The notes beneath the pieces were generated by a model, which was not told where the DNA came from, made no database searches, and saw only the letters and a list, made by a program, of their open reading frames with translations. This document shows, piece by piece, positions 1-32,822 of a DNA stretch of 32,822 nucleotides. The position numbers and the translations under genes are program-made. Source of the DNA: Geodermatophilus sp. DF01-2 (GTDB taxonomy: Bacteria > Actinomycetota > Actinomycetes > Mycobacteriales > Geodermatophilaceae); contig NZ_SPQN01000051.1 in NCBI RefSeq assembly GCF_004571065.1, forward strand, positions 1-32,822, given 5' to 3'. Position 1 is the stretch's first letter. Each line of letters opens with the position of its first letter.

Positions 1-151
1 GGCGCAGCCACCGTTCCCGGTCAGGCAACCGGCCCGCGAGCGCCCGACCACCGGCCTCCAGCACCCTGGGCCGAGCACGCCGCGCCTTCGGTCGCCCGGC
101 CTCACCACAGGTCTCTGCGACAGGCTCTATCATCTCGAGTACTTCAAACGC

Positions 152-547
152 GTGATGCACTTCTGGCGGACGTACCCGCAGGTCGCCCTCGCCGGGCTGC
201 CCGACTGTCCGCTCACCGACGGTGTCCGCCCACCGGCCGACGAGGCTGTTCGCCTGGTGGGCGATGTCTTCTTGGGCTGGCTGCGGCGGTATGCACCCGC
301 GGAACTGGACACCGACGACAGCATCTGGTCCCGCCACACCGACAGCTTCACCCGGCCCTACCTGGGGCACGGTCGGTTCACCTTCGCCGAAGAGGTGCAC
401 TTCACGAACGAGGTCCACCAGTACATCGTTTGGGCTGAGCGCTCCGGCGACGGGCTGGATCCCGCCAAGTACACCCCGTCCCAGCATCCGGACGATGTTC
501 GACATCACGCCGCCGGTCTTCTCGACTTCTATTTCGAGAAGGGCTGA
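152..547 (+). CDS. hypothetical protein, possibly 5'-partial
   Basis: Unrecognised protein of at least 131 residues, ending in FYFEKG and stop. It is rich in aromatic and acidic residues (for example the stretch around FTFAEEVHFTNEVHQYIVWAER), has no signal peptide and no membrane segment, and looks like a small globular cytoplasmic protein. The first possible start is the GTG-ATG at 152. The same frame stays open to the left window edge without any ATG, GTG or TTG, and the residues just before 152 (LYHLEYFKRV) also look protein-like, so the true start may lie outside the window. No Shine-Dalgarno sequence is evident before 152. It converges on the ImmA-like gene, with about 140 bases between them. 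Function unknown; that it is coding is fairly likely, the start is uncertain. Confidence 0.55.
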   Translation: MMHFWRTYPQVALAGLPDCPLTDGVRPPADEAVRLVGDVFLGWLRRYAPAELDTDDSIWSRHTDSFTRPYLGHGRFTFAEEVHFTNEVHQYIVWAERSGDGLDPAKYTPSQHPDDVRHHAAGLLDFYFEKG

Positions 548-685
548 CCCCGTCGGCGACGGCGATGTCACCGGGCGGCCGCCGGCGCATCACGCTCCCT
601 GGCGGTCGCGTCGGCTGTGGCCACCGCGCGTCCCCGCTGCTCGCGGCTGGTCGTGGCGGCACCCGGTGGCACGGGGGTGCCGTGA

Positions 686-1255
686 TCAGCGTTCGGGTCG
701 GGACTTCCGTCGCGATCGCTCGACGATCTTGCGGGCTCCCGACGCGTTCATCCTCCAGCGAGCGGCTTCCACGCTGATCTGGTGCTTGGCGCTGACCATC
801 TCGTCGGTGGCGTCTCGCCACGCGAGCCGCAGCGCGGCCTCACGAGGGATCATCAACTCGCCGGACAGGAAGGCCGCCTCCTCCTCGAGGTCGCGGTTGG
901 TGAGCCGGCAGCCGGTGTCTCCGACGAGCCGCGTCGTGAAGGGATGCTCCAGAAGGACGTGCGCGAGCTCGTGACACAGCGTCGATTTCCGGCGAACCGG
1001 GGAATGTTCGTCGTTCTCGAGAATGACGACTCCATCGCCCAGCGGAATGAGCGCGCCGGAGAAGGCGTCCGGGCGGTCGACGAGGAAGTGCCGCAGTGCC
1101 GCCTGATCGCAGTCCGTATCGCTGAGCCGATAGACGTCGATGCCGTATTCGTCCGCTATGAGTAGCGGATCGAGCACCGCATGCGGAGTCAATCCCACCT
1201 CCGCTCGGACTTCGATTGCCAGCGCGCGTGCTGTGCTGCCGAAACCCCGTTTCAC
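686..1255 (-). CDS. ImmA/IrrE-family metallo-endopeptidase
   Basis: About 189 residues from a GTG start whose first four bases (GTGA) overlap the stop of the upstream XRE gene, so the two are translationally coupled. The zinc signature HELAHVLLEH is central, preceded by VILENDEHSPVRRKSTLCHELAH, the usual layout of the ImmA/IrrE (DUF955) family. The downstream EEEAAFLSGELMIPREA is the conserved helix carrying the third zinc ligand. Known members cleave a partner XRE-type repressor (ImmR in ICEBs1, DdrO in Deinococcus), releasing repression after stress or a signal. A longer open frame to 1555 exists but its extra N-terminus overlaps the XRE gene and reads as low-complexity arginine-rich shadow, so the GTG at 1255 is preferred. 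Cleavage of the adjacent XRE protein is inference from this family pairing. Confidence 0.85.
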   Translation of the reverse strand: MKRGFGSTARALAIEVRAEVGLTPHAVLDPLLIADEYGIDVYRLSDTDCDQAALRHFLVDRPDAFSGALIPLGDGVVILENDEHSPVRRKSTLCHELAHVLLEHPFTTRLVGDTGCRLTNRDLEEEAAFLSGELMIPREAALRLAWRDATDEMVSAKHQISVEAARWRMNASGARKIVERSRRKSRPER

Positions 1256-1629
1256 GGGAGTCGCGATCGCTCCGCTTGGACTCGTCGGACGGTCGCGCCG
1301 ATGACTTGCTCGAGGTAGTTCAGATCCAATTGGTCGAGATCTGTCCGGGCCCGCAGGAGCGGCGCAAGCTCGGCCATGAGATCGGGTTGCCGCCCCTCTG
1401 GAACAGTAGTGTCGCCGTGCGTGGCGAAATCCTCGGCCTTCATTCCCAGCCAGCGAACCAGAGTCATGAATCCCTCGGCATCGGGCTTGTATCCGTTTCC
1501 CAGCCGCGACAGCAGGGACGGGCTGACGCCGGCGTCTTTCGCCAATCCCCGCCACGACAGATTCCGCTCAGTTCGAGCTCCGTCCAAGGCCGCATACAGG
1601 CGTCGGACGTCGATCTGTGTCTTTGCCAC
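1252..1629 (-). CDS. XRE-family transcriptional regulator (ImmR-like)
   Basis: A 125-residue protein with an N-terminal helix-turn-helix of XRE/Cro type at about residues 12-65: LSWRGLAKDAGVSPSLLSRLGNGYKPDAEGF has the typical pattern for helices 2-4. The C-terminal half is helical (LAPLLRARTDLDQLDLNYLEQVIGA) and may dimerise or contact the protease. It starts with GTG at 1629, with AGGAG about six bases upstream, so unlike many backbone genes here it has a leader. It overlaps the ImmA-like gene by four bases. It is transcribed away from the ubiquitin-like operon, and the region between them holds a perfect inverted repeat (1718-1743), a plausible operator. It probably autoregulates and may repress the rightward genes; that is inference. 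Confidence 0.85.
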   Translation of the reverse strand: MAKTQIDVRRLYAALDGARTERNLSWRGLAKDAGVSPSLLSRLGNGYKPDAEGFMTLVRWLGMKAEDFATHGDTTVPEGRQPDLMAELAPLLRARTDLDQLDLNYLEQVIGATVRRVQAERSRLP

Positions 1630-1717
1630 GAAGTACTCCTCAGCAGTCGGGCAGCGCCCAGTGTGTCAGATTCGAAGCGGCGGTTGCAGACCGCGACACG
1701 GGTGGTCTACGGTCGGA

Positions 1718-1743
1718 GCACTGTGCCGAGTCCGGCACAGTGC
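1718..1743. promoter_or_regulatory. 11-bp perfect inverted repeat, candidate operator
   Basis: Two perfect 11-base arms (GCACTGTGCCG and its complement) flank a four-base AGTC centre, between the divergent XRE gene and the rightward mini-gene starting at 1767. A possible rightward promoter lies just upstream: TTGCAG at 1684-1689 and TACGGT at 1708-1713 with an 18-base spacer, which would place the repeat over the transcription start. The size and symmetry fit a dimeric XRE repressor site. A hairpin in the leader RNA is the alternative. The repeat is seen directly; binding by the adjacent regulator is inferred. Confidence 0.6.
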
Positions 1744-1766
1744 CGTCCGAGAGGAGATCACGGTTC

Positions 1767-1933
1767 ATGACCAAGCCCATCGGCACCACTGCTCGTACGG
1801 GTGAGACCGGCCCGGAGAGCGGCGTCTGGGAGGTGGTCGGCACACGTCCACCACGGCGCCGATCGCCAAGGGGGACCGGATGCCCCCGTACGCCGGGCAG
1901 GCCGTCACGTGGCGGCTCATCCAGCACGCCTGA
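1767..1933 (+). pseudogene. YjzC-like small protein gene with an apparent -1 frameshift
   Basis: Starts at ATG 1767 with GAGGAGA about ten bases upstream and reads MTKPIGTTARTGETGPESG followed by VWEVVGT. After codon 26 the reading continues in another frame from 1847 as STTAPIAKGDRMPPY, then AGQAVTWRLIQHA and stop at 1933. Together the two halves match what I remember of a short actinobacterial family (TG(E/D)TxPxSGxWxVxG then TAPIAKGxxMPP), related to YjzC-type proteins. One missing base near 1845 (ACACGTCC where ACACCGTCC would keep frame) explains the break. It could be a true frameshift mutation or a sequencing error. The intact product would be about 55 residues, of unknown function. 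It is the first gene to the right of the inverted repeat. Confidence 0.55.
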
Positions 1934-1966
1934 CGGCGGCACCGGCCGGGGGAAGGAGGCATCGCC

Positions 1967-2098
1967 ATGAGCGGCAAGCGCGGCCGCAGCGCCATCACCG
2001 GACGGTTCGTGAAGCAGTCCACCGTGGCCAGCAGCCCCAAGACGACGGTCAACGAGTCGTCGAAGAGCAGGAAGAAGGGCGCCAAGAAGAGCAAGTAG
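1967..2098 (+). CDS. 43-residue basic small protein
   Basis: ATG at 1967 follows a strong ribosome binding site (GGAAGGAGG, six bases away). The product starts MSGKRGRSAITGRFVKQSTV, continues with SPKTTVNESS and ends in a lysine-rich tail (RKKGAKKSK). The pattern GRSAITGRFV followed by PKTTVNE recurs in very short actinobacterial and phage-borne proteins as I recall them; none has a firmly known function. The high Arg/Lys content suggests nucleic acid or ribosome contact, or an unstructured adaptor. It lies 33 bases after the YjzC-like reading frame and about 190 bases before the ubiquitin-like gene, in the same direction, so it may share a transcript with either. The very good RBS and sensible sequence make coding likely despite the short length. 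Confidence 0.75.
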   Translation: MSGKRGRSAITGRFVKQSTVASSPKTTVNESSKSRKKGAKKSK

Positions 2099-2112
2099 CC
2101 GCCGGTCGGGGA

Positions 2113-2143
2113 TGGCGGAGCCACGGGGATGTTGCCTCCGCCA
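2113..2143. terminator. weak hairpin after the 43-aa gene
   Basis: TGGCGGAG at 2113-2120 pairs perfectly with CTCCGCCA at 2136-2143 across a 15-base loop, starting 15 bases after the stop of the small basic protein. There is no T-run, so it is at best a weak or Rho-assisted terminator or an attenuator before the ubiquitin-like operon. Confidence 0.3.
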
Positions 2144-2165
2144 CCTCCCCACGCTGTCGGCATCC

Positions 2166-2190
2166 AGGCGCACAAAACGCAGGCGCACAA
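2166..2190. repeat. 10-bp direct repeat upstream of the Ubl operon
   Basis: AGGCGCACAA occurs at 2166-2175 and again at 2181-2190, with a five-base spacer. It lies about 100 bases upstream of the ubiquitin-like start in the 190-base gap between genes. The spacing of 15 is not a whole helical turn. It could be an activator or repressor site or chance; nothing else in this gap is recognisable. Confidence 0.35.
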
Positions 2191-2287
2191 CGAGAGCCGG
2201 CGCCGACGCCGACGACTGTCGTATCCATCTGCTACACGTCGACCACCGTCCGTTCCCCCGTTCCGACCGATCTCCGAGGAGCTCTGC

Positions 2288-2560
2288 ATGCCCGGCAAGT
2301 CCGATGACAACTTCTTCGACCTGGCCGTCAAGTCCACGTCTGGGGTCTTCACCGACCGCTTCAACAGGAACAACAAGGCGAAGAAGGTGTTCGACGCCGC
2401 CGTCTCCTACTTCGGGCTGGGCAGCGCCGGAGCCGTGACCTACTACCTGCGCCGCGAGGCGGACGGGCGAACGCTCGACCTGAACGAACAGCTCGACGAT
2501 CTCGGCCTGGTGGACGGCGACGTCCTGTTGCTGCAGACCAGCCAGGCGCAGGACGGCTGA
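2288..2560 (+). CDS. ubiquitin-like beta-grasp protein
   Basis: A 90-residue protein starting at ATG 2288 with AGGAG six bases upstream. After a short N-terminal tail the sequence follows the ubiquitin pattern: a first strand hairpin (FDLAVKSTSGVFTDRFNRNN), a helix (KAKKVFDAAVSYF), then a strand (TYYLRRE), and ADGRTLDLNEQLDDLGLVDGDVLLLQ, closely resembling the [26 protein letters not shown] region of ubiquitin. It ends QAQDG, so the C-terminus is Asp-Gly rather than Gly-Gly, with no extension for a peptidase to remove. It heads an operon with a CEHH protein, a JAMM peptidase and an E1-like enzyme, one base before the next gene. It is probably the modifier or sulfur-carrier protein that the E1 adenylates. 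It belongs among the prokaryotic ubiquitin-like families (Prok_Ub or related); the exact family is uncertain. Confidence 0.8.
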   Translation: MPGKSDDNFFDLAVKSTSGVFTDRFNRNNKAKKVFDAAVSYFGLGSAGAVTYYLRREADGRTLDLNEQLDDLGLVDGDVLLLQTSQAQDG

Positions 2561-2561
2561 G

Positions 2562-3113
2562 ATGCACCCCGCCGATGTCGCGCAGCACGTCGCCGATTCG
2601 GTCGACGTGCTGCGCGACCGGCTACGGGAAACTCCCGGACTTGCCACCGCAGACCCCGTTCTCGAGGGAGCCACGGACCTGTACGTCGCCTTCGACAAAC
2701 TGGACCGGGAACTGGTGTCACAAGCCGTCGGCACCTCTCTGGTCCTTCCCGGTGGCCAGCCCATCTCCATGATCTATCAGGTTCCTTTGCTCGGCGCTCC
2801 GCGACTGCGATCGCTCCTTCTGCACATGCAGCTCGACGACTTCGACGGCCGGCCGCCGACCGCCGAGCTGCTCCTCCCCGACCGCACTCCCCTGCCGCCG
2901 GATCAGTGGCCGAAGTCGATCGGCGGTCAGGGCATCGTCCCCAACCATCGGGACTTCGGCCGGCCGTTCTTCTGCCGTCGGGGACTGCGCGAGTACCACA
3001 CCCACCCCGAGCACGAGGACGACCCCTGGGAGGCGCACCGCGAACACCTGCGGCTCGACGCGCTCGTCCTCGAACTGCTCGACGGGCTCCGCAACAAGTG
3101 GATCGGCCGGTGA
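2562..3113 (+). CDS. Metal_CEHH-type protein of a ubiquitin-like system
   Basis: A 183-residue protein starting one base after the Ubl stop. The C-terminal half holds FFCRRGLREYHTHPEHEDDPW, giving Cys138, Glu144, His146 and His148: the C-E-H-H pattern for which the Pfam family Metal_CEHH was named, as I recall it, in prokaryotic gene neighbourhoods with E1, JAB and ubiquitin-like genes. The N-terminal part is helical (DVAQHVADSVDVLRDRLRE), followed by strand-rich sequence (SLVLPGGQPISMIYQVPLL, RSLLLHMQLDDF, AELLLPD) that could form an RWD/UBC-like meander. It occupies the position where an E2 gene sits in Bil-type operons, and Cys138 may be a thioester or metal residue. The typical E2 HPN motif is not seen. 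Coding is secure; the activity is unknown. Confidence 0.75.
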   Translation: MHPADVAQHVADSVDVLRDRLRETPGLATADPVLEGATDLYVAFDKLDRELVSQAVGTSLVLPGGQPISMIYQVPLLGAPRLRSLLLHMQLDDFDGRPPTAELLLPDRTPLPPDQWPKSIGGQGIVPNHRDFGRPFFCRRGLREYHTHPEHEDDPWEAHREHLRLDALVLELLDGLRNKWIGR

Positions 3114-3601
3114 TGAGCCGCGTGCCGCCGACGCTGACCAATTACCGGGTACCTCGTGCCGTGCTGGACGACACCGGTGCGCTTCTTCGTGAACGCGGCC
3201 TGCTCGGCTTCGAGGCGGTCGTGCTGTGGATCGGCCGCGTCGACAGTCCGACCGAGGCCACCGTGCTGGCCGCCGTCCGCCCCGGCCAGGTCGCCTACCG
3301 CAGCGACGACGGGTGCGCGGTCGAGGTGCCGCCCGACGCACTCAGCGAGATCATCAGCCTGCTGCCGGCGGAGACGTTCGTCCTCGCCCGGGTCCACACG
3401 CATCCCGGGGCGGCCTACCACTCCCCGGTGGATGACGCCAACATGCTGATCGCCCACGAGGGGGCGATCAGCATCGTCGTGCCCGACTTCGCGCGAGACC
3501 CGGTCGAGCTGACCCGCTGCTCGGTCAACGAACTGCGCCACAGCACCGGCTGGCGCGAGCTTCCGCCCGACGACGTCGACGCTGCCTTCGAGGTGTCATG
3601 A
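3113..3601 (+). CDS. JAMM/JAB (MPN) metalloprotease
   Basis: A 162-residue protein. ATG 3113 shares one base with the stop of the CEHH gene (TGATG), so translation is coupled. All JAMM elements are visible: Glu34 in GFEAVVLWIG, then VHTHPGAAYHSPVDDAN giving His95, His97, Ser104 and Asp107. This is the complete zinc site of active JAMM peptidases such as Rpn11, AMSH and prokaryotic Prok-JAB, so it is predicted to cleave isopeptide or C-terminal peptide bonds of the ubiquitin-like protein. There is no signal peptide; it acts in the cytoplasm. Because the Ubl ends in DG without a tail, removal from conjugates seems more likely than maturation, unless processing occurs at an internal site. It overlaps the E1 gene by four bases (ATGA). 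Confidence 0.9.
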   Translation: MSRVPPTLTNYRVPRAVLDDTGALLRERGLLGFEAVVLWIGRVDSPTEATVLAAVRPGQVAYRSDDGCAVEVPPDALSEIISLLPAETFVLARVHTHPGAAYHSPVDDANMLIAHEGAISIVVPDFARDPVELTRCSVNELRHSTGWRELPPDDVDAAFEVS

Positions 3602-5217
3602 GCCCCCCGCCGACTGCACCGCCCACCCCGACGACCGAGCCAGCCGCCGACCGACGGCTCCGCGTGGTCTCCGGGTCGACCGCCGACGGCGACGCGGTGC
3701 TCGCGCTGCTGGACGGAACACCCATCCGGGTCGTCCTCCCGACGGCACCAGCATGGCGTCACCAGGTTCTCGCTCTGGCACTGGTGGACCTGCTGGGACG
3801 CCTCTTCCCGCTGATTACGATCGACTGCGACAGCGCCGCGTCGGCGCATCCCCTCTTGCCGCCCGGGCCCCCTCTGCTACGCCCGCGCCTGGAGGAGGCC
3901 GCCGGGCACGGCGCGCTCGGGCGGACCCGGCCGCCGGGCGCGCCCCCGATCACCATCATCGTCGGCGACGCGGTCGCCGACGGCCCGATCGTCGGCCCGG
4001 TCGTCCACGTCGACGGCGCAGGCTGGCAGTCCTACAACGGAACGACTCCGCCACGGTGGCCGGACCGCGACTGGCCGATGGTGCCGGTCGGCCCGCTGGC
4101 CGCCGCGTGCCGCGCCGCGGCTCAGGCGACCGCTGCCGCGCTGCACCCGGTGTCCGGGGCTCAGGTTCCGCCGGCCAGTGCCTACGCCAGCGCCCTGACC
4201 CACACCGCGTCGCCGGACCCGATCGACGACGGGCACGCCGGATCAGCCGGCGCGTGGCAGAACCCGGCCATCTCCGCGGTGATGGCCGGCGCCGGCTCGA
4301 TCGGGGGCGCGGCGGCCTATGCGTTGGCCATGACGCCGTCGCTGGCCGGAACGCTCACGGTGACCGACCCCCAGCAGTTGGAGGACAAGAACCTGGACCG
4401 GGCGCTGCTGGCGACCGCCCAGACCACGGCGCAGCGGCTCTGGAAGGTCGACGCCGTCCAGCGCGCACTCGACCACCACGAGGCGCTGCGGGTCGACACC
4501 TACCGGGGGACGCTGACGGACTGGGTCGCCAGTCACCCCGAGCCGTTTCCGCTGCCGCTCGTGCTGACCGCGGTGGACAGCCGTCAGGCCCGCACCGCCG
4601 TGCAGGACTGCCTGCCGCTGGACGTTGTCAACGCAGCCTGCCATCCGGACGAGATCACCGTCTCCGGCCACCGCACCGGGACCGGCCCCTGTCTCTGCTG
4701 CCTGCACATGGAGCAGGTGATGGACACCACCACCACCCGCGCGCGGCTGCTGGAACGGGCAACCGGCCTGAACGGACGCATGATTCTGCACTACCTGACC
4801 GCCGACATCCCCCTGGAAGCGGACGTGCTGCGGCAGATCGAACGGCACCGGGGCCTGCCGCCCGAGTCACTGAGCCAGTACGAGAACGCGACACTGGAGG
4901 ACCTGCGCGCCGGCGAACTGCTCTACGGAGCCACCGCTGTGGGAACCCCGACGGGCACGGTGGCCGTCGCCGCCCCGTACGTCACGGCCCTGGCCGGGGT
5001 CCTGCTGGCGGCAGAGGCGCTCAAGTCCGCGACGCCGGCGCTCGCCGGGTACCGCCTGGGGCCGGACGGCGGCCACATCAAGTACGAGGAGCGGGTGCAG
5101 CGCGGTCCCCTGCAGGCTCTGCTGACCAGTCCTCCCCGCTGGGCCGGCAGCGAATGCCTCTGCCAGTCGTCCCGCCGCCAGCGTCTGCTGACGACGCGGT
5201 ACGCAACATTTGGGTGA
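3598..5217 (+). CDS. E1-like (ThiF/MoeB-type) adenylyltransferase
   Basis: A 539-residue protein beginning at ATG 3598 inside the JAMM stop. The ThiF core starts near residue 225: the nucleotide loop GAGSIGG (231-237), Asp257 in VTDPQQ, Asn265 and Arg268 in EDKNLDR, Lys283 and Asp327 in TAVDSRQ match the ATP/Mg contacts of the E1 superfamily. Cysteines C-x-C-C at 365-368 and another C-L-C near the C-terminus could bind zinc, as the paired CxxC motifs do in ThiF and MoeB. Cys348 (NAACHPDE) is a candidate for thioester transfer. The first 220 residues are a separate, unassigned strand-rich segment, perhaps an E1-N or pseudo-adenylation part. It should adenylate the Ubl C-terminus. The remaining uncertainty is whether it forms a thioester or transfers sulfur. 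Confidence 0.9.
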   Translation: MSPPPTAPPTPTTEPAADRRLRVVSGSTADGDAVLALLDGTPIRVVLPTAPAWRHQVLALALVDLLGRLFPLITIDCDSAASAHPLLPPGPPLLRPRLEEAAGHGALGRTRPPGAPPITIIVGDAVADGPIVGPVVHVDGAGWQSYNGTTPPRWPDRDWPMVPVGPLAAACRAAAQATAAALHPVSGAQVPPASAYASALTHTASPDPIDDGHAGSAGAWQNPAISAVMAGAGSIGGAAAYALAMTPSLAGTLTVTDPQQLEDKNLDRALLATAQTTAQRLWKVDAVQRALDHHEALRVDTYRGTLTDWVASHPEPFPLPLVLTAVDSRQARTAVQDCLPLDVVNAACHPDEITVSGHRTGTGPCLCCLHMEQVMDTTTTRARLLERATGLNGRMILHYLTADIPLEADVLRQIERHRGLPPESLSQYENATLEDLRAGELLYGATAVGTPTGTVAVAAPYVTALAGVLLAAEALKSATPALAGYRLGPDGGHIKYEERVQRGPLQALLTSPPRWAGSECLCQSSRRQRLLTTRYATFG

Positions 5218-5259
5218 GATCCGACAGTCCTGCGGTCTGCCGGCGACGTGGCCCATCGG

Positions 5260-5265
5260 TATCTT
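5260..5265 (+). promoter_or_regulatory. candidate leaderless -10 box for the PRTase
   Basis: TATCTT fits the actinobacterial TAnnnT -10 consensus and lies exactly six bases before the GTG at 5272, the spacing of leaderless transcripts. No Shine-Dalgarno sequence precedes either that GTG or the in-frame GTG at 5248. No strong -35 is visible. This supports the start at 5272 and suggests the PRTase can be expressed separately from the Ubl operon. Confidence 0.45.
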
Positions 5266-5271
5266 CACGCC

Positions 5272-5892
5272 GTGTCCGACACTTCGGTTGCCGAGCTCAC
5301 CTTCTGCCCGCTCGCCGGCGACGCCGCGTCGCTGGCCCGGCTGCTCTCCGTCGAGGGGGCTTTGCGGCAGGGGCATTTCCGTCTGCTGTCCGGCCGGCAC
5401 ACGGACAAGTTTCTGGCGTTCAGCGCGATCGCCGCGGAGACAGCCGCGCTCGATCAGATCGCCTCGTGGCTCCGCCCGGCGGTCGAAGCCTGGGCCCCGG
5501 ACAGTGTGCTCGCCCCGACCACGGCGGGGGTGGGGCTGGCCGCCACGCTGGCCCGCATGATGTCCCTCCCCCTGCAGCTGGCCGCCGCGGGCCCGGAAGG
5601 GCGCCCGAGCGTGCTGGTCGGTACGCCGGCTCCCTTGGCAGGTCGCGTGCTGCTGGTCAACGACGTGACCACGACGGGAACCGCTCTCGGTGCCCTGGCA
5701 GGCCTGGCGGAGACCAGCGGGGGTGTCGTCGCCGGAGCGGCCTGGTTCGCCAGCCGTCAGATCGGTGGAGAGCTGTCGCTGCCGTTCCCGACCGCGCACG
5801 TAGCGGACGTCGACCTGCCGTCCTGGCCCGAGCAGGAGTGCGGCCTGTGCAGCACGGATCCTGCCCCGGAGAACGCCCGAGACCTGAACTAG
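5272..5892 (+). CDS. orotate-phosphoribosyltransferase-like PRTase
   Basis: A 206-residue type I phosphoribosyltransferase. GHFRLLSGRHTDKFLAFS near residues 34-51 resembles the N-terminal signature of orotate phosphoribosyltransferases (GHFxLxSGxHSxxY). VLLVNDVTTTGTALGAL (about 127-142) is the PRPP-binding motif, with the second acidic residue replaced by Asn (VND instead of VDD/VED). A C-terminal CGLC (190-193) is not usual for OPRTs and could bind metal. The normal pyrE gene sits with pyrimidine genes; this copy follows the E1 by 54 bases in a ubiquitin-like locus, so it is probably a specialised enzyme, possibly nucleotide or base modifying. GTG 5272 is chosen because of the candidate -10 box six bases upstream; GTG 5248 would add eight residues. 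Confidence 0.8.
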   Translation: MSDTSVAELTFCPLAGDAASLARLLSVEGALRQGHFRLLSGRHTDKFLAFSAIAAETAALDQIASWLRPAVEAWAPDSVLAPTTAGVGLAATLARMMSLPLQLAAAGPEGRPSVLVGTPAPLAGRVLLVNDVTTTGTALGALAGLAETSGGVVAGAAWFASRQIGGELSLPFPTAHVADVDLPSWPEQECGLCSTDPAPENARDLN

Positions 5893-5952
5893 GGCCTGCT
5901 CCGCTCTCGGTGCCCTCCGCCTAAGACCGGTGACCCGGACGAAAGCGGCGCC

Positions 5953-5977
5953 GCACGGTCTGCGGGTGTGACCGTGC
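5953..5977. terminator. GC-rich hairpin between convergent genes
   Basis: GCACGGTC at 5953-5960 pairs perfectly with GACCGTGC at 5970-5977 over a nine-base loop. It lies 60 bases after the PRTase stop and 115 bases before the end of the convergent PIN-domain gene, so it may serve as a bidirectional terminator. There is no T-tract. Nothing else is recognisable in 5893-6092. Confidence 0.4.
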
Positions 5978-6092
5978 CGGCGGTGGGCGCCGCTCGAGCC
6001 ACCGCCGTCGGCGCCCCGGGGCCACCGGCGCCGCTCGCCCGCCTGCCGCGGGTGAGATTCCGCTCAGACGGCGTCGTCGCCCCGACCGGCGG

Positions 6093-6515
6093 TCAGCCGC
6101 CGCGCAGCGGGAAGAACTGGGTCTTCAGGTCCAGGGTGCCCCAGTGCGTGTCGCCGCCGGTCACGGGAAGCCCGAGCCGTTCGGCGACGGCGATGCAGAT
6201 GCCATCGCCCAGGGACAGGCTTCGGTCGTCCGCCGTGCTGCGCGCCGCTCGGGAGGCGGCGACCAGCTCCGCTGCGCGGACCGAGTCGTCCTCGGTCACC
6301 GGCTCCACTTCCAGGTCGGTGCTCAGGAGCTCAGCGAAAAGGGTTTGGGGGCTGTTGCGGTAGCCGCGCTCTGGCGCGCGATACAGCACCTCGGTCATGT
6401 TGGCTGCCGTGATGACCGCGTACGGCAAGATCTGAGCGACCACGGCAGCGGCCCGCTCGCGCAGCACGAAGGCGAGTACCGCCGAGGCGTCGACGACTAC
6501 GCGACGACCGGTCAC
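6093..6515 (-). CDS. PIN-domain toxin, VapC type
   Basis: A 140-residue PIN-domain protein. VVVDASAVLAFVLRE supplies the first catalytic aspartate, NMTEVLYRA the conserved glutamate, and SLGDGICIAVAERLGLPVTGGD the later aspartates of the four-acid magnesium site, so the nuclease looks intact. VapC toxins are ribonucleases that cut tRNA or rRNA when free of antitoxin. It starts with GTG at 6515, sharing GTGA with the stop of the upstream antitoxin gene, the classical toxin-antitoxin arrangement. It lies just inside the predicted island boundary at 7204, where such a module can stabilise the element. It converges with the PRTase gene. Confidence 0.85.
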   Translation of the reverse strand: MTGRRVVVDASAVLAFVLRERAAAVVAQILPYAVITAANMTEVLYRAPERGYRNSPQTLFAELLSTDLEVEPVTEDDSVRAAELVAASRAARSTADDRSLSLGDGICIAVAERLGLPVTGGDTHWGTLDLKTQFFPLRGG

Positions 6516-6865
6516 GCGCCGGTCAGGCCGAGGGCGGCGAGCAGGCGGCGACCGTCCTCATCGGCCTGCTCGTCACTGTCGGCGCGGGCCGCGGCGTTGC
6601 GATCGGCGACCCGAACGTCCTCATCCCGCATCGCCCGGACGTCTGCACTGGCGTCGTACCCGGAGTCGGTGGGGTCAAGATCAGCCCAGATGCGCTGCGA
6701 GGCGGCGGCCACGGCCGCTTCCGGCGTCGCAATGACGAACCGGCCCGGCGACTCCGCGTAAGCCAGCAGCCGGGTCGGGTTCTCGATGCCCGCCGCTTCC
6801 AGCAGCACAGAAGGCAGCGCGACTCGACGCTTGGCGTCCATCCGTAGCTCGAGCAGTCGGCTCAT
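6512..6865 (-). CDS. antitoxin of the PIN toxin, AbrB/VapB-like
   Basis: A 117-residue protein from ATG 6865. The N-terminus MSRLLELRMDAKRRVALPS has the swapped-hairpin AbrB/SpoVT look (beta-strand, DxKRRVxLP), followed by an acidic, helical C-terminal half (ADLDPTDSGYDASADVRAMRDED) of the kind that wraps a toxin. It overlaps the VapC start by four bases. GGAAGG lies upstream within normal distance, and a 7-bp inverted repeat at 6886-6910 is a probable autoregulatory site. The open frame extends to 7111 but the extra N-terminus does not resemble the family. It is longer than minimal AbrB-type antitoxins (about 80 residues), so the exact family is moderately certain. Confidence 0.75.
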   Translation of the reverse strand: MSRLLELRMDAKRRVALPSVLLEAAGIENPTRLLAYAESPGRFVIATPEAAVAAASQRIWADLDPTDSGYDASADVRAMRDEDVRVADRNAAARADSDEQADEDGRRLLAALGLTGA

Positions 6866-6885
6866 CGTTCCGTCCCTTCCTGCAG

Positions 6886-6910
6886 TCCCACCGAGACTAC
6901 TCTGGTGGGA
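6886..6910. promoter_or_regulatory. inverted repeat upstream of the vapBC-like pair
   Basis: TCCCACC at 6886-6892 and GGTGGGA at 6904-6910 form a perfect 7-bp inverted repeat with an 11-base centre, 21 bases upstream of the antitoxin start. VapB-type antitoxins bind such palindromes to repress their own operon. Assignment is by position only. Confidence 0.45.
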
Positions 6911-6962
6911 TCGGCACGTACAACGCCCACCTTGAGCGTTTCTTCCCACCGCAGGCCCAGCG

Positions 6963-7130
6963 ATGACGTCGACGCGGTCAGGCCCGCCTGCCATCCTCGA
7001 CCGCATGGCGGAGGCCGACGGCGAGCGGTTCCGCAACGTGCTCGACAGTTCCTGGACCGCCCACCTCAGCGGCCGCCTGCCGACTTCCAAGGCAGATGAA
7101 AGGCACGGCATCCGCCTAACTCGGCGCTGA
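6963..7130 (+). CDS. 55-residue hypothetical ORF, possibly a gene remnant
   Basis: ATG 6963 opens a 55-codon frame including ILDRMAEADGERFRNVLDSS and ending GIRLTRR. Composition is protein-like and acidic-amphipathic in the middle, but there is no clear Shine-Dalgarno sequence and I recognise no family. It stands alone between the toxin-antitoxin promoter and the tRNA fragment at the island end. It may be a small cargo gene or the debris of a longer gene. Low confidence that it is translated. Confidence 0.3.
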   Translation: MTSTRSGPPAILDRMAEADGERFRNVLDSSWTAHLSGRLPTSKADERHGIRLTRR

Positions 7131-7157
7131 GCAGCGATGATGCCCCCTGGCGTCCCA

Positions 7158-7204
7158 AGCCTTCCAAGCTGGCCATGCGGGTTCGATTCCCGTCACCCGC
7201 TCCA
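7158..7204 (+). other. tRNA-Gly(UCC) 3' fragment, probable att site of a genomic island
   Basis: The stretch contains the anticodon loop CTTCCAA (anticodon TCC), the 3' anticodon arm GCTGG, the T-arm GGGTTCGATTCCCG, the acceptor strand CACCCGC and an encoded TCCA end: the 3' half of a tRNA-Gly gene. The 5' half is absent: upstream sequence gives no D-arm or matching acceptor strand, and the 5' anticodon arm (CAAGC) no longer pairs fully. Tyrosine integrases commonly insert elements in tRNA 3' halves and leave such a copy at the distal end. Because the fragment reads rightward, the element should lie to its left, with the complete tRNA gene upstream of this window. Identity as a tRNA fragment is strong; the island reading is inference. 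Confidence 0.8.
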
Positions 7205-7400
7205 CGCATAACCGCAGGTCAACCGCCCTGTCAGGCCTACTGGAGAAGGTCTGAAGGACCGTCTGAGAGGCCCGTTACAGGCCTCTGGAGACCCCTGTGT
7301 TCCGCTCCATTGGTCATGAGTTGGTCACGCCGGGCGGCGCCATACGGCCAGGTGACGGCCCCTTTGTTCCCCCGTCCTGTGACCACAACAAGTCCACGCG
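7205..7400. other. non-coding segment next to the att site with short direct repeats
   Basis: No gene is visible. TTGGTCA occurs at 7310-7316 and 7321-7327, an 11-base period, and a longer near-repeat (CAGGCCTnCTGGAGA type) occurs at 7232-7246 and 7278-7291. Short helically phased repeats near an attachment core can be integrase arm sites, but no integrase gene is present here, so this is only a suggestion. Confidence 0.35.
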
Positions 7401-7752
7401 GTGAGTTCGAGGCCGGCGCCGAGGAGTTCGAGGCCCGTGCCGAGCGGCGATCGGCCGAGCGATCTCATCCTGACCGCCACCGAGCTGGCCGCGCTCGCCG
7501 AATCACTGGCCCCGGCGCAGGCCGCCCAAGCCGCCCAGCGCCGCTTCGAGCAGCGCGGCGGCCCGCGACGCCGCGCACCCGGCGCCGGGTCCACCGGGCT
7601 GCTCTCCGACGCCGACCGGGTGCTGGTCACCGTCGTCTATCAGCGGCAAGTCTGCTCGCACCGCGCCCGCCGCCACCCGGTACGCCAGCGCGGCCGCGCT
7701 CCTCGCCTCCGTCGCGGCTCCCAGACCCGACAGCGACGCGCCGACAAGTTGA
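7401..7752 (+). pseudogene. decayed transposase N-terminal region
   Basis: Translation gives LILTATELAALAESLAPAQAAQAAQRRFEQ, then GLLSDADRVLVTVVYQRQVCS, the helix-turn-helix start found in some actinobacterial transposase-family ORFs. After 7658 the frame is lost. A short continuation in another frame (ATRYASAAALLASVAAP) reaches a stop at 7750-7752, suggesting an internal deletion. There is no catalytic DDE domain left. It lies directly beside an IS256-type fragment and is probably debris from an insertion. The exact IS family is not certain. Confidence 0.5.
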
Positions 7753-7762
7753 TTCTTTACAG

Positions 7763-8260
7763 GCCCACTTCCTGCGCAACGTCCTCGCTCGCGTGAGCAC
7801 GGGACAGGCGGAGATGGTCGCCGCCGCGATCCGCACCATCTTCGCCCAGCCCACCGCCGACACCGTCCGCAAGGCGGTCGACGACGTCGCTGACACCCTC
7901 GACCGGCAGTTCCCCACCATCGCCACGATGCTGCGCGACGCCCGCGAGGAGATCACCGCCTTCGCCGACTTCCCCGCCGCCCACTGGCGCAAGATCTGGA
8001 GCACCAACCCGCTGGAGCGGCTGAACAAGGAAGTCAAGCGGCGCACCGACGTCGTCGGCATCTTCCCCGATGACGCCTCCCTGCTCCGGCTGGCCTCCTG
8101 CGTCCTCATCGAGGCCCACGACGAGTGGCAGGTCGCCGACCGCCGCTACCTGTCCGAGGCATCCATGGCACTGCTGACCCCGCCCGAGCCCACTGCTCTG
8201 GACACTCGCCGCGCCGAGTCGGCCGAGGGGGTGGACAGGCCCGCCCTGCAGACCGCATAG
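7763..8260 (+). pseudogene. IS256-family transposase, 3' fragment
   Basis: From about 7763 the frame reads AHFLRNVLARVSTGQAEM, then VAAAIRTIFAQPTADTVR, HWRKIWSTNPLERLNKEVKR and YLSEASMALL. These are the conserved C-terminal blocks of IS256/mutator-type transposases, which contain the last catalytic Glu (in NPLERLNKEVKRR). About 165 of the usual roughly 400 residues remain; the two catalytic aspartates of the N-terminal part are missing. The upstream junction falls near 7760, against the decayed transposase fragment. The gene ends at TAG 8258-8260, about 65 bases before the IS1380 remnant. Not functional. Confidence 0.85.
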
Positions 8261-8326
8261 TCCATCCCAACACAGAGCATCACGCGGCAGTTACACCACG
8301 TCACGGGACGCGACCGCGGCCAGCTG

Positions 8327-9559
8327 TTGGTCGACCTGGCGACCGCGCAGATCCTCGGCGGTGAGGCGATCAGCGACTTTCAGGGGCTGCGGCATCTGGC
8401 CCCGGTGACTGGGCCGGTGCCTTCCACGCCGACGGTGTGGCGGGCGCTGGCCGAGGTCGGCGCGCCGCAGCTGGGCCGGATCAACGCCGCGGTCACCTCA
8501 TTTCGTCGGTGGTGGTGGGCCCTGCTGGCCGACCGCCCCGACGGCTTTCCCTGGCTGAGCGTCGCCGGTCGCGAGCTGACCGGGATCACCGTGGTCGACC
8601 TGGACGCCTCAATCGTGTTCGCCGCCTCGGAGAAGGAGAACGCCGCGGTGACCTACAAGGGCGGCATCGGGTTCTGCCCGAACCTGGCCTGCTGCGACAA
8701 CACCGACGACGTGCTGGCGATCGACCCGCGGCCGGGCAACGCCACCGCCAACTGCGCTCAGGACAACATCGCCTTGCTGGACCTGGCGGTTTCCCGGCTG
8801 CCCGGCCGCTTCCGGCACCGGCTGCTGGTCCGTCTGGACGGCGCCGGGTTCTCCCACGAGCTGATCGAACACATCGCCGCCGGCGGCGGGAAACGGGGCC
8901 GGCACTGGGAGTTCTCGGTCGGCTGGTCGTGCACCGACGTCGAGCTGGATGCCATCGCGCAGCTGCCGGCCCAGGCGTGGACGCCCGGCATCGAGCAGAA
9001 CGGCGCCGTCGCCGAGGACACCTTCGTCGCCGAGCTGACCGGCCTGCTCGACCTCGGCGGCTGGCAGGCCAAGATCCCCGGCCTGCGGGTCCTGGTTCGC
9101 AGCGAGCCCCTGCACCCTCGCTACCGCAAGCGGGCCACCGAGCGGGAGAAGCGGCTCGGCCGCCGCTTCCAGCTCATCGCCACCAACAGCCGCCTCGGCC
9201 AGCACGCCTGGTTGGACGCCCGGCACCGCTCCCACGTGCACGTCGAGGGCGACGTCAAGCAGGTCAAGGACCTCGGTCTGGCCCGCTGGCCGTCGCGGTC
9301 TTGGGCGATCAACGTCGCCAGGACCCAGATCGTGGCCCTAGCGGCGAACCTGCTCGCCTGCTTCCGCCTCCTCGCCCTGCCGCCCGGCCCGCTGCGCGAG
9401 GCGGCCCCGAAGCTGCTGCGTTACCGGCTGTTCGACCTGCCCGCCCGGCTCACCCGCGGCCAGCGCAAGCGCTGGCTGCACCTGCGCGCCGACTGGCCCT
9501 GGGCAGGTGAGCTGATCGGCGCCTGGAAGGCGGTGAAGGCACTTGCCACGCCGACTTGA
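8327..9559 (+). pseudogene. IS1380-family transposase, 5'-truncated
   Basis: About 410 codons remain of a usual 450-480. VDLATAQILGGEAISDFQGL and STPTVWRALAEVG are the N-terminal family motifs, TVVDLDASIVFAASEKENAAV holds the first catalytic aspartate, and HRSHVHVEGDVKQVKDLGL with WAINVARTQIVALAANL marks the C-terminal catalytic block. The frame is open a little upstream of the first TTG (8327), reading GRDRGQLL, but the expected N-terminus of about 60 residues and the left terminal repeat are missing. The right side continues to about 9733, where GGTGAAAAATCCAGG looks like an IS end. It is probably inactive because of the 5' loss. The C-terminal catalytic region is intact. Confidence 0.8.
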
Positions 9560-9738
9560 TCACCGTCACGCCGCCCCGACGATCAAGGAAGGACCGGCCG
9601 GGCCCGTGGAACCCGGCGCCCCCGACGCGACAGTCGGCCCCCTCGACCTGCACAGCATCGGAAAGCCATGATCGAAAACACAAGCCTGTAGTTCACCGGC
9701 ACACCCGTCACCCCGGTGAAAAATCCAGGCCAGGCCGC

Positions 9739-9805
9739 CGACCGACACGAGATTCGGATCATCGAACGTCGCCGACAACGCCGACGAACCGTGAGACAGT
9801 CGCAT
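9739..9805 (-). pseudogene. start of a second IS1380-type transposase, interrupted
   Basis: On the minus strand from ATG 9805 the reading is MRLSHGSSALSATFDDPNLV followed by SVGGLA, the characteristic start of IS1380-family transposases (xFDDPNLVSxxGL). The homology stops where the right end of the plus-strand IS1380 copy begins (GGTGAAAAATCCAGG near 9720-9735). This indicates one IS1380 element landed inside, or recombined with, another in opposite orientation. Only about 22 codons are left. Confidence 0.55.
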
Positions 9806-9889
9806 CGCGCGGATGCCCTTCTGTGGGACGACACCGGTCCTAGACAACCGCATCGTCCCTGGTCAGAAGGGCATTCGTGCGTTACGACT
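9798..9889. repeat. imperfect 26-bp inverted repeat near IS1380 remnants
   Basis: Bases 9798-9823 and the complement of 9864-9889 match at 22 of 26 positions, sharing the core ATGCCCTTCTG, with a 40-base centre. Read inward-to-outward, both arms encode QKGIRA(M/L)RL, as at the start of the minus-strand IS1380 remnant. This may be the junction of two oppositely oriented IS copies, or a terminal repeat. Confidence 0.5.
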
Positions 9890-10359
9890 CGCCATCAACG
9901 ACCATTTCGACGGTGGATCGAGGCTGAGAGAACGATCTGCAAGCAGGGGGGCAGCAGTCCGGCATCCTTGGGCGAAGGACCGGCTCGGACGCCGAGCCGC
10001 CCGTTTGACGTTCGTGGTCTACCCGGCTGGCTGCACGATCGGCTATCGGGACGGTGGGATCTGTCGTGGCGCGTGGAGCAGCCGGATCCTCTCGCTATCG
10101 CGGTCGACGGCCCGAGCAACCCTGAGCAGGCGCTCGGCGTGACCCAGCATCTTCCCTTCTCGGTCGCGCCGGTCGGTCCGGTGCCGGCGCGGTCACGGAC
10201 CGATCCTTCACACCCAAGCGACGATCACCCGGCTAGGACACGCCCGCGACCACCTGAACAGTCACGATAACGGTGCCGACAGGAGAACGTAGGCGAGATT
10301 GCGCCCCGCCGGCGGCTGGGCTGTGGGGAGGCAGCCGTCATAGTCCGCAGCACGTGTGG
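9890..10359. other. no recognisable gene; probable IS debris
   Basis: Several open frames cross this stretch but their translations are arginine/serine-rich and match nothing I recognise. It lies between the IS1380 remnants and the end of the hemerythrin gene. I see no tRNA and no strong promoter. Confidence 0.4.
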
Positions 10360-10881
10360 CTACGACAGGGACGGGTCATCCTCCGGCACCTCCGTCGCGA
10401 CCACCTCGGCCACTTCCGCGTCGTCGCCTGACAGCCCGTCGGCCTCCTCGTGCTTGTCGTGGAAGGCCAGCCAGTGCATCCCGAGGGCCTCGCGCTGCTC
10501 GTCGTCAACGGCCTCCTTGAAGGGAGGGAAGAAGTCGGTCTCCTCCTCGGCCATGTGGTCGGCGTTGATCTGTCGCGCGTTTCGCACCGCCTCCCACCAG
10601 CCCTCGCTGCCGACCTCCCGCTCGCCGACGGCGGCCGCGGCGTGCCGGATCTCGTTGTGGTCGTGCACGCCTTCCGCCGTCTCCTGCTTACCGTCCGCCT
10701 CCTGCGCGAGCAGTGGGTAGAACAGCTGCTCCTCGGCTACGGCGTGCACCTCCAGCTTGGCGTGCAGCGCCTCCCAGGCGGCGGCGAGCTCCTCGACGGG
10801 CAGGTCATCGAGCGCAGCGAACTCCCGCCGGAAGACCTCGTGCTCGGCCAGGACCAGGGCGGTGATCTCGAAGTCGGACAT
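10360..10881 (-). CDS. hemerythrin HHE-domain protein
   Basis: A 173-residue, very acidic protein starting at ATG 10881 with AGGAG seven bases upstream. Histidine/acid pairs typical of hemerythrin-like cation-binding helices are visible: VLAEHEVFRREF, KLEVHAVAEEQLFYPLL, DHNEIRH and NADHMAEEETDFFPPF. These supply the ligands of a di-iron site in a four-helix bundle. Such proteins sense or bind oxygen, nitric oxide or iron, or protect against oxidative stress; a universal stress protein gene lies 500 bases away on the other strand. The acidic tail (DDAEVAEVVATEVPEDD) is extra. Longer starts up to 11091 exist but lack a ribosome binding site. Confidence 0.85.
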   Translation of the reverse strand: MSDFEITALVLAEHEVFRREFAALDDLPVEELAAAWEALHAKLEVHAVAEEQLFYPLLAQEADGKQETAEGVHDHNEIRHAAAAVGEREVGSEGWWEAVRNARQINADHMAEEETDFFPPFKEAVDDEQREALGMHWLAFHDKHEEADGLSGDDAEVAEVVATEVPEDDPSLS

Positions 10882-11376
10882 GCTCGATCTCCTACCCGCC
10901 CGAACTGCCGCCATACGGGACGGGTGGGCTGCCGAGGCCGACATCCGGTCGGCGAGGTGGGTGCTGGCGTGACCATCCGCGGTGATCGAAGCGATCTTGT
11001 GGCAGTCCACGGCCGAGGCGCCGTGGCATGACTCTCGTCCGAACGGCCGGCCGCCTGAAGTGAGGCGTTCCCCTGTCGTGGGCCGGTCCACGGCAGAAGC
11101 CCAGGGCCGCGGGGCGAGAAGTTACTGGAGGACTACAGGAGGACTACTGGAGACCTCCGACGAGGCTCCCATCATAGCGGCGCACCGGCTGACCCAAGGA
11201 CGGCACTCCCCCGGCGGTGCGCTGCTGAGCGTTGCTGAAGCCGGGGACAACCTCTGGGGCACCGACCGGAACGCTGCTCGTACTGTTCGTTCTGGTCGCC
11301 CCACTTCCGGCAGGGCAAGCCCCCGCCGGGGCGGGCGTCACCGTCCCATCGTCTTCCGCGACACCTTGGAGCTCGT
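10882..11376. other. intergenic region with an 11-bp-period direct repeat
   Basis: No convincing gene between the divergent hemerythrin and stress-protein genes. GGAGGACTAC occurs at 11127-11136 and 11138-11147, exactly one helical turn apart, which could be a regulator site. A short hydrophobic frame near 11262-11310 (GTLLVLFVLVAPLPAG) has no start context and is not called. Confidence 0.35.
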
Positions 11377-11808
11377 GTGACCGTCCTCGTCGCCTACGTC
11401 CCCACGCCCGAGGGGGACGCCGCCTTCACCGCAGCCGTCGCGGAGGCAGTCCGCCGGCGGGAGCGGCTGGTCCTGCTCAACACCCCGCGCCAGGGCGCGC
11501 CGGTCAGCGCCGCCATGGCCGACGAGGAGACCGTCCGCGCGCTCCTCGACCGCGCGTCCGCCGCGGACGTCGAGGTCGAGGTCCGCCAGGAGGCGCACAC
11601 CGGTGACCTGGCCGACGAGGTGGTGCGGGTCGCCGCCGCGGTCGACGCCTCGGTGGTCGTGATCGGCCTGCGTCGTCGTTCCCCCGTCGGGAAGCTGCTC
11701 ATGGGCAGCACCGCGCAGCGGATCCTGCTCGACGCCGACCGCCCGGTGCTGGCGGTCAAGCCGAACGCCGTGGCTGATCGGCGCCACCGGAACACCGCCG
11801 ACCGCTAG
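11377..11808 (+). CDS. universal stress protein (UspA family)
   Basis: A 143-residue single-domain UspA protein from GTG 11377, with GGAG just upstream. It begins with the hydrophobic strand MTVLVAYVPTPEGDAAF. It contains the nucleotide-binding signature GLRRRSPVGKLLMGSTAQRIL (G-x-R-x-G-K-x-x-x-GS type) followed by RPVLAVKP, the usual C-terminal strand. The Asp that contacts ATP in the first strand is replaced (VAYVPT), but the G-x-x-x-x-x-G loop suggests ATP binding is retained. Usp proteins support survival under hypoxia, starvation or oxidative stress. It stands alone, divergent from the hemerythrin gene and convergent with the sigma factor gene. Confidence 0.85.
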   Translation: MTVLVAYVPTPEGDAAFTAAVAEAVRRRERLVLLNTPRQGAPVSAAMADEETVRALLDRASAADVEVEVRQEAHTGDLADEVVRVAAAVDASVVVIGLRRRSPVGKLLMGSTAQRILLDADRPVLAVKPNAVADRRHRNTADR

Positions 11809-11857
11809 CCGCCCGGCGACCGACGGCGGCCCGTACGGTCGGGGGACGGGCCCTCGT

Positions 11858-12832
11858 TCAGGCCGGGTCGGCGGGCAGGCCGAGCCGGCGGAACAGGTCG
11901 TTGCCGAGGTCGAGGAAGCTGGAGATGTGCGCCACACGCCCGTCGCGCACCTCGAGGACGTGCAGCGCCCAGGGCTCGTGACCACCGCCGGCGCGGGGAC
12001 GGTACTGCGCGAACGCCGGCGCCCCGTTGGCCACGGTCGGCAGCACCCGGGAGCCGCGGCACCCCGCGCCGGGGCCGAGCATCCAGGTGCCGATGTCGGC
12101 CGGCCCGCGCAGCCACATCTCGAACGGCGGCATGTGCTGGGTGGCGTCCTCGTGCAGCAGGGTGACGAGGGCCTCGACGTCGTAGCGCTCGAAGGCGTCG
12201 ACGTAGCGGTCGAGCAGGGCACGGTGGTCGTCGTCCAGCGGCTCGGTCTCCGCCTCGCCCCCGACGGCGGCCATGGTGGCGCGGGCGCGTTGCAGCGCGC
12301 TGTTCACCGACGCGACGGTGGTGTCGAGCAGCCGGGCGACCTCGTCGGCCTTCCAGCGGAGCACCTCGCGCAGCAGCAGCACGGCGCGCTGGCGGGGCGG
12401 CAGGTGCTGCAGCGCGGAGACGAAGGCCAGTCGGATCGACTCGCGCTGCACGGCCTGCTCGGCGGGGTCGGCGTCCTCGGCCACGACCTGCCGGTCGAGC
12501 ACGGGCTCGACCCACGCGGGCCCCGGCCGCCGGGCGGCCAGTGAGGCCTCGACCGGCTGCCACGGCGAGCCGGAGAGGTCCATGGGCAGCGCCCGCCGCT
12601 GGCGGCCGGAGAGCTGATCGAGGCAGACGTTGGTGGCGATCCGGTACAGCCACGACCGCAGCGCCGACCGGCCCTCGAACTCGGCCAGGCCGCGCCACGC
12701 GCGGACCATCGTCTCCTGGACGGCGTCGTCGGCGTCGAAGGCCGACCCGAGCATCCGGTAGCAGTAGCCGGTCAGCTCCCGCCGGTGCTCCAGCAGCCGC
12801 GGGTCGAGTTCGTCGGTCAGCACGGTGGTCAC
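11858..12832 (-). CDS. ECF sigma factor with SnoaL-like C-terminal domain (SigG-like)
   Basis: A 324-residue protein from GTG 12832 with AGGAGG a few bases upstream. Region 2 is [30 protein letters not shown] with [20 protein letters not shown]. Region 4 is [41 protein letters not shown]. The last about 120 residues ([36 protein letters not shown] to the end) are a SnoaL/NTF2-like domain, as in Mycobacterium SigG and related ECF groups, where the extra domain modulates sigma activity instead of a separate anti-sigma factor. No anti-sigma gene is adjacent, which agrees. Target promoters cannot be told from this sequence. Confidence 0.9.
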
Positions 12833-12884
12833 GGGTCCTCCTCGGGCGCGTGCCGCGACAGCTCACCACAGGACACCGACGGAA

Positions 12885-12954
12885 CGGGAGGCCCTTCCCG
12901 CCCGGACGCGCCGGACGGGCGGGCGGCTCCCCTGCAGGGGGCAGGGGGCCTTCC
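12885..12954. repeat. degenerate member of a GC-rich interspersed repeat
   Basis: GGGAGGCCCTTCCCGCCC followed by CCCCTGCAGGGGGCAGGG and GGGCCTTCCTCACGG resembles the right part of the repeats at 18323 and 20981 (CCCTNCAGGG, then GGGGGTCCTTC-like end). It fills the space between the 5'-nucleotidase stop and the sigma factor start. CCCGCCCGGACG...CGGACGGGCGGG also gives a strong hairpin. Membership in the family is less clear than for the other two copies. Confidence 0.4.
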
Positions 12955-14721
12955 TCACGGGAACAGCGGCTCCCCGGCGCGGACCAGCCGCCAGTTGTCG
13001 ACGGCGAAGTCGCCCGGGTCGATGACCTCCCGCGCCTGTGCCCACTCGATGAGCAGCTGGCGGATCTCCTGCTGCTCGTCGTACACCACCGGCGCGTCGG
13101 CGACGTGCGGGAACCCGCCACCCCCGCCCTGGCGGTAGTTGTTGACGGCGACGACGAACCGGTCGTCGTCGGCCAGGGGCGAGCCGTCGGGCATCTCCAG
13201 GCGGGTGACCCGCTGTCCCTCCGGCAGGGAGACGTCGAGGTCGTACACGACGCCGGAGAGCACGTCGTAGTTGTAGTCCGGCTTGGTCGGCGCGAGGTCG
13301 GCCGGCGTCACCGGCCCGGCGTCCGGCACCTCGGAGAAGTAGGTCGCCGACTCCTCCAGGTACTCCCGCAGCTGCGCTCCGGTCAGCTCCACCGCCTTCA
13401 GCGTGTTGTCGAAGACGTAGAGCCCGGCGATGTCGCGGATCGTCACGTCGCCCTGCGGGAAGACCGCCTCCCGGCTGAACGGCGCGGCGATCGACAGCAC
13501 CGGCAGGTGGGCCCGGTCGGTGCCCTCCAGAGCGGCGTCGACGGTCTCGGTCTGCACCTGCTGGATAAAGTCGAGGATGGGGGTGTCCTGGTACCAGCTG
13601 GTCTCGGTCGTCAGCTGCTCGGTGGAGGTGGCCACGACCTGGTTGACGTAGCCGACCGTCGTCTCGTGCGCCTCCGCCGTGGCGGCGAGCACGTCCGGGT
13701 CGGGCTCGAAGTCCGCCGTCCGCAGGGAGGTGGCCTCGGTACGGACGATATCCCACTGTCCGCGCACCTTCTGCAGCCCGATGTCGACCTGGGACACGCT
13801 CGACCCCCACCGGTAAGGCTGGGTCAGGAGGACGTCCTCCCCGGTCTGCTCGTTGACCACGACCTGCGACGGCACGTCGCGGTGCGTGTGGCCGACGACC
13901 ATGACGTCGATGCCCGGCACGGTGCGGGCGATCTCGTCGGTGGGGTTCTCCGTCGGTGCCTGCGCCGGGTCGTAGGACGACGTCCCGCCGGTGCCGGCGT
14001 GGGACAGGACGACGACGACGTCGGCGCGCTCGGCCACCTCCGGCACCCACTGGCGCGCCGTCTCGACCATGTCGCGGAACTCGACGTTGGCGCGGTCCCA
14101 GATCGCCGAACCGGGCGTGGTCAGCCCGAGGACGCCCACGGTGACCGGCTTGTGCCCGGGCACGTGCATGCGGTGCAGGGTGTAGGGCTCCACGAACGGC
14201 CGGCCGGTCGCGGCGTCGACGACGTTCGCCCCCAGGACCGGGTGGTCCACGTCGTCGGTGTAGGCCTGCAACAGGTCCAGGCCGTAGTTGAACTCGTGGT
14301 TGCCGACGACCTGCGCGTCGTAGCCGATGGCGTCGTAGGCCGCGGCCATCGGGTGCTCGCGGCCGGTCTCGGTGACCGGCTCCTGCCGGGCGTAGTAGTA
14401 CGTCAGCGGCGTCCCCTGCAGGAAGTCGCCGTTGTCGACGACGAACACCCTGTCCTCGCCGCGGGCCTCCCGCACCGAGTCGACCACCGAGCCCACCCGG
14501 GCCAGGCCGACGGCGTTGCCGGCCGAGTCGCTGTAGGGCGCGTTGCGGTAGTAGTCCCAGTTGTGCACCCGCCCGTGCACGTCGGTGGTCGCGAGCATGG
14601 TGATCTGGAGTTCATGGGCGCCGCTGCCGCCCGGCGTGGCCGCGGCCGGGGTGGCCACCCCTGCGGTCATCGCCACCACGGCCGCGCCCACGGCCCAGCC
14701 CCTGCGTCGGGTCGTCGACAC
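12955..14721 (-). CDS. secreted 5'-nucleotidase / 2',3'-cyclic phosphodiesterase family
   Basis: About 588 residues from GTG 14721 with GAAGGGGG upstream. An N-terminal signal peptide (RRRGWAVGAAVVAMTAGVATPAAA) directs export. The metallophosphoesterase domain shows DVHGRVHNWDY, DNGDFLQGTPL, GNHEFNYGLD, SHAGTGG and GHTHRDVP, giving the complete dimetal site. The C-terminal 5_nucleotid_C domain has VLSGVVYDLDVSLPEGQRV and NNYRQGGGGGFP, most like CpdB-type enzymes, which hydrolyse 2',3'-cyclic nucleotides and 3'-nucleotides. It probably scavenges phosphate and nucleosides outside the membrane. It has no cell-wall anchor. Upstream in-frame starts precede the signal peptide but lack a ribosome binding site. 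Confidence 0.9.
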   Translation of the reverse strand: MSTTRRRGWAVGAAVVAMTAGVATPAAATPGGSGAHELQITMLATTDVHGRVHNWDYYRNAPYSDSAGNAVGLARVGSVVDSVREARGEDRVFVVDNGDFLQGTPLTYYYARQEPVTETGREHPMAAAYDAIGYDAQVVGNHEFNYGLDLLQAYTDDVDHPVLGANVVDAATGRPFVEPYTLHRMHVPGHKPVTVGVLGLTTPGSAIWDRANVEFRDMVETARQWVPEVAERADVVVVLSHAGTGGTSSYDPAQAPTENPTDEIARTVPGIDVMVVGHTHRDVPSQVVVNEQTGEDVLLTQPYRWGSSVSQVDIGLQKVRGQWDIVRTEATSLRTADFEPDPDVLAATAEAHETTVGYVNQVVATSTEQLTTETSWYQDTPILDFIQQVQTETVDAALEGTDRAHLPVLSIAAPFSREAVFPQGDVTIRDIAGLYVFDNTLKAVELTGAQLREYLEESATYFSEVPDAGPVTPADLAPTKPDYNYDVLSGVVYDLDVSLPEGQRVTRLEMPDGSPLADDDRFVVAVNNYRQGGGGGFPHVADAPVVYDEQQEIRQLLIEWAQAREVIDPGDFAVDNWRLVRAGEPLFP

Positions 14722-14821
14722 CCGTCCCCCTTCCGTCCTCCCGCTCCCGGATCGGAGCGGCAACCGACGGTAACCCGACCGGGTGACGGGCTCGACACGT
14801 GCGGTGAGCAGGCGGAGTCGC

Positions 14822-16480
14822 CTACTGATAGGTGACCAGCTGGGGCCTCGGGTGGACCTGGGCGATGGTCTCCTCCGGGGTCAGCATGGGGACGTCCTCG
14901 TCGTAGAAGTTCTTCCAGCCCCAGGCGACCTCGTCCGGCTCGGTCTGCCGCAGGACCCGCCAGGTGTCCTGCTTGGCCGGCTGCGAGCCCTGGCCGTCGA
15001 CGTGCACCATGATCGCCAGCTCGTCGCGGGAGGTGTCCAGCCGCTCGCGCTCGGGGATCATGTCCACCCGGAACTGGTGCAGCACCAGCAGCTTCTGCGG
15101 CAGCTGGTTGGCCCGGGTCAGGTCGGCCAGCCAGTTGACCACCCGGTTGACCTCGTCGATCGAGACCGATCCGATCTGGACCAGGTGCCGCTCGTTCGGT
15201 CCCAGCCGCCACTCGGGGTCCAGCGCCAGCCCGACGTGCGGCAGCTCCAGGAGCGGCCGGTACAGCTCGGCCTGGGTGACGAAGTCGGTGCGCCCCGGCT
15301 GGAGGTCCAGGATGACGTAGAGGCCGGCCTCCCCGGCCGCCTCCACCCACGGCCGCAGCTCCTCGACCGGGATCTCGGTGGAGTAGTCGCCGTCCGGTCC
15401 GGCGGACGCCGAGGCCACTGTGGCGATGATCTCGAAGGCCGGGACGACGGCCGCGTCCTGCACCAGCGGCTCGTAGGGGGCCGCGTGCGCCCGGGCCCGC
15501 TCGATCGACGCCGGGAGGTCCTGCTCCCCGAGAACGCCGAGGGCCCCGGTGCCCGGGGTGCCGTAGAGCGCCACGAGGAAGTGCCCGGGGAAGAGCAGCT
15601 GGCCGCCGCCGGGCAGCTGCTCCCCGGTGGCGGCGGTGTCGAGCTTCCACTCCAGCCCGTCCTCGGCGGCGAACCCGGCGCCGAGGGCGACGACCGCTTC
15701 CGGCTGCTGTTCGGCCAGCAGCTGCACCAGCTCCGCCGAGCCGCGGGGGTCGGTGCCCTCGTCGGTCAGCTGCACCCGCGCCCCCGCCGCCCGGGCGGTG
15801 GCGGCACCGGCCAGCGCCTCCGGGGCGCCGGTGGTCATGACCAGCGTGCCGTCGAGCGGCTCGGCCCGCTCTACCGCGGGCAGCTGCTCGAGCTCGCCCT
15901 CGGCCTCGTCGGTGGCCGGCTCGGCCTCACCGGACAGCAGCGCGGCCGGCCGTTCCGGGTCCAACGCCGCCACGGCGGCCACCGCGGCGCCGTCGTCCAC
16001 CTGCTGCACGGCCGCGAGCTCCAGCCCGGTGGCCTCGGCGACGGCGTCCGGCACGGCGGGGACGGCGACCACTTCGGGGCCGCCGTCCGCGTCGTCCGCG
16101 ACGCCGTCGGCCTCGCCGACGGCGAGGACCGTCGTCGCGCCCAGCCGGTCCAGCTCCGCGGCCAGCGCGTCGGCGGACCCGCCGCCGGACGGCTCCAGCA
16201 GCAGGGGGACCCCGAGGCCGGTCGCGGCCGAGGCGGCCAGCAGCGTGCCGTCCTCGTCGCCCTCGCGGGCCACGACGACGACGTCCGAGCTGTCGAACAG
16301 CGCCCGGCTGGTCGAGACGGCCGAGGCGACCGGATCCTCGTCGGCGACGAGGGTGAGGCGGGCCTCGGGCACCGAGGTCGCGACCCCGGCGGCCTGCTCG
16401 GTCTCCTCGCCGGAGGTCGCGCCGCAGCCGCTGGCCAGCAGGACCGCGGTCAGGGCGATCGGCACCGTCGTGGAGCGCAC
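14822..16480 (-). CDS. lipoprotein with cell-wall-binding-repeat-like N-terminal part and barrel-like C-terminal part
   Basis: About 552 residues from GTG 16480 with GGGAGGG upstream. The signal sequence ends in LLASGC, a lipobox with Cys19. Residues about 40-300 consist of Ala/Val-rich alternating segments (for example LAAELDRLGATTVLAVGEAD and LAGAATARAAGARVQLTDEG) resembling degenerate cell-wall-binding repeat 2 modules. The C-terminal 220 residues (LYVILDLQPGRTDFVTQAEL, VGLALDPEWRLGP, LLVLHQFRVDMIPERERLD, LAIMVHVDGQG) look like a glycosidase-type beta/alpha barrel, with acids at strand ends. It is likely an outer-face cell-envelope protein with a hydrolase-like domain. No substrate can be inferred. 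It is the next gene upstream of the 5'-nucleotidase, same strand, 100 bases away. Confidence 0.75.
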   Translation of the reverse strand: MRSTTVPIALTAVLLASGCGATSGEETEQAAGVATSVPEARLTLVADEDPVASAVSTSRALFDSSDVVVVAREGDEDGTLLAASAATGLGVPLLLEPSGGGSADALAAELDRLGATTVLAVGEADGVADDADGGPEVVAVPAVPDAVAEATGLELAAVQQVDDGAAVAAVAALDPERPAALLSGEAEPATDEAEGELEQLPAVERAEPLDGTLVMTTGAPEALAGAATARAAGARVQLTDEGTDPRGSAELVQLLAEQQPEAVVALGAGFAAEDGLEWKLDTAATGEQLPGGGQLLFPGHFLVALYGTPGTGALGVLGEQDLPASIERARAHAAPYEPLVQDAAVVPAFEIIATVASASAGPDGDYSTEIPVEELRPWVEAAGEAGLYVILDLQPGRTDFVTQAELYRPLLELPHVGLALDPEWRLGPNERHLVQIGSVSIDEVNRVVNWLADLTRANQLPQKLLVLHQFRVDMIPERERLDTSRDELAIMVHVDGQGSQPAKQDTWRVLRQTEPDEVAWGWKNFYDEDVPMLTPEETIAQVHPRPQLVTYQ

Positions 16481-16594
16481 GGCTCCCTCCCCCCGCCGGG
16501 CACGCGGTCGCGCGGTGGCACGACGCCGTCGGCGCGCTCGGCCCACCGACCATAACCGGACGTCGCCGCAGGCGGCGTCGGCGCGTCGGGTCGG

Positions 16595-16996
16595 TCACGG
16601 ACCGTGAGAGGCGCCTCTCGTGCCGTCAGCCGTGCCCGTGTCCGGCACCGGTCCCCCGGCGCCGTCGATGGCGGCGCGCAGCCGGGCCGGGGCCCGCAGC
16701 CGCCAGGCCTCGGTGAGCAGCTCGGCCAGCTCGGCGGGATCCACTGCGGCCAGCCGGACGACGACCATCGTCGAGTTCCGGTAGTGGTGCGGCACCGAGA
16801 AGACCCCCGGCCGCTCGGCGGCCAGCGCCCGGTTCTCCCCCTCGCCCAGCCGGATCGCCACCCAGGTCTCGTCGGGCGGCATCGAGGCGAAGATCCGGTC
16901 CCGTACCCGCAGGCAGGCCATGTCCCAGGCCGGCCGCTCGGTGGTCTCCGGCAGCGCGAGGGCGGCGGCGCGGACGTCGTCGGGCGTGGCGGGCAC
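16595..16996 (-). CDS. MmcQ/YjbR-family protein
   Basis: A 133-residue protein beginning VPATPDDVRAAALALPETTE, typical of the MmcQ/YjbR family (double-wing DNA-binding fold). Further family features are RPAWDMACLRVRDRIFASM, WVAIRLGEGENRAL and YRNSTMVVVRLAAVDPAELAELLTEAW. GTG 16996 is preferred over 17023 because the family starts there and CACGAT lies six bases upstream as a possible leaderless -10. The biochemical role of the family is poorly known. It is divergent from the Eis-like gene, with 77 bases between starts. Confidence 0.8.
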   Translation of the reverse strand: MPATPDDVRAAALALPETTERPAWDMACLRVRDRIFASMPPDETWVAIRLGEGENRALAAERPGVFSVPHHYRNSTMVVVRLAAVDPAELAELLTEAWRLRAPARLRAAIDGAGGPVPDTGTADGTRGASHGP

Positions 16997-17061
16997 GGCG
17001 GCATCGTGACACCGGGACGGCACACCGCGGAACTCGCTCGCGGACCGTCGGAGCCTCCCGG

Positions 17062-17067
17062 TAGACA
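17062..17067 (+). promoter_or_regulatory. candidate leaderless -10 for the Eis-like gene
   Basis: TAGACA ends six bases before the GTG start at 17074, and no Shine-Dalgarno sequence is present. The identical hexamer lies seven bases before the kynureninase GTG (28842-28847). It deviates from TAnnnT at the last base. Confidence 0.35.
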
Positions 17068-17073
17068 GCTCCG

Positions 17074-18315
17074 GTGACCGACTTCGCCGACCAGCTGCGC
17101 CCCGCCACGCCCGAGGAGTGGCCGGCGTTCGGCCGGGCCCTCTTCACCGTCTTCGGCGAGGAGCCATCCGCCTCCTTCGTCGACGCGGTCCCTGCGCACG
17201 CCGAGCTGGACCGTTCGCTCGGGCTGTGGGAGGGCGACCGGGTGGTGGCGACGTCGGGCGTCTACAGCCGCGAGCTCACCGTGCCCGGCGCCGTCGTCCC
17301 CTGTGCGGGGGTGACCTGGGTGAGCGTCGCCCCCACCCACCGTCGCCGCGGCGTGCTGACGGCGGTCATGCGCCGCCAGCTCACCGAGCTGCACGAGCAG
17401 GAGCGCGAGCCGGTCGCCGCGCTGTGGGCCTCGGAGTCCTCCATCTACGGCCGGTTCGGTTACGCGCCGGCCACGGAGCGGGGCAACCTCTCCGGCGACG
17501 TGGCCCGGTTGGCGCTGCGGCCGGGGGTCGACCTGGGCGCCGGGCGGGTGGACCAGGTCGGTGTCGACGACTACCGCGCGGCCGTGGTCGGCCTGCACGA
17601 CCGGGTGCGCCGGTTCGTGCCCGGCAACCTGGCGCGCGACGCCCGCTGGTGGGACCGCGGCCTGCGCGACGAGCCCGGTGAGCGCCGCGGCGCGACCGAG
17701 CGGCGGTTCCTGCTGCACACCGAGCCCGACGGGGCGGTCACCGGGTACGCGGCCTACCGCGTCAGGGCGGAGTGGACCGACGACGGCCAGCCGGACGGCA
17801 CGGTCGTCGTCGAGGAGGTGCGCAGCCTGACCACCCCGGCGTACGCCGCCCTCTGGCGGTTCCTGCTGTCGCTGGACCTGGTGCGCACCGTCAAGGCACC
17901 GACCGCCTCGCCGGACGACCCGCTGCGGCACCTGCTGGCCGAGCCGCGGGCCCTGCGGTCGGCGCCCTACGACGCGCTGTGGGTGCGGCTGGTCGACGTC
18001 GGCCGCGCCCTCGCCGCCCGCCGCTACCCGGCGCCGATCGACCTGGTGATCGAGGTCCGCGACGCCTTCTGCCCGTGGAACGACGGGCGCTGGCGGCTGA
18101 CCGGGCACCCGGCCGGCGGCCACTGCGGGCGCACCGACCGCGACCCGGACCTGGTGGCCGACGTCGAGGCGCTGGGCGCGGCCTACCTCGGCGGCGTGTC
18201 GCTGGCGACACTGCAGGCCGCCGGCCGGGTCACCGAGGTGAGCCCCGGAGCGGTGACGCTGGCGGCGACGTCCTTCCGCTGGCCGGTCACCCCGTGGTGC
18301 CCGGACGAGTTCTGA
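17074..18315 (+). CDS. Eis-like GNAT N-acetyltransferase
   Basis: A 413-residue protein. The first GNAT domain carries the acetyl-CoA loop VSVAPTHRRRGVLTAVMRRQL (V-x-PxxRRRGV type), then ESSIYGRFGYAPAT. A second degenerate GNAT region and a C-terminal sterol-carrier-like part (IDLVIEVRDAFCPWNDGRWRL) follow, and the chain ends in Phe (WCPDEF). This is the three-part layout and C-terminal carboxylate of mycobacterial Eis, an enzyme that acetylates aminoglycosides and other amines at several positions. Length matches the family (about 400). The substrate here is unknown. GTG 17074 is at the expected start of the family. Confidence 0.88.
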   Translation: MTDFADQLRPATPEEWPAFGRALFTVFGEEPSASFVDAVPAHAELDRSLGLWEGDRVVATSGVYSRELTVPGAVVPCAGVTWVSVAPTHRRRGVLTAVMRRQLTELHEQEREPVAALWASESSIYGRFGYAPATERGNLSGDVARLALRPGVDLGAGRVDQVGVDDYRAAVVGLHDRVRRFVPGNLARDARWWDRGLRDEPGERRGATERRFLLHTEPDGAVTGYAAYRVRAEWTDDGQPDGTVVVEEVRSLTTPAYAALWRFLLSLDLVRTVKAPTASPDDPLRHLLAEPRALRSAPYDALWVRLVDVGRALAARRYPAPIDLVIEVRDAFCPWNDGRWRLTGHPAGGHCGRTDRDPDLVADVEALGAAYLGGVSLATLQAAGRVTEVSPGAVTLAATSFRWPVTPWCPDEF

Positions 18316-18322
18316 GCGGACC

Positions 18323-18382
18323 GGCCCCCTTTGCAGGGTCCCGCCGCGAGCCTGCGAGTGGTGGGGGGCAGGGGGTCCTTCG
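18323..18382 (+). repeat. GC-rich interspersed repeat, copy A
   Basis: Eight bases after the Eis-like stop begins GGCCCCCTTTGCAGGGTC, continuing through CGCGAGCCTGCGAGTGGTGGG and ending GGGGGTCCTTC. The same order of blocks is seen at 20981-21031 with small changes, so it is a dispersed family about 60 bases long. The CCCTNNNCAGGG core is self-complementary. It sits at the 3' ends of convergent genes and may form a terminator or be a short mobile repeat. Confidence 0.6.
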
Positions 18383-18447
18383 AGGGGAGCAGGGGATCCT
18401 TCGAGGGAGGCAGGGGGTCCTTCGAGGGGAGCAGGGGTCCTTACTCC
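18370..18447 (+). repeat. 21-bp tandem repeat, three units plus a partial one
   Basis: Three consecutive 21-base units start at 18370, 18391 and 18412, each of the form AGGGG(G/A)TCCTTCGAGGG(G/A)(A/G)GC. A fourth truncated unit (AGGGGTCCTT) ends at the stop codon of the downstream minus-strand toxin gene. The array appears to have grown from the last block of repeat copy A (GGGGGTCCTTC). Units are whole codons long but no gene uses them. Confidence 0.85.
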
Positions 18448-18833
18448 AGCACCTCGACGTCGCAGCGGAGCCCGGGTGCCCGGGAGAGCCGGCCGTCGGA
18501 TGTGAGCAACGTGCAGTCGAGCGATTCGGCCAGCGCCACGTAGGCGGCGTCGTAGGGGGTCAGGTTGTCGCGCAGCTCCCAGCACCGAGCGAGAAGCGGT
18601 CGATGCGGCGCCCGGTCGACGGGGAGGTCGACCAGGTCCTCGAGCGCCAGACGCGCCCGGGCGGCGGTGACCCGGCCCGTCCGGAGGAGCCGGCGCAGCA
18701 CCGAGGCGACCTCCAGGTCCACCAGTTCCGGTGCTGCGAGCTCCTCCCCGGAGAGCCGGGCACGGACCGTCGACCCGGCGGCGGAGTCGTCGGCCAGACC
18801 GGTCGACAGGACGCCGGCGTCAACGACGATCAC
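18441..18833 (-). CDS. PIN-domain toxin, VapC/FitB type
   Basis: A 130-residue PIN protein from GTG 18833. VIVVDAGVLSTGLADD holds the first catalytic Asp, PELVDLEVASVLRRLL the conserved Glu, NLTPYDAAYVALAESLDCTLLTSDGRLSRA the two later Asp residues. The site appears complete, so it is a likely magnesium-dependent ribonuclease. Its start lies 14 bases inside the antitoxin gene, in another frame, so the two are coupled. The TAA stop falls within the truncated unit of the 21-bp tandem repeat, an unusual 3' boundary. Confidence 0.85.
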   Translation of the reverse strand: MIVVDAGVLSTGLADDSAAGSTVRARLSGEELAAPELVDLEVASVLRRLLRTGRVTAARARLALEDLVDLPVDRAPHRPLLARCWELRDNLTPYDAAYVALAESLDCTLLTSDGRLSRAPGLRCDVEVLE

Positions 18834-19050
18834 GGTCCTCCCTGAGGATCTGCGCGGTGAGCGACAACGGCGCGCGACCGCCCTGCCGGCTGCCGGCACG
18901 GGTCAGCACCTCGTCGATCGTCGGCCGGCTGGCCTCGGCGATCAGGCGGGACCGGAGGTACTCCTGCAGCGACTGGTGGGCCGCCGCCGCCCGCCGGCGG
19001 AGCACCGCGTGCGTCTCCTCGGGGACGTCCTTGATCTGCACACTCGGCAT
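18820..19050 (-). CDS. ribbon-helix-helix antitoxin, FitA type
   Basis: A 76-residue protein: MPSVQIKDVPEETHAVLRRR is a typical ribbon-helix-helix DNA-binding start of FitA-like antitoxins, followed by AAAAHQSLQEYLRSRLIAEASRPT and a toxin-binding tail. It overlaps the PIN toxin gene by 14 bases. ATG 19050 is directly preceded, on its own strand, by the palindrome at 19051-19067, a good candidate for the autoregulatory operator. The tail LSLTAQILREDRDRR would occupy the toxin active site in the family model. Confidence 0.85.
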   Translation of the reverse strand: MPSVQIKDVPEETHAVLRRRAAAAHQSLQEYLRSRLIAEASRPTIDEVLTRAGSRQGGRAPLSLTAQILREDRDRR

Positions 19051-19067
19051 GGCGCCAGACTGGCGCC
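19051..19067. promoter_or_regulatory. palindrome abutting the FitA-type start codon
   Basis: GGCGCCAG and CTGGCGCC form perfect 8-base arms around a single central base, ending right at the ATG of the antitoxin. RHH antitoxins bind short palindromes in their own promoters; here the site would cover the start of a leaderless or very short leader transcript. Confidence 0.5.
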
Positions 19068-19101
19068 GTGGCGGCGGATGAGCAAGTTCCCCGGTCTCGG
19101 G

Positions 19102-19593
19102 TCAGGGGCGTCCGGACCGGGTGGGCAGCCCGCCGGCCGGCCGGTGCCGGTTCTGCTCGTAGTCGGCGATCAGCCCGATCCGGCGGGCGTGCCGCTCGTC
19201 GCCGCTGAACGGGGTGGCGAGGAAGTGCAGCACCAACTCGGTGGCCTCCTCGACGCTGTGCTGGCGGGCGCCGATCGAGACGACGTTGGCGTCGTTGTGC
19301 TGGCGGGCCAGCTCGGCGGTCGACCGGTTCCACACCAGCGCGGCGCGCACCCCGGGGACCTTGTTCGCGGCCATCTGCTCGCCGTTGCCGGAGCCGCCGA
19401 TGACCACGCCGAGGCTGCCCGGCTCGGTCACCGTCCGCTCGCCGACCTCGAAGCAGAACGGCGGGTAGTCGTCCTGGGCGTCGTACTCGAACGCCCCGCA
19501 GTCGACCGGCTCGTGACCGGCGTCGGCGAGCGCCTGCTTGAGGTGCTCCTTGAACTCCAGGCCCGCGTGGTCGGTCCCGACGAAGACGCGCAT
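19102..19593 (-). CDS. rpiB: ribose-5-phosphate isomerase B
   Basis: A 163-residue protein of the RpiB/LacAB family, starting MRVFVGTDHAGLEFKEHL. The catalytic loop GGSGNGEQMAANKVPGVRAALVW is the actinobacterial form: the Cys used by E. coli RpiB is a Gly here and Glu of NGEQ is the expected base, as in the Mycobacterium enzyme. ARQHNDANVVSIGARQH holds the conserved phosphate and sugar contacts. It interconverts ribose 5-phosphate and ribulose 5-phosphate in the pentose phosphate pathway. It is divergent from the DUF429 gene with only 26 bases between start codons; CAGACT (19601-19606, read leftward) is a candidate -10 seven bases from the ATG. Confidence 0.93.
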   Translation of the reverse strand: MRVFVGTDHAGLEFKEHLKQALADAGHEPVDCGAFEYDAQDDYPPFCFEVGERTVTEPGSLGVVIGGSGNGEQMAANKVPGVRAALVWNRSTAELARQHNDANVVSIGARQHSVEEATELVLHFLATPFSGDERHARRIGLIADYEQNRHRPAGGLPTRSGRP

Positions 19594-19619
19594 GGCGGGA
19601 AGTCTGTCAGGCTGCCGGG

Positions 19620-20285
19620 ATGGCGGTGCTGGGTGTCGACGGGTGGCGCGGCGCCTGGGTAGGGGCGCTCCTCGACGGGCGGTCGGTACGGCTGTTGGCG
19701 CTGCCCGACGCGGCTGCCGTCCTCGCCGTGCCGGGCGTCGAGGTGGTCGGCATCGACATGCCGATCGGGCTGGCGGACGACGGCCCGCGGGCCTGCGACG
19801 TCGCGGCGCGGCGGCGCCTGGGCCGCGCCATTAGCTCCGTGTTCCCCGCTCCGCTGCGCGGCGTCCTCGCGGCCACCGGCCACGCCGACGCCTGCCGCAT
19901 GTCCCGCGCCGCCTCCGGGAGAGCGCTGTCGGTGCAGGCGTGGAACCTGGTCCCGGCGGTGCGCTCGGTGGACGACGCCCTCGGGGACCCGCCGGCCGAC
20001 CACGTGGTCGAGGTGCACCCCGAGCTGGCCTTCCGCGCGCTCGACGAGCGGGTGACCGACCGCAAGGCCACCGCGCGGGGCGTGGCCCAGCGGATGCGCG
20101 CGCTGGCGCCGGTGATGGACGTCCTCGACGCGCTGGCCGCCACGCCGGACGGTGTCCCCGTCGCCGATGCGCTGGACGCCTGCGCCGCCGCCTGGTCGGC
20201 CCGACGGGTCGCCGACGGCGTCGCGGAGTGCGTCGGGGACGGCCGGCGAGACGCCCGCGGCCGGCCGATGCGGATCTGCTGGTGA
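19620..20285 (+). CDS. DUF429-family protein
   Basis: A 221-residue protein from ATG 19620, with CAGGCT six bases upstream as a possible leaderless -10. MAVLGVDGWRGAWVGALLDG, VEVVGIDMPIGLADDGPRACD and VVEVHPELAFRAL are typical of DUF429, a family with an RNase-H-like fold seen in predicted nuclease or metabolic contexts. The Asp residues in GVDGW and GIDMP would be the metal ligands of that fold. The stop overlaps the following MBL-fold gene by GTGA, so the two were one operon. No substrate is known. Confidence 0.8.
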   Translation: MAVLGVDGWRGAWVGALLDGRSVRLLALPDAAAVLAVPGVEVVGIDMPIGLADDGPRACDVAARRRLGRAISSVFPAPLRGVLAATGHADACRMSRAASGRALSVQAWNLVPAVRSVDDALGDPPADHVVEVHPELAFRALDERVTDRKATARGVAQRMRALAPVMDVLDALAATPDGVPVADALDACAAAWSARRVADGVAECVGDGRRDARGRPMRICW

Positions 20286-21041
20286 GGTTCGCCGCGGTCG
20301 CCGACGGGGTCTTCGTCCGGCGGCACGAGTCCCTGGACCTGAACTGCGGCCTGGTCGTGGGCGACGGCGCCTGCCTGGTCGTCGACACCCGTTCCGACCT
20401 CGGTGAGGCCGCCGACCTGGTCGCCGCCGTCCGCCGGGTGACCCCGCACCCGTGGACGGTGGTCAACACCCACGCCCACTACGACCATTGCGCACGAGCT
20501 CGCGGCGTTCCGGCCCGCGACGATCTGGGGCCCCCGCGGCTGCGCCGCCGACCTGCTGGCGGCCGGGGAGGCGCAGCGGGCGGCGCGGGTGGCCGAGCTG
20601 CTGGCGGAGGGCCACGCGGACGCCGCCGAGCGGGTGCGGCGCGCCCCGCTCGACCCGCCCGATGCCCTGGTGGACGGCACCGCGGTGCTCGACGTCGGTG
20701 GCCGGGACGTGGTGCTGCGGTTCCTCGGCCGCGGGCACACCTCGCACGACCTGGTGGTGGAGGTCGAGACGGCCGGGGACGGCAGCGTCCTCGTCGAGGA
20801 GGGCGAGCCCCCGTCGTTCGAGGACTCCTTCCCCACCGAGTGGCCGGCGACGCTGGGTCGGCTGCACGCCCTGGCCCGCGGGTCGGTCGTCCCCGGGCAC
20901 GGCGCCGTCGTCGACGCGACGTTCGTGGGGTCCCAGCGGGAGGAGCTGATGGCGGTGCTGGCCGCCGTCCGGTCGGCCCCGTCCAGGGGCCCGCCCCCGA
21001 GCGTGCGAGGGGTGGGGAGGACGGGGTCCTTCTTCAGGTGA
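20282..21041 (+). pseudogene. MBL-fold metallo-hydrolase, frameshifted
   Basis: Starts at GTG 20282 overlapping DUF429. The first frame gives VRFAAVADGVFVRRHESLDL to WTVVNTHAHYDHC, the metal motif HxHxDH. At about 20489-20493 the frame changes and continues with HELAAFRPATIWGPRGCAAD, later RGHTSHDLVVEVETAGDG, VEEGEPPSFEDSFPTEWPATL and SVVPGHGAVVDATF. Family members usually read HCFGNHELAAF at the junction, so about eight bases are missing. The usual AGDL metal motif before VEEG is also altered. The C-terminal about 20 codons and the stop lie in an interspersed repeat. A pseudogene is likely; a sequencing error at one site would not explain both defects. Confidence 0.7.
20981..21031 (+). repeat. 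GC-rich interspersed repeat, copy B
   Basis: TCGGCCCCGTCCAGGGGCCC followed by GAGCGTGCGAGGGGTGGGGAG and GGGGTCCTTC has the same block order as copy A at 18323. It forms the 3' end of the frameshifted MBL-fold frame and ends against the stop of the convergent SDR gene. The position at a convergent gene pair matches copy A. Confidence 0.6.
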
Positions 21042-21789
21042 CCCGGCGGACGACGGGCAGCGGCAGTACCCGCAGCAGCGCAGAGATCGGTCGCCACGGC
21101 AGCCCCGGGACGTAGGCGCGCACCGGCTCGCGCTCGATGGCCGCGGTGAGGGCGGCGACGCCGGTGTCGAGATCGACGGTGAACGGGCCGCGGCGACCGA
21201 CGTTGATGTCGGTGGCGATGTAGCCGGGGAGGATCGTGGAGACGGCGATCGGCGTGCCGTGCACGTCGGAGCGGATGCCCTCGGCGAGGGAGTTGAGCGC
21301 GGCCTTGCTCGCGCCGTAGGCGGTGCGGGTGTCGCGCATGCCGCGGATCGACGCGACCGACGAGATCAGCACCAGGTGCCCGGAGTTCTGCGCGCGGAAG
21401 AGCTCCATCGCGGCCTCGCACTGGGCGTGCGAGCCGAGCACGTTGGTGTGCAGGACGGCGCGATTGGCCGCCGCATGCCCCGTGCCGACCGAGCCGCCCT
21501 TTCCGATGCCGGCGTTCACGACCACCCGGTCGAGGCCGCCGAGCCGCGCGGCCAGCTCCGGCACGACGGCGGCCACCGATCCGGCGTCGTCGACGTCCAT
21601 GCCCGCGACCTCGACCCGGATGCCGGGGTGCGCCGCGCGCAGCTCCTGCTGCAGGGCCTCGAGGCGGTCGGTGCGGCGCGCGGCGAGCGCCAGGTCGCGA
21701 CCCATGGCGGCGAACCGGCGGGCCATGCCCTGGCCCAGGCCGGCACTCGCGCCGGAGATGAGGATGCGCTGGCGGACGGGGTTCGGCAC
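21034..21789 (-). CDS. short-chain dehydrogenase/reductase
   Basis: A 251-residue classical SDR from GTG 21789. The cofactor loop is ISGASAGLGQG (about 11-21), followed by LAARRTDRLE, in which Arg residues favour NADPH. NAG (92-94), Ser near 144 (LISSVAS), Tyr158 and Lys162 (YGASK) complete the active site. PGYIATDIN follows, as is usual. The substrate cannot be told. The stop overlaps the convergent MBL-fold frame by eight bases. CATCCT lies about six bases upstream of the GTG as a possible leaderless -10, and the 38-bp palindrome at 21810 separates it from the DsbA-like gene upstream on the same strand. Confidence 0.9.
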   Translation of the reverse strand: MPNPVRQRILISGASAGLGQGMARRFAAMGRDLALAARRTDRLEALQQELRAAHPGIRVEVAGMDVDDAGSVAAVVPELAARLGGLDRVVVNAGIGKGGSVGTGHAAANRAVLHTNVLGSHAQCEAAMELFRAQNSGHLVLISSVASIRGMRDTRTAYGASKAALNSLAEGIRSDVHGTPIAVSTILPGYIATDINVGRRGPFTVDLDTGVAALTAAIEREPVRAYVPGLPWRPISALLRVLPLPVVRRVT

Positions 21790-21809
21790 CGCGTCAGGAT
21801 GCCAAACCC

Positions 21810-21847
21810 GCCTCGGTGTCGGTTTCCGCGGAAACCGACACCGAGGC
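21810..21847. terminator. 38-bp perfect palindrome
   Basis: Bases 21810-21847 are identical to their own reverse complement: 19-base arms beginning GCCTCGGTGTCGG and meeting at TTTCCGCGGAAA. It starts nine bases after the DsbA-like stop and lies 21 bases upstream of the SDR start, both on the minus strand. An RNA transcribed through it would form a very stable hairpin, so a terminator for the DsbA-like gene is likely, though there is no T-run. It could instead be a DNA-binding site. Confidence 0.6.
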
Positions 21848-21855
21848 CGGAGGGA

Positions 21856-22521
21856 TCAGCGGCGGCCGGTCAGCTCCAGCGCGTCGGCCGGCACCGACTC
21901 CATGTCGGGGCCGGACAGCCGAGTGCGCTTGAGCTCCCAGAAGTCGGGCAGGTTGGCCAGCAGGACGGCGCCGTCGAAGGCCCGGCCGGCGTCCTCACCG
22001 GTCGGCACCCGGCTGATGACCGGGCCGAAGAAGGCCACGCCGTCGATGTGCATGACCGGGGTGCCGACGTCGTCGCCCACCGGGTCCATGCCTGCGTGAT
22101 GGCTCTTCTCCAGGGCCTCGTCGTACTCGGCGGAGGTGGCGGCCTCGGCCAGCGACGCGGGCAGGCCGACCCGCTCCAGTGCCGGGGCGATCAGCTCGTC
22201 GAGCTCCACGCCCTCGTGGTGGCGCAGCGTCCCCATGGCCGTGTAGAGGTCGCCGAGGACCTCGTCGCCGTGCTGCTGCGCCGCGGCGATCGCCACCCGG
22301 ACCGGGCCGATCGCCCGCTTCATCATCTCCTGGTAGTCCTCCGGCAGGTCCCGGCCGCGGTTGAGCACCGCCAGGGACATGACGTGCCAGTGCAGGTCGA
22401 TCTCGCGGACCTTGGCCGCCTCCAGGACCCAGCGGCTGGTCAGCCACGCCCACGGACAGGCAGGGTCGAACCAGAAGTCCACACGGGCCTTGGTGGGGGC
22501 GCTCTGCACTGCCTCGGTCAT
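21856..22521 (-). CDS. DsbA-family protein, mycothiol-dependent nitroreductase-like
   Basis: A 221-residue thioredoxin-fold protein from ATG 22521. [21 protein letters not shown] is the active site region typical of the Mycobacterium Rv2466c group, here with Cys22-Pro-Trp-Ala25, so the second cysteine of CPWC is missing. [21 protein letters not shown] contains the cis-proline loop. Rv2466c uses mycothiol to reduce nitro compounds and disulfides; one Cys can be enough for monothiol chemistry with mycothiol. It has no signal peptide and is cytoplasmic. It is divergent from aminopeptidase N. Confidence 0.85.
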
Positions 22522-22640
22522 GGATCGCTCCTCGCTCGGGGGGGTGGGTCTCTGCAGCCGTCCAAGCCCGGCGGGGAGGTGGTTGTTCCCTCAACCGTCC
22601 GCTCGTCGCGGTGTCGGACCTGCATGGGAAGCTGCCCGGC

Positions 22641-25190
<2,550 letters not shown>

Positions 25191-25222
25191 TCACTCCGTC
25201 GGCCTACCGGGCGACGAGGTGC

Positions 25223-25693
25223 TCAGTGGGTGCGCAGGCCGCGCGGGTGGCCGGCCTGGTCGGACAGTTGGCGCAGGCCGTTGACGATGCCGCCGACCAG
25301 GTCGCCGGAGGCGAAGGCGTTGGTCATCGACAGCACGGCCAGCGCGCAGGCCCGGTCGGGCAGCCGGCGCGATGCCGCAGCGCCCACGACCACCTCGACG
25401 ACCCGCTGGCCCGGCGAGACGGCGAGCAGCACCGACTCGGGGAGGTCGTGACCGGAGCGCTCGAAGAGCTCCTCGGCTCGGGCGCGGGTCTGCGCGCCGA
25501 GGTCACCGATGTAGAGGGTGAAGCGCAGCCCGGTCTCCCGGGAGGACATGGTCAGCGCCTCGTCGAGGCGCGACAGCTCCCGGGTGCCGAAGATCGAGTC
25601 GGGGGCCCGGGCCTCGGCCTCGTCGTCCCGGGTCGGCAGGGTGCCGGCGGACGTCGCCGTGTCGTGCGAGGTGGTCTCGAGCGCGCTGGTCAT
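25223..25693 (-). CDS. DUF5130 / TPM-domain-like protein
   Basis: A 156-residue protein from ATG 25693 with GGAGG seven bases upstream. After a disordered acidic N-terminus, SIFGTRELSRLDEALTMSSRETGLRFTLYIGDLG and ARAEELFERSGHDLPESVLLAVSPGQRVVEVVVGAAASRRLPD follow the pattern of the TLP18.3/Psb32/MOLO-1-like (TPM) fold found in actinobacterial DUF5130 proteins. There is no signal peptide or membrane span. The function is unknown. It lies downstream of the CtaJ-like gene on the same strand, 48 bases apart. Confidence 0.8.
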   Translation of the reverse strand: MTSALETTSHDTATSAGTLPTRDDEAEARAPDSIFGTRELSRLDEALTMSSRETGLRFTLYIGDLGAQTRARAEELFERSGHDLPESVLLAVSPGQRVVEVVVGAAASRRLPDRACALAVLSMTNAFASGDLVGGIVNGLRQLSDQAGHPRGLRTH

Positions 25694-25741
25694 CTGCGGC
25701 CTCCGGGAGCGCGGACGGTGGGGATGTCGGGAGTCACGCGG

Positions 25742-26146
25742 TCACCAGGTCCCGCGGGCGCCGCCGTAGGGGCGGGCCGCGGCCGTGTTCGCGCTCGCGG
25801 CGCTCAGGGCGTGCGAGCCGTGGCTCCCGGCGGCCGCGCCGTGCGGCGCGGTGGACGCGCCGGGCTGCCCGGTCGACCGCTCGCCGTGCTGTTCGGGGTA
25901 CATCGACGAACCCAGCGCTGTGGTGCCGTCACCGGGGACGGCGGCCGGGCCGTGCGCCTGGGTGGGACCGTGGCCGTCGCCGGCCACAGGGTGCGGCTCG
26001 TACCAGACGGGCTCGTGATCCCACGGCTGGCCGGGCTTGTACCGGACCTTCCTCTGCCGTCCGGGGACGAGGGTCAACAGCGCGAAGAGCAGGACCACGG
26101 CCAGCGGGGCCACCGCGTAGACGAGGATGGTCTCGACGACGGTCAC
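25742..26146 (-). CDS. ctaJ: CtaJ-like small subunit of aa3-type cytochrome oxidase
   Basis: A 134-residue protein from GTG 26146. One N-terminal membrane helix (TILVYAVAPLAVVLLFALLTLVP) is followed by RYKPGQPWDHEPVWYEPHP, the signature I associate with the actinobacterial oxidase accessory subunit CtaJ (MTxxET... YxPGxPWxxxPVW). The remaining tail is low-complexity, Gly/Ala/His-rich and probably disordered on the cytoplasmic side. It would associate with the bcc-aa3 respiratory supercomplex. Other oxidase genes are not in this window. A leaderless -10 (TAGGTT) lies six bases upstream. Confidence 0.65.
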   Translation of the reverse strand: MTVVETILVYAVAPLAVVLLFALLTLVPGRQRKVRYKPGQPWDHEPVWYEPHPVAGDGHGPTQAHGPAAVPGDGTTALGSSMYPEQHGERSTGQPGASTAPHGAAAGSHGSHALSAASANTAAARPYGGARGTW

Positions 26147-26152
26147 GCCCTC

Positions 26153-26158
26153 AACCTA
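26153..26158 (-). promoter_or_regulatory. candidate leaderless -10 for the CtaJ-like gene
   Basis: Read on the minus strand, TAGGTT fits TAnnnT and is six bases before the GTG at 26146. There is no separate ribosome binding site. Confidence 0.5.
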
Positions 26159-26183
26159 CCGGCAGCCGCCCGCTCCCTCCTGG

Positions 26184-27608
26184 TCAGTCCCACCCCGCGG
26201 GGTGACGGTCCGCCCAGGGCCGCGCCGCCTCCAGCTGGGCGGCGAGCGCGACCAGCGTGACCTCGTCCGCCGGGCGACCCACGAGCATCGTCCCGACCGG
26301 CAGCCCGTCGGGCGTCCAGTGCAGAGGGACGCTCACCGCCGGCTGCCCGGTGACGTTGAAGACCGCGGTGAAGGCGGCGTAGCGCTTCTGCCGCTCGAAG
26401 TCCGCGGCGCCGTCGCCGTCGGCGCCGAACCACCCCAGCGGCCGCGGCGTCATCGTGGTGACCGGCGCGAGCAGGACGTCGTAGCCGTCGGTGGCGGTGA
26501 CGAAGCGGCGGGCGAACAGCCGCAGCGCGGTGAGCGCCTCCATCGCCGCCTGCGCCGAGAGCGCCAGGCCCCGGGCCCGCAGCTCCCGGGTCAGCGGCCG
26601 CAGCTCGCCGACCCGCTCCGGCGGCACCGGCAGCAGCGTTCCCGAGAGGGTCCACACCCGCTCGAAGGCGGCGAGGACGTCGGGGCCGAGCAGGCCGGGC
26701 GGCACGTCGACGACCTCGTGACCGAGGTCCGCGAGCAGCCGGGAGGCGTCGTCGAAGGCCGCCTGCACCGCACGCTCCAGCCCGGCGTCGGGCATGGGGG
26801 ACTCCAGGTACCTGCCGATCCGCAGCCGGCCCGGCGGGCGGTCGGCGGCGCCGAGGAAGGTCTCCCCCGGCGGCAGCGGCGGCGCCCAGGCGGCGTCACC
26901 GGTCACCGGCCCGGCCATCGCGTCGAGCATCGCCGCGGCGTCGCGCACCGTGCGCGCGAGCGGTCCGTTGGTGCCCAGCCCGGTGACGTCGCCACCGAAG
27001 GGCGCGTTGCTCACCCGGCCCCGGCTGGGCTTGAGACCGACCAGCCCGTTGGCGCTCGCCGGGATGCGGATCGACCCGCCGCCGTCGCTGCCCTGCGCGA
27101 ACGGCAGCATGCCGGCGGCGACCGCGACCGCCGCTCCCCCGCTGGAGCCGCCGGCCAGCCGGGTGGGGTCCCACGGGCAGCGGGCCGGGCCGGCCAGGAG
27201 GTTGTCGGTGTAGCAGGGGAAGCCGAACTCGGGCGTGTTCGTCTTGCCGATGCTGATCGTCCCGGCGTCGGCCAGCCGGGTGACGACGGCGTCGTCGACG
27301 GTGGGGACGTTGTCGGCGAAGACGGTGCAGCCGAAGGTCGTCCGGACGCCGGCGGTGTTGTTGAGGTCCTTGATGGCGGTCGGGACGCCGAGCAGCGGGG
27401 GCAGCTCGCCGCCGTCGCGCACCCGGCGCTCGGCGCGGCGGGCCGCGGCCAGCGCCCGTTCGGGGGTCACGGTGAGGAAGGCGCCGAGCCCGGCGTCGAG
27501 GGCCTCGACGCGGCGCAGCGCGTGCTCGACCAGCTCGACCGGACTCGCCTCCCCTGCCCGGACGGCGGCGGCCTGCTCGAGCGCGGTCAGGTCGTGGAGC
27601 TGGGTCAC
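26184..27608 (-). CDS. amidase (amidase-signature family)
   Basis: A 474-residue amidase-signature enzyme from GTG 27608. The catalytic triad is visible: Lys80 (GVPTAIKDLN), Ser155 (AGGSSGG) and Ser179 (QGSDGGGSIRIPAS). The order and spacing match functional family members that hydrolyse amide bonds in diverse substrates; a GatA role is less likely because gatB and gatC are absent here. No signal peptide. The same frame is open far upstream, but that part is antisense to the MFS gene and has repeat-like composition. The start is divergent from the MFS gene by 24 bases and TACCGT is a possible -10. Confidence 0.9.
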   Translation of the reverse strand: MTQLHDLTALEQAAAVRAGEASPVELVEHALRRVEALDAGLGAFLTVTPERALAAARRAERRVRDGGELPPLLGVPTAIKDLNNTAGVRTTFGCTVFADNVPTVDDAVVTRLADAGTISIGKTNTPEFGFPCYTDNLLAGPARCPWDPTRLAGGSSGGAAVAVAAGMLPFAQGSDGGGSIRIPASANGLVGLKPSRGRVSNAPFGGDVTGLGTNGPLARTVRDAAAMLDAMAGPVTGDAAWAPPLPPGETFLGAADRPPGRLRIGRYLESPMPDAGLERAVQAAFDDASRLLADLGHEVVDVPPGLLGPDVLAAFERVWTLSGTLLPVPPERVGELRPLTRELRARGLALSAQAAMEALTALRLFARRFVTATDGYDVLLAPVTTMTPRPLGWFGADGDGAADFERQKRYAAFTAVFNVTGQPAVSVPLHWTPDGLPVGTMLVGRPADEVTLVALAAQLEAARPWADRHPAGWD

Positions 27609-27616
27609 GGCGCCCG

Positions 27617-27626
27617 ACGGTAGCCT
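27617..27626. promoter_or_regulatory. overlapping divergent leaderless -10 boxes
   Basis: Rightward, TAGCCT (27621-27626) is six bases before the MFS GTG at 27633. Leftward, TACCGT (complement of 27617-27622) is eight bases before the amidase GTG at 27608. The two hexamers share two bases, so only one polymerase can occupy the site and each -35 must lie in the coding region of the other gene. Confidence 0.5.
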
Positions 27627-27632
27627 CCGCCG

Positions 27633-28844
27633 GTGACGCTCGGCCGCCCGTTCCGGACCTTCTGGACCGCTGCGGTGCTGGTCAACCTGGGCGACGGCAT
27701 CCGGCTCGCGGCCTTCCCGTTGCTGGCGGCCTCCCTCTCGGCCGATCCGTTCACCGTCGGTGCGGTCGCCGCCGCCGGCACCCTGCCCTGGCTGCTCACC
27801 GGCCTGCTCGCCGGGTCGCTGGCGGACCGGCACGGCGCGCGGGTGCTGCTCCCCCTCGCCGACGCCCTGCGGGTCGCGGTCCTGGCGGCGCTCGTGGCCC
27901 TGCTGGCGACCGACCGGGCCTCGGTCGCCGCGGTGGCGACCGCGGCGTTCCTGCTCGGCGTGGGCGAGACGATGCGCGACGTCGCGGCCGAGACCGTCGT
28001 CCCCCGGCTGGTGCCCGCGGCGTTGCTCGAGCGGGCCAACGGGCGGCTGTCGGCCGGCACCGTCGTCGGCAACGAGTTCGTCGGTCCACTGGTCGGCGGC
28101 ACGCTGTTCGCGGCCGGCGCCGCGCTGCCGTTCGTGGTGAACAGCGCCACCACCGCCGTCGCCGTACTGCTCGTCCTGTCCCTGCCGGCAGCGGCGCTCA
28201 CCGCGCTGGGGCCGGCGGTCCCTCCTGGTGAGGGGCGCGGCGCCGTCCACCGGCTCCGGGAGGGCGTGGCCTGGCTGGCGCGGGACCGGTCCCTGGGCAC
28301 CCTCGTCCTCGCGGTCGCCGCGGTCGCGCTGGCCGACAGCGCCTGGTTCAGCCTCTTCGTAGTCTACACCGAGCAGCGCCTTGGACTGGGCGCCGTCGGC
28401 TTCGGGGCACTGCTCGCGCTGGGGGCCGGCGGCGGGCTGATGGGCGCGCTGCTCGCCGACCGGGTCATCGGAGGGCGCCGGCACCGCAGCGTCGTGACGT
28501 GGTCCGCGCTCGGAGCGGCCGCTCCTCCGTGCCTGCTCCTCCTCGTCGCCGAGCCGTGGGCGGCGGGCGTGGTCGTCGTCGCGTCGAGCGGCGCGTTCGG
28601 CGTCCTCAACGTCGCCACCGCCTCGCTGCGCCACCGACTGGTCCCCGACCCCCTGCGTGGCCGGGTCACGGCGGCCTGGCGGACCGCCGTGTACGGGGCC
28701 GGCGCCGTCGGTGCACTCGTCGGTGGCGCGCTGGCGAGCGGGGCGGGCCTGGAGGCGCCGTTCGTGCTCAGCGCCGTCCTGGGCACCGCGGTGGCCGTCG
28801 CCTGGTGGCTGGTCTCGGCCCCGCGGCCGCGGCCGGCCGGGTAG
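27633..28844 (+). CDS. MFS transporter, EntS-like
   Basis: A 403-residue membrane protein from GTG 27633. Multiple hydrophobic segments (LVNLGDGIRLAAFPLLAASL, FTVGAVAAAGTLPWLLTGLLAG, VLAALVALLATD and others) give about 10-12 helices. GSLADRHGARVLLP is the loop 2-3 motif (GxLaDrxGrr) of the major facilitator superfamily. The second-half signature LADRVIGGRR and the loop RLVPDPLRGRVTAAWR resemble EntS/MFS_3 exporters of siderophores and drugs. The substrate is unknown. The stop (TAG) forms the first bases of a TAGACA box for kynU, ten bases before that gene. Confidence 0.88.
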   Translation: MTLGRPFRTFWTAAVLVNLGDGIRLAAFPLLAASLSADPFTVGAVAAAGTLPWLLTGLLAGSLADRHGARVLLPLADALRVAVLAALVALLATDRASVAAVATAAFLLGVGETMRDVAAETVVPRLVPAALLERANGRLSAGTVVGNEFVGPLVGGTLFAAGAALPFVVNSATTAVAVLLVLSLPAAALTALGPAVPPGEGRGAVHRLREGVAWLARDRSLGTLVLAVAAVALADSAWFSLFVVYTEQRLGLGAVGFGALLALGAGGGLMGALLADRVIGGRRHRSVVTWSALGAAAPPCLLLLVAEPWAAGVVVVASSGAFGVLNVATASLRHRLVPDPLRGRVTAAWRTAVYGAGAVGALVGGALASGAGLEAPFVLSAVLGTAVAVAWWLVSAPRPRPAG

Positions 28845-28847
28845 ACA
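28842..28847 (+). promoter_or_regulatory. candidate leaderless -10 for kynU, overlapping the MFS stop
   Basis: TAGACA is seven bases before GTG 28855 and its first three bases are the TAG stop of the MFS gene. The same hexamer precedes the Eis-like gene. A read-through operon with MFS is the alternative. Confidence 0.35.
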
Positions 28848-28854
28848 CCGCCGC

Positions 28855-30105
28855 GTGGACCTGACCCGCGCAGCCGCCGAGGCCTGCGACGCCGACGACC
28901 CGCTGACCGGCTTCCGCGACCGGTTCACCGTGGACGACGACCTGCTCTACCTCGACGGCAACTCGCTGGGCCGGATGCCCTGCGAGACGCCGGCCGCGCT
29001 GGCGCAGGTGGTCGAGCAGGAGTGGGCGCGGGGGCTGGTGCGCTCCTGGCCGTCGTGGATCGGCGCGGCCGCCCGGGTCGGCGACCTGCTGGCCGCAGGG
29101 GTGCTCGGCGCCCGCCCGGGCGAGGTCCTGGTGGGCGACTCCACGTCGGTGGACCTCTACAAGCTGCTGGTCGCCGCCACCGACGCGCGGCCCGGCCGCG
29201 ACGTGCTAGTCTGCTGCGCCGACGACTTCCCCACCGACCGCTACCTCGTGGCCGGCGTCGCGCAGGCCCGCGGGATGACGGTGCGGGAGGTCCCGGCCGA
29301 CGTCGATCAGGGGCTGGACCCGGCGGTGCTCGCCGCGGCGCTGGACGAGCGGGTCGCCGTCGTCGTCCTGTCCGCGGTCGCCTACCGGTCCGGGGCGCTG
29401 GCCGACGTCGCGGCCATCACGCGGACGGCCCGGGACGCCGGGGCGCTGGTGGTCTGGGACCTCTCGCATGCCGCCGGTGCGGTGCCGGTCGACCTGGCCG
29501 CGAACGGCGTCGACCTGGCGGTGGGATGCACGTACAAGTACCTGAACGGCGGCCCGGGCGCGCCGGCCTTCCTCTACGTGCGCCGGGAGCTGCAGGAGCA
29601 GCTGCGCCAGCCGATCTGGGGCTGGTTCGGCCAGCGCGACCAGTTCGCCATGGGCCCGGCCTACGACCCGGTGCCCGGCATCGAACGGTTCGGCGTCGGG
29701 ACGCCGCCGGTCCTGGGGATGGCCGCCGTCGAGGTCGGCGCCGGACTGGTGGCCGAGGCCGGCGTCGACCGGCTGGCCGCGAAGGGGCGGGCGCTCGGCG
29801 AGCTCGTCGTCGCCCTCGCCGACGCCTGGCTGGCGCCGCACGAGGTGGCGCTGGCCTCGCCGCGCGACCCGGCCCGCCGGGGGGCGCACGTCACCCTGGC
29901 CCACCCGCAGGCCTGGCAGCTCACCCAGGCCCTGGTGGACCGCGGCGTGGTCCCCGACTTCCGGACGCCGGACCGGGTGCGGCTCGGGCCGGCGCCCCTC
30001 TACACCTGCTTCGTCGACGTCTGGGACGCGATGGACCGGTTCCGCGAGGTGCTGGCGACCGGCGCGCACGAGGGCTATCCCACCGAGCGCGCCCGCGTCA
30101 CCTGA
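28855..30105 (+). CDS. kynU: kynureninase
   Basis: A 416-residue PLP enzyme from GTG 28855. LLYLDGNSLGRMP near the N-terminus and IGAAARVGDLLAAGVLGARPGEVLVGDSTSVDLYKLL are characteristic. VVWDLSHAAGAVPVDL has the Asp that binds the PLP nitrogen. CTYKYLNGGPGAPAFLYV holds the Schiff-base Lys228. This is normal length for KynU, which cleaves kynurenine or 3-hydroxykynurenine to anthranilate or 3-hydroxyanthranilate plus alanine. No kynA or kynB is in the window. It lies ten bases after the MFS transporter on the same strand, so an exporter-enzyme pairing is possible. Its TGA meets the sortase TGA in a shared TGATCA. Confidence 0.93.
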   Translation: MDLTRAAAEACDADDPLTGFRDRFTVDDDLLYLDGNSLGRMPCETPAALAQVVEQEWARGLVRSWPSWIGAAARVGDLLAAGVLGARPGEVLVGDSTSVDLYKLLVAATDARPGRDVLVCCADDFPTDRYLVAGVAQARGMTVREVPADVDQGLDPAVLAAALDERVAVVVLSAVAYRSGALADVAAITRTARDAGALVVWDLSHAAGAVPVDLAANGVDLAVGCTYKYLNGGPGAPAFLYVRRELQEQLRQPIWGWFGQRDQFAMGPAYDPVPGIERFGVGTPPVLGMAAVEVGAGLVAEAGVDRLAAKGRALGELVVALADAWLAPHEVALASPRDPARRGAHVTLAHPQAWQLTQALVDRGVVPDFRTPDRVRLGPAPLYTCFVDVWDAMDRFREVLATGAHEGYPTERARVT

Positions 30106-30780
30106 TCAGGACTCGGCGAAGATCACGAGGTTCTCGGTCGAGGCCCGGCCCCCGCCGCGCTGGAAGCAGGTGATCAGCACCAGCCGCCCCGGCGCCGCCT
30201 CCCACACCTCGGTGGCGTCGGGTAGCTCCCCCTTGGCGTAGCGCTCGGTGCGCTCGACGGTGTAGCTGACCGTGCCTTCCGGGGTGCTGACCTCGACCAC
30301 GTCCCCCGCCGCCAGGGTGCTGCCCCCGCCGTCGGCCTCCATCAGCGGGTCGAAGCCGTACTCACCGGTGCCGGTCGAGTGCGCGGCGAGGTAGAGGGTG
30401 TTGTCGGCCTCCCCGGCCGCACCGACCGGGTCGCCGTAGGGCTCGATCCAGTAGGCGGCGGTCAGGGTCGGCGGGTTGATCGCCCCGCCCCGCGGGGTCA
30501 GCGGGAGCAGGGGCAGGTCCAGGTCCAGCGCCGGGACGGTCACGTGCACCTCCGAGGACGGCGTCGGCAGCGCCGTCCCCCCGGCCGGCAGCGCCGGCTG
30601 CGGCTCCTCGTCGGCCGGCGGAGCCGCGGTGGCGGCGGCCACCGGGTCCGGGGACCCGGTGGCCGCGACCGGCTGCTCGCCGTCGGTCAGGCCGACGGCG
30701 AGCAGCGTGCCCCCGGCGACGCCGAGGGCGGCGACCGCAGCGACGGCGGTGCGCCGGCCCGGCCGGGTCAGACCCCGCAC
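30106..30780 (-). CDS. class F-like sortase
   Basis: A 224-residue protein from GTG 30780. An N-terminal membrane anchor (TAVAAVAALGVAGGTLLAVGL) is followed by a Pro/Ala linker and a sortase domain: VHVTVPALDLDLPLLPL, TLYLAAHSTGTGEYGFDPL with catalytic His134, and RLVLITCFQRGGGRAST with Cys205 and an Arg at 208 or 212. Sortases of this class join proteins bearing a C-terminal sorting signal to the cell envelope. It starts 11 bases inside the upstream gene, which encodes a protein with a C-terminal anchor-like region, so enzyme and substrate are probably a coupled pair. Confidence 0.88.
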   Translation of the reverse strand: MRGLTRPGRRTAVAAVAALGVAGGTLLAVGLTDGEQPVAATGSPDPVAAATAAPPADEEPQPALPAGGTALPTPSSEVHVTVPALDLDLPLLPLTPRGGAINPPTLTAAYWIEPYGDPVGAAGEADNTLYLAAHSTGTGEYGFDPLMEADGGGSTLAAGDVVEVSTPEGTVSYTVERTERYAKGELPDATEVWEAAPGRLVLITCFQRGGGRASTENLVIFAES

Positions 30781-31904
30781 GAGCTGCTCTCGGTCGCCGG
30801 ACGGCGCCGGTTGCGGGCCACGGCGACGCCACCCGCACCGGCGAGCAGCAGCATCCCGGCACCCAGGGCGACGGCCGTCGACGTGCCCGACTCCGCCGCC
30901 TCGACGCCGGTGTTGGAGCGCAGGCCCGCGTTCACGACGGTGGCCTGAGGCGTCGGGGCCGCGGTCTCGGCCGGCGGCGTGACGGTCGCTGCGGCCACGG
31001 TGAGCTCCACGGCGATGACGGAGATGGCCCCTGAGGACGCCTGCTGGGCGACCACGAGGCCGTAGGAGCCGGCCGCCGTGCCCGCCGGGACCTCGAAGGT
31101 CGCCGTCGAGCCGGAGACCTGGACCGTGAGCGGCACCGCCGCGCCGGTCGGGTCGCCGTTGGCGTCCAGCGCCTGGAGGCCGACCTCGACACCGGTGAGG
31201 TCGGTGAGACCGAGCTCGCGCAGCACCGAGCCCGTGGTCAGGTCGAGCGTGACGGTCGAGCCGGCCGTCACCGGGACCGGGCACGGCGTGGTGGACGAGA
31301 TCGCGCAGGGCACCTGCGAGAGGGCGACCAGCTCGGGCGTCACGGTCGCGGCGACGGGAGCGGCAGCGTCGAGTGCGAGCTCGTAGAACAGCGGGTCGTA
31401 GTAGGTGAACGCCGGGCCGAGGGTCGTGGTGAGCGGAGCGAGGAACAGCGTGGCGCTGTCGACGCCTGCCCCGTCGTCGGCCGGCAGGGTGACCGTGATG
31501 CTGCCGGTGCCCTGGCCGGTGATGACCAGGTCGTTGGAGTCGCCGGCCGCCAGGGAGGAGTCGTAGGTGACGTCCGCGATGCCGTCGCCGTCGTCGTCGA
31601 ACTCGAGCATGGCCTCGACGGCGGTGGTGTCGAGCTCCGCGGGCAGCTCCACGGTGACCGTGCCGCTGTACTGGACGGCCACGGGCGTCGACGCCTGCGC
31701 GGTGGCCGGGTCGGCCATGGGGTCCGTGGCACCGAAGTTCTCGTCCGGGAAGGCGCTGAGCGCGACCTCGCCAGGCTCGAGGAGGATGACGACGTTCTCC
31801 GCGGCGCCTGCGGCGGGCGCGATGCCGACGAGGAGCACGGCGGAGCCGATGCCGACGAGGCCGAGGCGCTGGAGCGGCCGGCGGGCCTTGGTGGGGGTTG
31901 ACAT
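30768..31904 (-). CDS. secreted surface protein, probable substrate of the adjacent sortase
   Basis: A 378-residue protein from ATG 31904 with GGAAGG upstream. The signal peptide (QRLGLVGIGSAVLLVGIAPAAGAA) is followed by strand-rich Thr/Val/Ala repeats of an immunoglobulin-like kind (for example STVTLDLTTGSVL and TATFEVPAGTAAGSYGLVV). The C-terminus has GLRSNTGVEA, then a hydrophobic helix (STAVALGAGMLLLAGAGGVAV) and ARNRRRP: the tripartite layout of a sorting signal, with SNTG in place of LPxTG. It probably coats or attaches to the cell surface. The gene overlaps the sortase by 13 bases. The family is not recognised beyond this. Confidence 0.8.
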   Translation of the reverse strand: MSTPTKARRPLQRLGLVGIGSAVLLVGIAPAAGAAENVVILLEPGEVALSAFPDENFGATDPMADPATAQASTPVAVQYSGTVTVELPAELDTTAVEAMLEFDDDGDGIADVTYDSSLAAGDSNDLVITGQGTGSITVTLPADDGAGVDSATLFLAPLTTTLGPAFTYYDPLFYELALDAAAPVAATVTPELVALSQVPCAISSTTPCPVPVTAGSTVTLDLTTGSVLRELGLTDLTGVEVGLQALDANGDPTGAAVPLTVQVSGSTATFEVPAGTAAGSYGLVVAQQASSGAISVIAVELTVAAATVTPPAETAAPTPQATVVNAGLRSNTGVEAAESGTSTAVALGAGMLLLAGAGGVAVARNRRRPATESSSCGV

Positions 31905-32021
31905 GAGAGGACACCTTCCGGCGACCGCAGCGCCCCAGCGGCGCTGACTGCGGCAGGAACGTAACGTCACCGGTCGGTTCAGCTGAGTAGGAGACACGCG
32001 GCGCGGGTCACGTGGGACGGG

Positions 32022-32040
32022 GTGTGACCAGAGTGTGACC
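32022..32040. promoter_or_regulatory. 11-bp-period direct repeat upstream of the surface protein
   Basis: GTGTGACC occurs at 32022-32029 and 32033-32040, one helical turn apart, about 120 bases upstream of the surface protein start. This could be a site for a response regulator binding tandem half sites. The rest of 31905-32168 shows no gene. Confidence 0.35.
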
Positions 32041-32168
32041 TGAAACGTCGGTCAACTCGTCAGCCACTGCCCAATGACGCCCATCCCACAGCTCGCATCC
32101 CTGTCAGACCTTGACGTCCGAACCGCCATTCTCCGCCCCGTCTCGCCAACGTGCGGGGCGAAAAGCCG

Positions 32169-32762
32169 TCAGTGCAGCTCGGGTGCACCGATCGGGTTGC
32201 GGTCGGGCCAGGTGCCCGCGGCGACGACGGCGCGGCGTACCGGGCTCAGCAGCTCGGCCAGCCGGTCGCACCGCGCGTCGCCCAGCGCCTGCCAGGGACC
32301 CAGCGCCAGCCGGTCGGTGTCGGCCTCCACCGCGGCGACGATGGCCGCGCCCTCGGCGGTGAGCTCGTCGCCGGCCAGCCAGCCGCGGTCGGCCAGCTCC
32401 TCGGCGGCGGTGTCCCACGCATCGTCGTCCCACCCGCGGGCGCGCATCAGCCATTCCTTGTCCGTCCGCTCGGCCGCGGCGGCGAGCGCGTGCGCGCCCA
32501 CCCCGGAGATCCCCCGCTGCAGCAGCGCGGCGTTGTGGCCGTCGCCGCGATGCTCGCGCAACGTGGTCAGGGACTGCCAGGCGGTCAGGTGCGGTCGCTC
32601 CGGCACCGGCAGCGCGGCGTTGGCCGCCGCCAGGGGGCGGCCGGGGCCGTCGATCGCCGCCGCGGCCACGGCGAGCAGCTCGGCCGTCTCCGCCGCCGCT
32701 GGCCGACCGCCGTCGCCGCTCCCCACGCCAGCTCGACCTGCGGCATCCACTCTCCACGACAT
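32169..32762 (-). CDS. SCO6745-like protein, N-terminally short
   Basis: A 197-residue frame from ATG 32762. RPLAAANAALPVPERPHLTAWQSLTTLREHRGDGHNAALLQRGISG and the later ARGWDDDAWDTAAEELADRGWL with LTAEGAAIVAAVEADTDRLALGPWQ follow the middle and C-terminal parts of the actinobacterial SCO6745 family (a helical protein with a winged-helix-like end). Usual members are about 280 residues, so about 90 N-terminal residues are absent. The start is doubtful: the region before residue 25 (RAGVGSGDGGRPAAAE) is low-complexity, and the missing part may lie in another frame toward or past the window edge. Function unknown. Confidence 0.6.
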   Translation of the reverse strand: MSWRVDAAGRAGVGSGDGGRPAAAETAELLAVAAAAIDGPGRPLAAANAALPVPERPHLTAWQSLTTLREHRGDGHNAALLQRGISGVGAHALAAAAERTDKEWLMRARGWDDDAWDTAAEELADRGWLAGDELTAEGAAIVAAVEADTDRLALGPWQALGDARCDRLAELLSPVRRAVVAAGTWPDRNPIGAPELH

Positions 32763-32822
32763 GCATCGACGACAGGACGACCCGCGGGGAAGGCAGGTGG
32801 GCCGAGCGTAGAAGGTCGGCGA

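What the first reader, a model, noticed from the sequence alone, without database searches (positions are those of the whole stretch)
2288..5892. Compact ubiquitin-like operon: Ubl, CEHH protein, JAMM peptidase, E1-like enzyme, with a PRTase behind
Four genes overlap or are one base apart (spacing +1, -1, -4), so they act together. The JAMM residues (Glu34, His95, His97, Ser104, Asp107) and E1 residues (GAGSIGG, Asn265, Arg268, Lys283, Asp327) are complete. Comparable neighbourhoods are known by prediction from prokaryotic ubiquitin-like surveys, and the Bil antiviral operons share the logic (Ubl, E2, DUB, E1). This version has a CEHH protein instead of a visible E2 and adds an OPRT-like enzyme, a combination I do not know to be characterised. 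An antiviral or mobile-element role is inference from the island setting.
Basis: partly seen in the sequence, partly recalled or inferred. Interest (0 to 1): 0.92.

Follow-up and report, generated by a model that had tools for sequence, protein, structure and literature searches.

The report
Bil-like ubiquitin-style operon, altered E1
An actinobacterium carries a compact gene set for a bacterial form of ubiquitin-like protein tagging, related to a known antiviral system, but its activating enzyme lacks the usual catalytic cysteine and the set travels with an extra nucleotide-type enzyme, which suggests an unusual way of passing the tag along.

Summary

Two features are unusual. (1) The E1 lacks BilD's catalytic Cys417: of 120 listed homologues none has a cysteine at the aligned site, and all carry Tyr443 beside it. 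A new Cys348 (115 of 120) lies in the adenylation domain, while the E2 cysteine is kept. (2) An OPRT-derived PRTase shares contigs with E1 or E2 and tracks E1 divergence (r 0.95, 17 loci), with an altered PRPP motif and a conserved CxxC...DLN tail. An HTH plus ImmA/IrrE pair (CapH/CapP-like) lies beside all four variant loci read.

Verdict: a new variant of a known kind. Shown: parts, families, conservation. Inferred: transfer chemistry, PRTase role, phage defence. The main Bil and Bub papers could not be read, so prior description is possible.

The parts
686..1555 (-). ORF holding an ImmA/IrrE (Peptidase_M78) domain at 749-1153; CapP-like regulator protease; true start not settled, as the ORF overlaps the HTH gene
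   Evidence: Pfam PF06114 5.6e-14, domain place, PADLOC capP 2e-10, RmrA models from 7.5e-7
1252..1629 (-). XRE-type helix-turn-helix protein, CapH-like repressor by position
   Evidence: Pfam HTH_3 7.9e-5, 23.1 bits against a cut-off of 23; no capH hit in PADLOC at 0.1
2288..2560 (+). Ubiquitin-like protein, 90 aa, single YukD-like beta-grasp domain, ends ...QAQDG
   Evidence: Pfam YukD 5.2e-6; tail identical in the 3 copies read
2562..3113 (+). E2 (BilB-like, CEHH motif), Cys138 at 2973-2975
   Evidence: Pfam, 8tyz BilB, model and fold match, motif conservation
3113..3601 (+). JAMM isopeptidase (BilC-like)
   Evidence: 8tyx BilC 1.2e-21; PADLOC BilC
3598..5217 (+). E1 (BilD fold) without the CYS-domain cysteine: Leu442-Tyr443 at 4921-4926, Cys348 at 4639-4641
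   Evidence: 8tyz BilD, model and fold match, residue counts
5248..5892 (+). OPRT-derived phosphoribosyltransferase with V-N-D PRPP motif and CxxC...DLN tail
   Evidence: Pfam and NCBIfam, OPRT structures, motif counts and co-divergence, shared contigs

Best explanation
A Bil-type protein-conjugation operon of an actinobacterial variant. Shown by sequence and model: a single-domain Ubl ending in Gly, a UBC-fold E2 with the catalytic cysteine, a BilC-like JAMM, a BilD-fold E1 with intact ATP-site residues but no CYS-domain cysteine, and a PRTase that co-diverges with the E1. Inferred: the E1 adenylates the Ubl C terminus; because the usual E1 cysteine is gone, the Ubl passes either through Cys348 in the adenylation domain or straight from the acyl-adenylate to E2 Cys138, then to target lysines; the Ubl already ends in Gly, so the JAMM acts mainly as a deconjugase; the PRTase is a dedicated accessory part, more likely a PRPP or nucleotide sensor or a partner/substrate of conjugation than an orotate enzyme; the HTH plus ImmA/IrrE pair holds the operon off until DNA damage or infection; the role is probably anti-phage.
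Against: No experiment. PADLOC BilB scores the E2 only at 0.022. The Ubl was not modelled, has no PDB sequence match and no PADLOC BilA hit (the Knoellia copy has 0.008). That the Ubl ends in Gly is not special: 2 of 4 canonical Ubls read also end in Gly. Cys348 is absent in 5 of 120 and in L004. Its nearness to the adenylate was not measured. Co-divergence of PRTase and E1 can come from joint descent. No PRTase was found in L004. The best PADLOC match of the Knoellia regulator is RmrA (8.9e-102), not capP (5.5e-13). No phage-defence data.
Confidence: 0.7

Rival explanations
1. The E1 still forms a covalent intermediate at the CYS domain, as an oxyester on invariant Tyr443, comparable to the oxyester chemistry that I recall for the Bub pathway.
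For: Tyr443 is in 120 of 120 listed homologues and lies one residue from the site of BilD Cys417. The CYS domain is kept as helices in the model.
Against: The Bub oxyester chemistry is recalled, the paper is not held. An aryl ester would be very reactive, and the E2 keeps a cysteine. Tyr443 may be structural.
Confidence: 0.1
2. The PRTase is a passenger: an ordinary salvage enzyme that happens to be inherited with the cluster.
For: OPRT-like by profile; not found in L004 or in the canonical Bil loci read; co-divergence may reflect joint descent.
Against: Recurs right behind E1 in L002 and L003 and on shared contigs; 0 of 40 have the [DE]-D PRPP motif, 1 of 40 the KxHG loop, 40 of 40 CxxC near the end, 38 of 40 end in DLN, which an unlinked salvage enzyme would not need.
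Confidence: 0.15
3. The E1 and Ubl serve sulfur transfer or another adenylation-only task, like ThiF/ThiS or MoeB/MoaD, not protein conjugation.
For: No CYS-domain cysteine in the E1, as in an adenylation-only enzyme.
Against: A UBC-fold E2 with its cysteine kept and a BilC-like JAMM stand in the same operon. The E1 is a two-domain BilD fold.
Confidence: 0.05
4. It conjugates proteins, but for a general stress response and not for phage defence.
For: PMC13373217 (passages) says that Bub operons with the same kinds of regulators have not been shown to protect against phage and may mediate stress responses.
Against: Related Bil operons are described as antiviral (titles cited); rare, scattered distribution and a setting next to a PIN-toxin pair and transposases fit an accessory defence gene set.
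Confidence: 0.3

Closest known systems
BilABCD operons (solved proteins 8tyz/8tz0 E1-E2-Ubl and 8tyx BilC; DUF2604-type set of Sinorhizobium fredii NGR234)
   Same: Gene order Ubl, CEHH E2, JAMM, E1; E2, JAMM and E1 match by sequence and, for E2 and E1, by fold; E2 cysteine and zinc cysteines of the E1 kept
   Different: E1 lacks the Cys417 equivalent and has Cys348 and Tyr443 instead; YukD-like Ubl; added PRTase; forms its own clade (SH-aLRT 100, long branches flagged)
Bub (bacterial ubiquitination-like) operons
   Same: A diverged bacterial Ubl pathway, often beside CapW or CapH+CapP (219 of 544, PMC13373217 passage); E1 without thioester chemistry, as I recall
   Different: As I recall Bub has a serine protease and no E2 thioester; here there is a JAMM and the E2 cysteine is kept
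Orotate phosphoribosyltransferase (PyrE; TIGR01367 and PDB 4paw, 2yzk)
   Same: Overall type I PRTase fold by profile
   Different: Asn for the first acidic residue of the PRPP motif, KxHG loop missing in 39 of 40, extra CxxC...DLN tail
CapH + CapP regulators
   Same: HTH gene plus M78 peptidase gene beside an immune-type operon
   Different: Fused in L002, where RmrA is the better match; downstream in L004; DNA-damage response not tested

Membership tests
Bil (BilABCD) | E2 of BilB type with CEHH motif and UBC fold | tested here: met
   PADLOC BilB only 0.022
Bil (BilABCD) | JAMM peptidase of BilC type | tested here: met
   8tyx 1.2e-21, PADLOC BilC 9.3e-16
Bil (BilABCD) | E1 of BilD fold with inactive and active adenylation domains | tested here: met
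Bil (BilABCD) | E1 CYS-domain catalytic cysteine (BilD Cys417) | tested here: not met
   Leu442 in the window; no cysteine at the site in 120 of 120 listed homologues
Bil (BilABCD) | Beta-grasp Ubl (BilA) with C-terminal Gly | tested here: inconclusive
   YukD profile just over cut-off, DUF2604 0.006 under cut-off; ends in Gly in the 3 copies read; no model, no PDB match
Bil (BilABCD) | Ubl-lysine conjugation and phage defence | not testable with these tools
   Needs protein biochemistry and phage challenge
Bub | E2 without a catalytic cysteine, serine protease in place of JAMM (both recalled, no paper seen) | tested here: not met
   E2 motif with Cys in 105 of 106, the last (P0128) also keeps Cys; JAMM present
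Orotate phosphoribosyltransferase | Acidic pair [DE]-D in the PRPP motif (recalled motif) | tested here: not met
   0 of 40; Asn-Asp in 39 of 40
Orotate phosphoribosyltransferase | Catalytic loop KxHG (recalled motif) | tested here: not met
   1 of 40
CapH + CapP | HTH repressor plus M78 peptidase beside an immune operon | tested here: met
   the HTH gene of L003 was judged by eye
CapH + CapP | ssDNA-activated cleavage of the repressor | not testable with these tools
   Needs protein biochemistry

The most novel reading that the evidence does not exclude
A five-gene Bil subtype in which the E1 keeps the whole CYS domain but has dropped the thioester cysteine, so that the Ubl goes from adenylate to the E2 directly, or via a cysteine moved into the adenylation pocket, or via a tyrosine ester; and in which a PRPP-binding enzyme with an altered active site is a working part that ties conjugation to nucleotide state or chemically changes the Ubl or its target.
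Probability: 0.4. Interest if true: 0.8.

Novelty: new variant of a known kind. Interest (0 to 1): 0.6.

Why it matters
E1 enzymes of ubiquitin-type conjugation are taken to pass their modifier through a cysteine thioester. A clade of bacterial E1s that keeps the E2 and the CYS domain but lacks that cysteine makes a basic question directly testable: is the E1 thioester step dispensable or movable? The PRTase that travels with it would be a new kind of partner for a Ubl pathway and could point to a metabolic input in bacterial immunity.

Tried and rejected
E2-less reading: rejected by the BilB match and the UBC-fold model. Ordinary OPRT: unlikely on motifs. Viral or plasmid carriage of the variant: no relative in viral contigs with the E1 or E2 alignment, none in plasmids with the E1; phages and E. 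coli genomes were not searched. The first genome-contig scan with the single E1 found nothing; the second, with the alignment, found three loci, one of them (L004) cut off by the contig end. Genome draws with the E1 alignment, which overlap each other: relatives 2 of 61, phylum 3 of 396, order 2 of 397, family 3 of 112; apart from the window itself the hits were G013, G102, G253 and G1028, all with a canonical C-G-G cysteine. The E2 alignment in 394 class genomes gave the window and a partial hit, G490, not followed. PF14455 in 396 phylum genomes gave G253 and G102.

Limits. The contig-length test uses listed rows only (120 of 207 E1 hits, all 106 E2 hits, all 40 PRTase hits; the E1 and PRTase searches scored 8000 capped candidates), so absence there means little: Knoellia's PRTase is not in the list but is in L002. 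Of the 18 matches one is the window itself. The tree used 19 of 53 variant rows and 7 Bil rows, quick method, long branches flagged. The M78 chance figure is rough and made after seeing the loci. No model coordinates were available, so the place of Cys348 relative to the adenylate was not measured.

Literature: ten searches (two were on regulators and Bub) listed no paper that I could tie to this variant or to a PRTase in a Ubl operon; in Iyer 2006 the words phosphoribosyl and PRTase do not occur. The main Bil and Bub papers are not held, nor is Burroughs 2011, so prior description cannot be excluded.

Full report
What is there. Five genes on the + strand are confirmed with the spacings claimed. 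A helix-turn-helix gene and an ImmA/IrrE (Peptidase_M78) gene lie divergently upstream. To the right are a PIN-domain gene with its partner ORF and two incomplete transposase genes. The window is a whole contig of a 4.45-Mb genome in 199 contigs, so nothing is known further left.

The E1 has no CYS-domain cysteine. BilD Cys417 forms the E1~BilA intermediate (PMC11354881 passage). In the profile alignment the Cys417 of 8tyz falls on Leu442 of the window, beside Tyr443. Seven Bil comparators (actinobacterial G253, G102 and G013; NGR234, Rhizobium sp. BT04, Mesorhizobium; and a more distant Bradyrhizobium E1) have a cysteine there or one column off, and so does G1028. Of 120 listed homologues of the window E1 (of 207 found), 105 have no cysteine between the zinc pairs 365/368 and 520/522; fifteen have one, at scattered places, three of them within 430-455 (two at 431, one at 450), none at the site. 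Tyr443 is in 120 of 120. Residue 348, Thr in 7 of 7 comparators, is Cys in 115 of 120 and Val in 5, and Ala in L004. Strand 342-349 follows the strand that precedes Asp327, so by the usual ThiF order Cys348 should lie near the adenylate; this is inference. Of the five Val348 E1s, four share a contig length with a listed E2 (P0187, P0189, P0194, P0203), and these four are rows of alignment A1, in which Cys138 is invariant. So in a minority the pathway seems to have neither E1 cysteine while the E2 keeps its own, which favours direct transfer there. The review notes that non-canonical E1s carry their cysteine inside the adenylation domain, a precedent for relocation in the rest.

The PRTase belongs. 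Of 40 PRTase homologues listed, 18 share an exact contig length with a listed E1 or E2, one of them the window itself (17 of 27 on contigs of 4 kb or more); shifted lengths give 0.6 on average. P0247 lies on the 40,103-base Nocardioides contig that holds the whole set, making 19. The protein is OPRT-like, but its PRPP motif reads V-N-D in 39 of 40, none has [DE]-D there, 1 of 40 has the KxHG loop, all 40 have CxxC near the end and end in Asn, 38 of 40 in Asp-Leu-Asn. In the 21 loci held the PRTase profile matched only the window, L002 and L003: not L004, nor the canonical Bil loci.

The neighbourhood. A HTH plus M78 pair is next to the operon in the window, L002 (fused), L003 and L004; a fused form lies beside the canonical operons of L015 and L016 (the HTH gene of L003 was judged by eye). 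The three genomes with a complete variant locus have 3, 3 and 2 M78 genes in all; one within about 1.2 kb in each has a chance of about 2e-9, a rough figure made after the fact. PADLOC calls the L004 peptidase capP (8.8e-27) and the Knoellia fusion RmrA before capP. CapH+CapP control adjacent immune operons, and 219 of 544 Bub operons have CapW or CapH+CapP (PMC13373217, passages).

Distribution. Named carriers: Knoellia koreensis, Nocardioides oceani and an actinomycete MAG; protein titles add Dactylosporangium, Jatrophihabitans, Solirubrobacteraceae and Conexibacter. In the window's family 1 of 112 genomes has the variant and 2 have canonical E1s. It was not seen in viral contigs or plasmids. 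The scatter fits an accessory, horizontally moved gene set.

What was known. Iyer et al. 2006 (PMC1779556, passages) described the NGR234 operon type with a predicted metal-binding protein; the NGR234 set read here is DUF2604, metal-binding protein, Mov34/MPN, E1. Conjugation by YukD-like Ubls was, as I recall, suggested in Burroughs 2011 (not held). The ten literature searches listed nothing that I could tie to the PRTase or the cysteine loss, but the key papers are not held.

Verdict. A new variant of the Bil kind. Its E2, JAMM and E1 fold work like Bil; it is not filed as a plain member because the E1 thioester cysteine was tested and is absent. The transfer chemistry and the PRTase role are open and directly testable.

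Noticed in passing
6093-7111 (-): PIN-domain gene (Pfam PIN 2.7e-10) with a preceding overlapping ORF weakly like MraZ (0.094): probably a VapBC-type toxin-antitoxin pair.
   Followed up: partly
7175-9559 (+): Two transposase ORFs, Mutator family (only the last third of the profile matches) and DDE group 1 (first third of the profile missing): broken insertion sequences.
   Followed up: partly
L017 (G013, same genus as the window) and L022 (G1028, same family): Canonical Bil-type E1 and CEHH E2 with the C-G-G cysteine in close kin of the host, so both E1 types occur in one family.
   Followed up: partly
L015:4818-6578 and L016:9829-11471: Beside canonical Bil genes a fused HTH-ImmA/IrrE gene is paired with a 175-180 aa protein; the one scanned (L015:4818-5360) has no Pfam match.
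   Followed up: no
19250-19348 (+): ARAGORN calls a 99-base tRNA-Ala (ggc) inside a stretch of coding ORFs; may be a false call.
   Followed up: no
L020:6265-6636: A TIR-domain gene lies about 0.7 kb behind the Bil-type operon on the Rhizobium sp. BT04 plasmid.
   Followed up: no
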